33,117 bases of DNA from a virus, in the IMG/VR virus record IMGVR_UViG_3300042154_000539, positions 1-33,117 of that record. One strand, given 5' to 3'. Shown here piece by piece: positions 1 to 33,117 of this stretch. The notes beneath the pieces were generated by a model, which ran no database searches, had not been told where the DNA came from, and worked only from the letters and a program-made list of their open reading frames with translations. The position numbers and the translations under genes are program-made. Every line of letters begins with the position of its first letter. Position 1 is the stretch's first letter.

Positions 1-226
1 CTGAGCTAAAGTGACTGAATGTAAGCTACCGGGTTTTTGTTGCGTACTTTTTAGATTGCCTGTGTACTGATCACTCACGGTTGGAGTAGGGAGCCGTTGC
101 CCCCCCCCGGCTGGGTAGGCAATAACGAAGACCCGGAACCGTTGATGAGCTGCTCCGGCGTCGGAAGCTCGAACGCTATGCCATTTTGCGTCATACCCGA
201 TGTCGGCCAAGTCCCCGAGAACGGCT
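1..226. repeat. terminal repeat, left copy (circular closure)
   Basis: These 226 bases recur at 32890-33117. The only difference I see is the length of the C run, 9 here and 11 there. Joining the ends makes one continuous methyltransferase reading frame of 387 codons plus stop, so the repeat most simply reflects a circular or circularly permuted molecule that was read past its start. A genuine short direct terminal repeat inside a gene is less likely, but cannot be excluded from sequence alone. Confidence 0.93.
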
Positions 227-660
227 CCCAATGCTCTAAGAGCTGGTTGCCCGTTGAGCTTGTCCATAACTTCAGTTCCGTATTCCATTCCGCTACTTGC
301 TTTAGCACTTAGTAATCCCCTTACATTTTCTATAACTACTAATTTTGGTTTGATTATTGTTATTGCTTTATAAAACTCCGACCATAATCCAGAACGTGTC
401 CCGTCTTGTAATCCTGCTCGCTTACCAGCTAAAGATAAATCTTGACAGGGGAACCCTCCTGTAAGGATTTCTACTGATTCGACAGCTTCCCAGTCCACCT
501 TGCTAACGTCCCGATAATTCGGAACGCCGGGAAAGTTAGCCTCTAAGACTTTGCTAGGAGCGTCTTCCCATTCACAATGCCAAGCTACTTCTGCGCCTAA
601 TACCTTACTAACGGCTAGATCTAGCCCGCCGTATCCGCTAAATAAACTTCCTATTTTCAT
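1..660 (-). CDS. DNA cytosine-5 methyltransferase, N-terminal part (continues across the window junction)
   Basis: This is the first 220 codons of a C5 DNA methyltransferase, which transfers a methyl group from SAM to cytosine C5. The visible motifs are motif I SLFSGYGGLDLAV (residues 5-17), motif IV GGFPCQ with catalytic Cys72, motif VI ENV (111-113) and motif VIII QRFRVF (173-178). The start is ATG at 660, behind the ribosome site AAGGGGAGAA. The frame runs off position 1 and continues from 32889 to 32386, giving 387 aa in total. Residues 185-187 are three Gly codons from the nine-G run at 100-108, and nine keeps the frame open. It is the last gene before a group of small zinc proteins. Family assignment is secure; the target site is unknown. 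Confidence 0.95.
   Translation of the reverse strand, partial: MKIGSLFSGYGGLDLAVSKVLGAEVAWHCEWEDAPSKVLEANFPGVPNYRDVSKVDWEAVESVEILTGGFPCQDLSLAGKRAGLQDGTRSGLWSEFYKAITIIKPKLVVIENVRGLLSAKASSGMEYGTEVMDKLNGQPALRALGAVLGDLADIGYDAKWHSVRASDAGAAHQRFRVFVIAYPAGGGQRLPTPTVSDQYTGNLKSTQQKPGSLHSVTLAQ
100..108. repeat. poly-C/poly-G tract, 9 copies, inside the methyltransferase gene
   Basis: On the coding strand GCC is followed by nine G and then CAA CGG CTC, reading A-G-G-G-Q-R-L and keeping the C-terminal half in frame. The duplicate at 32989-32999 has eleven, which leads to a TGA 7 codons after the tract. Homopolymer G tracts in methyltransferase genes are classical slippage sites, but they are also classical sequencing-error sites. 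Confidence 0.9.
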
Positions 661-678
661 TTCTCCCCTTTCTTTTCT

Positions 679-1842
679 TTAGAGCTTATAAACCGTTCCA
701 GTAAAGTCGATTCCCTTTTCTAAGAAGAACGTCACTAGGCCCGGTTGAGAATCTTCCCCGGCCTGACGCTTCCACCACCCTGAACCGTTGTCCATAGTTG
801 CCGCTTGTACCCAGAATCTAGAAGTTCCCCTTGGTGTAGAACCTAGCTCTACTACTCGAAGATGATGAAAGTGTCCACTTACTCCGATAGTCGCTGCTGC
901 TACTGGTTGATTACCGAACGCTTGCTGTCTCCACCACGTCGGAACTTGATCCGGACGCGGGCTTTGATGTCCGTGCCATAACCCTAGAACGTGGAACCCG
1001 TCTTCGAAGACGTCTAGTGCTAGGGATTCGTCGTGTGGTTGTGGTTCGATAAAGGTAATTGGTAGCCCAACTTCTAGAGCTAGACGCGCGAGAGTCCTGC
1101 CTATGTGGACTCCCCAATCATCAGTACCTTTACCTACTCGCTGCTTATTTATTCTCATTTGACAATGGTTAGAAGCAACGGATAAGTAAACGATTTCCGG
1201 GACGTAATCGGTTAGGGCTTTTAGGGTATCCCAAGCTAGCGTCGTTGCGAGATCTACCTGCTCCATAATCGACAGGTCGTTAGTGTAAAGCTGGTTAGCG
1301 TCGTTCGCGTTTATAAAATTTTCTATGGTATCTCCGACGTCAGCGAAGATTACCTTAGAAGGCTTTTCTTTCTTTACTTGTTGGATAAGTTTTTGCTTAG
1401 TAATCTCCACGCGCTCGATAAGTGCGGACGTTCCCCCGCGGTGGTCTACCTTTCCCACTTGTAGATCCGACCATAGAACTACTAGGGCTTTATCGGTTGT
1501 CTTAACCTGTAAAGATTTCTTTTTATTTTTTATAGATTTCTTAGCTTCGGAATAGAGAAGCAAAAGGTCGAGCATCCCGGTCTTCTTACGGAAGGTAAAC
1601 CGGAAAGACGTAAGGAATTCCCCGCCTTCTTTCTGCTGCCACTTGCTTACCCTTGGAGTCCCGATTATTTCGAATTCGTTAGGATCCATTCCGGCAGCTT
1701 CTAGGAATTCTTCAAACGTGGCCGGAGCTTCGGAATAAGGAGTAGTAGCTTCCCCGGTAGTTCCGTCGAAGATTACTCCCGGACGACCGAACGGGGTCGG
1801 TTCTACTTTCTTAGCTGGTTCTAGATTTTCGAGCAAGAGCAC
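679..1842 (-). CDS. calcineurin-like metallophosphoesterase
   Basis: This is a 387-aa protein of the metallophosphoesterase fold commonly carried by actinophages. Metal-binding motifs appear in order: SDLQVGK (125-131), VGDTIEN (169-175), SNHC (224-227), WHGHQ (289-293) and SGHFHH (322-327). The usual Asp-x-His of the first motif is Asp-x-Gln here. The first 110 residues are a phage-specific extension. The chosen start is GTG at 1842, with AAAAGAG just upstream, overlapping the preceding small gene by 22 bp. Substrate is unknown; such enzymes can act as nucleases or phosphodiesterases. Its place between the small-gene array and the methyltransferase suggests an early nucleic-acid role. Confidence 0.85.
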   Translation of the reverse strand: MLLLENLEPAKKVEPTPFGRPGVIFDGTTGEATTPYSEAPATFEEFLEAAGMDPNEFEIIGTPRVSKWQQKEGGEFLTSFRFTFRKKTGMLDLLLLYSEAKKSIKNKKKSLQVKTTDKALVVLWSDLQVGKVDHRGGTSALIERVEITKQKLIQQVKKEKPSKVIFADVGDTIENFINANDANQLYTNDLSIMEQVDLATTLAWDTLKALTDYVPEIVYLSVASNHCQMRINKQRVGKGTDDWGVHIGRTLARLALEVGLPITFIEPQPHDESLALDVFEDGFHVLGLWHGHQSPRPDQVPTWWRQQAFGNQPVAAATIGVSGHFHHLRVVELGSTPRGTSRFWVQAATMDNGSGWWKRQAGEDSQPGLVTFFLEKGIDFTGTVYKL

Positions 1843-2045
1843 ATCTCTTTTCTGTGTCTAGTAATTCCGCCGTCGCTAATTAGTAGACCGCGCGAAGTTA
1901 GTTCTTTAGCTAGTGTAAGGGCAGCCCACTCTTGACTTGCTAGAGCTGCTATAAAGATTTCTTTATCTTTCTTTTCTAGCTGTTCTAAGATCGTGCGAAC
2001 CGCACAACTTCTAATTTTCTTAGGTGGCGTTAGGTTCTCTAACAT
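1821..2045 (-). CDS. small HTH-like DNA-binding protein
   Basis: This is a 74-aa basic protein. The middle looks like a helix-turn-helix (ASQEWAALTLAKELTSRG, about residues 36-53), followed by GGITRHRKEMCSC, resembling short actinophage HTH proteins that end in a His-Arg and Cys-rich tail. The start is ATG at 2045, behind AAGGGGAACTA. It overlaps the genes on both sides. Its N-terminus (MLENLTPPKK) resembles that of the downstream phosphoesterase (LLENLEPAKK), which may be chance or a small local duplication. Regulatory function is inferred only. Confidence 0.7.
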   Translation of the reverse strand: MLENLTPPKKIRSCAVRTILEQLEKKDKEIFIAALASQEWAALTLAKELTSRGLLISDGGITRHRKEMCSCSKI

Positions 2046-2223
2046 TAGTTCCCCTTACTAGGTTTAGAGCTAAGTCCCCGATTTCGGGTTCTAGACAACT
2101 GTATTCCATTTCCCAAGCTTTAGCCATTAGTAAAGCTAGATTCTTTCTAATAGCTTCAAAGTCTTTAGACCACACTAAGTTATCGTCGTTTAGTAGATCT
2201 AGGGCTTTAGAAAATTCTTCCAC
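2020..2223 (-). CDS. small acidic helical protein, unknown function
   Basis: This is a 67-aa, largely helical protein I do not recognise. The GTG start at 2223 has a good ribosome site (CAGGAGACGCC) upstream, and the 3' end overlaps the next gene by 26 bp in another frame, as is usual in this cluster. No motif is visible apart from a Glu/Leu-rich middle. Confidence 0.55.
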   Translation of the reverse strand: MEEFSKALDLLNDDNLVWSKDFEAIRKNLALLMAKAWEMEYSCLEPEIGDLALNLVRGTNVREPNAT

Positions 2224-2270
2224 GGCGTCTCCTGTCGATTAGATAAAGCCGAAACCGGTGTTTTAGCCAC
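2199..2270 (-). CDS. possible 23-aa peptide
   Basis: A GTG at 2270 is preceded by AGGGAACTACG and opens a 23-codon frame (begins MAKTPVSAL) that ends inside the next gene in another frame. It fills most of the only gap in this part of the small-gene array (2224-2315). Nothing but the ribosome site and position supports it. Confidence 0.25.
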   Translation of the reverse strand: MAKTPVSALSNRQETPWKNFLKP

Positions 2271-2315
2271 CGTAGTTCCCTATTTAGGTAAAACGGTTTT
2301 CTTGCTTTTCTGTGC

Positions 2316-2507
2316 TTACCCTTCGACAATTTCGACCACCCGTTCTAGTAGATCGACGTCTAAATTAGTAATGATTACGCCGTCCCGGAGAAGATCGGAG
2401 ATAATCCGTTCGCGTTCTTCTTGGACTCCTCGGTAGTAGCCCTTAGCGAAGATAAGGGATTTCTTACGCTCTTTCTTATCTTTCGAGTTCGGTCTTAAGC
2501 CAAGCAT
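2316..2507 (-). CDS. small G-x-x-x-E-R family protein, copy A
   Basis: This 63-aa protein has a Lys-rich N-terminus, then the motif GYYRGVQEERERI (about residues 23-35) and a C-terminal amphipathic helix ending VVEIVEG. The motif is shared with the genes at 2592-2795 and 2991-3236 and, more loosely, 3236-3418 and 3390-3626. The ATG at 2507 follows a strong GGAGG ribosome site. It overlaps the upstream 41-aa gene by 32 bp. Function is unknown. Confidence 0.7.
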   Translation of the reverse strand: MLGLRPNSKDKKERKKSLIFAKGYYRGVQEERERIISDLLRDGVIITNLDVDLLERVVEIVEG

Positions 2508-2601
2508 TGAACGCCTCCATATCCTTATCTAGCTGCTCGATCATCTTGCCGTAGACCTCTAGTTCGATTAGTAGAAGATCTAGTTTCGTTTCTAAGTCCA
2601 T
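2476..2601 (-). CDS. 41-aa coiled-coil-like small protein
   Basis: This short frame is 41 aa, very rich in Leu, Glu and Lys, and begins MDLETKLDLLLIELEVYGKM. A heptad-like spacing of Leu/Ile/Val suggests a single amphipathic helix or coiled coil. It has an AAAGGAAA ribosome site before the ATG at 2601 and overlaps genes at both ends (10 bp and 32 bp), matching the packing of its neighbours. Confidence 0.6.
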   Translation of the reverse strand: MDLETKLDLLLIELEVYGKMIEQLDKDMEAFNAWLKTELER

Positions 2602-2795
2602 TTCATTTCCTTTACGTGTAGGTGTGCCATTTTTAGCCCAAGGTAGATTCCGTGAGTATCAAAAGAACCTAACTTGTAGGGGTGCTTCTCGAAACGCTGG
2701 ATTTCTTCTTCCAACATTCCTAGAATTCGGTCGCGCTCCTCGCGCTGGCCGTTCGTGTATCCGGTCGCTTCCTTCTCTGCAAACTTAGCTGTCAT
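2592..2795 (-). CDS. small G-x-x-x-E-R family protein, copy B
   Basis: This is 67 aa, starting MTAKFAEKEATGYTNGQ. I chose the ATG at 2795 over an upstream in-frame start at 2918, because AAGGAAGGGCAAA precedes it and it forms an ATGA overlap with the 30-aa membrane gene upstream. The motif GYTNGQREERDRI (about 12-24) aligns with copies A and C. The C-terminus (FDTHGIYLGLKMAHLHVKEM) is unlike the other copies. Function is unknown. Confidence 0.7.
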   Translation of the reverse strand: MTAKFAEKEATGYTNGQREERDRILGMLEEEIQRFEKHPYKLGSFDTHGIYLGLKMAHLHVKEMKWT

Positions 2796-2884
2796 TTTGC
2801 CCTTCCTTCCCAAATAATTACGAATAGACCGATAAATAAATAAGCCGTAGTTCCGATTATGACGCCTAGTAAAATTTCTACCAT
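2792..2884 (-). CDS. 30-aa single-span membrane peptide
   Basis: This 30-aa frame begins MVEILLGVIIGTTAYLFIGL and is almost entirely one transmembrane helix with a short cationic tail (EGRAK). A strong ribosome site (CGGAGGAGG) precedes the ATG at 2884. It is coupled to neighbours by TAATG at its start and ATGA at its end. Its role is unknown. Confidence 0.65.
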   Translation of the reverse strand: MVEILLGVIIGTTAYLFIGLFVIIWEGRAK

Positions 2885-2994
2885 TAGTGAAAATCCTCCT
2901 CCGTTTTACCGCAGCCATAGTCGTAGCAGTCTTGGCAATAAAGTCGGCTATAAAGCTCCGTCTTTATACAGGAACGGCAGGCGCACTCGTTCAC
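2884..2994 (-). CDS. 36-aa Cys-rich probable zinc peptide
   Basis: This frame is 36 aa, starts with GTG at 2994, and carries Cys at 4, 6, 9, 20, 23 and 28 (ECACRSC then CQDCYDYGC). The paired C-x-x-C spacing suggests a minimal zinc ribbon. AAAGGAAATAAA precedes the start. The GTG overlaps the upstream stop (GTGA) and its own stop overlaps the next ATG (TAATG), which argues for a translated, coupled gene. Confidence 0.65.
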   Translation of the reverse strand: MNECACRSCIKTELYSRLYCQDCYDYGCGKTEEDFH

Positions 2995-3236
2995 TTTATT
3001 TCCTTTAGGTAGTTATTCATTTCCACCCGGTAGCGTCCTTCGATCTCGTTTACTACGTCCTCGACGGTTAGACCGAAGCCTTCGTGATCCTCGACGAACG
3101 TAAGAAAGTATTCCCTTTCGTGTCTCTGACCAGCTCTAAAGCCATTACTGTAAGCCGTGTTGTTCGTATAACGATCGTCCATTCCAGCAAAGTAGCCCTG
3201 AATGTATGCTTTCTTTATTGCTTCTTCTGCGCTCAT
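2991..3236 (-). CDS. small G-x-x-x-E-R family protein, copy C
   Basis: This 81-aa protein has two Tyr/Gly segments: AYIQGYFAGMDDRY (about 10-23) and SNGFRAGQRHEREYF (about 30-44). The second is the shared motif of this family, and the first may be a degenerate extra copy. An acidic helix with the motif VEDVVNEIEGRY follows. The ATG at 3236 overlaps the upstream TAA (TAATG), with GGTGGAAA upstream. Function is unknown. Confidence 0.7.
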   Translation of the reverse strand: MSAEEAIKKAYIQGYFAGMDDRYTNNTAYSNGFRAGQRHEREYFLTFVEDHEGFGLTVEDVVNEIEGRYRVEMNNYLKEIK

Positions 3237-3418
3237 TAGATTTCCACCTTCGGTCTACGGTCGATTTTTATTAGTTCTCCAACGATTAGATTTAGCGTTG
3301 CCGGATCTAGAAGCCCGTCTAGGGTTAGGACTTCTAGAACGTTTTCTACCGCTTGCTGTTCGTCGCGACGGCCTTTCTCGTAATCGTAGTTAGCTATTAG
3401 TTTCGTAAGTATTGACAT
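3236..3418 (-). CDS. small G-x-x-x-E-R-like protein, copy D
   Basis: This 60-aa protein has the segment YDYEKGRRDEQQAVENVLE (about 11-29), a diverged form of the shared motif, followed by a hydrophobic helix LDPATLNLIVGELIKI. The ATG at 3418 has GGAG about ten bases upstream. It overlaps the upstream gene by 29 bp. The similar layout of motif then helix supports common descent with copies A-C. Confidence 0.6.
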   Translation of the reverse strand: MSILTKLIANYDYEKGRRDEQQAVENVLEVLTLDGLLDPATLNLIVGELIKIDRRPKVEI

Positions 3419-3626
3419 CTGGGTTTAGCTCCTTTACTAGCTCTAGAATTTTTACCACGGCCTTAGTTGGAACCGGGTTAGTAGCTTGGATAAGTCGAAT
3501 AATTTCGTCACGCATTAGCTTCCGGCCCATAAGCATTCCGTCCGCTTGGGCGGTCTGGTAGCTAAATTGGTGCGGATTGTAATCGTCGTTCCCGAAGTCG
3601 ATCGCTGGATTAGTTTTTGTCGTCAT
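3390..3626 (-). CDS. small helical protein, possible fifth copy E
   Basis: This 78-aa protein has the segment QADGMLMGRKLMRDEIIRLI (about 27-46), resembling the family motif with the Glu-Arg pair altered, then VPTKAVVKILELVKEL, similar in position to the C-terminal helix of copies A and D. AGAAAGGAACACTA precedes the ATG at 3626. Membership of the family is tentative. Confidence 0.6.
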   Translation of the reverse strand: MTTKTNPAIDFGNDDYNPHQFSYQTAQADGMLMGRKLMRDEIIRLIQATNPVPTKAVVKILELVKELNPDVNTYETNS

Positions 3627-3795
3627 TAGTGTTCCTTTCTAAGAACTGTTTTTCTAGGTGGTTTAGAAGCCGCAGGTGGTTCGTGTATTTATAAAGGCTA
3701 GAAGCTGGGCTAAGGCTGTCGTTCTTTCTTTCGCTTTCCGCGTACTCGTATCCGACTTTTAGGATCCGCCTTAGTACAAATTCGACTTCGTTCAT
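3610..3795 (-). CDS. 61-aa small helical protein, unknown
   Basis: An open frame extends to 3840, but the better start is the ATG at 3795. It follows GGAGGGCAGA and overlaps the stop of the upstream membrane gene (ATGA). The product is a charged helical protein (VEFVLRRILKVGYEYAESER near its start) with no recognised domain. Confidence 0.6.
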   Translation of the reverse strand: MNEVEFVLRRILKVGYEYAESERKNDSLSPASSLYKYTNHLRLLNHLEKQFLERNTNDDKN

Positions 3796-3950
3796 TCTGC
3801 CCTCCAACGTCTTACCACGGTAATAATTCCGGTAATCCATAGGATAAGGAAAAGAGAAGAAAAGAAGACTAATCCGGCATTATCTCTTAGCAGCTCGCTA
3901 AATTCCATAAGCCGGGCGAAGATTAGAATCCCTATAACTTCGATCCCCAT
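3792..3950 (-). CDS. 52-aa small membrane protein
   Basis: The frame has a short hydrophobic N-terminus (MGIEVIGILIFARLM), a polar loop and one clear transmembrane helix (GLVFFSSLFLILWITGIITV) followed by a cationic tail. The ATG at 3950 overlaps the upstream stop (TAATG), with AGGAAG about 10 nt upstream. Its stop overlaps the next ATG. An internal ATG (MEFSELL) is a less supported start. Confidence 0.6.
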   Translation of the reverse strand: MGIEVIGILIFARLMEFSELLRDNAGLVFFSSLFLILWITGIITVVRRWRAE

Positions 3951-4108
3951 TAGAGATACTTCCTAGCTAGAGAATCCACGGCCCAGATAGTCGCGCCTAA
4001 AGCTCCGAAGACTCCTAGCGTGTATCCAAGAAGTAAGTCGATTTCCTGAAGCTTCCAACTACCTACCAAGATAACCGCGAAAAGAATAAAGAATCCAAGT
4101 AGTTTCAT
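3950..4108 (-). CDS. 52-aa two-span membrane protein
   Basis: This starts MKLLGFFILFAVILVGSWKL, with a second hydrophobic segment (GYTLGVFGALGATIWAVDSL). The open frame extends upstream to 4204, but that part antisenses the coding logic of the neighbour. The ATG at 4108 overlaps the upstream TAA. Two short spans separated by an acidic turn are compatible with a small membrane-associated host-takeover or lysis-control protein; this is inference only. Confidence 0.6.
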   Translation of the reverse strand: MKLLGFFILFAVILVGSWKLQEIDLLLGYTLGVFGALGATIWAVDSLARKYL

Positions 4109-4335
4109 TAGACCATTGCCTTTCTTTGTATGTGTGTTTTTAGATCTTCGAATCTTTCCCGCGCTAGACGGTCGTTTATTTCGGTCTGTCGGTAAGTCCA
4201 CCATTCATCCCAATGTGCGGAATAAAGTTTTATTTCGATTCGATAGACCCGGGCTTCTTCCGTCCCGTTATGGGTGAGCTCCAAGAATTCGCCGTCTTCG
4301 TTTTCTAGTCGGTTTATTACGGTTATCTTTTTCAT
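4108..4335 (-). CDS. 75-aa small protein, unknown
   Basis: This is a mixed alpha/beta-looking acidic protein (begins MKKITVINRLENEDGEFLEL) with an aromatic-rich centre (SAHWDEWWTYRQTE). The TAATG overlap couples it to the upstream gene at 4335. I do not recognise a family. Confidence 0.6.
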   Translation of the reverse strand: MKKITVINRLENEDGEFLELTHNGTEEARVYRIEIKLYSAHWDEWWTYRQTEINDRLARERFEDLKTHIQRKAMV

Positions 4336-4538
4336 TATTTTCCTAGCTCGTAGGCTTCTTTACCGGATTCGTCTTGTACCCAGAAACGTTCATAATCTAT
4401 TTCCCAAGTACCGTCCATTTCTACGTAGTCGCCTTTCTGGAACTTGGTATCTGCTAGCTCTAGGGCTTGGTCTAGATCTTCGGCTTCGACTACGGTTTCT
4501 ATCCAGATAATCGCCGGGCGCTGTACCGTGTATTTCAT
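4335..4538 (-). CDS. 67-aa small protein, DpnD/PcfM-like repeat pattern (tentative)
   Basis: This starts MKYTVQRPAIIWIETVVEAE, and the pattern beta strand, VEAEDLDQALELAD helix, then WEIDYERFWV resembles small DpnD/PcfM-type proteins. I chose the ATG at 4538 rather than an in-frame TTG at 4568, because it forms an ATGA overlap with the newly found gene upstream. Function is unknown. Confidence 0.55.
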   Translation of the reverse strand: MKYTVQRPAIIWIETVVEAEDLDQALELADTKFQKGDYVEMDGTWEIDYERFWVQDESGKEAYELGK

Positions 4539-4681
4539 TTCGCTTGGGCCTTTCTTACGCGGTTCCAAAATTTAGTCTGGGTTTGGATCGGCTGGTTCTT
4601 TATTACGTACTCGATACCGACGGAGCTAAATCCGCTTTCTATGTATCGCTGTACCGCTTGGGTTAGTTCTTTCGCGTCCAT
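4535..4681 (-). CDS. 48-aa small basic protein, unknown
   Basis: This frame begins MDAKELTQAVQRYIESGF and ends in a Lys/Arg/Gln-rich helix. AAAGGGAAAAGAA precedes the ATG at 4681, and the stop overlaps the next start (ATGA). It fills an otherwise empty gap between two genes. Confidence 0.6.
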   Translation of the reverse strand: MDAKELTQAVQRYIESGFSSVGIEYVIKNQPIQTQTKFWNRVRKAQAK

Positions 4682-4697
4682 TTCTTTTCCCTTTCGT

Positions 4698-4916
4698 TTA
4701 GATCGCGTACTGTTCGAAGACGTAGTTAGTCTGGTATTCGTTCCAGCTCTCGAAGCTCTTTAGGCTTTCCTGAATCTGTGTTCTCCAAGCCGAATCCTCT
4801 ACGTTATGGAAAACGTAAATAGTTCCAGTGTGTACCTTACGGACGGAAAACTTTACTTCCGGGTGGAGCTGGGTTAGCTCTTTACGGATTAGCTTCGCGG
4901 TTTCGGTGGTCTTCAT
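4698..4916 (-). CDS. LPD29-like small protein (tentative)
   Basis: This is 72 aa. Its N-terminal half (ETAKLIRKELTQLHPEVKFS) resembles the LPD29 domain found in large polyvalent proteins of phages and conjugative elements, normally followed by strands; here the rest is short. GAAAGGGAAAGAA precedes the ATG at 4916. It is the first gene after a 173-bp AT-rich gap and probably heads the small-gene array. Confidence 0.6.
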   Translation of the reverse strand: MKTTETAKLIRKELTQLHPEVKFSVRKVHTGTIYVFHNVEDSAWRTQIQESLKSFESWNEYQTNYVFEQYAI

Positions 4917-5089
4917 TTCTTTCCCTTTCTTCGTCCCGGCTTTCCCCGGTAGTTCCAGTATAGGGAAAATTTGCGAATTTTGGGAGATTTTGACGAAAAT
5001 TTTGGAAATTTACCAAAACGTTATAATTCGGGCGTATTCGAATGCTTGTTCGATAGATTCGGGGCCGTAAAACGGCTGTACACTGCTTT
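4917..5089 (-). promoter_or_regulatory. AT-rich intergenic gap, possible promoter for the small-gene array
   Basis: This is the longest gene-free stretch of the early region. On the minus strand it holds a TATACT hexamer (plus positions 4958-4963 read AGTATA), about 45 bases before the first ATG, but no convincing -35 element. Near 5066-5078 there is a small hairpin GCCGT-AAA-ACGGC. One minus frame here is open for about 30 codons but has no start codon. A promoter is inferred from position and base composition. Confidence 0.35.
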
Positions 5090-5497
5090 TTAGGCGTCGG
5101 TTAGAGTGTTTACCCTTATAACCGCGCCCGGGCCTCTATCGTCCGCATAAAGCTTGCGGGCGGTAATAGAAATAATTCGGGAGTCGTCGCGGATAATCCC
5201 CGCGTCGGTTAGGGAATCACCTACGGCACGGATTAGCTTGTCTAGATCTGGCATTACGGCCGGGAAGCTTCGAGTTAGTACGGACTTAGGACGGGGCAGA
5301 TAAAAGATTACGGTTAGCTCTACGGGTTCGTCTATCGGAGTCCAGTCTTCCCCGATTAGATCGAGAGCTGCGAAGACTACGGCGTTGCGCCATTTTTTGT
5401 GCTTGGAAGAATTTACTTGGACTATTCGCCCGTTTATAACCGAGTGGGATCCTTGGGAAGCTGGTTCGCCGGATACGTCAATAGTTAGATCGTACAT
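5090..5497 (-). CDS. rusA: RusA-family Holliday junction resolvase
   Basis: This 135-aa protein matches RusA in length and motifs. It has an N-terminal GEPASQGSH turn and the active-site segment MPDLDKLIRAVGDSL followed by IIRDDSRI. Asp84, Asp86 and Asp105 have the same spacing as the catalytic Asp70, Asp72 and Asp91 of E. coli RusA, and Arg90 sits where Lys76 does. It would resolve branched recombination or replication intermediates, fitting neighbouring SSB, Erf-like and exonuclease genes. The ATG at 5497 has only a weak GGAA site and overlaps the small membrane gene upstream, so translation is probably coupled. Confidence 0.92.
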   Translation of the reverse strand: MYDLTIDVSGEPASQGSHSVINGRIVQVNSSKHKKWRNAVVFAALDLIGEDWTPIDEPVELTVIFYLPRPKSVLTRSFPAVMPDLDKLIRAVGDSLTDAGIIRDDSRIISITARKLYADDRGPGAVIRVNTLTDA

Positions 5498-5642
5498 ACT
5501 GGTTCCAAGCTTCGCTAATTCCGGCCCAGACGTAAAAGAGTCCGAAGACTAGCCCTGCTCCGTGTAGGAAACCGGAAGACTCCGAAGCGAATTCGATAAG
5601 CAGAATTCCGGTCGAAGCAGGGACTAGCCAACGGATAAACAC
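5478..5642 (-). CDS. 54-aa small membrane protein
   Basis: This GTG-started frame (MFIRWLVPASTGILLIEFAS) has two hydrophobic segments separated by a short loop. The GTG overlaps the TAG stop of SSB (TAGTG), and the 3' end overlaps RusA by 20 bp. There is no strong ribosome site beyond a distant GAGG, so coupling to SSB is likely. Function is unknown. Confidence 0.55.
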   Translation of the reverse strand: MFIRWLVPASTGILLIEFASESSGFLHGAGLVFGLFYVWAGISEAWNQYVRSNY

Positions 5643-5965
5643 TAGAAGGGTAGATCCTCGTGCGTAGGGATCATTACTGGAGCTTCTGACCCGTCTAGTT
5701 TGATTGTGGCGAAGTTAATAGAGAGATTGACCACGGTCTTATCTTCTCCGTCTTTATTTGTATAGTTGCCGATAGAAGCCGAAAGAAGTCCGCGGGCGGA
5801 TACTTTCTGTCCTACCTGTAAGGAGCTAGTCGGAGCGTCTAGCCACGCTGTATAACGTGCGTCGCGCTTTTCCCCGTCCTTAGATTTAAACGTTTCTAGA
5901 ATCTGAACGCCTTTATTGCCGAAGACAAGTCCGACGACTTCTCCCTTTACCTCGATTGTTGCCAT
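5642..5965 (-). CDS. ssb: single-stranded DNA-binding protein
   Basis: This 107-aa OB-fold-like protein has alternating strands (ATIEVKGEVVGLVFGNKGV, ARYTAWLDAP, VGQKVSARGLL) and a short acidic C-terminal tip ending HEDLPF. The tip mimics the bacterial SSB tail that recruits partner proteins. It is shorter than bacterial SSB, as is common in small phages. The ATG at 5965 follows GGTGGAAACACT. It sits between the replication genes and RusA. Confidence 0.8.
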   Translation of the reverse strand: MATIEVKGEVVGLVFGNKGVQILETFKSKDGEKRDARYTAWLDAPTSSLQVGQKVSARGLLSASIGNYTNKDGEDKTVVNLSINFATIKLDGSEAPVMIPTHEDLPF

Positions 5966-6009
5966 AGTGTTTCCACCTTTCTTTTATTATTTCTTACTTT
6001 ACTAGCAAG

Positions 6010-6279
6010 CTAAGACTTTTTGATGTGTTCCGGATTACAACAGTCCGAGTGGCCACAGTTTCGAGCGCCCGGAAGAACGGGCTGCCCTTCGTAGATCGGC
6101 TGGGTAAGAGTTTCGGGATCGAAGTCCCCCTGCCACGGTAGGCACTTAGTATTCCCGTACTTGACAATAAGAGATTGGCCCATTCTACAATCGGCGCACC
6201 GAACGCCCGTCTTGGGTTCGTCCAGCTTGACGCGCCAGATATGCCCGCAACGATTACAGATTGCCTCGTTCTCTTCCAC
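6010..6279 (-). CDS. zinc-binding protein with HNH-like C-terminus (paralogue of 31860-32216)
   Basis: This 89-aa protein has an N-terminal zinc ribbon (CNRCG at 8-12, CADCR at 28-32), a middle CLPWQGDFDPE, and an HNH/treble-clef-like end LPGARNCGHSDCCNPEHI. The whole pattern recurs in the 118-aa protein at 31860-32216. The chosen start is GTG at 6279, 12 bp after the upstream stop, with AAAGGG rather far upstream. It may bind nucleic acid; whether it cleaves is unknown. Confidence 0.75.
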   Translation of the reverse strand: MEENEAICNRCGHIWRVKLDEPKTGVRCADCRMGQSLIVKYGNTKCLPWQGDFDPETLTQPIYEGQPVLPGARNCGHSDCCNPEHIKKS

Positions 6280-6291
6280 CGCATAACTGTA

Positions 6292-6654
6292 TCAGCCCTT
6301 TATTAGCCCGGCTTGGATAGCTAGGTTTCGGCAACACGGGTCGCAGGTTAGCAGCCTTAGACCGTGGGCGCAGATTGGGTGCGGGTCGCCTGTCCTGTTT
6401 TCTGTATAGGTCTTAGTTCGGGCTTCTTCCGCCTTCTTCTTTTCCTTCATCCGCATAGCGAAAGCGATAACGTGCTTCGCTTCGACGTAGGAAATAGATT
6501 CGTCCCGCTGGGCTTCGATTACTGCTGCCTTAGCGTCCGGGAAGTCTAGGAAGCCGATTAGATCGAACCAGACTTGTAGCTTCTCCGCCGTTAGCTGTCG
6601 GTTGTCAATCGCGCTTAGGTACTCCATAAGTTCTTTTAGTTCGGTCTTAGTCAT
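6292..6654 (-). CDS. helicase-loader-like protein with C-terminal Cys motif
   Basis: This is 120 aa. The N-terminal helical bundle (ELMEYLSAIDNRQLTAEKL; FPDAKAAVIEAQRD) resembles the phage G39P-type loader/inhibitor of the replicative helicase and similar proteins that follow replication initiators in actinophages. The end carries CAHGLRLLTCDPCC, a probable metal site. A GGAGG site precedes the ATG at 6654, which overlaps the initiator gene by 8 bp. This gene order supports delivery of the host helicase to the phage origin. Medium certainty. Confidence 0.65.
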   Translation of the reverse strand: MTKTELKELMEYLSAIDNRQLTAEKLQVWFDLIGFLDFPDAKAAVIEAQRDESISYVEAKHVIAFAMRMKEKKKAEEARTKTYTENRTGDPHPICAHGLRLLTCDPCCRNLAIQAGLIKG

Positions 6655-7303
6655 TAGCCCATTCCTCCAACGCCTTTAGGTTAGTTTTCTTTCTCTCCGG
6701 TAGCGGTGGATTATTCCAAGCTTCGGCGTTTAGCCAGCTAGCCGGGTTCTTTATGTATTGCTTCGGTGGAAGATTAGGGTCTTCGGCGTAAGCCTTAGCC
6801 TTCGTAATTACTAGCTCGACGTCCGCCTTCTTGCTAGCGGTAGTAAACGCCCGCCTAGCAGCGCCCTTATCGGTCTTCTTAGGATAGATCTCCCAAAATC
6901 TTTCGAATTCGCTAAGTATTCTCTCGTTATTCTTTATTTGGTCTTCTTTAGGAATAGTGTTCTTTATAGTCGGGTTTTCCGTCGTCGGATTATCCGATAA
7001 CGGTTTTTCCGACGGGTCGGTAGTCTTCCAGATAGTTTCGGCAAACTTCCCCTCTTCTCTAGATTGCTCTCGGGTAAGGTAGCCGAATTCCTCTAGCTCT
7101 GCGATAGCTGTTCGGATTTGGTCTTTACCGACGTTATTCCTAGAAGCTAAAGAATTTATAGACATATTCCAGCCGGGAACGTGCGTCATTATTTGGGCTA
7201 GTAGCCCGATAGCTTTTAGCGAAAGTCGAGAGTCCCGAAGCCACGCGTTAGGGATCTGGGCAAATTGGTCGTCGAAAGCGTGGTGTCCCCTAATAAGTGG
7301 CAT
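6647..7303 (-). CDS. replication initiator / replisome organiser (winged helix)
   Basis: This is 218 aa. An N-terminal winged-helix region (residues about 15-80, including SLKAIGLLAQI and SINSLASRNNVGKDQI) is typical of phage DnaD/O-like initiators. A Pro/Thr/Asn linker (about 98-118) follows, then a C-terminal domain with FERFWEIYPKKTDKGAARRAF and a final YIKNPASWLNAEAW. The ATG at 7303 has GAAAGGGAAATAA upstream. It probably binds the origin, possibly within its own gene as in related phages, and cooperates with the loader next door. Confidence 0.8.
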   Translation of the reverse strand: MPLIRGHHAFDDQFAQIPNAWLRDSRLSLKAIGLLAQIMTHVPGWNMSINSLASRNNVGKDQIRTAIAELEEFGYLTREQSREEGKFAETIWKTTDPSEKPLSDNPTTENPTIKNTIPKEDQIKNNERILSEFERFWEIYPKKTDKGAARRAFTTASKKADVELVITKAKAYAEDPNLPPKQYIKNPASWLNAEAWNNPPLPERKKTNLKALEEWAND

Positions 7304-7838
7304 TTATTTCCCTTTCCTTCGGCGGTTCTAATTCCGCTATTCGAACGTTATAGCAATTTATAGTCGGAGTCCAGCCGTTAGAATTATCTACCTGACTAGG
7401 GTTCCAAGCGGTAGCTATTTCCTCGAACCTTTCTAGCGAAATACTACCTAAAATAAATCCCTTACTAAACCGATTTATCTGGTCGGACTTACCGGAGCTT
7501 AGAAGGCTAATAAAAATAAAGTAATCGGGCCGTTGATGTTCGTGGTTATAGGCCGGAACCGTACAGTCGTAATGCGGTTGGGGGACTACGGTTCTTTCCT
7601 TGGTCTTAAACTCTAGAGTCTTCCATTCCCCGGCGACCTTAGCCCGGACGTCGTACCTAGTCGAGCAGATCTCTTCTAGCTCAAAGCCTAAGCCCCGTAG
7701 ATAATCCATTCCGATTAGTTCGCCTAAAGCTCCGACCTGACTAGCTTGTAGGCCACGTATAGAGCGTTCTAGCTCCCCTAGCTCTTCGGCCCTAGCTTGT
7801 GCGGCTTCTAGGTACTCTTCTAGATCTATTTCTAACAA
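7290..7838 (-). CDS. PD-(D/E)XK nuclease-like protein
   Basis: This 182-aa protein shows the elements of a restriction-type nuclease fold: GALGELIGMDYLRGLGFE with Glu40, Asp63 in STRYDVRAK, then EFK (76-78) as the E-x-K motif after a strand. A positively charged segment ERTVVPQPHYD follows. The start is TTG at 7838, chosen because AAAGGAAACC lies directly upstream. It might trim DNA or act in recombination or host DNA breakdown. The fold call is fairly firm; the substrate is unknown. Confidence 0.7.
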   Translation of the reverse strand: MLEIDLEEYLEAAQARAEELGELERSIRGLQASQVGALGELIGMDYLRGLGFELEEICSTRYDVRAKVAGEWKTLEFKTKERTVVPQPHYDCTVPAYNHEHQRPDYFIFISLLSSGKSDQINRFSKGFILGSISLERFEEIATAWNPSQVDNSNGWTPTINCYNVRIAELEPPKEREINATY

Positions 7839-7847
7839 GGTTTCCTT

Positions 7848-8183
7848 TCATTCTTGCTCCGGTTCCGAAGTTCGAACTTTTCTAAAGTTATCGTCTAATA
7901 AGAACCAGCCGTCGAATAGACGCGCCGGAGTTTTCTCAGGATCTTGCCACGCGTTTAGCTTCCACCCGTAGGAGCGGGCTAGCTGGGCGAAAGTAGCGTT
8001 AGATTCCATAAGCCCATTACCTAAAGAGCAAAAGACAATTATGTTAGACGGTCGATTACGGGCTTTACTTCCACCCATACCGCGGTTTGCCCTATGCTGC
8101 GGAATAAGCTCCGGGCCAGTAGTTCCACAATGCGGGCAAGCTCGATCGCGGTCTAAATAGTTTTGGAATTCTTTCCTATTCAT
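7848..8183 (-). CDS. HNH-type endonuclease-like protein
   Basis: This 111-aa protein has CPHCG (16-20), then LIPQHRANRGMGGSKARNRP and SNIIVFC. The pattern is a treble clef with His30 and Asn47, as in actinophage HNH proteins. The C-terminal half (WKLNAWQDPEKTP, LFDGWFLLDD) is family-typical. The ATG at 8183 has GGGAAG upstream and overlaps the previous gene by 8 bp. It is unlike the HNH protein at 31228-31566 near the terminase, so there are at least two HNH types. Confidence 0.75.
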   Translation of the reverse strand: MNRKEFQNYLDRDRACPHCGTTGPELIPQHRANRGMGGSKARNRPSNIIVFCSLGNGLMESNATFAQLARSYGWKLNAWQDPEKTPARLFDGWFLLDDNFRKVRTSEPEQE

Positions 8184-8403
8184 CTTCCCAAGGGTCGTAT
8201 TTCTTCGCGGGTAAATCTAAACCCGTTCCCGAATAGTCTGCGGAAAATCCAATAGAAGAAGACGTTTCGAAGTCCCGTAAGTTTTGTAAATCTTCCGTCG
8301 TCGAGCAAGAGTGTCGGCGTACCCAGCTCTTGTGAAGCCGGGTAGCCTCTTCCCCTAAAGCGTAGAACGAAGCCCCGCAAGAGCATTTCTCCCGGATTTC
8401 CAT
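8176..8403 (-). CDS. small zinc-finger-like protein
   Basis: This is 75 aa, with CSCGASF (8-14) and a second half-site WVRRHSC (27-33), the spacing of a short Cys/His zinc finger. An acidic tail follows. The ATG at 8403 follows GAGGCGGT. A second open frame over the same bases (8180-8413) has no such motif and is a shadow. Confidence 0.7.
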   Translation of the reverse strand: MEIREKCSCGASFYALGEEATRLHKSWVRRHSCSTTEDLQNLRDFETSSSIGFSADYSGTGLDLPAKKYDPWEDE

Positions 8404-8428
8404 ACCGCCTCATTTCGTCGCCTTTAGT

Positions 8429-8758
8429 CTAACTGCGCCATTGAAGTTCCACGTTTCGGCTTATAACGGCGGTCATAGTAGCCGTATCGCTTAGAACCTT
8501 CATCTTGGTCTTTACCCGGTTGAATTCCGCTCGGGCTAGATCCGCGTTTAGCTTCTCATTTACCGCTTGGAGCTTCGCTACCGCTTGACGATCGGCTACC
8601 GTTCCTTGACTATTTAGGAAAGATAGAGATACCGCTTTATCATAGGCAGCTTCGGCGTCCGCTAGTTTTACTTCCGCGTCGTAAAGGGCCGAAGCCCCTT
8701 TCTCCATTTCCTTACCGATTCGCTGAAGCTCTTCGATAATCTGGCCCGGCGTTTCCAT
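8429..8758 (-). CDS. coiled-coil protein, partner of the Erf-like gene
   Basis: This 109-aa almost fully helical protein begins METPGQIIEELQRIGKEMEK and is rich in Ala, Glu, Lys and Leu; it also contains TVADRQAVAKLQAVNEKLNA. Closely similar proteins sit next to annealing proteins in many actinophages, as I recall, without known function. It overlaps the upstream gene by TAATG, so the two are probably made together. Confidence 0.65.
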   Translation of the reverse strand: METPGQIIEELQRIGKEMEKGASALYDAEVKLADAEAAYDKAVSLSFLNSQGTVADRQAVAKLQAVNEKLNADLARAEFNRVKTKMKVLSDTATMTAVISRNVELQWRS

Positions 8759-9279
8759 TACACCAGTAGTTCCGCAGTCGTCTTTATAGCTTCTAGGACG
8801 TCCGAAGAAGCCTTAGCGGTCTTAGCTTCCGAGTAAAGAAGCCTTAGACCGTCTAGATCCTTTAGGGTAAGTAGCTCCGCCGATTCTGCCAACCAGTCGC
8901 GCGACGGTAGCTTCGGAGTCTGGCCACGTGCGACCTTTTCCATTTCTTCCCGCGTGACGCGCTTATTACCGCTAAAGGTAAAGTTCGCAAGACATCTTCC
9001 GATTGCGCTTGTTTCCGCATTCTCTAGCGCGGAAGTTTTATTAGCCATTCCAACGCCGTCTACTTCGAAAGCCCAGCCCGTAGTTTTAGGCAAGTTTCTA
9101 GCTTGGTCTTCTTGGTCTAAGTAAAGACGTGCTTCGACCACCCAAGTCCCAACTGCTCGATCTTGTGGAGTTGTGTGGTTTACGGTAATGATTCGCGCGT
9201 CTTTTGAGATCTCGCTGCTCCAAAATCTACGGAGTCTTTCCTCCACGGTTTCGTAATCGTTTAGGTTAAACTGTGCCAT
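8758..9279 (-). CDS. Erf-like single-strand annealing protein (probable)
   Basis: This is 173 aa. The diagnostic part is MANKTSALENAETSAIGRCL (about 77-96), which resembles the ALE-x-AETSAIGRAL motif of Erf/Rad52-like phage annealing proteins. Before it come strands with YETVEERLRRFW and TTGWAFEV; after it an acidic helical tail. It is next to a YqaJ-type exonuclease, the usual partner. AGAAAGGGAATAAAAA precedes the ATG at 9279. It would promote annealing-based recombination or concatemer formation. Confidence 0.7.
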   Translation of the reverse strand: MAQFNLNDYETVEERLRRFWSSEISKDARIITVNHTTPQDRAVGTWVVEARLYLDQEDQARNLPKTTGWAFEVDGVGMANKTSALENAETSAIGRCLANFTFSGNKRVTREEMEKVARGQTPKLPSRDWLAESAELLTLKDLDGLRLLYSEAKTAKASSDVLEAIKTTAELLV

Positions 9280-9282
9280 TTT

Positions 9283-9459
9283 TTATTCCCTTTCTCTCTG
9301 GTCTTGTACATCTCTTTCGATTAGGTCGAGTATTAGCCCGAACCCTAGCCCGGTATAACCGTCCTTTAGAAGTCCCCAGAATAGTTCTATAAGGTCTTCG
9401 GTCTTGTATAGTCCTTGGTTATCGTATTTCTCGCTATTACTACATTTACACTTTTCCAT
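9283..9459 (-). CDS. 58-aa small protein, unknown
   Basis: This frame starts MEKCKCSNSEKYDNQGLYKT, with a C-x-C near the start, then two amphipathic helices (EDLIELFWGLL; LGFGLILDLIERD). AAAGGAAAGAAATA precedes the ATG at 9459, which overlaps the stop of the exonuclease gene (TAATG). It fills the gap between the two recombination genes. Confidence 0.65.
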   Translation of the reverse strand: MEKCKCSNSEKYDNQGLYKTEDLIELFWGLLKDGYTGLGFGLILDLIERDVQDQRERE

Positions 9460-10346
9460 TATTTCTTTCCTTTCTCGTGATGTAGGTAAGGGTTCCCCAT
9501 TCCTCGGGCGCGTAAGCTGATCGCGTGTTCGCCGTAAACGATTCCCCTTTTCTTTCCGCCCATAGCAGCTAGAACTCTGCTCTTTAGTTCGGTAAGTTTC
9601 TTTTCCGCTTCTTCGAATTGGGTTAGAGCGATAAAGTAGTGGACGCCTAGTTCGTCTAGGTGCTCTTCCCCTTCTTCGATCTTCGGATTCATAGCGCGAA
9701 TAGTTTCGAACGTAGAATTACTTCCGTCCCAGTCTGGCATTTTGACGTTTAGAACTGATTCCCTAAAACGGTAAGCGGCAGCGATGAGAGAAGTCGCTTC
9801 AAACGAATCCCATTCGACCGGAAATTCCTGATAGCTAGATCCAGCTAAAGCGACTAGCGTTGCTTCTTGGATTCCAAAGACGTTCATATACCAAAGAACC
9901 TGCGCCCGGTAATGCTGTGGCACTTCAGTCCAGTAGTCGCGGGAAAACTTTATTTCGATAATTCCCCAAGTACCGTCAGGCTTGCGGTAAAGCGCGTCCG
10001 GGTTAGCTCTCTGCCAGTTAAATTCCTTATGCGCCCAAGTTCCAGTAGTAAAGATTTCTAGTTCTGGGTGGTCTTCGGCGAAGATCTCTAAGATAGGCGT
10101 TTCTAATTTATTACCTAGACGCATAGACATATTCGGAGCGAAGTCGTCCGGGATTTGCTTAGTCTTCTTTGCCCACTTAGTTATCTGCGATTCCCAAGGG
10201 CTTAGTCCGGCGATAGCTCCGATATCGGAACCGCCTACCGCGCCATCTTCGTTTCTAAGCGCGTGCCATTCTTCGGAACCGTTCTCGAAGTTTCCTAGAA
10301 GGATCGCGTCCCCTAGTTCGGTAAGCTCCAGCTCTCCTTTTATCAT
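9459..10346 (-). CDS. YqaJ-type viral recombinase exonuclease
   Basis: This 295-aa protein has the YqaJ/RecB nuclease signature: WHALR (27-31), GGSDIGAIAGLSPW (38-51), LETPILE (81-87), NPDALY (115-120), IIEIKF (129-134) and QVLWYMNVFG (149-158). Glu82, Asp117, Glu131 and Lys133 are the likely metal and catalytic residues. It would resect double-stranded ends for the annealing protein. The ATG at 10346 follows GAAAGGAAAAGTA. It is the first gene of the early operon, directly opposite whiB. Confidence 0.9.
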   Translation of the reverse strand: MIKGELELTELGDAILLGNFENGSEEWHALRNEDGAVGGSDIGAIAGLSPWESQITKWAKKTKQIPDDFAPNMSMRLGNKLETPILEIFAEDHPELEIFTTGTWAHKEFNWQRANPDALYRKPDGTWGIIEIKFSRDYWTEVPQHYRAQVLWYMNVFGIQEATLVALAGSSYQEFPVEWDSFEATSLIAAAYRFRESVLNVKMPDWDGSNSTFETIRAMNPKIEEGEEHLDELGVHYFIALTQFEEAEKKLTELKSRVLAAMGGKKRGIVYGEHAISLRARGMGNPYLHHEKGKK

Positions 10347-10368
10347 TTTTTACTTTTCCTTTCTTTCC

Positions 10369-10406
10369 GGGTAGTTATTCCTATAAGGTCTAACTTATGA
10401 CTACCC
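10369..10406. promoter_or_regulatory. divergent control region with inverted repeat around the whiB start
   Basis: An imperfect inverted repeat, GGGTAGTTAT (10369-10378) and ATGACTACCC (10397-10406), 9 of 10 paired, surrounds an 18-bp spacer. The spacer contains TATAAG (10382-10387), a good -10 for whiB. The right arm begins at the whiB ATG itself. The -10 ends only 9 nt before the ATG, so the transcript would be nearly leaderless. The region must also serve the early operon on the other strand. Operator function is inferred. Confidence 0.5.
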
Positions 10407-10663
10407 TACGACATTTATTAGGCATAGAACGCAAATACCTAGAACTTCACGAAGCAATCCGAGAAGTCGGATCCGTGGAATGCGAAGAACTTCCCGACGT
10501 CTTCTTTGCCCAAGAAGCTAGCCGGGAAGCCCAGAAATTAGTTGAAGAAATAGCTAAAGGTATCTGCCAACGCTGCCCGATTAGGGTAAAATGCCGCGAC
10601 TATGCCCTATCTACCCGAGTGACGGGGATTTGGGGTGGTACTACCGAAGCGGAGCGGTCTTAG
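10397..10663 (+). CDS. whiB: WhiB-family iron-sulfur transcription regulator
   Basis: This 88-aa protein has the four cluster-binding Cys of WhiB proteins: Cys29 (VECEELPDVFF), then Cys57, Cys60 and Cys66 (ICQRCPIRVKCRDYAL). The GIWGGTTEAER turn and basic end follow. WhiB proteins are confined to actinobacteria and their phages and act with the housekeeping sigma factor. It is the only plus-strand gene, placed between the early and late operons. Its stop overlaps the converging stop of the last late gene (TTAG, 10660-10663) with no terminator between. It probably tunes the early/late switch. Confidence 0.95.
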   Translation: MTTLRHLLGIERKYLELHEAIREVGSVECEELPDVFFAQEASREAQKLVEEIAKGICQRCPIRVKCRDYALSTRVTGIWGGTTEAERS

Positions 10664-10902
10664 CTTTTACGGTCGTTCTTATCGGCAATCTTGCCGAAAG
10701 ACTTGTTGATTTCGTCCGGATCTAGTCCACCGTCAGCAAGGTAGCTACGGGATAGTTCCTGCGCTACGTCTATAATTCCAGCGAAAGCTGCCATAGCTAC
10801 TGCCTGAAGAACTTCCAGACCGATAACTGCGCCACCGACGAAGATACCCGTCACCTTCAAAATTATAACCGCCATAGTTCTACGTGCGATATCTAGCCAC
10901 AT
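10660..10902 (-). CDS. membrane protein, possible holin, last late gene
   Basis: This 80-aa protein has a long hydrophobic region (MAVIILKVTGIFVGGAVIG, then LEVLQAVAMAAFAGIIDVA) and an acidic soluble tail (DGGLDPDEINKSFGKIADK). It lies in the lysis region with two other small membrane proteins. AAGGAATAAAT precedes the ATG at 10902. A holin-like role is plausible but unproven. Confidence 0.65.
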   Translation of the reverse strand: MWLDIARRTMAVIILKVTGIFVGGAVIGLEVLQAVAMAAFAGIIDVAQELSRSYLADGGLDPDEINKSFGKIADKNDRKS

Positions 10903-10904
10903 AT

Positions 10905-11066
10905 TTATTCCTTACGTAAGGGGTAGGTTGCTGTCCATAAAATAAAGGTTCCGATAATACACAAGCCAACAACGTCTTTTGCGGTGCCTTCGAGTACCAC
11001 GTAAGCGACGAACATTCCAAGTAGCGTCCATAGCTGGTCTGTCATATCCCGAAAGAATTGCTTCAC
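10905..11066 (-). CDS. 53-aa two-span membrane protein, holin candidate
   Basis: This GTG-started frame begins MKQFFRDMTDQLWTLLGMFV and has two transmembrane helices (WTLLGMFVAYVVLEG; VVGLCIIGTFILWTATYPL) and a basic end (LRKE). TAGGAAACC precedes the GTG at 11066. Size and topology fit a class II holin, and its position in the lysis block supports this. It was hidden by its short length. Confidence 0.65.
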   Translation of the reverse strand: MKQFFRDMTDQLWTLLGMFVAYVVLEGTAKDVVGLCIIGTFILWTATYPLRKE

Positions 11067-11896
11067 GGTTTCCTACCTATCGCCGTAATCGCTATTTGAC
11101 TGACAATAATAGAAGCGATAACAACTTGTTGCGCTTGTTCTCTAACTTCCGGTGTCATATCTGAACCAATGTTTCTTAGATTCTCTACCAGTTTATCAAC
11201 CGACAACACAAGCAATTCTTCTTCGGGTTCTTCCGTCGGTAGTGGAGCTGGTTCGACCGGGGAAACTGGTTCTACTGTTGGTTCTAATGAAGGTTCCGGG
11301 GTTGGTTCTAAAGTCGGTTCCGTGGTCGGTTCGGGCTTTGGTTCCGACTTAGGCTTCTTAGTTTCTTCCGGAGTAGGTTCCGGCGTCGGTTCCGGAGTAG
11401 GTTCCGGTTCTATCGGAGCTGGTTGGGGAGCTGGTTCTACCGGGCGTTCTACGTCTTCCGTACGCTCTACGGTTTCGGAACGATCGACGTCTTCGGTTCG
11501 CTCCGTCGTCCTAGAAACTTCTTCCGTAGTCGGTGGACTAGGTTCAATAGAAACTTCAGGGCTAGGAGTGGGATTAGAAGGAATGCCAGCAAAGTAAAGC
11601 AAAGCAGGATCCAGCTCACCACCGTCGAGAGATAGAACGCTAATAAAAGTGGTGAAAGTGCCAGCATAACCGCCTTCGCAATAGTGCGCTGGTATGTTGC
11701 CGCGGTTTTCGAAGTATCTATTTTCATTATCCCAACCGATTTGTCTAGTGATTTGTGCGTTGTCAGGGTCAGCGCAAGTGATAAGGGCCATAGCTTGGGC
11801 TGCGTAAGCGGGAGGGCTAACCCAGACCAACAAAAAAGTAAAAAGCCCCAAGGAAGTTATCCGTAGGGCTTTTTTATTTAGAAACTTACTTAGCAA
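11063..11896 (-). CDS. secreted Pro/Glu/Thr-rich repeat protein
   Basis: This 277-aa protein has a clear signal peptide (KKALR, then LGLFTFLLVWV, cleavage after PPAYA near residue 32), a globular part with three Cys (41, 73 and others), and a long Pro-rich repeat region (PEPTPEPTPEPTPEE). It ends in a hydrophobic helix (QAQQVVIASIIVSQIAITAI). The start is TTG at 11896, with GGGAC upstream, overlapping the endolysin stop by 11 bp. A strong hairpin at 11840-11874 lies inside the signal-peptide codons. It may be exported to the host envelope during lysis or attachment. Function is unknown. Confidence 0.65.
   Translation of the reverse strand: MLSKFLNKKALRITSLGLFTFLLVWVSPPAYAAQAMALITCADPDNAQITRQIGWDNENRYFENRGNIPAHYCEGGYAGTFTTFISVLSLDGGELDPALLYFAGIPSNPTPSPEVSIEPSPPTTEEVSRTTERTEDVDRSETVERTEDVERPVEPAPQPAPIEPEPTPEPTPEPTPEETKKPKSEPKPEPTTEPTLEPTPEPSLEPTVEPVSPVEPAPLPTEEPEEELLVLSVDKLVENLRNIGSDMTPEVREQAQQVVIASIIVSQIAITAIGRKP
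11467..11727 (-). CDS. candidate overprinted membrane protein inside the secreted-protein gene
   Basis: In the +1 frame of the gene above, an ATG at 11727, with GGGATA just before it, opens 86 codons. The product has a polar start (MKIDTSKTAATYQ), a very hydrophobic stretch of about 45 residues (AVMLALSPLLLAFYLSTVVS onward) and a basic tail (HRLRKKFLGRR). This is the profile of a lysis peptide, and overprinted lysis genes are known in phages. It could equally be a chance open frame opposite Ser/Thr/Ala-rich codons. Confidence 0.3.
   Translation of the reverse strand: MKIDTSKTAATYQRTIAKAVMLALSPLLLAFYLSTVVSWILLCFTLLAFLLIPLLALKFLLNLVHRLRKKFLGRRSEPKTSIVPKP
11840..11874. terminator. intrinsic terminator hairpin after the endolysin gene
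   Basis: The arms AAAAAGCCC and GGGCTTTTT (9 bp, perfect) enclose a 17-nt loop, with a T-rich run (TTTTTACTTTTTTG on the minus strand) beyond. It begins 11 nt after the endolysin stop. It has the A and T flanks of a bidirectional terminator. It also lies in frame within the first codons of the secreted-protein gene. Confidence 0.75.
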
Positions 11897-12668
11897 GTAA
11901 GTCCCAGACTTTAGTATCTACTATTCCCGTTTGAGCTAGGCTGTTCTTCTTTTGGAAGGCGTTTACGGCCTTTTCTGTAAGCGGGCCGAATTCTCCGTCT
12001 ACCTTTAGCTTTAGCTTTCTTTGAACTAAGCGAACGTCCTTACCCTTGGAACCTAGCTGGAGATTACCCGGGAACGCTGCTTTAGGTGGTCTAGGAGCTT
12101 TAGGAGCTTCGTGTATTGGAGCAGCTGCTACTGGAGCGTCTTCGGGAGTAGCTTCCGGAATGGACTCTTGTAGCTTGTAAGCGTCGATCGTATTCTTTAC
12201 GAACTCTAGAGGGTTTACGAATCCCGAACCGTCGGAAGTCCAACGCCATACCCGGCCCTTGTTGATTTCGAAGTGAAGATGACGCCCGGCAGAAGCTCCG
12301 GTATTTCCCATAATTCCTAGAATGGTTCCCGCTTCGACTTTCTGGCCCTTCTTTACCTTTAGGGAGTTCTCGACCATATGGGCGTAGCGGTGAACGTAGA
12401 AGGTTCCGTTGATCTTAGAACGAATGTCTACGTACCAGCCAACGCCACCTAGAGAGCCGTCCGCGTTCTTTAGCTTCGAAGTTCCCGCTGCGATTACTAG
12501 GCCGTCGTGAAAAGCTTCGACGTAGATTTTAGGGTTAGCACCCCACAGATCAACTCCGTTGTGGTGCTTCTTATACTTCTCAATCGGATGAATGCGCCAC
12601 CCGAACGGGCTGGTCACCTTCCAAGCTTTACCCTGCTTGCCGTCTATTGGATACTGTGGTTTTGCCAT
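11886..12668 (-). CDS. endolysin: M23 metallopeptidase with peptidoglycan-binding domain
   Basis: This 260-aa protein has an M23 (LytM-type) domain at about 18-155 with HHNGVD (His36, Asp40) and GRHLHFE (His130, His132) as zinc and catalytic residues. An Ala/Pro linker (about 175-200) follows, then a peptidoglycan-binding type 1 domain (LGSKGKDVRLVQRKLKLKVD, GPLTEKAVNAFQ). It would cut peptide cross-links of the host wall. I chose the ATG at 12668, with CTAGGAGCATA upstream and a TAATG overlap with the gene before it, over a longer open frame to 12752. Confidence 0.9.
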   Translation of the reverse strand: MAKPQYPIDGKQGKAWKVTSPFGWRIHPIEKYKKHHNGVDLWGANPKIYVEAFHDGLVIAAGTSKLKNADGSLGGVGWYVDIRSKINGTFYVHRYAHMVENSLKVKKGQKVEAGTILGIMGNTGASAGRHLHFEINKGRVWRWTSDGSGFVNPLEFVKNTIDAYKLQESIPEATPEDAPVAAAPIHEAPKAPRPPKAAFPGNLQLGSKGKDVRLVQRKLKLKVDGEFGPLTEKAVNAFQKKNSLAQTGIVDTKVWDLLAK

Positions 12669-12913
12669 TATGCTCCTAGGATAGAAATTATTAGACCAAT
12701 TAGAGAAACGACTGCGGCGGTAAGACCTGTATAGGCGACGCGCTCGATCCAAGCTAGCCGGGCAAGCGTTAGTTCCACTTCCCGGATTCGGTTAGGTACG
12801 TCGTCTAAGTGGTCTAGCTTCTCCAAAACCTTTATCAAGATTTCGCCGTGTTCTAGCTGCTTTTGATAGATCGCGTTTTGGGTAATCCGGACGCCTGTTG
12901 TTTCTTCGGCCAT
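12668..12913 (-). CDS. holin/XhlA-like protein (coiled coil plus C-terminal TM)
   Basis: This 81-aa protein has a long polar helix (QKQLEHGEILIKVLEKLDHL; RIREVELTLARLAWIER), then one transmembrane segment at the end (VAYTGLTAAVVSLIGLIISI). This layout matches XhlA/hemolysin-type holin partners. It is translationally coupled to the endolysin by TAATG. AGGAAATATAAGC precedes the ATG at 12913. Confidence 0.7.
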   Translation of the reverse strand: MAEETTGVRITQNAIYQKQLEHGEILIKVLEKLDHLDDVPNRIREVELTLARLAWIERVAYTGLTAAVVSLIGLIISILGA

Positions 12914-12917
12914 TAGC

Positions 12918-13211
12918 TTATATTTCCTGAAGCGGTGCGGTAATCCTACCGTCGGGCAGTAAGTATGCTTGGGGATTTATGTTTAGACAAAAGGCTAAAG
13001 CTTCAGCCTGCGTAATGTTCGTAAAGTTCCAAGCTGTCAGTTTCAATTCGTCTTGTGGCTGACTTATGTACCCAAGAATTCTGCCGTCATTTTCTACCTG
13101 TCCGGCAACCCAAGCTCCCTCAGCGGCAAACCCTAGTTCTTCGATTTTTTCTTCTGGGCCAGTTCCATATTCAGCATTTATAAAATTTAGATTCCAAGTT
13201 GCGTAGTTCAC
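12918..13211 (-). CDS. tail-region protein of unknown function
   Basis: This 97-aa protein begins MNYATWNLNFINAEYGTGPE and includes FAAEGAWVAGQVENDGRILG and NITQAEALAFCLNINPQAYL. I have a weak memory of similar short proteins near fibre genes of aquatic phages, with no known role. The GTG at 13211 overlaps the upstream stop (GTGA). Possibly a fibre chaperone or accessory tail protein. Confidence 0.6.
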   Translation of the reverse strand: MNYATWNLNFINAEYGTGPEEKIEELGFAAEGAWVAGQVENDGRILGYISQPQDELKLTAWNFTNITQAEALAFCLNINPQAYLLPDGRITAPLQEI

Positions 13212-13732
13212 GATAGCTCTTTCTTTGTCTTTTCTACTTCAGCAACAAAGGCATCAAGAACACCAGCCTGTTCCATCGCCTCGATATGTGCGGCGTTTAC
13301 GCTTTGACCACCCATAAGCATAGCTTTTGCGTTGTTAGTTAGTCGCGCTTGCCAGTAGTCCGGCTGCGCTTTTTCAATTTCTAACCTTGTGTATTTGTGA
13401 GTAAAGCTATCAAAGATTTCTAGAAGGTGCTTCATTTCTCGTTCGGCCCCTAACATAGCAAAAGAAGTTTGGGCTAATCCAAGTTCTACTTCTTGAGCTT
13501 TTAGTTCGTCTAGCTCGTCGCCCGTTGCTCTTAGCTTTAGAATTTTTAGTTCCGATTTTTTTACATTTATTACTGCGAGTCTGTATTTGTAAATTGCGTC
13601 TTGAAGCTCAATTACAGTTTGGTAATACTTCATCTCAGGCGTAGCGTGTTGTCCTAAAACAAAACGCTCAATCTCAAAGCGTGAGCGTGGCTGTTGTACC
13701 TCAGCTATTGCCTTGTCAATTTCATCAAACAT
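13208..13732 (-). CDS. helical protein next to the fibre gene, unknown
   Basis: This 174-aa mostly alpha-helical, charged protein has coiled-coil-like stretches (YRLAVINVKKSELKILKLRA; LEIFDSFTHKYTRLEIEKAQ) and a Gly/Met segment (AMLMGGQSVNAAHIEAMEQA). Its ATG at 13732 overlaps the fibre stop (TGATG). Coupling to the fibre suggests an assembly or trimerisation role, but I do not recognise a family. Confidence 0.55.
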   Translation of the reverse strand: MFDEIDKAIAEVQQPRSRFEIERFVLGQHATPEMKYYQTVIELQDAIYKYRLAVINVKKSELKILKLRATGDELDELKAQEVELGLAQTSFAMLGAEREMKHLLEIFDSFTHKYTRLEIEKAQPDYWQARLTNNAKAMLMGGQSVNAAHIEAMEQAGVLDAFVAEVEKTKKELS

Positions 13733-14682
13733 CAGATAACACCGCTATTGCTCATACCAGCAGTAAGATCTCTCGCACTTGAGAGGCCAGTACCTAAAGT
13801 GGTTCTAGTATCTGAGGGAAAAGCAAACTTATCAACAGTGGCAACTCTGACATTGGTAAGTCCACCACCGACATAACCAGCAATCAAAGCATTAGCCATT
13901 CCAGCTGACCCTCTATTTGCTGCACTTAGGCCAGTGCCTAATGTTGTTCGGGTGTCTGAGGGAAAAGCAAATTTATCAACTCTAGTCAGTCTATTTCCGC
14001 CAACATCCATTCCACCAGCGTAATAACCAGCGACAGCTTGATTAGCAAATCCCGCTGGTTCTACATTTCCGCTAGTAAGGCCGGTTCCTAAAGTGGTTCT
14101 AGTATCGGCTGGAAATGCAAACTTGTTTACAGTTGCGATAATACCTGCACCATCATCTCCACCAGCAAAATAACCAGCAGTGCCTACATTTGCGTATCCC
14201 GCCATTCCGTAAACGGCGTTAGCTACACCAGTACCAAGGGTGCTTCTTGTGTCCGAAGGAAATGTAAATTTCTCAACTGTGGTAATTCGGGAAGAACCGA
14301 CAACTCCACCACCAAAGTATCCAGCTACCCCAGAATTTGCCATAGCGGTAATGCCTCTAGTCGGGTTGGTAAGACCTGTTCCTAGAGTGCTGCGACTATC
14401 GCTTGGGAAAGCGAACTTATCGACGGTGCTAAAGTCTGCGCTTACTGCGTTTGTTCCGGCTCCAATGTAGCCAGCAACACCAGAATTCGAGTATCCTCCA
14501 GCTCCGCGTGTATTATTTGTTAGACCGATAGCGAGTGTCGTTCTTGTATCGTCAGTAAAAGAAAATTTGTCAATAGTATTTACTGTGACTGACGTATCTC
14601 CACCGCCAAAGTAGCCAGCTACTGGCCCAAGGACTCCACCCGACCCTGCTGCTGAAAAAATACCTAATGCCGAAAGAGTCAT
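13732..14682 (-). CDS. kelch-like repeat protein, probable receptor-binding fibre
   Basis: This 316-aa protein is built almost wholly of six repeats of 48-50 residues starting near residues 21, 69, 119, 168, 217 and 267. Each unit reads roughly V-A-G-Y-F-G-G-G, a variable loop, V-D-K-F-A-F-P-S-D-T-R, T-T-L-G-T-G-L and a variable end. This GY-GGG pattern fits blades of a beta-propeller; six repeats would close one. Variable loops would face the receptor. It lies at the end of the tail genes. The last unit stops abruptly after SNSGVI, so the ring may be closed by N-terminal residues. Confidence 0.75.
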   Translation of the reverse strand: MTLSALGIFSAAGSGGVLGPVAGYFGGGDTSVTVNTIDKFSFTDDTRTTLAIGLTNNTRGAGGYSNSGVAGYIGAGTNAVSADFSTVDKFAFPSDSRSTLGTGLTNPTRGITAMANSGVAGYFGGGVVGSSRITTVEKFTFPSDTRSTLGTGVANAVYGMAGYANVGTAGYFAGGDDGAGIIATVNKFAFPADTRTTLGTGLTSGNVEPAGFANQAVAGYYAGGMDVGGNRLTRVDKFAFPSDTRTTLGTGLSAANRGSAGMANALIAGYVGGGLTNVRVATVDKFAFPSDTRTTLGTGLSSARDLTAGMSNSGVI

Positions 14683-14685
14683 TGG

Positions 14686-15078
14686 CTATACCACAGCAGT
14701 AGCATTACCAATAATGCGGTAAGAGTTTGTCCCTACACATACAACAGAAACTGCGTCATAACGCTGACCAATTCTGTAAGCGGTTCCTGCGGTTCCTCGA
14801 CCTGCCAAAGTAGTAGCGGTTCCGTCCCGGGTAATCGTCACGGTTCCAGCTCCGTCTTGAAGGATGTCGATTCTCTCCCCGGCTTGGAAAGCGGTCGCGG
14901 TTCCGATCGTCACGGTCACGGCAGATCCAGCGGTAAAGACTAGGGTTTCGTATCGGTCTGCTGGAAGTACGGTATAGCTAACGGCGGTGGACGAAGCAAA
15001 GACGGCTTCGTTAGACAGGTACAGATTTACGTCAGCTGCGGTAAGTACGTCGCCCGCGGTAAAGACTTTTCTTGGCAT
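14686..15078 (-). CDS. minor tail protein / fibre adaptor
   Basis: This 130-aa protein begins MPRKVFTAGDVLTAADVNLY, the standard N-terminus of actinophage tail-tip or fibre proteins. The rest is beta-rich, with TVTIGTATAFQAGERIDILQ and a C-terminal SYRIIGNATAVV, as in small tail-attached beta domains. AACAAAGGAATCC precedes the ATG at 15078. It probably links the kelch-like protein to the tail tip. Confidence 0.75.
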   Translation of the reverse strand: MPRKVFTAGDVLTAADVNLYLSNEAVFASSTAVSYTVLPADRYETLVFTAGSAVTVTIGTATAFQAGERIDILQDGAGTVTITRDGTATTLAGRGTAGTAYRIGQRYDAVSVVCVGTNSYRIIGNATAVV

Positions 15079-15106
15079 TGGATTCCTTTGTTCTTTCTTT
15101 AGTTTA

Positions 15107-16342
15107 TCAGTAGCTTAGGCGGTCGTTGTCAAGCTCTCCGAGAAGTGGAGAATCTAGTACGAAGACTCCGAAGTTTAGGGTTTCTAATGCGAAGGTTGTG
15201 CGCTTTACCTGCGGTTCCCAGCTGTGGGTAATACCGATAATACGGCAGGGCAGCTCGATCGCCGGGGGAACGTTCGACGGAGTAAAGTGAACTTGAACTA
15301 TGTCGCCGATTTCTAGGTTTAGAATTGCCGCGGTCTGGGTACTATCTTGCTTATCCAGAACTACCGTGACGGCTTGGAAGCGGTATAGCGGTCGATCGTA
15401 AGTGACTAGAAGGGCTTGCGCTAGGTCTTCTAAGTCCGCCGGATCTTGGTTTAGAAGGTTAGTATTGGAATAGGTTCTTACGCCGTAGAGTCCGGTAGCG
15501 GATTCATTCTCGATTACTACTTCTTCCGGAATAGTATCCGTATTTGCCAAGCTAATACGTGTATAAAGGTTTTCCGAACCGTAGATTGACCGGACGTTAG
15601 AGAATAGAACCTTAGTCGTCGCCGAAGGCGTGGTATCGTCCGAGAAGATTAGGTCTGGGGTAGTAGTCGCGCTATTTCTTTCCTTGAAGATTATGTCGCC
15701 GTCTTTAGAGATAAAGAGGTTTCCGAATTCCGAAGTCGATACGCGCTGAAGGTACTCTAGGGCCGATACCCCGCTAACGGTCGAATCTAGTAGAAGGGTC
15801 TTTCCTTCTTCTACGTCGCGCAGCTCGGCGGGCCAGTTTACTTCCGGAAGATTTAGAACGCGGTTTACGCGTGCGCCAGAAAGTTCGCTAGGTGGATCTA
15901 GTTCGTCAATAGGCGCGTTAGCTAAAGCTCCGAAGGCGTCTGCTATGTCAATCTGGACAGTAGCACGGTTTCCGGGTAGGTACTCTAGATCGAAGTCTTC
16001 GACGTATCCGTAAAATACCGGGCTATCGTTAGCCGAAATTCTTATCTGACGGCGTGGTACTAGCTGGCCGTAGTAAAGCCCGGCTTCATAAAGCGGGTCA
16101 AATAGACGGTCGTTATTTTCTAGAACTACGGTAGAAATACCAGCGTCGATACGATCTAGGGCTTCGCTTTTTCCACGCCTTACCGAAACGCTTTGTACGC
16201 GGGAAGAAATGTCATAGAAAAGCTCTCCGGCCAGAATAAAGCTTGTATTGTCTAGCACTCCCCTAACCGGATCGTCCAGCTTAAACCCGGTCGGAGTATT
16301 AGCACCTAAGTCGAAACCGATTTCGACTTTCGGGCTAATCAT
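15107..16342 (-). CDS. minor tail protein (tail tip, baseplate hub type)
   Basis: This is a 411-aa beta-rich protein directly after the tape measure. Visible segments include VQSVSVRRGKSEALDRIDAG, STVVLENNDRLFDP and IGDIVQVHFTPSNVP, then IIGITHSWEPQVKRTTFALE near the end. These are typical of siphovirus tail-tip proteins that join tube and fibres. The ATG at 16342 overlaps the tape-measure stop (TAATG). Confidence 0.8.
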   Translation of the reverse strand: MISPKVEIGFDLGANTPTGFKLDDPVRGVLDNTSFILAGELFYDISSRVQSVSVRRGKSEALDRIDAGISTVVLENNDRLFDPLYEAGLYYGQLVPRRQIRISANDSPVFYGYVEDFDLEYLPGNRATVQIDIADAFGALANAPIDELDPPSELSGARVNRVLNLPEVNWPAELRDVEEGKTLLLDSTVSGVSALEYLQRVSTSEFGNLFISKDGDIIFKERNSATTTPDLIFSDDTTPSATTKVLFSNVRSIYGSENLYTRISLANTDTIPEEVVIENESATGLYGVRTYSNTNLLNQDPADLEDLAQALLVTYDRPLYRFQAVTVVLDKQDSTQTAAILNLEIGDIVQVHFTPSNVPPAIELPCRIIGITHSWEPQVKRTTFALETLNFGVFVLDSPLLGELDNDRLSY

Positions 16343-18570
16343 TATGCGCCCTGCCAGACCACGCCGGAAGTACGTTCGTAAGCTCTAACGGCGTCTACCA
16401 CGGCTTTACCAATAGAAGCGGAAGAATCTAGTCCGCCACTTATGTTTACGTTAATAATCTGCTGCTGCTGGGTGGTTCCGAACTGGGCTTGGGTTCCAGT
16501 CATACCGATTTCTCCGGCTAAATTACCTAGCTCCGAATAGCCCTTGTTAATAGCGGTTAGTCCACCTACTCCACCCGAAACTAAGTTAGCTGCTAGTTTC
16601 GCTCCAGCGATAGGCCCGGCGTTGATAACTTGCTGGAGAAGCTTAGGATCTAGACCCATAGAAGATAGCTTGGTAATGTTTCCGGAAAAGGCTTTTACGC
16701 GGGCTAGGAGCTTATCCATATTACGGATAATCGAATCCGTAGATCCGCCTAGCTCCGGAAGGCTAAAGGCAGAAAGGATAGATTCTTTTATGTTGCTAAA
16801 GGTCGAAGTAATCGAGTTAGCAAATGATTCGTAGACTCTTTTCTTTTCCGCTACGGCTGCTGCTTCTGTCGCTGCTGCTGCTGCTACTGCTTGGGCTGCT
16901 GCTTCGGCTGCTGCGCTAGCTGCTGCTGCTGCTGCTGCCTGTCCTGCTGCTGAACTTTGATACTGTTTCGTTAGGTTTTTTATAGCTTTAGAGCCATTTT
17001 TAGTCACGCGCTTCAGTGCGTCGTTTACGGTAGCAAGTCCGCTACCAGCTAGGCTTGCAGCCACGTCCGCGCCTAGTCCTTTGCTAATAAGTTTAGTTTC
17101 TTTCTTACTTATCTTTGCTTCTTGTTTTGCTGTGGCTGTCCAAGCCTTTAGTCCAGTCGGGTCTTTAGCTCCGCCAACTGCTTTATCTAGGTCAGGAAGT
17201 AAATCGGCAAATGGGTCAAGTCCTGTTGCGTTTTGTCTATCAAGCCTGTCTCTAAATCCTTGCGCATAGTTGCTTCCAGCTCTAGGGTCTACTGTTATTC
17301 CGCCAGATTCGCCGTTAAATCTTCTTTGCGCTGTGACTGCGCCTAAAATAGCATAAGTAATTTTTTGCCAAATTGTATTTATAGGGCTTAACTTTGCCGC
17401 TGCTCCGGTGACTGCGATTGCTTGTTTATCGAATTCTTTGACTTGCGTATTAGTTGATTCGACTACGCCTTTTAGTCTTCTGTATTCGTCGACAACTGAC
17501 CCAACGGCTAAGACCACTCCACCTAGAAGTAAAGCTGTCTTTAGCCCGTTTATAATTCCGGTAGTTTTTTTAGCTGCTACTTCTGTATTGCCTAGGGCAA
17601 TATTAAATAAAGTAAGAGCTGCGTTAGTCAGCCCAACCGCAACTTTTACGGCGTTGTAAGCAGTATTTAGACCCCAAAGAACTCCGATTGTTCTAGCGAT
17701 TGTTTCGCCGTGAGTAATTAGGAAAGTAGTTGTATCTACAATCGCTTTACCGAAAGCTTTCCAGTCTACGGAAGCGATAGCTGCCTTTAGCTTCGTACCT
17801 AGTTCGGGAGCGACTTCTCTAAACCCTGCGATCATGTCCCGAACGGCAGGCATAACCATCATTCCGATTTCTTCGGATAAATCGTTTAGTTCGTTATTTA
17901 GGCTTTCTACTTGTCCAGCAAAAGTCTGTGCGTAGGCTTCTGCGGATCCACCGAACTGCGATTGAAGCTCCGCGAGAATAATCTTCTGCGCGCCTAGTAA
18001 GTCCCCGGAAGCAGTAAGGGTTTTTATCTGCTCTTTCTGCTGGTCGGTAAATTGGATACCAACTCGGGTAAGCGCAGAGATTCCCTTTACCGGATCGTTT
18101 AGAGCTTTACCAAGTCGGATAGCTTCTCCGCTAGCGTCGGTTCCCATAGCCCGGGCAACGTCAAGGCTGGCCTTTACGGTCTGATCAAAGATGTCGTTAG
18201 TATCGCCCGCTTGGTTCTGAATGTTCTTGAAAGTTAGAAGAAGGTTAGCCCCGGATAAAATCGCTTCGTCGTTGAACGCTGTTGATTTTTGTAGGCTAGC
18301 TGCTAGGGCTTGGATGTCCTTAGCTGTTCCGTTAGCCGTGGTTCCGGTGGACTTTAGAACGGCTTCGGTCTGGGCAAAGACCTTTTGTGATTCTGCCGCG
18401 TCCCGTAGGCTTTTGCCAATTAGGGCCACTCCACCCGCTAGGGCTGCCCCGGCAAGGGCAAAGTTTCTTCCTAGGTTCTGGAAGTTTCCCCGAACTTTAT
18501 TTAGTTGATACTGCGCCTGCTTTAGACCCTTAGAGTCAAATACGGTGACGATCGGAATTCTTACGGCCAT
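16342..18570 (-). CDS. tape measure protein
   Basis: This 742-aa protein, the longest in the genome, sets tail length. The N-terminal part (VFDSKGLKQAQYQLNKVRGN; FALAGAALAGGVALIGKSLR) and QALAASLQKSTAF are typical. Hydrophobic helices lie near residues 285-350. A run of about 37 residues nearly all Ala with Glu and Gln (around 540-578), encoded by GCT/GCA repeats, precedes the C-terminal part. By the usual 0.15 nm per residue the tail would be near 110 nm. AAGGGTAATGTA precedes the ATG at 18570. Confidence 0.92.
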   Translation of the reverse strand: MAVRIPIVTVFDSKGLKQAQYQLNKVRGNFQNLGRNFALAGAALAGGVALIGKSLRDAAESQKVFAQTEAVLKSTGTTANGTAKDIQALAASLQKSTAFNDEAILSGANLLLTFKNIQNQAGDTNDIFDQTVKASLDVARAMGTDASGEAIRLGKALNDPVKGISALTRVGIQFTDQQKEQIKTLTASGDLLGAQKIILAELQSQFGGSAEAYAQTFAGQVESLNNELNDLSEEIGMMVMPAVRDMIAGFREVAPELGTKLKAAIASVDWKAFGKAIVDTTTFLITHGETIARTIGVLWGLNTAYNAVKVAVGLTNAALTLFNIALGNTEVAAKKTTGIINGLKTALLLGGVVLAVGSVVDEYRRLKGVVESTNTQVKEFDKQAIAVTGAAAKLSPINTIWQKITYAILGAVTAQRRFNGESGGITVDPRAGSNYAQGFRDRLDRQNATGLDPFADLLPDLDKAVGGAKDPTGLKAWTATAKQEAKISKKETKLISKGLGADVAASLAGSGLATVNDALKRVTKNGSKAIKNLTKQYQSSAAGQAAAAAAASAAAEAAAQAVAAAAATEAAAVAEKKRVYESFANSITSTFSNIKESILSAFSLPELGGSTDSIIRNMDKLLARVKAFSGNITKLSSMGLDPKLLQQVINAGPIAGAKLAANLVSGGVGGLTAINKGYSELGNLAGEIGMTGTQAQFGTTQQQQIINVNISGGLDSSASIGKAVVDAVRAYERTSGVVWQGA

Positions 18571-19097
18571 TACATTACCCTTAGTTTGACGTTTACTTTA
18601 TCGGCGTACTTACGAAGAATGTTATTTATAGCTAGAGTCACGCCTTCTTTCTTAGACTCGAAGCTTTTCCAGACATAGCGGGAAGGAGTACCGCCCAGCT
18701 TCTTACGCATACCGATAGCCTTCGGAGTATTAGCGTTAGCTCCACGTCCGACCATATCTATAATCTCGAAACCGACGGCGTTAGGCGGAGTAATGGTATC
18801 TATAACGACGATAGATTTAGCATTACCGCTTCTTATTCTGGCGTTTAGCGGTGCTTTTACTTTTACCTTTGCGCCACCGTACCCGGTTCGTCCGTTGTGG
18901 ATCATACCGCCATAACCGAATTCATTTCCTTGTAGTGGGGAAACTGTCGGAATTCTTTGCTGTATCGCGCTAACCACGGTTAGCATAGCCGGGTCGGTCT
19001 GGATCTCTTTACGCATAGCAGAAACGGATTCGGGTTCTATCTTGCGGAGAAGGGCAACGGTATCCCTAACGCCTTCGACGTCAAATTGGATTTCCAT
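18570..19097 (-). CDS. tail/neck protein between chaperones and tape measure (HK97 gp10-like, tentative)
   Basis: This is 175 aa (MEIQFDVEGVRDTVALLRKI; HNGRTGYGGAKVKVKAPLNA; PSRYVWKSFESKKEGVTLAI). Overall size, the N-terminal helix-strand and the C-terminal helix resemble HK97 gp10-like neck or tail-completion proteins. In most siphoviruses those lie before the tail tube, so the position here is unusual. A ribosome site AGAGGTGA precedes the ATG at 19097, and a hairpin plus TACAAT element lies just upstream, so it may start its own transcript. Confidence 0.55.
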   Translation of the reverse strand: MEIQFDVEGVRDTVALLRKIEPESVSAMRKEIQTDPAMLTVVSAIQQRIPTVSPLQGNEFGYGGMIHNGRTGYGGAKVKVKAPLNARIRSGNAKSIVVIDTITPPNAVGFEIIDMVGRGANANTPKAIGMRKKLGGTPSRYVWKSFESKKEGVTLAINNILRKYADKVNVKLRVM

Positions 19098-19113
19098 TAC
19101 TCACCTCTTATCT

Positions 19114-19119
19114 ATTGTA
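19114..19119 (-). promoter_or_regulatory. TACAAT -10 element after a hairpin
   Basis: The minus strand reads GGTACAATAGATAAG. The hexamer starts exactly 16 nt after the 3' arm of the hairpin at 19136-19161. The same arrangement (hairpin, 16 nt, TACAATAGA) occurs before the capsid gene. No clear -35 is visible. A transcript would start just before the ribosome site of the 175-aa gene. Confidence 0.45.
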
Positions 19120-19135
19120 CCGAAGCGGAAATAGG

Positions 19136-19161
19136 GAAGCCCCTGCGTTAGCAAGGGCTTC
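19136..19161 (-). terminator. hairpin after the tail chaperone genes
   Basis: The minus strand forms GAAGCCC-U-UGC, loop UAAC, GCA-G-GGGCUUC, an 11-bp stem with one U-G pair. There is no long U run (CCTATTTCC follows), so it may be a weak terminator or an RNA-stability element. It begins 3 nt after the stop of the frameshifted chaperone. Confidence 0.55.
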
Positions 19162-19163
19162 AC

Positions 19164-19564
19164 CTACCGCGGAAGGTTCTTAGCGACTAGCCACCTGCCC
19201 ATAGTCCATAACATTCGATCTGATTGTTCCAGCAATAGATTTGGTGGAATACCGGACTCGACCGCTAGGGAAGCTATGAACCAATGAGCGGACTTATCGC
19301 CCAGTCCAACTATTCTTGAACTTTTGGGTCTTCAGTTGCTCCAACCGATTCCACTAGATCTAACCAAGCTTCGTAAGCGAGAGTTGTTTGCTTTTTTCTT
19401 TGCTCGGAGTGCCAAGCAAGGTAAAGCAACCAGCCTATTCTTGGATCGTCTAGCTTTGCGATTGAAACGTTGAACTTGTCTTCGAACGCCACCATATCGG
19501 CGGCAGATACTAAGACGTCCTTATGGGTTCCGTCTGCGAACTCGATTCGTAGGGTAAGTTTCAT
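19164..19564 (-). CDS. tail assembly chaperone, long frameshifted form (gpGT-like)
   Basis: A -1 slip at CCCAAAA (19322-19328) joins the first 81 codons of the short chaperone to a second open frame of 52 codons ending at 19164, giving 133 aa. The second part (SAHWFIASLAVESGIPPNLL, LEQSDRMLWTMGRWL) looks like the T domain of siphovirus chaperones, with WFIA and IPP-LL patterns, and has no start of its own. The slippery site fits X-XXY-YYZ exactly, and the position between tail tube and tape measure is the classical one. The long form binds the tape measure. Confidence 0.85.
19310..19564 (-). CDS. tail assembly chaperone, short form (gpG-like)
   Basis: This is an 84-aa protein (MKLTLRIEFADGTHKDVLVS; WLLYLAWHSEQRKKQTTLAY) made when the ribosome does not shift. 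It ends at TAG three codons after the slippery heptamer. The W-L-Y-L-A-W-H core is typical of small actinophage tail chaperones. It coats the tape measure together with the long form before the tube polymerises. Confidence 0.85.
   Translation of the reverse strand: MKLTLRIEFADGTHKDVLVSAADMVAFEDKFNVSIAKLDDPRIGWLLYLAWHSEQRKKQTTLAYEAWLDLVESVGATEDPKVQE
19322..19328 (-). other. -1 ribosomal frameshift slippery site CCCAAAA
   Basis: On the minus strand the zero frame reads GAC CCA AAA GTT, so the heptamer C-CCA-AAA lets both tRNAs re-pair on CCC-AAA after a -1 slip. The new frame is open for 52 codons and encodes chaperone-like sequence. Bases downstream can form weak structure, but I see no strong pseudoknot by eye. 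Confidence 0.85.
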
Positions 19565-19573
19565 TCTTTAGCC

Positions 19574-19990
19574 TTAGCTTGCTACGGTCGAAGAAGTGAC
19601 TGATCCTGATGTTGGAAATGACACCGAGAAGGTAGCCAAATCACCAACGGCCCCGGCGACTGGAGATACAGAGTTCACAAGAACCTGTGCTGTCCACTGA
19701 GGGTTAGTAGCTGATACTGCGGTGCCATTTGGAATCAAGACTACGGTAGCGATTGTTCCTAGAAGTGGGTTTAGAGTTGTGTTTACTCCGCCTGCTCCGT
19801 AATCGTTGTGGAAGTCTAGTGTGACGGTGCCTGACTTTAGACCACCGATAACTTCAGTCCAGCCGGAGCCTCCGAAGTCGGTCACGTCTACGTCAGCTGC
19901 GGTTAGTTCAAGAGTGGCAGAAGCGACGCTGCTTGACAGGTCGGTTCCGTTGATCTTGACAACGGTAGCGGTGACTACGTATTTTGCCAT
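19574..19990 (-). CDS. major tail tube protein
   Basis: This 138-aa protein is rich in Thr, Val, Ser and Gly with alternating strands (KYVVTATVVKINGTDLSSSV, TVTLDFHNDYGAGGVN, LATFSVSFPTSGS). Length, composition and position immediately before the chaperones identify the tube subunit. It contains few rare codons compared with neighbours, as expected for a highly made protein. Confidence 0.85.
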   Translation of the reverse strand: MAKYVVTATVVKINGTDLSSSVASATLELTAADVDVTDFGGSGWTEVIGGLKSGTVTLDFHNDYGAGGVNTTLNPLLGTIATVVLIPNGTAVSATNPQWTAQVLVNSVSPVAGAVGDLATFSVSFPTSGSVTSSTVAS

Positions 19991-20021
19991 TTGTTTATTT
20001 CTCCTATTTTCCTAGCGGTTT

Positions 20022-20429
20022 TTATTGTGCGTAAACTACGACGTTGAATTCGGCAGCTAGGTAGGTAATCTCGCCAATTACAAGGGAGCCGTAATTTCTC
20101 ATATCAGTCACTCGAAGGGAATCACATTTCCCGCCAAGTGTCTTATCTGATTCTACCGCAAGCTTGACGGAAGAAGCTCCCGTAGAACTTACGTAAGAAT
20201 CCAGAAGTCTTTGCGCGCTGCGCTCTCCTACACGACCGACGATAACGGTAATAAGGAAGTTGTATTCGTCTAGTCCACGTTGGAACGTCCGGTCAAAGTT
20301 TACATTCTGGACGTTTACAATAGCGATAGGCGGGCTAATCGTATCCGGAGTTTCGGTAGTAGTCCTTAGCCCGGAGATCGTACCTAGCCGGGTAGCTAGT
20401 CCAGCCCGAAGGTCGGTAATCGAAGCCAC
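20022..20429 (-). CDS. tail terminator / tail completion protein
   Basis: This 135-aa protein begins MASITDLRAGLATRLGTISG, a pattern I associate with actinophage tail terminators, and contains PPIAIVNVQNVNFDRTF and EYNFLITVIVGRVGERS. It caps the tail tube for joining to the head. It is coupled to the connector gene by overlap at 20429. Confidence 0.75.
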   Translation of the reverse strand: MASITDLRAGLATRLGTISGLRTTTETPDTISPPIAIVNVQNVNFDRTFQRGLDEYNFLITVIVGRVGERSAQRLLDSYVSSTGASSVKLAVESDKTLGGKCDSLRVTDMRNYGSLVIGEITYLAAEFNVVVYAQ

Positions 20430-21025
20430 TAGGCGAACCTAACTTTACGGTAAACGTCGATTAGGTGCTTTACGTCCGGATCGAGCTGGACACCGACACG
20501 AACCGCACCCATTTCGCCGAAGCCCGCAATTCCAAGTGGGCTATCATTTCTCTTGAAGATTCGAGCTGCTTGGATTATGGTAGCTTGCTTTACCGCCACA
20601 GGAACCGCAGACCAGCCCCAGACGCCCGTAATTCTTACGGTTGCCTCTCCGTCTAGGACGTTGAATAAAAAGTCGTCTACGGCCCGTATACGGGTGCTGG
20701 GATGTCCTGTAAGACCGTCTACTACTCCGTTTAGCGGTTCTAGCTGATAATCCTTAGCTGCCCAAGTGGTTCCGAAGTCGTCGCCGTCGGAAGTCTGGAG
20801 AGTAGTAAGGGTAATAAGATCGTCGGTTTCGGTTAGGTAAGAATCTTGGGGAGCGAATAACCGGGTCGCGGTTCCAGCGTTGTAGAAATAGCGTTGCGTG
20901 TAGCTATCTACCATTCTCGAAGCTGATTCGACTGCTAGTTCTAGAAGAGTATCGTCTACGTTATCCGTAATGCGAGCGGAAGCCTTAACTTCTGCGAGAG
21001 TACAATAACCGTTCGTAATGGCCAT
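20429..21025 (-). CDS. head-tail connector protein (gp6-like)
   Basis: This 198-aa protein contains CTLAEVKASARITDNVDDTL, LAVESASRMVDSYTQRYFY and a C-terminal FGEMGAVRVGVQLDPDVK, matching the phage gp6-like connector family. I chose the ATG at 21025, with AACAAAGGAAAATCT upstream, rather than the longer open frame to 21085 that overlaps the glycosyltransferase gene. Confidence 0.8.
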   Translation of the reverse strand: MAITNGYCTLAEVKASARITDNVDDTLLELAVESASRMVDSYTQRYFYNAGTATRLFAPQDSYLTETDDLITLTTLQTSDGDDFGTTWAAKDYQLEPLNGVVDGLTGHPSTRIRAVDDFLFNVLDGEATVRITGVWGWSAVPVAVKQATIIQAARIFKRNDSPLGIAGFGEMGAVRVGVQLDPDVKHLIDVYRKVRFA

Positions 21026-21045
21026 AGATTTTCCTTTGTTCTCTT

Positions 21046-22260
21046 CTATTCTACTGCGAAGGTATCCCGGAGAATCGGAAGCCAATACTTAGACCAGACC
21101 TTATCCACGTCAAAGTCAGAAGCAAAGTCGATAGCCGTTTGCGAGCGTCCTTTGCCGAGCTTATAAGCTTCTTCGAGCGCGGCAACGATAGAAGGCACGT
21201 TAGGGATTTGCCACCACGCGTCTTGCCCGCTGTCCCATTGTGGCTGTCCTCCGACTAGGAAAGAGTCTTCCGAAACTAGATCTTGCGTAGCTGCCCAGTT
21301 AGATCCGATAACTCGGGTTCCGCAAGCTTGGGCTTCGATAGTAGGAATTCCAAAACCTTCACCGTAGGAAGTCGCAAGTAGAACGTCCATTCCCGTATAG
21401 TAGCCCGCTAGGGTTTCTTGCTTTATTCCGTATTTATAGCTAACGGAGTTCGGAAAGGCTACGTCGTCTTTCTCTATTCCTAGAGCTTGTAAAAGGCTTA
21501 GAAGGTTCCAGCCGATACCGTTAGCCATTGGGTCTGTGTGGAGATAAAGCATAGCGTCCGGGTGCTTCTTCTTGAAAATCGAGAACGCAAGTAAGTTTTC
21601 CGAGAATGCTTTGCGGTGAACTAGACCGGAGCTTTTATTAGCAGCAACCATTCCCACTACGTAGCGATCTTTAGTTCCCATATGTTCTTCTACGGTCTGG
21701 CCCTCGATCTCGAACGTAGGCTTGATAGTTTTAGTATCTATTCCGTGGGGAGCGTATCGGCAAGCTATTCCCTTTTCTTCCATTTGCCTAACGCCGTGCG
21801 GTGCCATAGCTACCGGGGTGACGTTTTCTTTTCTTAGGAAGGTTTCGACTCTAGGCGGTAGGGTCACGTGGTCTAGGGGAACCCAACTAAGAATTGGGAA
21901 AGTATCGAAGAGCTTAGAAGTTAGAACCCACACGTCATAAAGGGTTATCATTACGTCTTTTTGATTTCGTCCAGCTGCGAAAGTTTTGTGATCGACCGGA
22001 GCGGTGTCGTTTGAATAAAGATCCATTCCGCGAGCGAAGTGCGGAATTTTTCCGTAAGGCGTATCAAGTTCGCGCTTGATTCCTTCTAGCCCATAGTTAG
22101 AAAGAGCAGCGACGTCGAAGCCGTGACGCTTTAGACGATCGACTAAGTAGCGAGCTTGCTGCCCGTAGCCCGTAGGTTGATCAGGAGAATTTGAGTAAAG
22201 GGAAACCGTTCCCTTGAACTGTTCGCGGTTAGCAGGGTTCTTGGATTTTGTAGGGTTCAT
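21046..22260 (-). CDS. GT4-type glycosyltransferase
   Basis: This 404-aa protein has the two-domain layout of GT-B enzymes. The N-terminal part includes GYGQQARYLVDRLKRHGFDV, and the C-terminal donor-binding motif is GEGFGIPTIEAQACGTRVIG (about residue 300-320). It lies between the capsid gene and the connector, so it may modify virion proteins, as some mycobacteriophage glycosyltransferases do, or act on the host surface. The ATG at 22260 has no purine-rich ribosome site (CTACTGTTTTTTT precedes it), and a strong terminator lies only 34 nt upstream, so its expression route is unclear. Confidence 0.85.
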   Translation of the reverse strand: MNPTKSKNPANREQFKGTVSLYSNSPDQPTGYGQQARYLVDRLKRHGFDVAALSNYGLEGIKRELDTPYGKIPHFARGMDLYSNDTAPVDHKTFAAGRNQKDVMITLYDVWVLTSKLFDTFPILSWVPLDHVTLPPRVETFLRKENVTPVAMAPHGVRQMEEKGIACRYAPHGIDTKTIKPTFEIEGQTVEEHMGTKDRYVVGMVAANKSSGLVHRKAFSENLLAFSIFKKKHPDAMLYLHTDPMANGIGWNLLSLLQALGIEKDDVAFPNSVSYKYGIKQETLAGYYTGMDVLLATSYGEGFGIPTIEAQACGTRVIGSNWAATQDLVSEDSFLVGGQPQWDSGQDAWWQIPNVPSIVAALEEAYKLGKGRSQTAIDFASDFDVDKVWSKYWLPILRDTFAVE

Positions 22261-22294
22261 AAAAAAACAGTAGCAGAAAATTTAGACAAAAGGA

Positions 22295-22327
22295 AAGGTC
22301 GCCGAAACCCTACCGTCCGGCGACCTT
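22295..22327 (-). terminator. terminator after the major capsid gene
   Basis: The arms AAGGTCGCCG and CGGCGACCTT (10 bp, perfect) surround a 13-nt loop; TTTCCTTTTGTC follows on the minus strand. It begins 21 nt after the capsid stop, a typical position for limiting read-through from a highly expressed gene. Confidence 0.8.
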
Positions 22328-22348
22328 CCCAGTTTTTGAGAGCTAGAT

Positions 22349-23521
22349 TTAGCTTGCTCCACCCTTGAACTTCACGAAGTGTGAAGCGTGGGTTAGTTTT
22401 CCGTCTACGCGGGCAGTCACGCGGAAAGTGGTGACATCCTCGTTGAACGCATAGTCAGCTGACTGGGCAACCTGAATTCCTCCGGCAAGGCGAGCCTTGT
22501 ATGAAGGTAGGTGGCCTACGCCAATGCTAAATGCTCCGGTTGCAACCGCAGGTGCGGCTGGGTTTTCGAAGACTGGGTAGCCTAGCAACTGGTCAGGCTG
22601 TCCCGGTACTAGGGAACCAGTCCAGATGTAGTTGCCTGCGCCGTCCTTGATCTTACGAACTGCTGCTAGACCAGACTTAGACATCAACCAGCCGACACCC
22701 GGCAAGATTCTTGCCTGTCCGTCTAGTGTGTAAAGAAGGTCTACTAGGTTCTCGTAAGTTGGAGCACCAGCAACACCAGTTCCACCTGTGACGGCAGAAG
22801 CTCCGGTTGTGAAGATACCAGTAGGCTCAACAGTTCCGGTTCCGGTAGTTAGTCCGGTGTTGATTCCGAAACCGATTGCGTTTCCAGCCTGCTCTGCGAT
22901 TAGCGCAGAGATGTCAAAACCAGCATCAGTTAGAAGCTCATTAGCAACTGGTACTAGGAAGCTGTACTTGAATGCTGATAGAGCGATCGAGCTGAATGTA
23001 GGCTCTGAATCTGCGATAGCTGAACCAGCACCCTTAATAGTTGCGGTTGAGTATGCGGTCAGGGTTGGAATGGTTAGCTGCTCACCTGAAGCGGTGTTGA
23101 TAACCTGTGCAACCTGCAGCATTGGGCCAGCCTGACGAGCAACACTGAAGACCTCGTCATAGAAAGACTTAGGTACTGTGTTGTCGGAAGGTACTAGAGC
23201 ACGGGACTCTGAACCAAATGTGTATGAACGCATTTCGCCGTTAGCAATCGCGCGTAGGATGTCGTTGTCCTTGCGTACTTCGTTAGAAGGTACGAATGAC
23301 TCACGAGCAGCGTCTACTGCGCGCTCTTCGCGCTCTGCTAGCTTCTTTGCGGTGTCAATGGCAGCGTCGCGCTGACCAATTTCTGTTTCGATACGGTCGA
23401 TTTTCTGCTGGTCTTCAGCAGATAGCCCACGCTTCTCTGATTCGGCTGACTCGATTACTGTACGAGCCTGCTCGATTAGATTGTTGCGAGCCTCAACCTG
23501 CGACTTTAGGAAGTCTGACAT
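22349..23521 (-). CDS. major capsid protein, HK97 fold
   Basis: This 390-aa protein has an N-terminal coiled-coil delta domain of about 90 residues (LIEQARTVIESAESEKRGLS; RDAAIDTAKKLAEREERAVD), normally removed by the prohead protease, and then the HK97-type core (LRAIANGEMRSYTFGSESRA, VPKSFYDEVFSVARQAGPML, ELLTDAGFDISALIAEQAGN). The ATG at 23521 follows AAGGAGAAACAACT. It has a terminator on both sides and its own TACAAT element, so it is probably a separate high-level transcription unit. Confidence 0.93.
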   Translation of the reverse strand: MSDFLKSQVEARNNLIEQARTVIESAESEKRGLSAEDQQKIDRIETEIGQRDAAIDTAKKLAEREERAVDAARESFVPSNEVRKDNDILRAIANGEMRSYTFGSESRALVPSDNTVPKSFYDEVFSVARQAGPMLQVAQVINTASGEQLTIPTLTAYSTATIKGAGSAIADSEPTFSSIALSAFKYSFLVPVANELLTDAGFDISALIAEQAGNAIGFGINTGLTTGTGTVEPTGIFTTGASAVTGGTGVAGAPTYENLVDLLYTLDGQARILPGVGWLMSKSGLAAVRKIKDGAGNYIWTGSLVPGQPDQLLGYPVFENPAAPAVATGAFSIGVGHLPSYKARLAGGIQVAQSADYAFNEDVTTFRVTARVDGKLTHASHFVKFKGGAS

Positions 23522-23609
23522 AGTTGTTTCTCCTTAGTTGATTTATTTGATTTCTGCCGAGCTAACTCTGAACAGTAGCAACGGGGAGCTGACTCGACCC
23601 ATTACTTCT

Positions 23610-23615
23610 ATTGTA
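23610..23615 (-). promoter_or_regulatory. TACAAT -10 element upstream of the capsid gene
   Basis: The minus strand reads CAGTACAATAGAAGTAATGG, starting exactly 16 nt after the hairpin at 23632-23667. It would give a leader of about 80 nt before the capsid ATG. The parallel element at 19114-19119 strengthens the case. No good -35 is seen. Confidence 0.5.
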
Positions 23616-23631
23616 CTGTTCCGGAGAAAGA

Positions 23632-23667
23632 GCAACGCCCGCCGGAAAGGAATACGGCGGGCGTTGC
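23632..23667 (-). terminator. strong hairpin terminator upstream of the capsid gene
   Basis: The arms GCAACGCCCGCCG and CGGCGGGCGTTGC (13 bp, perfect, GC-rich) enclose a 10-nt loop; TCTTTCTCC follows on the minus strand. A second, weaker repeat (GTCGGG with CCCGAC) adjoins it at about 23668-23693. Together they separate the protease transcript from the capsid transcript. Confidence 0.75.
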
Positions 23668-23700
23668 GGTCGGGAGAAAGGGGAAACCCCGACGATACCC

Positions 23701-23868
23701 TTAGCGGGTTTCTTTAGCTTCTACGACGCGAACTTCTTTCGGCTTGACTTCGTTATCAAGCTCCCAGACTGCCTGCGCCCAAGCGTCCACGTTATCACGG
23801 ACGATACCCGAATCCGGGTTGCCTGACGCTTTTAGGATCGCGTCTTTGATTGCTTCTTTAGTAGCCAT
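23701..23868 (-). CDS. 55-aa conserved-type small head-region protein
   Basis: This frame begins MATKEAIKDAILKASGNPDS and contains VRDNVDAWAQAVWELDNEV. Small proteins of this pattern sit between protease and capsid in many actinophages, as I recall, with no known function; a head decoration or fibre-base role is possible. AAGAGGCTATAA precedes the ATG at 23868. It directly abuts the protease stop. Confidence 0.7.
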   Translation of the reverse strand: MATKEAIKDAILKASGNPDSGIVRDNVDAWAQAVWELDNEVKPKEVRVVEAKETR

Positions 23869-25758
23869 TTATAGCCTCTTCATTAGTAGTTCGAGCTTCA
23901 TCTTCTTCAATTCTAGTGCCGTAAGCTCTTCGGAATTTTCTTCGGTCTGGGCTTCGTCCTGCGGTGTTAGTCGCTGGATTACCTTGGTTAGAAGTTCCGA
24001 CTGCTCCTTGGATAGATCCTTACCGTCTTCGATCGTAAGCATAGCGTCCGCTAGCTGGTCGGCGTCTACTTCTGCGCGGGTAGCTACTACGTCGAACGAA
24101 CGAACCGAAGCGGTTCCAGCGGTCTGCGAATATGCCGGAAAAGCAACGATCGAAACTTCGTGAATTCTTACGCTTCTAAGGGTTCTTTCGGTTCCGTCGG
24201 TGTTCCAAGTATCGCCGTTAGCTGGAACGGAGAATCCGAAGGACATAGCATTTACGTCGCCACGCTGTACTAGGGTACGAACGTCTTTTCCAAGTGTGGT
24301 TTCTGGTAGTACCGCCGTGACTCTTAGGCCGTAGTTATCCTCTTCGAGCTTTAGGGTTCCTGCTCGGGTAGATCCTAGAACGCTTCCGGTGTCGTGGTTC
24401 CATAGAAGCTTGATGTCGTTTCTAGCCTTTAGTGAACGCTTGAAAGCTCCCGGCGCGATTCTCTCGATAAACGGAAGTGGTTCGCTTGGGCTATTGAAGA
24501 CTGCTGCGTATCCGGTAAAGGTCATACCGTCGCCACCTTCTACGGCTCTTAGTTCGAACTGGACTTCGTTAGTTCGCTTTTCTATCTTTGCCATTTGCTC
24601 GCTCTCTTGGGAAATACTGGCGCGGTTTTCTTCTTCTAGTCTAGCAACAACGCCTTCAGCATACTTTAGCGTTCTACGTGCTGAAGCTTTACTAGGGCCA
24701 CTTCCCCATAGCAGGTGCGCTACTACTCCAGCGGAAGGATAGTTAGGAGAACTTGGGTTAGCGTCCGGGGAATCTAGATCTCCTAAGTGTCTAGCAATCC
24801 ACGCGCGAATTCTTACCCACTTATCGGCTGTAATGTTTCCCTCGGCCATAGCGCGAGCTTCTCGGATAGTTCTATCTACTAGACCGTCCCCGCCTTTTCC
24901 TTCGCGGTAATACTCCAGACCACGGCGGGCAGCAGCTCTCATATAAGCGGGAGCTTTTAGATTTACTTCCCTTTCTTCGTCTTCCGGTACGCTAGGAATT
25001 TCGTTCGGGTGAATAGCGGTAATTCCTAGACTTCTATAAGCCCTAAGAATGTCGTTATTATCGTCTATGGCGATCATTAGGTTATAGCTATTTAGTAGTT
25101 CGCTAGCGGTTGCGCGTTTGAACTCCGTGCTATTTAGATCTGCAGAAGGCTTCATAAGGAGCTGGTCGTACTCGAAGCCCTCTAGGTCTACTTCGGTTTC
25201 CGCTCTTTCTGACTCTAACCGTGCGGTAATGATAATGATTTCGGTCTCGTCGAAAGTATCTAGGTAATCTACTAGCTGTTGGTTTATCTGACCACCGCGA
25301 ATAATCGTGTTATCGACGTCGAGAATAATCGCCGGGGTTCCCTCTTCTCGATCTTCTTCGGAGTAGTCTTCTTCCATTTCGACTTCTTCGGAAATTTTCT
25401 CGGGTCTTGGAACTCGCTGAAGTCTAAAGATGTTCATAATCATTAGGCGGTCGGTGCTGTGGTAAACGTCGTCTTCTAGTTCGTAAACTTCTAGACCAGC
25501 TAGTTCGCCTTCGATCATTACTACTTCGGCCATAATCTTAGGGTTAGTTAGATCCCAACTAACATAATCCCCGACCTTTAGCTGCCCTACGGCTGCGCGT
25601 TCGCCGACGAATTCGGTTTCTTCGGCAAGGCTAATAGCTAACGCTTGGTCAATAGCAGATTCTTTAGAAGCGTGGCAGGCGATTAGTTCGCCGTCTTCTT
25701 TTACTACTGCCCAACTATTAGGACAGTCCGCCGATTTATCGGTTATGTAATATGGCAC
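23869..25758 (-). CDS. multidomain prohead protease with embedded HAD-like domain
   Basis: This 629-aa protein is about three times the usual length. Residues 1-45: CPNSWAVVK and ACHASKESA, a small module often seen at the head of phage proteases. 55-115: beta-rich module (VGDYVSW). 140-255: HAD-type domain with DVDNT (147-151), IITAR (176-180) and DDNND (232-236). 268-380: helical domain (AARRGLEYYREGKGGDG). 395-555: S78-type prohead protease with FTGYAAVFN, WNHD (His455), NAMSFGF (Ser506) and IHEVSIVAFP. 560-629: acidic helical tail. An internal ATG at 24594 (MAKIEKRTNEVQF) would give a normal-length protease. Confidence 0.88.
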   Translation of the reverse strand: MPYYITDKSADCPNSWAVVKEDGELIACHASKESAIDQALAISLAEETEFVGERAAVGQLKVGDYVSWDLTNPKIMAEVVMIEGELAGLEVYELEDDVYHSTDRLMIMNIFRLQRVPRPEKISEEVEMEEDYSEEDREEGTPAIILDVDNTIIRGGQINQQLVDYLDTFDETEIIIITARLESERAETEVDLEGFEYDQLLMKPSADLNSTEFKRATASELLNSYNLMIAIDDNNDILRAYRSLGITAIHPNEIPSVPEDEEREVNLKAPAYMRAAARRGLEYYREGKGGDGLVDRTIREARAMAEGNITADKWVRIRAWIARHLGDLDSPDANPSSPNYPSAGVVAHLLWGSGPSKASARRTLKYAEGVVARLEEENRASISQESEQMAKIEKRTNEVQFELRAVEGGDGMTFTGYAAVFNSPSEPLPFIERIAPGAFKRSLKARNDIKLLWNHDTGSVLGSTRAGTLKLEEDNYGLRVTAVLPETTLGKDVRTLVQRGDVNAMSFGFSVPANGDTWNTDGTERTLRSVRIHEVSIVAFPAYSQTAGTASVRSFDVVATRAEVDADQLADAMLTIEDGKDLSKEQSELLTKVIQRLTPQDEAQTEENSEELTALELKKMKLELLMKRL

Positions 25759-26030
25759 TATTGACTTTGCCTAACTATTAGAACGCCTAGCTGTAATCCG
25801 CTTGGGTCTGATACTGCCCATAGGGTATCTAGTGGCTCTAGCGTTATTTCTTTTGATTCGCCCGGGTCTAGGTGAATGCTGTTTGTTGTGCTAACTGTTT
25901 GACTTCCAACAAAAATGTAATTATTGGAAGACTTATTTTGATTATGTAAGTGCGCTACTTGTCTTTGCGTAGCTGGGCCGACGACTTCCTGCGCTGTTCC
26001 AGATAACGTATATAGATTATGGAGAATCAT
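25758..26030 (-). CDS. small beta-sandwich head-region protein
   Basis: This 90-aa protein contains VAHLHNQNKSSNNYIFVGSQ, HLDPGESKEITLEPLDTLWA and VLIVRQSQ. It looks like a compact beta domain of the kind found near portal genes of actinophages, possibly a head decoration or plug protein. It is coupled to portal and protease by TAATG overlaps on both sides. Confidence 0.65.
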   Translation of the reverse strand: MILHNLYTLSGTAQEVVGPATQRQVAHLHNQNKSSNNYIFVGSQTVSTTNSIHLDPGESKEITLEPLDTLWAVSDPSGLQLGVLIVRQSQ

Positions 26031-27382
26031 TACTCGACCTCGTAGACGCCTTGTGGATTTTCTGCGTCTACTTGCGCGACGGGCTGGAGCTGGGTACTAG
26101 CTAGTCCGGTGTGCGGAATAGCTGGAAGACCTAGAGCTTCTAGAACTGCCTTCGGATCGTATCCGGAAAGAACTAGCTTCTGCGCCATTCCGACCTTCTT
26201 ATCTTCGGTAGCAATTCTCGAATCGTCAATAGAAACGTTAGCTAGTGGAACGCGAACTTGGTCGGCCACGTTATCTGCCATAGGGGTTAGGTCTTCGAAT
26301 CTGCGGATGTCGTTTACTGTGTAATAACCCGCCTGAAGTCCGATTGAGTAGGAAGTAGCGCGGGCCTGAGAATCTCCGCGAAGAAGTCCGTCTAGGTTGA
26401 ATCTAAGGAAGGCGTTTTCTCCGCCCGGTACTTCGTTTAGAAGTGGGCTAAACGCGGTTTCTAGTTTCTGGACTATCGGCCTAAGCGTGTGCTGTACGAA
26501 GAAGATAGAGTCTTGTTCGACCGAAGCGTAAGCGGTAGATCCTTGGACTCCTAGCATATGGTTAGGAATATTGAAAGCTCTAGCTACGTCTTCTACGGCT
26601 AGACGACGGGAAGTTTCTAGTTGAGAATTCTCCGGGTCTATTCCCGTTGCTTTCCATTGTGCGCCACCGGATAGAACTCCGGTCTTATGTGATTTCTTGA
26701 GTCCGCGGTGAGCTGCGTCAAATCCACGGCGTAAGTTTTCTGCCTGCTCGGAGTTTAGGTTGCCGGGGAACTCGATAATTCCCTGCGGTGTTGCGCTGTT
26801 GCTAAAGAATCGAGCTGCGTAAGATTCGAGCGCGATAGAAAGGCCAAAGTTATCTTTTAGGGCTTCGACTCTAGCCATACCGCGAATGTCGCCCGGGCGA
26901 ACTAGATCGGCGATAAAAATTACTTCTTCGGAGCTAAGAAGTCTCTTCTCTCCTTGTACCTCGAACATCACGCGACCGATACCGTTGCGCTTGATTTGTA
27001 CCTTGTGTGGGTTTAGGGGAACTAGGTTTACTACTTGACCTTCGGAACGGAAGACGCGAATAAAAGCGTTGCCGTCGATTAGAAGAGAAACGATTACCGA
27101 CTGCCAGAATGCCGAAGGCTGCTGGTCTAGATCTGGTTTAGTGACCCATTGTGGGCGCGGACGGAACGGGCCTCTAGCTCCGTCGCGTCGAATGTAAGCG
27201 TCTAGCGGAAGAGTAGAAATTGTATCGGAGATAAGAGATACCGCTGACCAGACCGCCGTAATCTTGAACGCTGTTTCCGAATTGACGATAGTACCGGACT
27301 GGTTTAGATCTACTAGATCGTCCCCGGCTCCCCATAGGGTTTGAAAGTTGATTGCTCTCTGTTCGAAGAGATTATTTAGCAT
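26030..27382 (-). CDS. portal protein, HK97 family
   Basis: This 450-aa protein matches HK97-type portals: AFKITAVWSAVSLISDTIST near the start, LLIDGNAFIRVFRSEGQVV, YAARFFSNSATPQGIIEFPG, RRLAVEDVARAFNIPNHMLG, and the variable acidic tail. It forms the dodecameric ring for DNA entry and exit. The start at 27382 overlaps the upstream stop (TAATG). Confidence 0.92.
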   Translation of the reverse strand: MLNNLFEQRAINFQTLWGAGDDLVDLNQSGTIVNSETAFKITAVWSAVSLISDTISTLPLDAYIRRDGARGPFRPRPQWVTKPDLDQQPSAFWQSVIVSLLIDGNAFIRVFRSEGQVVNLVPLNPHKVQIKRNGIGRVMFEVQGEKRLLSSEEVIFIADLVRPGDIRGMARVEALKDNFGLSIALESYAARFFSNSATPQGIIEFPGNLNSEQAENLRRGFDAAHRGLKKSHKTGVLSGGAQWKATGIDPENSQLETSRRLAVEDVARAFNIPNHMLGVQGSTAYASVEQDSIFFVQHTLRPIVQKLETAFSPLLNEVPGGENAFLRFNLDGLLRGDSQARATSYSIGLQAGYYTVNDIRRFEDLTPMADNVADQVRVPLANVSIDDSRIATEDKKVGMAQKLVLSGYDPKAVLEALGLPAIPHTGLASTQLQPVAQVDAENPQGVYEVE

Positions 27383-27513
27383 TAGCTACGCTCCAAGGCT
27401 ATTCCGAATAACACCGCTGCTAGACCAGCAACGATAATGGAAACGGGAACCGACAAGAAGGCTATACCCACAATAATTAGGGCTGCTCCGAGAATTTGAA
27501 TTGCTGTTGCCAT
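27382..27513 (-). CDS. 43-aa small membrane protein between terminase and portal
   Basis: The frame begins MATAIQILGAALIIVGIAFL and consists of two adjoining hydrophobic helices (the second VSIIVAGLAAVLFGIAL) with a charged end (ERS). TAAGGGTGAAA precedes the ATG at 27513, and its stop overlaps the portal ATG. Another open frame over the same bases (27386-27583) is a shadow. Function is unknown. Confidence 0.7.
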   Translation of the reverse strand: MATAIQILGAALIIVGIAFLSVPVSIIVAGLAAVLFGIALERS

Positions 27514-27521
27514 TTTCACCC

Positions 27522-29045
27522 TTAGAAGAAGAAGTCGGGAACCATTTCTTCCATTCTACTACTGACCGCCCGGTCAAAAGCAATAACCGCTGCTACCGCT
27601 GCGTCGATCTTTCTAGGGCTGTGTCGGTTTTCCTTTACGATACGGATTCCTAAGTTGTCTATCTTCGTCACGGCGTTATCTAGGTGGCGGGTTAGAACCG
27701 GGCTTCCGTCGTGTTCGAGCGTTCCACCCGTGACCGAATCGTAGAATTTCGCACAAGCTTGAACCATTCGCTTCGGAGAAGTAGACGGCCATTCGACAAT
27801 GGGAACGCCTCTATCGGCTAGGACTTCCATAGAACGTTGCCACCTAAAGGGGTCGCAAGCTACTTCCCTAGTTTTAGGGTATTTCTGGACAAAGTTTAGG
27901 ATCGTTTCTTCTACTTCTTGAATGTCTACCCTCCACAGGTCGTCGTGTATCGTTAGATCCTTTTCCCATTCCTTTACTAGCCACAAGAAAGGCTTTTCCT
28001 CTTCGGACTTAGGAATAGTACAAGCGACCAGAACGGTACAGTCGCCGGAGAAGGATCCGTCGAAGCCTAAGATAATTTCGTCGTCGGGGCTAGGTTCCCG
28101 TTCGGTCTTTAGTTCGTCCCAGCTTCCGGCGGGTAGCCAAGCCGTCTGCGAGCTTACCCATTGGTTTAGACGCTTAGTTCGGAACTCCGCTTCCGGGGTT
28201 CGCTTTACTGCGCTTTCGAAGTCCGCTTTATCTACTAAGTCGTCGAAGGCGGGGTTAGCTAGTTCCCAGATTTTAGGGTCGCGGTGATCGGCTTCGTCTG
28301 GAGCTGCCCACCACGCCATAAAGAACGAAGGGTCGATAACTTCCCCGCGCGAAACCTTCTGTCCGTACTGGAATAGCGAATAGGCGATAGAGTCCCCGCC
28401 TGTCATATCCTTCTTTACACCTGCGGTCGTCACGGCGATAAGCTGCGCCATACTTCCACGGTTTCCCATAGCTAGGGACATAACATCAAATAGGGAGCGG
28501 TCTTTATGCGCGTGAAGTTCGTCAGCGATTACACGGTGCGGGTTATAGCCTTCTTTCGAATAGGCTTCCGCGGATAGGACTCGATAGACGGAATTAGTTT
28601 CTGGTACGAATAGAGCGTCCCGGTAAACCTTTACCATTTCGCTTAGTTCCGTAGACTCGACGATTCTCTTTGCTTCGGAGAATACGATTCGGGCCTGTTC
28701 CTTTTCTGCCGCGATCGAATAAACCTCTCCACCTTCTACGCCTTCAGCAAGTAAGGAATACAGGGCGAAGCTAACGGAAGATAGAGCGGACTTACCGTTC
28801 TTACGTGGCATTCCGATTAGGGCTGTTCTTGCTACTAGCCCGCCGTTTTCGTCCCGGGCGTAGACGTGGCGAATAAGGTCTTGTTGCCACGGTCGAAGCT
28901 CTAAGGCTTGCCCTACTCTTCCGGCGATTCCGTCCTTACCGATAGATCCGAACGTTTCGGAAAACTCGATAACTATTTCCCCGTCGCCTTGTTCGATAGC
29001 CTTTTCTGGAACCGGGGTTAGCCATAGCGGGGGCCAACTACTCAC
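27522..29045 (-). CDS. terL: terminase large subunit
   Basis: This is a 507-aa DNA-packaging motor. The ATPase has Walker A GMPRKNGKS (78-86) and Walker B RVIADE (171-176), then the coupling segment TTAGVKKDM. The nuclease has ILGFDGSFSGD, ACDPFRW and a final RKIDAAVAAVIAFD. The start is GTG at 29045, overlapping the small terminase gene, with GAAGGC upstream. The terminase type cannot be settled by eye, but circular closure of the assembly would suit headful packaging. Confidence 0.93.
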   Translation of the reverse strand: MSSWPPLWLTPVPEKAIEQGDGEIVIEFSETFGSIGKDGIAGRVGQALELRPWQQDLIRHVYARDENGGLVARTALIGMPRKNGKSALSSVSFALYSLLAEGVEGGEVYSIAAEKEQARIVFSEAKRIVESTELSEMVKVYRDALFVPETNSVYRVLSAEAYSKEGYNPHRVIADELHAHKDRSLFDVMSLAMGNRGSMAQLIAVTTAGVKKDMTGGDSIAYSLFQYGQKVSRGEVIDPSFFMAWWAAPDEADHRDPKIWELANPAFDDLVDKADFESAVKRTPEAEFRTKRLNQWVSSQTAWLPAGSWDELKTEREPSPDDEIILGFDGSFSGDCTVLVACTIPKSEEEKPFLWLVKEWEKDLTIHDDLWRVDIQEVEETILNFVQKYPKTREVACDPFRWQRSMEVLADRGVPIVEWPSTSPKRMVQACAKFYDSVTGGTLEHDGSPVLTRHLDNAVTKIDNLGIRIVKENRHSPRKIDAAVAAVIAFDRAVSSRMEEMVPDFFF

Positions 29046-29487
29046 GGTTAGCCTTCTTAGACATTAGCTCTTCTAGCTTAGACATTTTCTTTACTTCGGC
29101 CACGCCTAAGCGGGAGCGGTCGGACGGGGTAAATCCTAGAAGCCCTAGATTGGAAACTATCTGGCGGTCGATTTCTCTAAGTCCCCGTCGGTCTTTCGGG
29201 TTGTTATCGGTCATAACCCGGACGCGCAAGTTCCAGCGTTCGTCTATCATTTCGCAAGTCATTAGAAGAAGCTCTAGGTCGGTATTAGGGCTAATCCAAT
29301 TTATACCCGATTCCCACACGCGATCCCATAATTCCTGCCCGTATTTTAGGAGTGGACGTGCGGGTTCTGGTACTTTCGTTGCTTGTGGAATTAGCATTAT
29401 TGCCGATTGCTCGGGCAGGGGGCGTTTGCCGGGATTGCCGATTAGTCGCTTCTGCTCTATCGGCTTAGTCGGTCTTCCTGCTGGCAT
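29038..29487 (-). CDS. terS: terminase small subunit (P27-like)
   Basis: This 149-aa protein begins MPAGRPTKPIEQKRLIGNPG, typical of P27-family small terminases, and ends with LGLLGFTPSDRSRLGVAEVK, also family-typical. It recognises phage DNA for packaging. AAGGGAAGCAA precedes the ATG at 29487, after an A/T run. Confidence 0.9.
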   Translation of the reverse strand: MPAGRPTKPIEQKRLIGNPGKRPLPEQSAIMLIPQATKVPEPARPLLKYGQELWDRVWESGINWISPNTDLELLLMTCEMIDERWNLRVRVMTDNNPKDRRGLREIDRQIVSNLGLLGFTPSDRSRLGVAEVKKMSKLEELMSKKANRE

Positions 29488-29520
29488 TTGCTTCCCTTAA
29501 AAATTTTTTTAGTTTTCCAC

Positions 29521-29533
29521 TCCCCTACGGGGA
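29521..29533. terminator. short hairpin between glycosyltransferase and small terminase
   Basis: TCCCC-TAC-GGGGA is a 5-bp perfect stem in a 53-bp gap. It is followed on the minus strand by AAAACTAAAAAAATTTTT rather than a U run, so termination is doubtful; it may only mark a boundary. Confidence 0.3.
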
Positions 29534-29540
29534 CTGATTG

Positions 29541-30431
29541 CTAATTACTGCTAAGTCTAAGTTTCTTCTCGACCGGAACCTTCGTAAGTTTGACCTTACT
29601 AAAGTCCCGTGGTGTATAGCTGTCGTCCTTGACCAGCCCTAGAGTATCGAAGACGTTGTAGTTTACGTAATGGTGCCAACGTCCGTACTTCCAGACTAGC
29701 TCTGTAATGTCGGGGTGCATATCTACTAACATTCGGGACTTAGGTAAAGTTCCCTCTTCGGCGTAGAAAGCTTCCGTGTTGCCACCCGTTAGGGTCTGGG
29801 TAGTTAGCTTGTACTGAAGGAAAGAATTGAACTGGACGGTACTCCAACCCGCTTTTAACATACGGATACTTAGATCCGTGTCTTCGTTATAGCGACCTCT
29901 CCACCTAAAGGGGACTTCGTTCCGGATTAGATTACAAGAGTAGATCCGGGTATTCATAAAGAACGGGGGTCTTTTCTCTCGGGACGGAATAAACATCCAG
30001 TAGTGCGGGCCTGCCATTCCTAGATTCTTATACCGCTGCGCAAAGTCTTCCATAGCTAGGAAGATAAAGCCGTCCCCGACTTGGATCCGCTGGTTATCGT
30101 GGAACCGCGCGAATAGCTTTATGTTGTCGTCCATAACCCAATGCCACTTATAGCCTTCGGAGATCGAGTGTTCCCAAGCAAAGTTTCGAGCTGCTCCCGG
30201 GCCTTTAGATTTTGTATAACCTAAATCGTCAAAGGTGTCATAATCGTCTTGGAATTTTTTATCTAATACCAGCAACTTAGACTTAGGGAAATGCTCCGCG
30301 TAATCCTTGTATTGTTGCTCTTCGATTACTAGCCGATACGGAACCTTGATTAGATCTAAGAATCTCGGAGTCGTCGCGTTCTGCGCTCTAGACTTCGACG
30401 GAATGTAAATCGGGAATTCCGGGTTTATCAT
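29541..30431 (-). CDS. TET/JBP-associated-type glycosyltransferase (TAGT-like)
   Basis: This 296-aa protein has the features of the TAGT family: FPIYIPSKSRAQNATTPRFL (6-25), YRLVIEEQQYKDY (32-44), KGPGAARNFAWE (76-87), WVMDDNIKLF with the Asp-Asp-Asn metal/donor motif (98-107), and RYNEDTDLSIRML later. Known relatives occur in phage DNA-hypermodification clusters and are thought to glycosylate oxidised 5-methylcytosine. Here it sits beside a ParB-like gene, and the phage also encodes a cytosine methyltransferase, but no TET/JBP oxygenase is seen. The ATG at 30431 overlaps the ParB-like stop (ATGA). Confidence 0.8.
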   Translation of the reverse strand: MINPEFPIYIPSKSRAQNATTPRFLDLIKVPYRLVIEEQQYKDYAEHFPKSKLLVLDKKFQDDYDTFDDLGYTKSKGPGAARNFAWEHSISEGYKWHWVMDDNIKLFARFHDNQRIQVGDGFIFLAMEDFAQRYKNLGMAGPHYWMFIPSREKRPPFFMNTRIYSCNLIRNEVPFRWRGRYNEDTDLSIRMLKAGWSTVQFNSFLQYKLTTQTLTGGNTEAFYAEEGTLPKSRMLVDMHPDITELVWKYGRWHHYVNYNVFDTLGLVKDDSYTPRDFSKVKLTKVPVEKKLRLSSN

Positions 30432-31063
30432 TCTTCGACTACGTATTGCTCGTTTATGTTAGAACCTATTAGCCCGTCGGATTCGGGATACCAGAAAGTT
30501 CTAGCCTTCTTCTTATTTAGTACTCTAAAGAATTCGTCCGCGTCCGCTTCGGTTTGGAAGTGGACTATACAGTGGTACTCCCCGTTTTTCTTTTCATTAC
30601 CGAACTCGGGCATACCGACCCACTCCTTTAGAGCGTCCGTAGATCCGGATACCTGCGCGTTGCTAATACGGCTAAAGTCCTCTATCGCGGTTTCGGTAAA
30701 ACCTAAAGCCTTTAGATCGAAGTCTGCTTCCTTTAGTTCTACTAGCTGCTCGGTAAGAATTACCCGGTCGAACTCGGATAGCTCCGCCGTCTGGTTATCG
30801 GCGATAGCGAACGCGCGAATCATTTCGGGAGTCCAGTCCTTCGGTACTCGGACGACTTCGATTTCTAACCAGCCTAGTTTCTTCGCAGCTTCTAGGGTTC
30901 CGTTCCCGGCTACGACTTGACCAGCTTCGGTAATTACGATCGGCTTCCGTTGCCCGAATTTCTTTAGGCTTTCGGCCAGAATGCGCAGGTTATCGTCGTC
31001 GTGTTTACGCGCGTTCTTCGGGTCGGGCGTTAGTTCTTTTATCGGTAGGGTTTCGAGCTTCAT
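30428..31063 (-). CDS. ParB-like nuclease-domain protein
   Basis: This is 211 aa. The ParB N-terminal fold covers about 1-100, with PDPKNARKH (13-21), GQRKPIVI and VVAGNGTLEAAKKLG (50-64), then AIADNQTAELSEFD. The C-terminal domain (EYHCIVHFQTEADADEFFRV) is typical of phage ParB-like proteins linked to DNA methylases. It may guide modification or packaging through site recognition. GAAAGGACGCT precedes the ATG at 31063. It is the first gene of the late block. Confidence 0.85.
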   Translation of the reverse strand: MKLETLPIKELTPDPKNARKHDDDNLRILAESLKKFGQRKPIVITEAGQVVAGNGTLEAAKKLGWLEIEVVRVPKDWTPEMIRAFAIADNQTAELSEFDRVILTEQLVELKEADFDLKALGFTETAIEDFSRISNAQVSGSTDALKEWVGMPEFGNEKKNGEYHCIVHFQTEADADEFFRVLNKKKARTFWYPESDGLIGSNINEQYVVEE

Positions 31064-31227
31064 AGCGTCCTTTCGGTTGGTTCTATGCTACTCCAAAAAA
31101 GCGAATAATTACGCGAATAGCTACAAGGCTATGCGGTCGGGGTATAGAGCACGAAATTTGCTAAGAATTCGACCCGTCCCCGGTATGTCCGTACGGGGGT
31201 ATAGGCGGTAGGTGGGCGGTAGAAGGG
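31064..31227 (-). promoter_or_regulatory. intergenic region between the HNH gene and the late block
   Basis: This is 164 bp without a gene. It contains an interrupted hairpin at 31178-31199 (CCCC-x-GTA ... TAC-x-GGGG) including the palindrome CCGTACGG, two copies of CTACCGCC near 31200-31222 on the minus strand, a direct repeat of TATTCGC near 31100-31120, and a TATACC hexamer about 85 nt before the ParB-like ATG. It is the natural site for the late promoter, but no consensus -35 is evident. Confidence 0.4.
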
Positions 31228-31566
31228 CTAGCGGGAACCCGGTAGCGGTTTGTTGCTTCTTCGTCTATTACAGCTTCTATGAGCTGGTAGTAGTTGTGCT
31301 ATCTGTCCGGGGCTAGAAGGTACTACGTGGTCTGCTTCGAATGGATCTTCTTCTTTCTTTCCTTCTCCGCAAAGGTGGCAAGTTATAGCGGACTCTCGTA
31401 CCGCCTTAGCCCGTCGATAGTAGTCCCCTGAGTACTGCTTAGTCTGGGCCTTACGTTGTGCGCGTCTAGCTTCGTGAATAGCTTTAGCTTGGGCTTGGTG
31501 TGGCGGGCAGAGCGGATCTAGGGATAGGAGGCCACAGATACGGCACGGCTTCGGAAACTTCCTAAT
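31228..31566 (-). CDS. HNH endonuclease next to the packaging genes, apparent ATT start
   Basis: The frame is 112 codons, with a zinc pair CRIC (8-11) and LCPPH, then the HNH core: ITCHLCGEG (61-69), FEADHVVPS (76-84), LLPAHRSCNRRRSNK. HNH proteins near the terminase help packaging in several phage groups. The frame is closed by TAA upstream and has no ATG, GTG or TTG before the HNH core; the first plausible start is ATT at 31566, behind GGGGAAAGG and overlapping the FmdB-like stop. A +1 frameshift from the FmdB-like gene is the alternative. Confidence 0.8.
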   Translation of the reverse strand: MRKFPKPCRICGLLSLDPLCPPHQAQAKAIHEARRAQRKAQTKQYSGDYYRRAKAVRESAITCHLCGEGKKEEDPFEADHVVPSSPGQIAQLLPAHRSCNRRRSNKPLPGSR

Positions 31567-31732
31567 CCTTTCCCCAACCCTTCCCCTCGAACCGGATAGG
31601 TGGAGCGTCGAAGATCCTTACCATTTCCTTAGCGCAGCTAGAGCAGATAGGTTTATTCTCTTCCGCTTCTATGCTTCGGGTAATAGTAATAGTGCTAAAG
31701 CAGTCAGGACACTTGTATTCGTAAGTAGGCAT
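31562..31732 (-). CDS. FmdB-type zinc ribbon protein
   Basis: This 56-aa protein has the classical FmdB pattern: MPTYEYKCPDCFSTITITRS, then CSSC, then MVRIFDAPPIRFEGKGWGKD at the end. Four Cys (8, 11, 30, 33) bind zinc. Function in phages is unknown; regulation is suspected. The ATG at 31732 overlaps the upstream stop (TAATG). Confidence 0.88.
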   Translation of the reverse strand: MPTYEYKCPDCFSTITITRSIEAEENKPICSSCAKEMVRIFDAPPIRFEGKGWGKD

Positions 31733-31863
31733 TAGTCTTTCTTTTCTTTATACCTTGTTAGGCAGCTTAGGCATAGGGATAACGGGGACGACTTAGGCCC
31801 GAGAATCATTCGTAAGGTGTGGTTATTCTCGCAGACTAACGTAATGTCCCTAACTTCCTTCAC
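31732..31863 (-). CDS. 43-aa small probable zinc protein
   Basis: This GTG-started frame (MKEVRDITLVCENNHTLRMI) carries Cys11, His15, Cys31 and Cys34 (CLSC), enough for one zinc site. It is locked between its neighbours by GTGA and TAATG overlaps. Function is unknown. Confidence 0.6.
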   Translation of the reverse strand: MKEVRDITLVCENNHTLRMILGPKSSPLSLCLSCLTRYKEKKD

Positions 31864-32216
31864 GCCGATAGCTCTCGCATAAAGTCTTGTAGTTCGCTAA
31901 GTCTTCCCGTTCTATAACTAATGTCGTTTCTTTCCAGCTCTAGCGGTCTAAGCTCTCGAACTATGTGCGCCTTATTTACGCAGTCCTTATGGCCACAGGT
32001 TCTTAGTCCGGGAAGATACGGCTTTAGGTGTTTATCTATTGGGTTTAGATCTTCGTCTACTTCTCCCCACCACGGACGGCAAACAGTACCGCTGTACTTT
32101 ATCTCTCGGGCTGGGTTAGAACGGCAGTCGAAGCAACGTCCGTCATAGATTCCCCTAGATTGTCTTTTCTCTATTACCTTGTCGCTTAGTTCCATACCGC
32201 AGCGATTACAGTCCAT
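31860..32216 (-). CDS. zinc-binding protein with HNH-like end (paralogue of 6010-6279)
   Basis: This 118-aa protein has CNRCG (3-7), CFDCR (28-32), VCRPWWGEVDEDLNP (45-59) and LPGLRTCGHKDCVNKAHI, the same order and spacing as the protein at 6010-6279. A helical C-terminus is added. AGAAGGGATTAGTA precedes the ATG at 32216. Two copies in such a small genome suggest a useful, perhaps nucleic-acid-binding, module. Confidence 0.75.
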   Translation of the reverse strand: MDCNRCGMELSDKVIEKRQSRGIYDGRCFDCRSNPAREIKYSGTVCRPWWGEVDEDLNPIDKHLKPYLPGLRTCGHKDCVNKAHIVRELRPLELERNDISYRTGRLSELQDFMRELSA

Positions 32217-32218
32217 TA

Positions 32219-32389
32219 CTAATCCCTTCTCTTATGAATCTCTTCCTTTAGTGCTTCGATAATACCCGCGACGTCCGTATCTCCGAACGCGTCGATCTGG
32301 TCTACTTCTTCTAACCAGTTGATAATTGTTAGGCGTTCTAGCTCCTTACCGTGGTTTAGAGCGCGTAAGTAATCTTTTAGGGCTTTCAT
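32219..32389 (-). CDS. 56-aa acidic helical protein
   Basis: The frame begins MKALKDYLRALNHGKELERL and ends IIEALKEEIHKRRD. It is probably two or three helices, with no motif I recognise. Its ATG at 32389 overlaps the methyltransferase stop (ATGA), so it is probably made by coupled translation. Confidence 0.6.
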   Translation of the reverse strand: MKALKDYLRALNHGKELERLTIINWLEEVDQIDAFGDTDVAGIIEALKEEIHKRRD

Positions 32390-33117
32390 TTTTTTATTCT
32401 TTCTAGCAAGTTATCGTCTTCCAATAGTAGCCGTAAAGCCAGTTCCGCTTGTTGTGGTACTACTCCATTACCCGCTAGCTTTAGTTCGTCTGTTCTCTTT
32501 AGTCCTAACCCAGTTATCCAGCCTTCGGGTAATCCCATAAGCCATTCAGTAAATAAAGAGCTTAGTTGCTCTCTTCCTTCTTTTCCGTCAGGCTTAGTTG
32601 GTGCTGGAGCTGGTCTGCCTACAATCTTTTCCCACCGCTTTATAGCCGATTCGAATCTTCCCCAATTCGTAGCCCCAAGCATTACTTCTACTTCGATCCT
32701 GCTTTTTGGGTTCCCGTTAGTTATTTCTTTTCTTGTTGGCCCGTTAGCCATACTTACCCTTGTAGTTGGAAGCAGCTCTACTTCTACTTTCAGGCGTTTC
32801 TTGGGATTGTTATTTACAACTTCCCCTCGTGCCGCTCCTCGATTATCGCTAACTGTGGGAGTAGGGAATAAATCTTCTTTTAGAAATACCTGAGCTAAAG
32901 TGACTGAATGTAAGCTACCGGGTTTTTGTTGCGTACTTTTTAGATTGCCTGTGTACTGATCACTCACGGTTGGAGTAGGGAGCCGTTGCCCCCCCCCCCG
33001 GCTGGGTAGGCAATAACGAAGACCCGGAACCGTTGATGAGCTGCTCCGGCGTCGGAAGCTCGAACGCTATGCCATTTTGCGTCATACCCGATGTCGGCCA
33101 AGTCCCCGAGAACGGCT
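32386..33117 (-). CDS. DNA cytosine-5 methyltransferase, C-terminal part (frame broken at the 11-G tract in this copy)
   Basis: Below position 32890 this is the rest of the enzyme begun at 660: the target-recognition region (two LPTPTVSD/FPTPTVSD-like turns and KEGREQLSSLF), and motifs IX-X ending in LAGNGVVPQQAELALRLLL, with GNGVVP at about residues 360-365 of the whole protein. Bases 32890-33117 repeat the start of the window; there the G tract is 11 long, which shifts the frame and gives an early TGA. Using the 9-G copy, the joined gene is 387 codons. Confidence 0.9.
32890..33117. repeat. terminal repeat, right copy
   Basis: This matches 1-226 base for base as far as I can read, except for the C run at 32989-32999 (11 instead of 9). 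See the left copy. Confidence 0.93.

What the first reader, a model, noticed from the sequence alone, without database searches (positions are those of the whole stretch)
29541..31063. Possible DNA hypermodification set without a visible TET oxygenase
A ParB-like protein, a TAGT-like glycosyltransferase (IYIPSK, DDN and EDTD motifs) and a cytosine-5 methyltransferase occur in one small genome. In known phages these accompany TET/JBP oxygenases that convert 5mC to 5hmC before glycosylation. No protein here shows a recognisable TET/JBP His-x-Asp...His pattern. Either the sugar goes on another base, an unrecognised protein does the oxidation, or the step uses the host.
Basis: partly seen in the sequence, partly recalled or inferred. 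Interest (0 to 1): 0.8.

Follow-up and report, generated by a model that had tools for sequence, protein, structure and literature searches.

The report
TET-free phage glycosyltransferase with obligate partner
A small phage carries a sugar-attaching enzyme of a family named for the TET oxidases it was first found beside, but this enzyme belongs to a separate, widespread branch that works without TET, always travels with one small undescribed protein domain instead, and whose target (most likely the phage's DNA) is unknown.

Summary
In detail: 29541-30431(-) is a TAGT glycosyltransferase (Pfam PF20691, E=1.7e-43), 30428-31063(-) starts with a ParB_N domain, a cytosine-5 methyltransferase (C5-MTase) spans the record's ends, and no TET or other 2OG oxygenase is found. 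The proposed pathway (5mC, oxidation, glycosylation) is only partly supported. The C5-MTase is not a partner: a phage with 90%-identical TAGT lacks it at that place, and 3 of 50 records searched have one. TET absence is normal for this TAGT branch: 0 of 58 phage records and 0 of 9 cultured lysogen hosts have TET. The constant partner is an unnamed ~70-residue domain ('MPEF', motif W.[GD]MPEF...TKSIWYP), here the C-terminus of the 'ParB' protein. Elsewhere it is a separate small gene or is fused to TAGT. Every untruncated viral TAGT of the branch has it adjacent, and no known family matches it. Across 16 diverse phage contigs only TAGT and MPEF are shared by all. TET phages use a distant TAGT without MPEF; one contig carries both modules, each with its own TAGT. 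Best reading: a self-contained, translationally coupled MPEF-TAGT module, probably glycosylating phage DNA without phage-encoded oxidation. The acceptor is unknown; protein glycosylation remains possible.

The parts
29541..30431 (-). TAGT-family glycosyltransferase (296 aa, pI 9.1); DDN and EDTD active-site motifs intact
   Evidence: PF20691 E=1.7e-43; phrog_842 E=4.1e-48; all invariant columns of a 67-row family alignment include the window row; motifs and pI
30431..30643 (-). MPEF domain: residues 141-211 of the ParB-like protein (KEWVGMPEF ... VHF ... FF ... TFWYP); the constant partner of this TAGT branch; no family in Pfam, PHROGs or NCBIfam
   Evidence: own HMM built from standalone relatives plus the window C-terminus, E=2.3e-23 in the window; no library hit; pairing counts
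30797..31060 (-). ParB_N (ParB/Srx fold) domain, N-terminal part of the same 211-aa protein (gene 30428-31063); the usual GHGR motif reads GNGT here
   Evidence: PF02195 E=5.7e-6; Foldseek to CDP-bound ParB E=6.3e-9; matches the N-terminus of phage DNA methyltransferase families, phrog_498 E=3.4e-36 and PDLC03229 E=3.5e-22
30428..30431 (-). ATGA overlap: stop of the ParB-MPEF gene and start of the TAGT gene (suggests translational coupling)
   Evidence: in 130 of 141 loci with separate genes the two overlap or abut within 3 bases
29038..29487 (-). Terminase small subunit directly downstream (context, not part of the enzyme module)
   Evidence: PF25673 Terminase_7 E=5e-8 among the window proteins; terminase genes follow TAGT on the same strand in 25 of 61 lineages with enough downstream sequence
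27522..29045 (-). Terminase large subunit (context)
   Evidence: TerL_nuclease E=3e-18 and TerL_ATPase E=6.9e-17; conserved order in L001, L002, L003, L005, L006
1..660 (-). N-terminal 220 aa of the C5-MTase (PCQ motif), cut by the record end; judged NOT part of the module
   Evidence: PF00145 E=4.6e-37; absent between exonuclease and zinc-ribbon gene in L003
32386..33117 (-). C-terminal part of the same C5-MTase at the other end of the record; NOT part of the module
   Evidence: phrog_1008 E=3.6e-41; end repeat 226/228 with poly-C 9 versus 11

Best explanation
The window encodes a two-part glycosylation module: a basic GT-A type glycosyltransferase (TAGT) and a small acidic partner domain (MPEF) which here rides on a ParB_N domain. 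SHOWN: family membership; obligate, tightly coupled pairing of MPEF with this TAGT branch; repeated fusion and fission between them; absence of any shared oxidase, TET or C5-MTase. INFERRED: MPEF binds TAGT and positions its acceptor or keeps it active, and ParB_N tethers the complex to DNA. The enzyme then moves a sugar from a host nucleotide-sugar onto phage DNA late in infection, near packaging, protecting it from host nucleases, without a phage-encoded oxidation step. The acceptor is therefore either an ordinary base or backbone group, or something the host always supplies.
For: Pairing: all untruncated TAGTs of this branch in the viral set have MPEF fused or adjacent (159 of 164 by first ORF calling; three of the five exceptions resolved, the other two are copies of TET-linked P12024L). 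Reverse search by MPEF motif: 73 of 76 directly next to TAGT, two more with TAGT one gene on. Genome set: 41 of 49, 46. Architectures: ParB_N-MPEF in 35 lineages, standalone in 19, fused in 13; on the tree 'fused' needs 6 changes, at least 4 forced. TET 0 of 58 phage records excluding the TET control, 0 of 9 cultured lysogen hosts; C5-MTase 3 of 50. Only TAGT and MPEF are common to 16 phages. Contig L222 has MPEF-TAGT and, on the other strand, TET with its own distant TAGT. Link to DNA: ParB_N matches DNA methyltransferase N-termini; ParBc proteins accompany phage cytosine carboxymethyltransferases (PMC12783734); T2/T6 TAGT acts on DNA (PMC13216743); TAGT pI median 9.26, over 8 in 91%.
Against: No biochemistry; acceptor and donor are unknown. 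The known DNA-acting TAGT (T6) is very distant from this branch (branch lengths of 10 and 2.66). GT-A structural neighbours such as COLGALT1 act on proteins, and from memory the TAGT homologue GREB1 is reported to glycosylate a protein. Known DNA glycosyltransferases need a hydroxyl on the base; direct glycosylation of an unmodified base in DNA has no precedent I know of. About half the lineages lack ParB_N. Large phages of the branch carry thymidylate-synthase homologues that might make 5hmdU.
Confidence: 0.5

Rival explanations
1. Protein glycosylation: MPEF-TAGT puts a sugar on a phage or host protein (for example terminase, portal or a host polymerase or nuclease), and MPEF is the substrate-recognition subunit or even the acceptor itself.
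For: No hydroxylated-base source in the small phages; nearest solved GT-A folds include protein and hydroxylysine glycosyltransferases; terminase genes often next door; separate MPEF gene in 19 lineages.
Against: ParB_N is the most frequent carrier of MPEF and is otherwise fused to phage DNA methyltransferases. The only functionally known phage TAGTs act on DNA. No other phage protein family is shared across the phages, so a phage-protein acceptor would have to differ from phage to phage.
Confidence: 0.27
2. Classical TET-like pathway with a hidden oxidase: the C5-MTase makes 5mC, an unrecognised phage or host enzyme makes 5hmC, and TAGT glycosylates it.
For: C5-MTase present in the window; TAGT plus TET plus MTase is a known gene set, as in P12024L.
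Against: C5-MTase in only 3 of 50 records and absent at its place in close relative L003. TET absent from phages and from nine lysogen genomes. No other shared gene. The TET-type TAGT is a distant separate branch that in L222 coexists as its own unit.
Confidence: 0.08
3. Pool-level modification: the acceptor is 5-hydroxymethyl-pyrimidine put in during replication by a thymidylate-synthase-type hydroxymethylase, with MPEF-TAGT adding the sugar.
For: T6 encodes its TAGT (ggt) next to dCMP hydroxymethylase. Aeh1, 65, PTm1, POP12, Kuja and henriette carry thymidylate-synthase homologues.
Against: The main homologues are not gp42-like and, where the motif could be read, keep the TS-type Asn; only a second PTm1 paralogue resembles gp42 weakly. 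The window, both 47-kb Vibrio phages and all other contigs tested lack any member.
Confidence: 0.1
4. Non-modifying role: MPEF-TAGT acts on a small molecule, nucleotide sugar or cell-surface glycan, for example to exclude other phages.
For: FkbM methyltransferase next to or fused with MPEF in L014 and L022, sugar epimerase near fused forms in 5 lineages.
Against: ParB_N association, basic enzyme, late-operon position beside terminase.
Confidence: 0.05

Closest known systems
T2/T6 beta-glucosyl-HMC-alpha-glucosyltransferase (ggt, PF20691)
   Same: Same Pfam family by published annotation; phage-encoded; works without TET
   Different: Adds a second glucose to alpha-glucosyl-5hmC made via dCMP hydroxymethylase (PMC13216743, PMC13390438); no MPEF; very distant on the tree
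TET-linked TAGT of Nonlabens phage P12024L and relatives
   Same: Same Pfam family, operon with a methyltransferase
   Different: Sits next to Tet_JBP (PF12851), about 24% identical, no MPEF in any of 19 TET loci
Fused MPEF-TAGT proteins of Aeromonas phages Aeh1, phiAS5 and 65, Vibrio phages 1.124.O, 1.076.O and Kuja, Tenacibaculum PTm1 (annotated hypothetical or 'beta-glucosyl-HMC-alpha-glucosyltransferase')
   Same: Same TAGT branch (47-57% identical to the window) with MPEF at the N-terminus
   Different: MPEF fused to TAGT, no ParB_N; the inherited 'HMC' annotation has no support from gene content
CmoX/CmoY carboxymethylcytosine system (PMC12783734)
   Same: Phage DNA hypermodification without TET; ParBc-domain proteins often nearby
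   Different: Built on a C5-MTase homologue using Cx-SAM (SPPC motif); the window C5-MTase has the ordinary PCQ motif and no CmoA-type partner was seen
ParB_N-DNA methyltransferase fusions of phages (phrog_498)
   Same: N-terminal ParB_N of the same type (E=3.4e-36)
   Different: There the catalytic part is a methyltransferase; here it is MPEF next to a glycosyltransferase

Membership tests
TAGT (PF20691) | Profile match over the domain | tested here: met
   E=1.7e-43, 149 bits against a cut-off of 27.5, model positions 1-201 of 205
TAGT (PF20691) | GT-A fold with conserved acidic motifs | tested here: met
   DDN and EDTD present; model of relative L062 (pTM 0.79) matches viral TAGT models (TM 0.91 to the target) and GT-A enzymes; the window protein itself was not folded
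TET/JBP-linked hypermodification (5mC or T to 5hm-base to sugar) | TET/JBP oxygenase in the same phage | tested here: not met
   0 in the window and 0 of 58 phage records of this branch, positive control works; lysogen hosts 0 of 9
TET/JBP-linked hypermodification (5mC or T to 5hm-base to sugar) | Accompanying C5-MTase as a conserved partner | tested here: not met
   Present in the window, but in only 3 of 50 records; absent from L003
T4/T6-type HMC glucosylation | dCMP hydroxymethylase (thymidylate-synthase family) in the phage | tested here: not met
   PF00303 absent from the window and small relatives; homologues of large relatives are mostly TS-like
CmoX carboxymethylcytosine system | C5-MTase with SPPC motif plus CmoA | tested here: not met
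   Window motif is FPCQ; no CmoA-type protein among the Pfam matches shown for window proteins
ParB/Srx (PF02195) | Profile and fold match of the N-terminal domain | tested here: met
   E=5.7e-6, Foldseek E=6.3e-9 to ParB-CDP; motif GHGR reads GNGT in the window
MPEF-TAGT pair (defined here) | MPEF domain fused to or immediately next to TAGT | tested here: met
   Window MPEF E=2.3e-23, ATGA overlap with TAGT
DNA glycosyltransferase | Glycosylated nucleoside in virion DNA | not testable with these tools
   Needs LC-MS of virion DNA

The most novel reading that the evidence does not exclude
MPEF-TAGT glycosylates ordinary, unoxidised phage DNA (an exocyclic amine or other native group), with MPEF as an essential acceptor-positioning subunit: a one-step DNA glycosylation chemistry without precedent, spread over at least 70 phage lineages and hosts of many phyla.
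Probability: 0.2. Interest if true: 0.9.

Novelty: new variant of a known kind. Interest (0 to 1): 0.62.

Why it matters
Known phage DNA sugars are put on a hydroxyl made beforehand by TET or a pyrimidine hydroxymethylase-type enzyme. Here a large, widespread TAGT branch has no such supplier yet is always paired with one small unnamed domain that none of the family libraries searched contains. The pairing says that TET does not define the activity of this enzyme family, that the database label 'beta-glucosyl-HMC-alpha-glucosyltransferase' on these genes is unsupported, and that a two-gene cassette can be cloned and tested directly. If the target is DNA, it would be a new route to glycosylated DNA and a likely counter to host restriction and CRISPR; if protein, a new phage-borne protein glycosylation system.

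Tried and rejected
(1) Hidden oxidase among window proteins: Pfam on 51 window proteins, Tet_JBP, PF13640 and PF13532 gave nothing. (2) C5-MTase as CmoX: rejected on motif. (3) ParB_N as the real partner: rejected, MPEF is the constant part. (4) Apparent MPEF-less TAGTs: ORF-calling artefacts in most cases, resolved by stop-to-stop search; only L242 (E=0.036), a contig-end fragment (L235) and the second copy of a tandem (L236) stay open. (5) Fold of MPEF: AlphaFold gave low confidence for it in both models; no solved relative by sequence, so its fold is unknown. (6) A mixed alignment with MPEF-only rows misaligned them and was not used for folding. (7) Literature: only three of the papers found were useful on TAGT/PF20691 or on ParB beside phage modification; the 2013 paper that defined TAGT is not in the library, so I could not check whether it noted the small domain.

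Full report
WHAT IS THERE. The window is a 33,117-base IMG/VR virus record. Its two ends repeat each other over 226 of 228 bases, so the genome is probably complete; the repeat lies inside a C5-MTase gene and its copies differ only in a poly-C run, 9 versus 11. A WhiB protein points to an actinobacterial host (with general knowledge). TAGT membership is beyond doubt (PF20691 E=1.7e-43).

NO TET. Tet_JBP (PF12851) is absent from the window, from 49 further viral contigs with TAGT relatives and from eight named phages with this TAGT, while the same search finds it in Nonlabens phage P12024L. In one search the built-in control genomes did not ring; supplies the positive control. 2OG-FeII families PF13640 and PF13532 are absent from 23 records. 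Nine cultured bacterial genomes carrying such a module, among them Chryseobacterium, Erwinia, Xenophilus, Rhodovulum and Marivivens, also lack Tet_JBP. Many viral contigs are fragments, so single absences are weak; the pattern is not.

THE C5-MTASE IS NOT A PARTNER. In contig L003, whose TAGT is 90% and TerL 94% identical to the window's, the exonuclease gene ends at 7434 and the zinc-ribbon gene starts at about 7733, leaving no room for the MTase that lies between them in the window; a PF00145 search of that contig is negative. Over 50 records PF00145 is found in three, including the window.

THE CONSTANT PARTNER. Residues 141-211 of the ParB protein form a small domain, called MPEF here for its motif. 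In other contigs it appears as a standalone gene of about 80 aa just before TAGT, or fused to the N-terminus of TAGT. By lineage (75% TAGT identity, 70 lineages): ParB_N-MPEF in 35, standalone in 19, fused in 13. With first-pass ORF calling, 159 of 164 untruncated TAGTs in the viral set had MPEF fused or upstream; of the five exceptions, two are copies of TET-type P12024L and the other three have MPEF in overlooked frames. Starting instead from the MPEF motif, 73 of 76 loci had TAGT as the next gene and two more (L116, L117) had it one gene further on. In a third set from bacterial genomes found by TAGT patterns, 41 of 49 untruncated TAGTs had MPEF, and 46. MPEF and TAGT overlap or abut in 130 of 141 separate-gene cases. 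No Pfam, PHROG or NCBIfam family covers MPEF. Its conserved positions are mostly aromatic or hydrophobic plus T.KTK, which looks like a binding module rather than a catalytic site.

TREE. In a tree of 90 TAGT domains the MPEF branch is separated from TET-type and T6-type TAGT by a long branch (2.66 changes per site, support 92/94). The label 'fused' needs six changes, at least four forced by well-supported branches, so fusion or fission happened repeatedly. TET-type rows and T6 are long branches and their exact place is unsure. None of 19 TET loci has MPEF, and seven carry the distant TAGT type. One contig, L222 (Winogradskyella MAG), holds both units on opposite strands: MPEF-TAGT, and TET with its own distant TAGT (PF12851 E=8.9e-24; PF20691 E=5.3e-14). 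This is a natural experiment suggesting that the two are distinct modules.

NOTHING ELSE IS SHARED. Comparing all ORFs of 16 phage contigs from different lineages, TAGT is in 16 of 16 and MPEF in 14 by single-sequence search, with fused divergent forms seen by HMM in the other two. The next families are ParB_N at 8 and a replication protein and portal at 7. If oxidation were needed, no shared phage gene supplies it.

STRUCTURE. The model of fused protein L062 (pTM 0.79) is a GT-A fold: close named viral models are TAGT-domain proteins (TM to target 0.91 for A0A6J5QVW5) and solved neighbours include COLGALT1 and chondroitin polymerase. The ParB_N part matches CDP-bound ParB. MPEF itself was modelled with low confidence in both jobs, so how it touches TAGT is not known.

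MECHANISM. Shown: a two-part, tightly coupled module. Inferred: MPEF binds and aims TAGT, ParB_N brings it to DNA, and the sugar goes on phage DNA late in infection. Reasons for DNA: ParB_N otherwise heads phage DNA methyltransferases and ParBc proteins accompany phage cytosine carboxymethyltransferases (PMC12783734); the family member of known function, in T2 and T6, acts on glucosylated hydroxymethylcytosine in DNA (PMC13216743, PMC13390438); the enzyme is basic (median pI 9.26); terminase genes follow in 25 of 61 lineages. Against: no source of a hydroxylated base in the small phages, protein-acting GT-A neighbours, and no experiment. Large phages of the branch have thymidylate-synthase homologues; most keep the TS-type Asn and are not gp42-like, but dUMP hydroxymethylases could look the same, so for them a 5hmdU acceptor stays possible.

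NOVELTY. The enzyme family is known; the branch-wide obligate partner and the independence from TET, C5-MTase and hydroxymethylase were not found in the papers I could search. The 2013 paper that named TAGT was not available, so part of this may have been noted there.

LIMITS. MPEF and TAGT profiles were built from the fetched loci; only the best 80 of 322 TAGT and 442 MPEF matches were read; contig ends truncate some loci.

Noticed in passing
window 100-108 and 32989-32999: Poly-C run of 9 versus 11 in the two copies of the end repeat, inside the C5-MTase gene; 9 C gives a full-length frame, 11 C breaks it. Could be assembly error or a phase-variable tract.
   Followed up: partly
window 75-308 (-): An out-of-frame ORF inside the C5-MTase gene matches actinophage 'DNA methyltransferase' genes by tblastn (E=2e-8); perhaps only a shadow of the conserved main frame, not settled.
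   Followed up: partly
window 21046-22260 (-): A second, unrelated GT4-type glycosyltransferase (PF13692 E=2.2e-9) next to the capsid gene, also present in L002 and L030; possibly for virion proteins.
   Followed up: no
window 6010-6279 and 31860-32216 (-): Two related zinc-ribbon proteins with an HNH-like CGH..C.N..H motif; both also found in L003.
   Followed up: partly
L004 2459-4117; L095 693-2411; L197; NC_048827 (Kuja): Tandem or duplicated TAGT domains, suggesting two-sugar products in some phages.
   Followed up: no
L014 1471-2142; L022 8547-10001: FkbM-type methyltransferase between MPEF and TAGT or fused to ParB_N-MPEF, suggesting that the transferred sugar may be methylated.
   Followed up: partly
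L222 533-3409: One contig carries both MPEF-TAGT and a TET with its own distant TAGT.
   Followed up: yes
window 23869-25758 (-): A 629-aa protein that joins an HAD-like stretch (DVDNTIIRGG; HAD/PNKP-type Pfam matches probably come from it) to a prohead protease.
   Followed up: no
NC_005260, NC_014636, NC_015251, NC_049340, NC_048827: RefSeq label 'beta-glucosyl-HMC-alpha-glucosyltransferase' on these TAGTs is not supported by gene content: no T4-type dCMP hydroxymethylase was recognised in the four of these phages tested (NC_014636 not tested), apart from a weak second paralogue in PTm1.
   Followed up: partly
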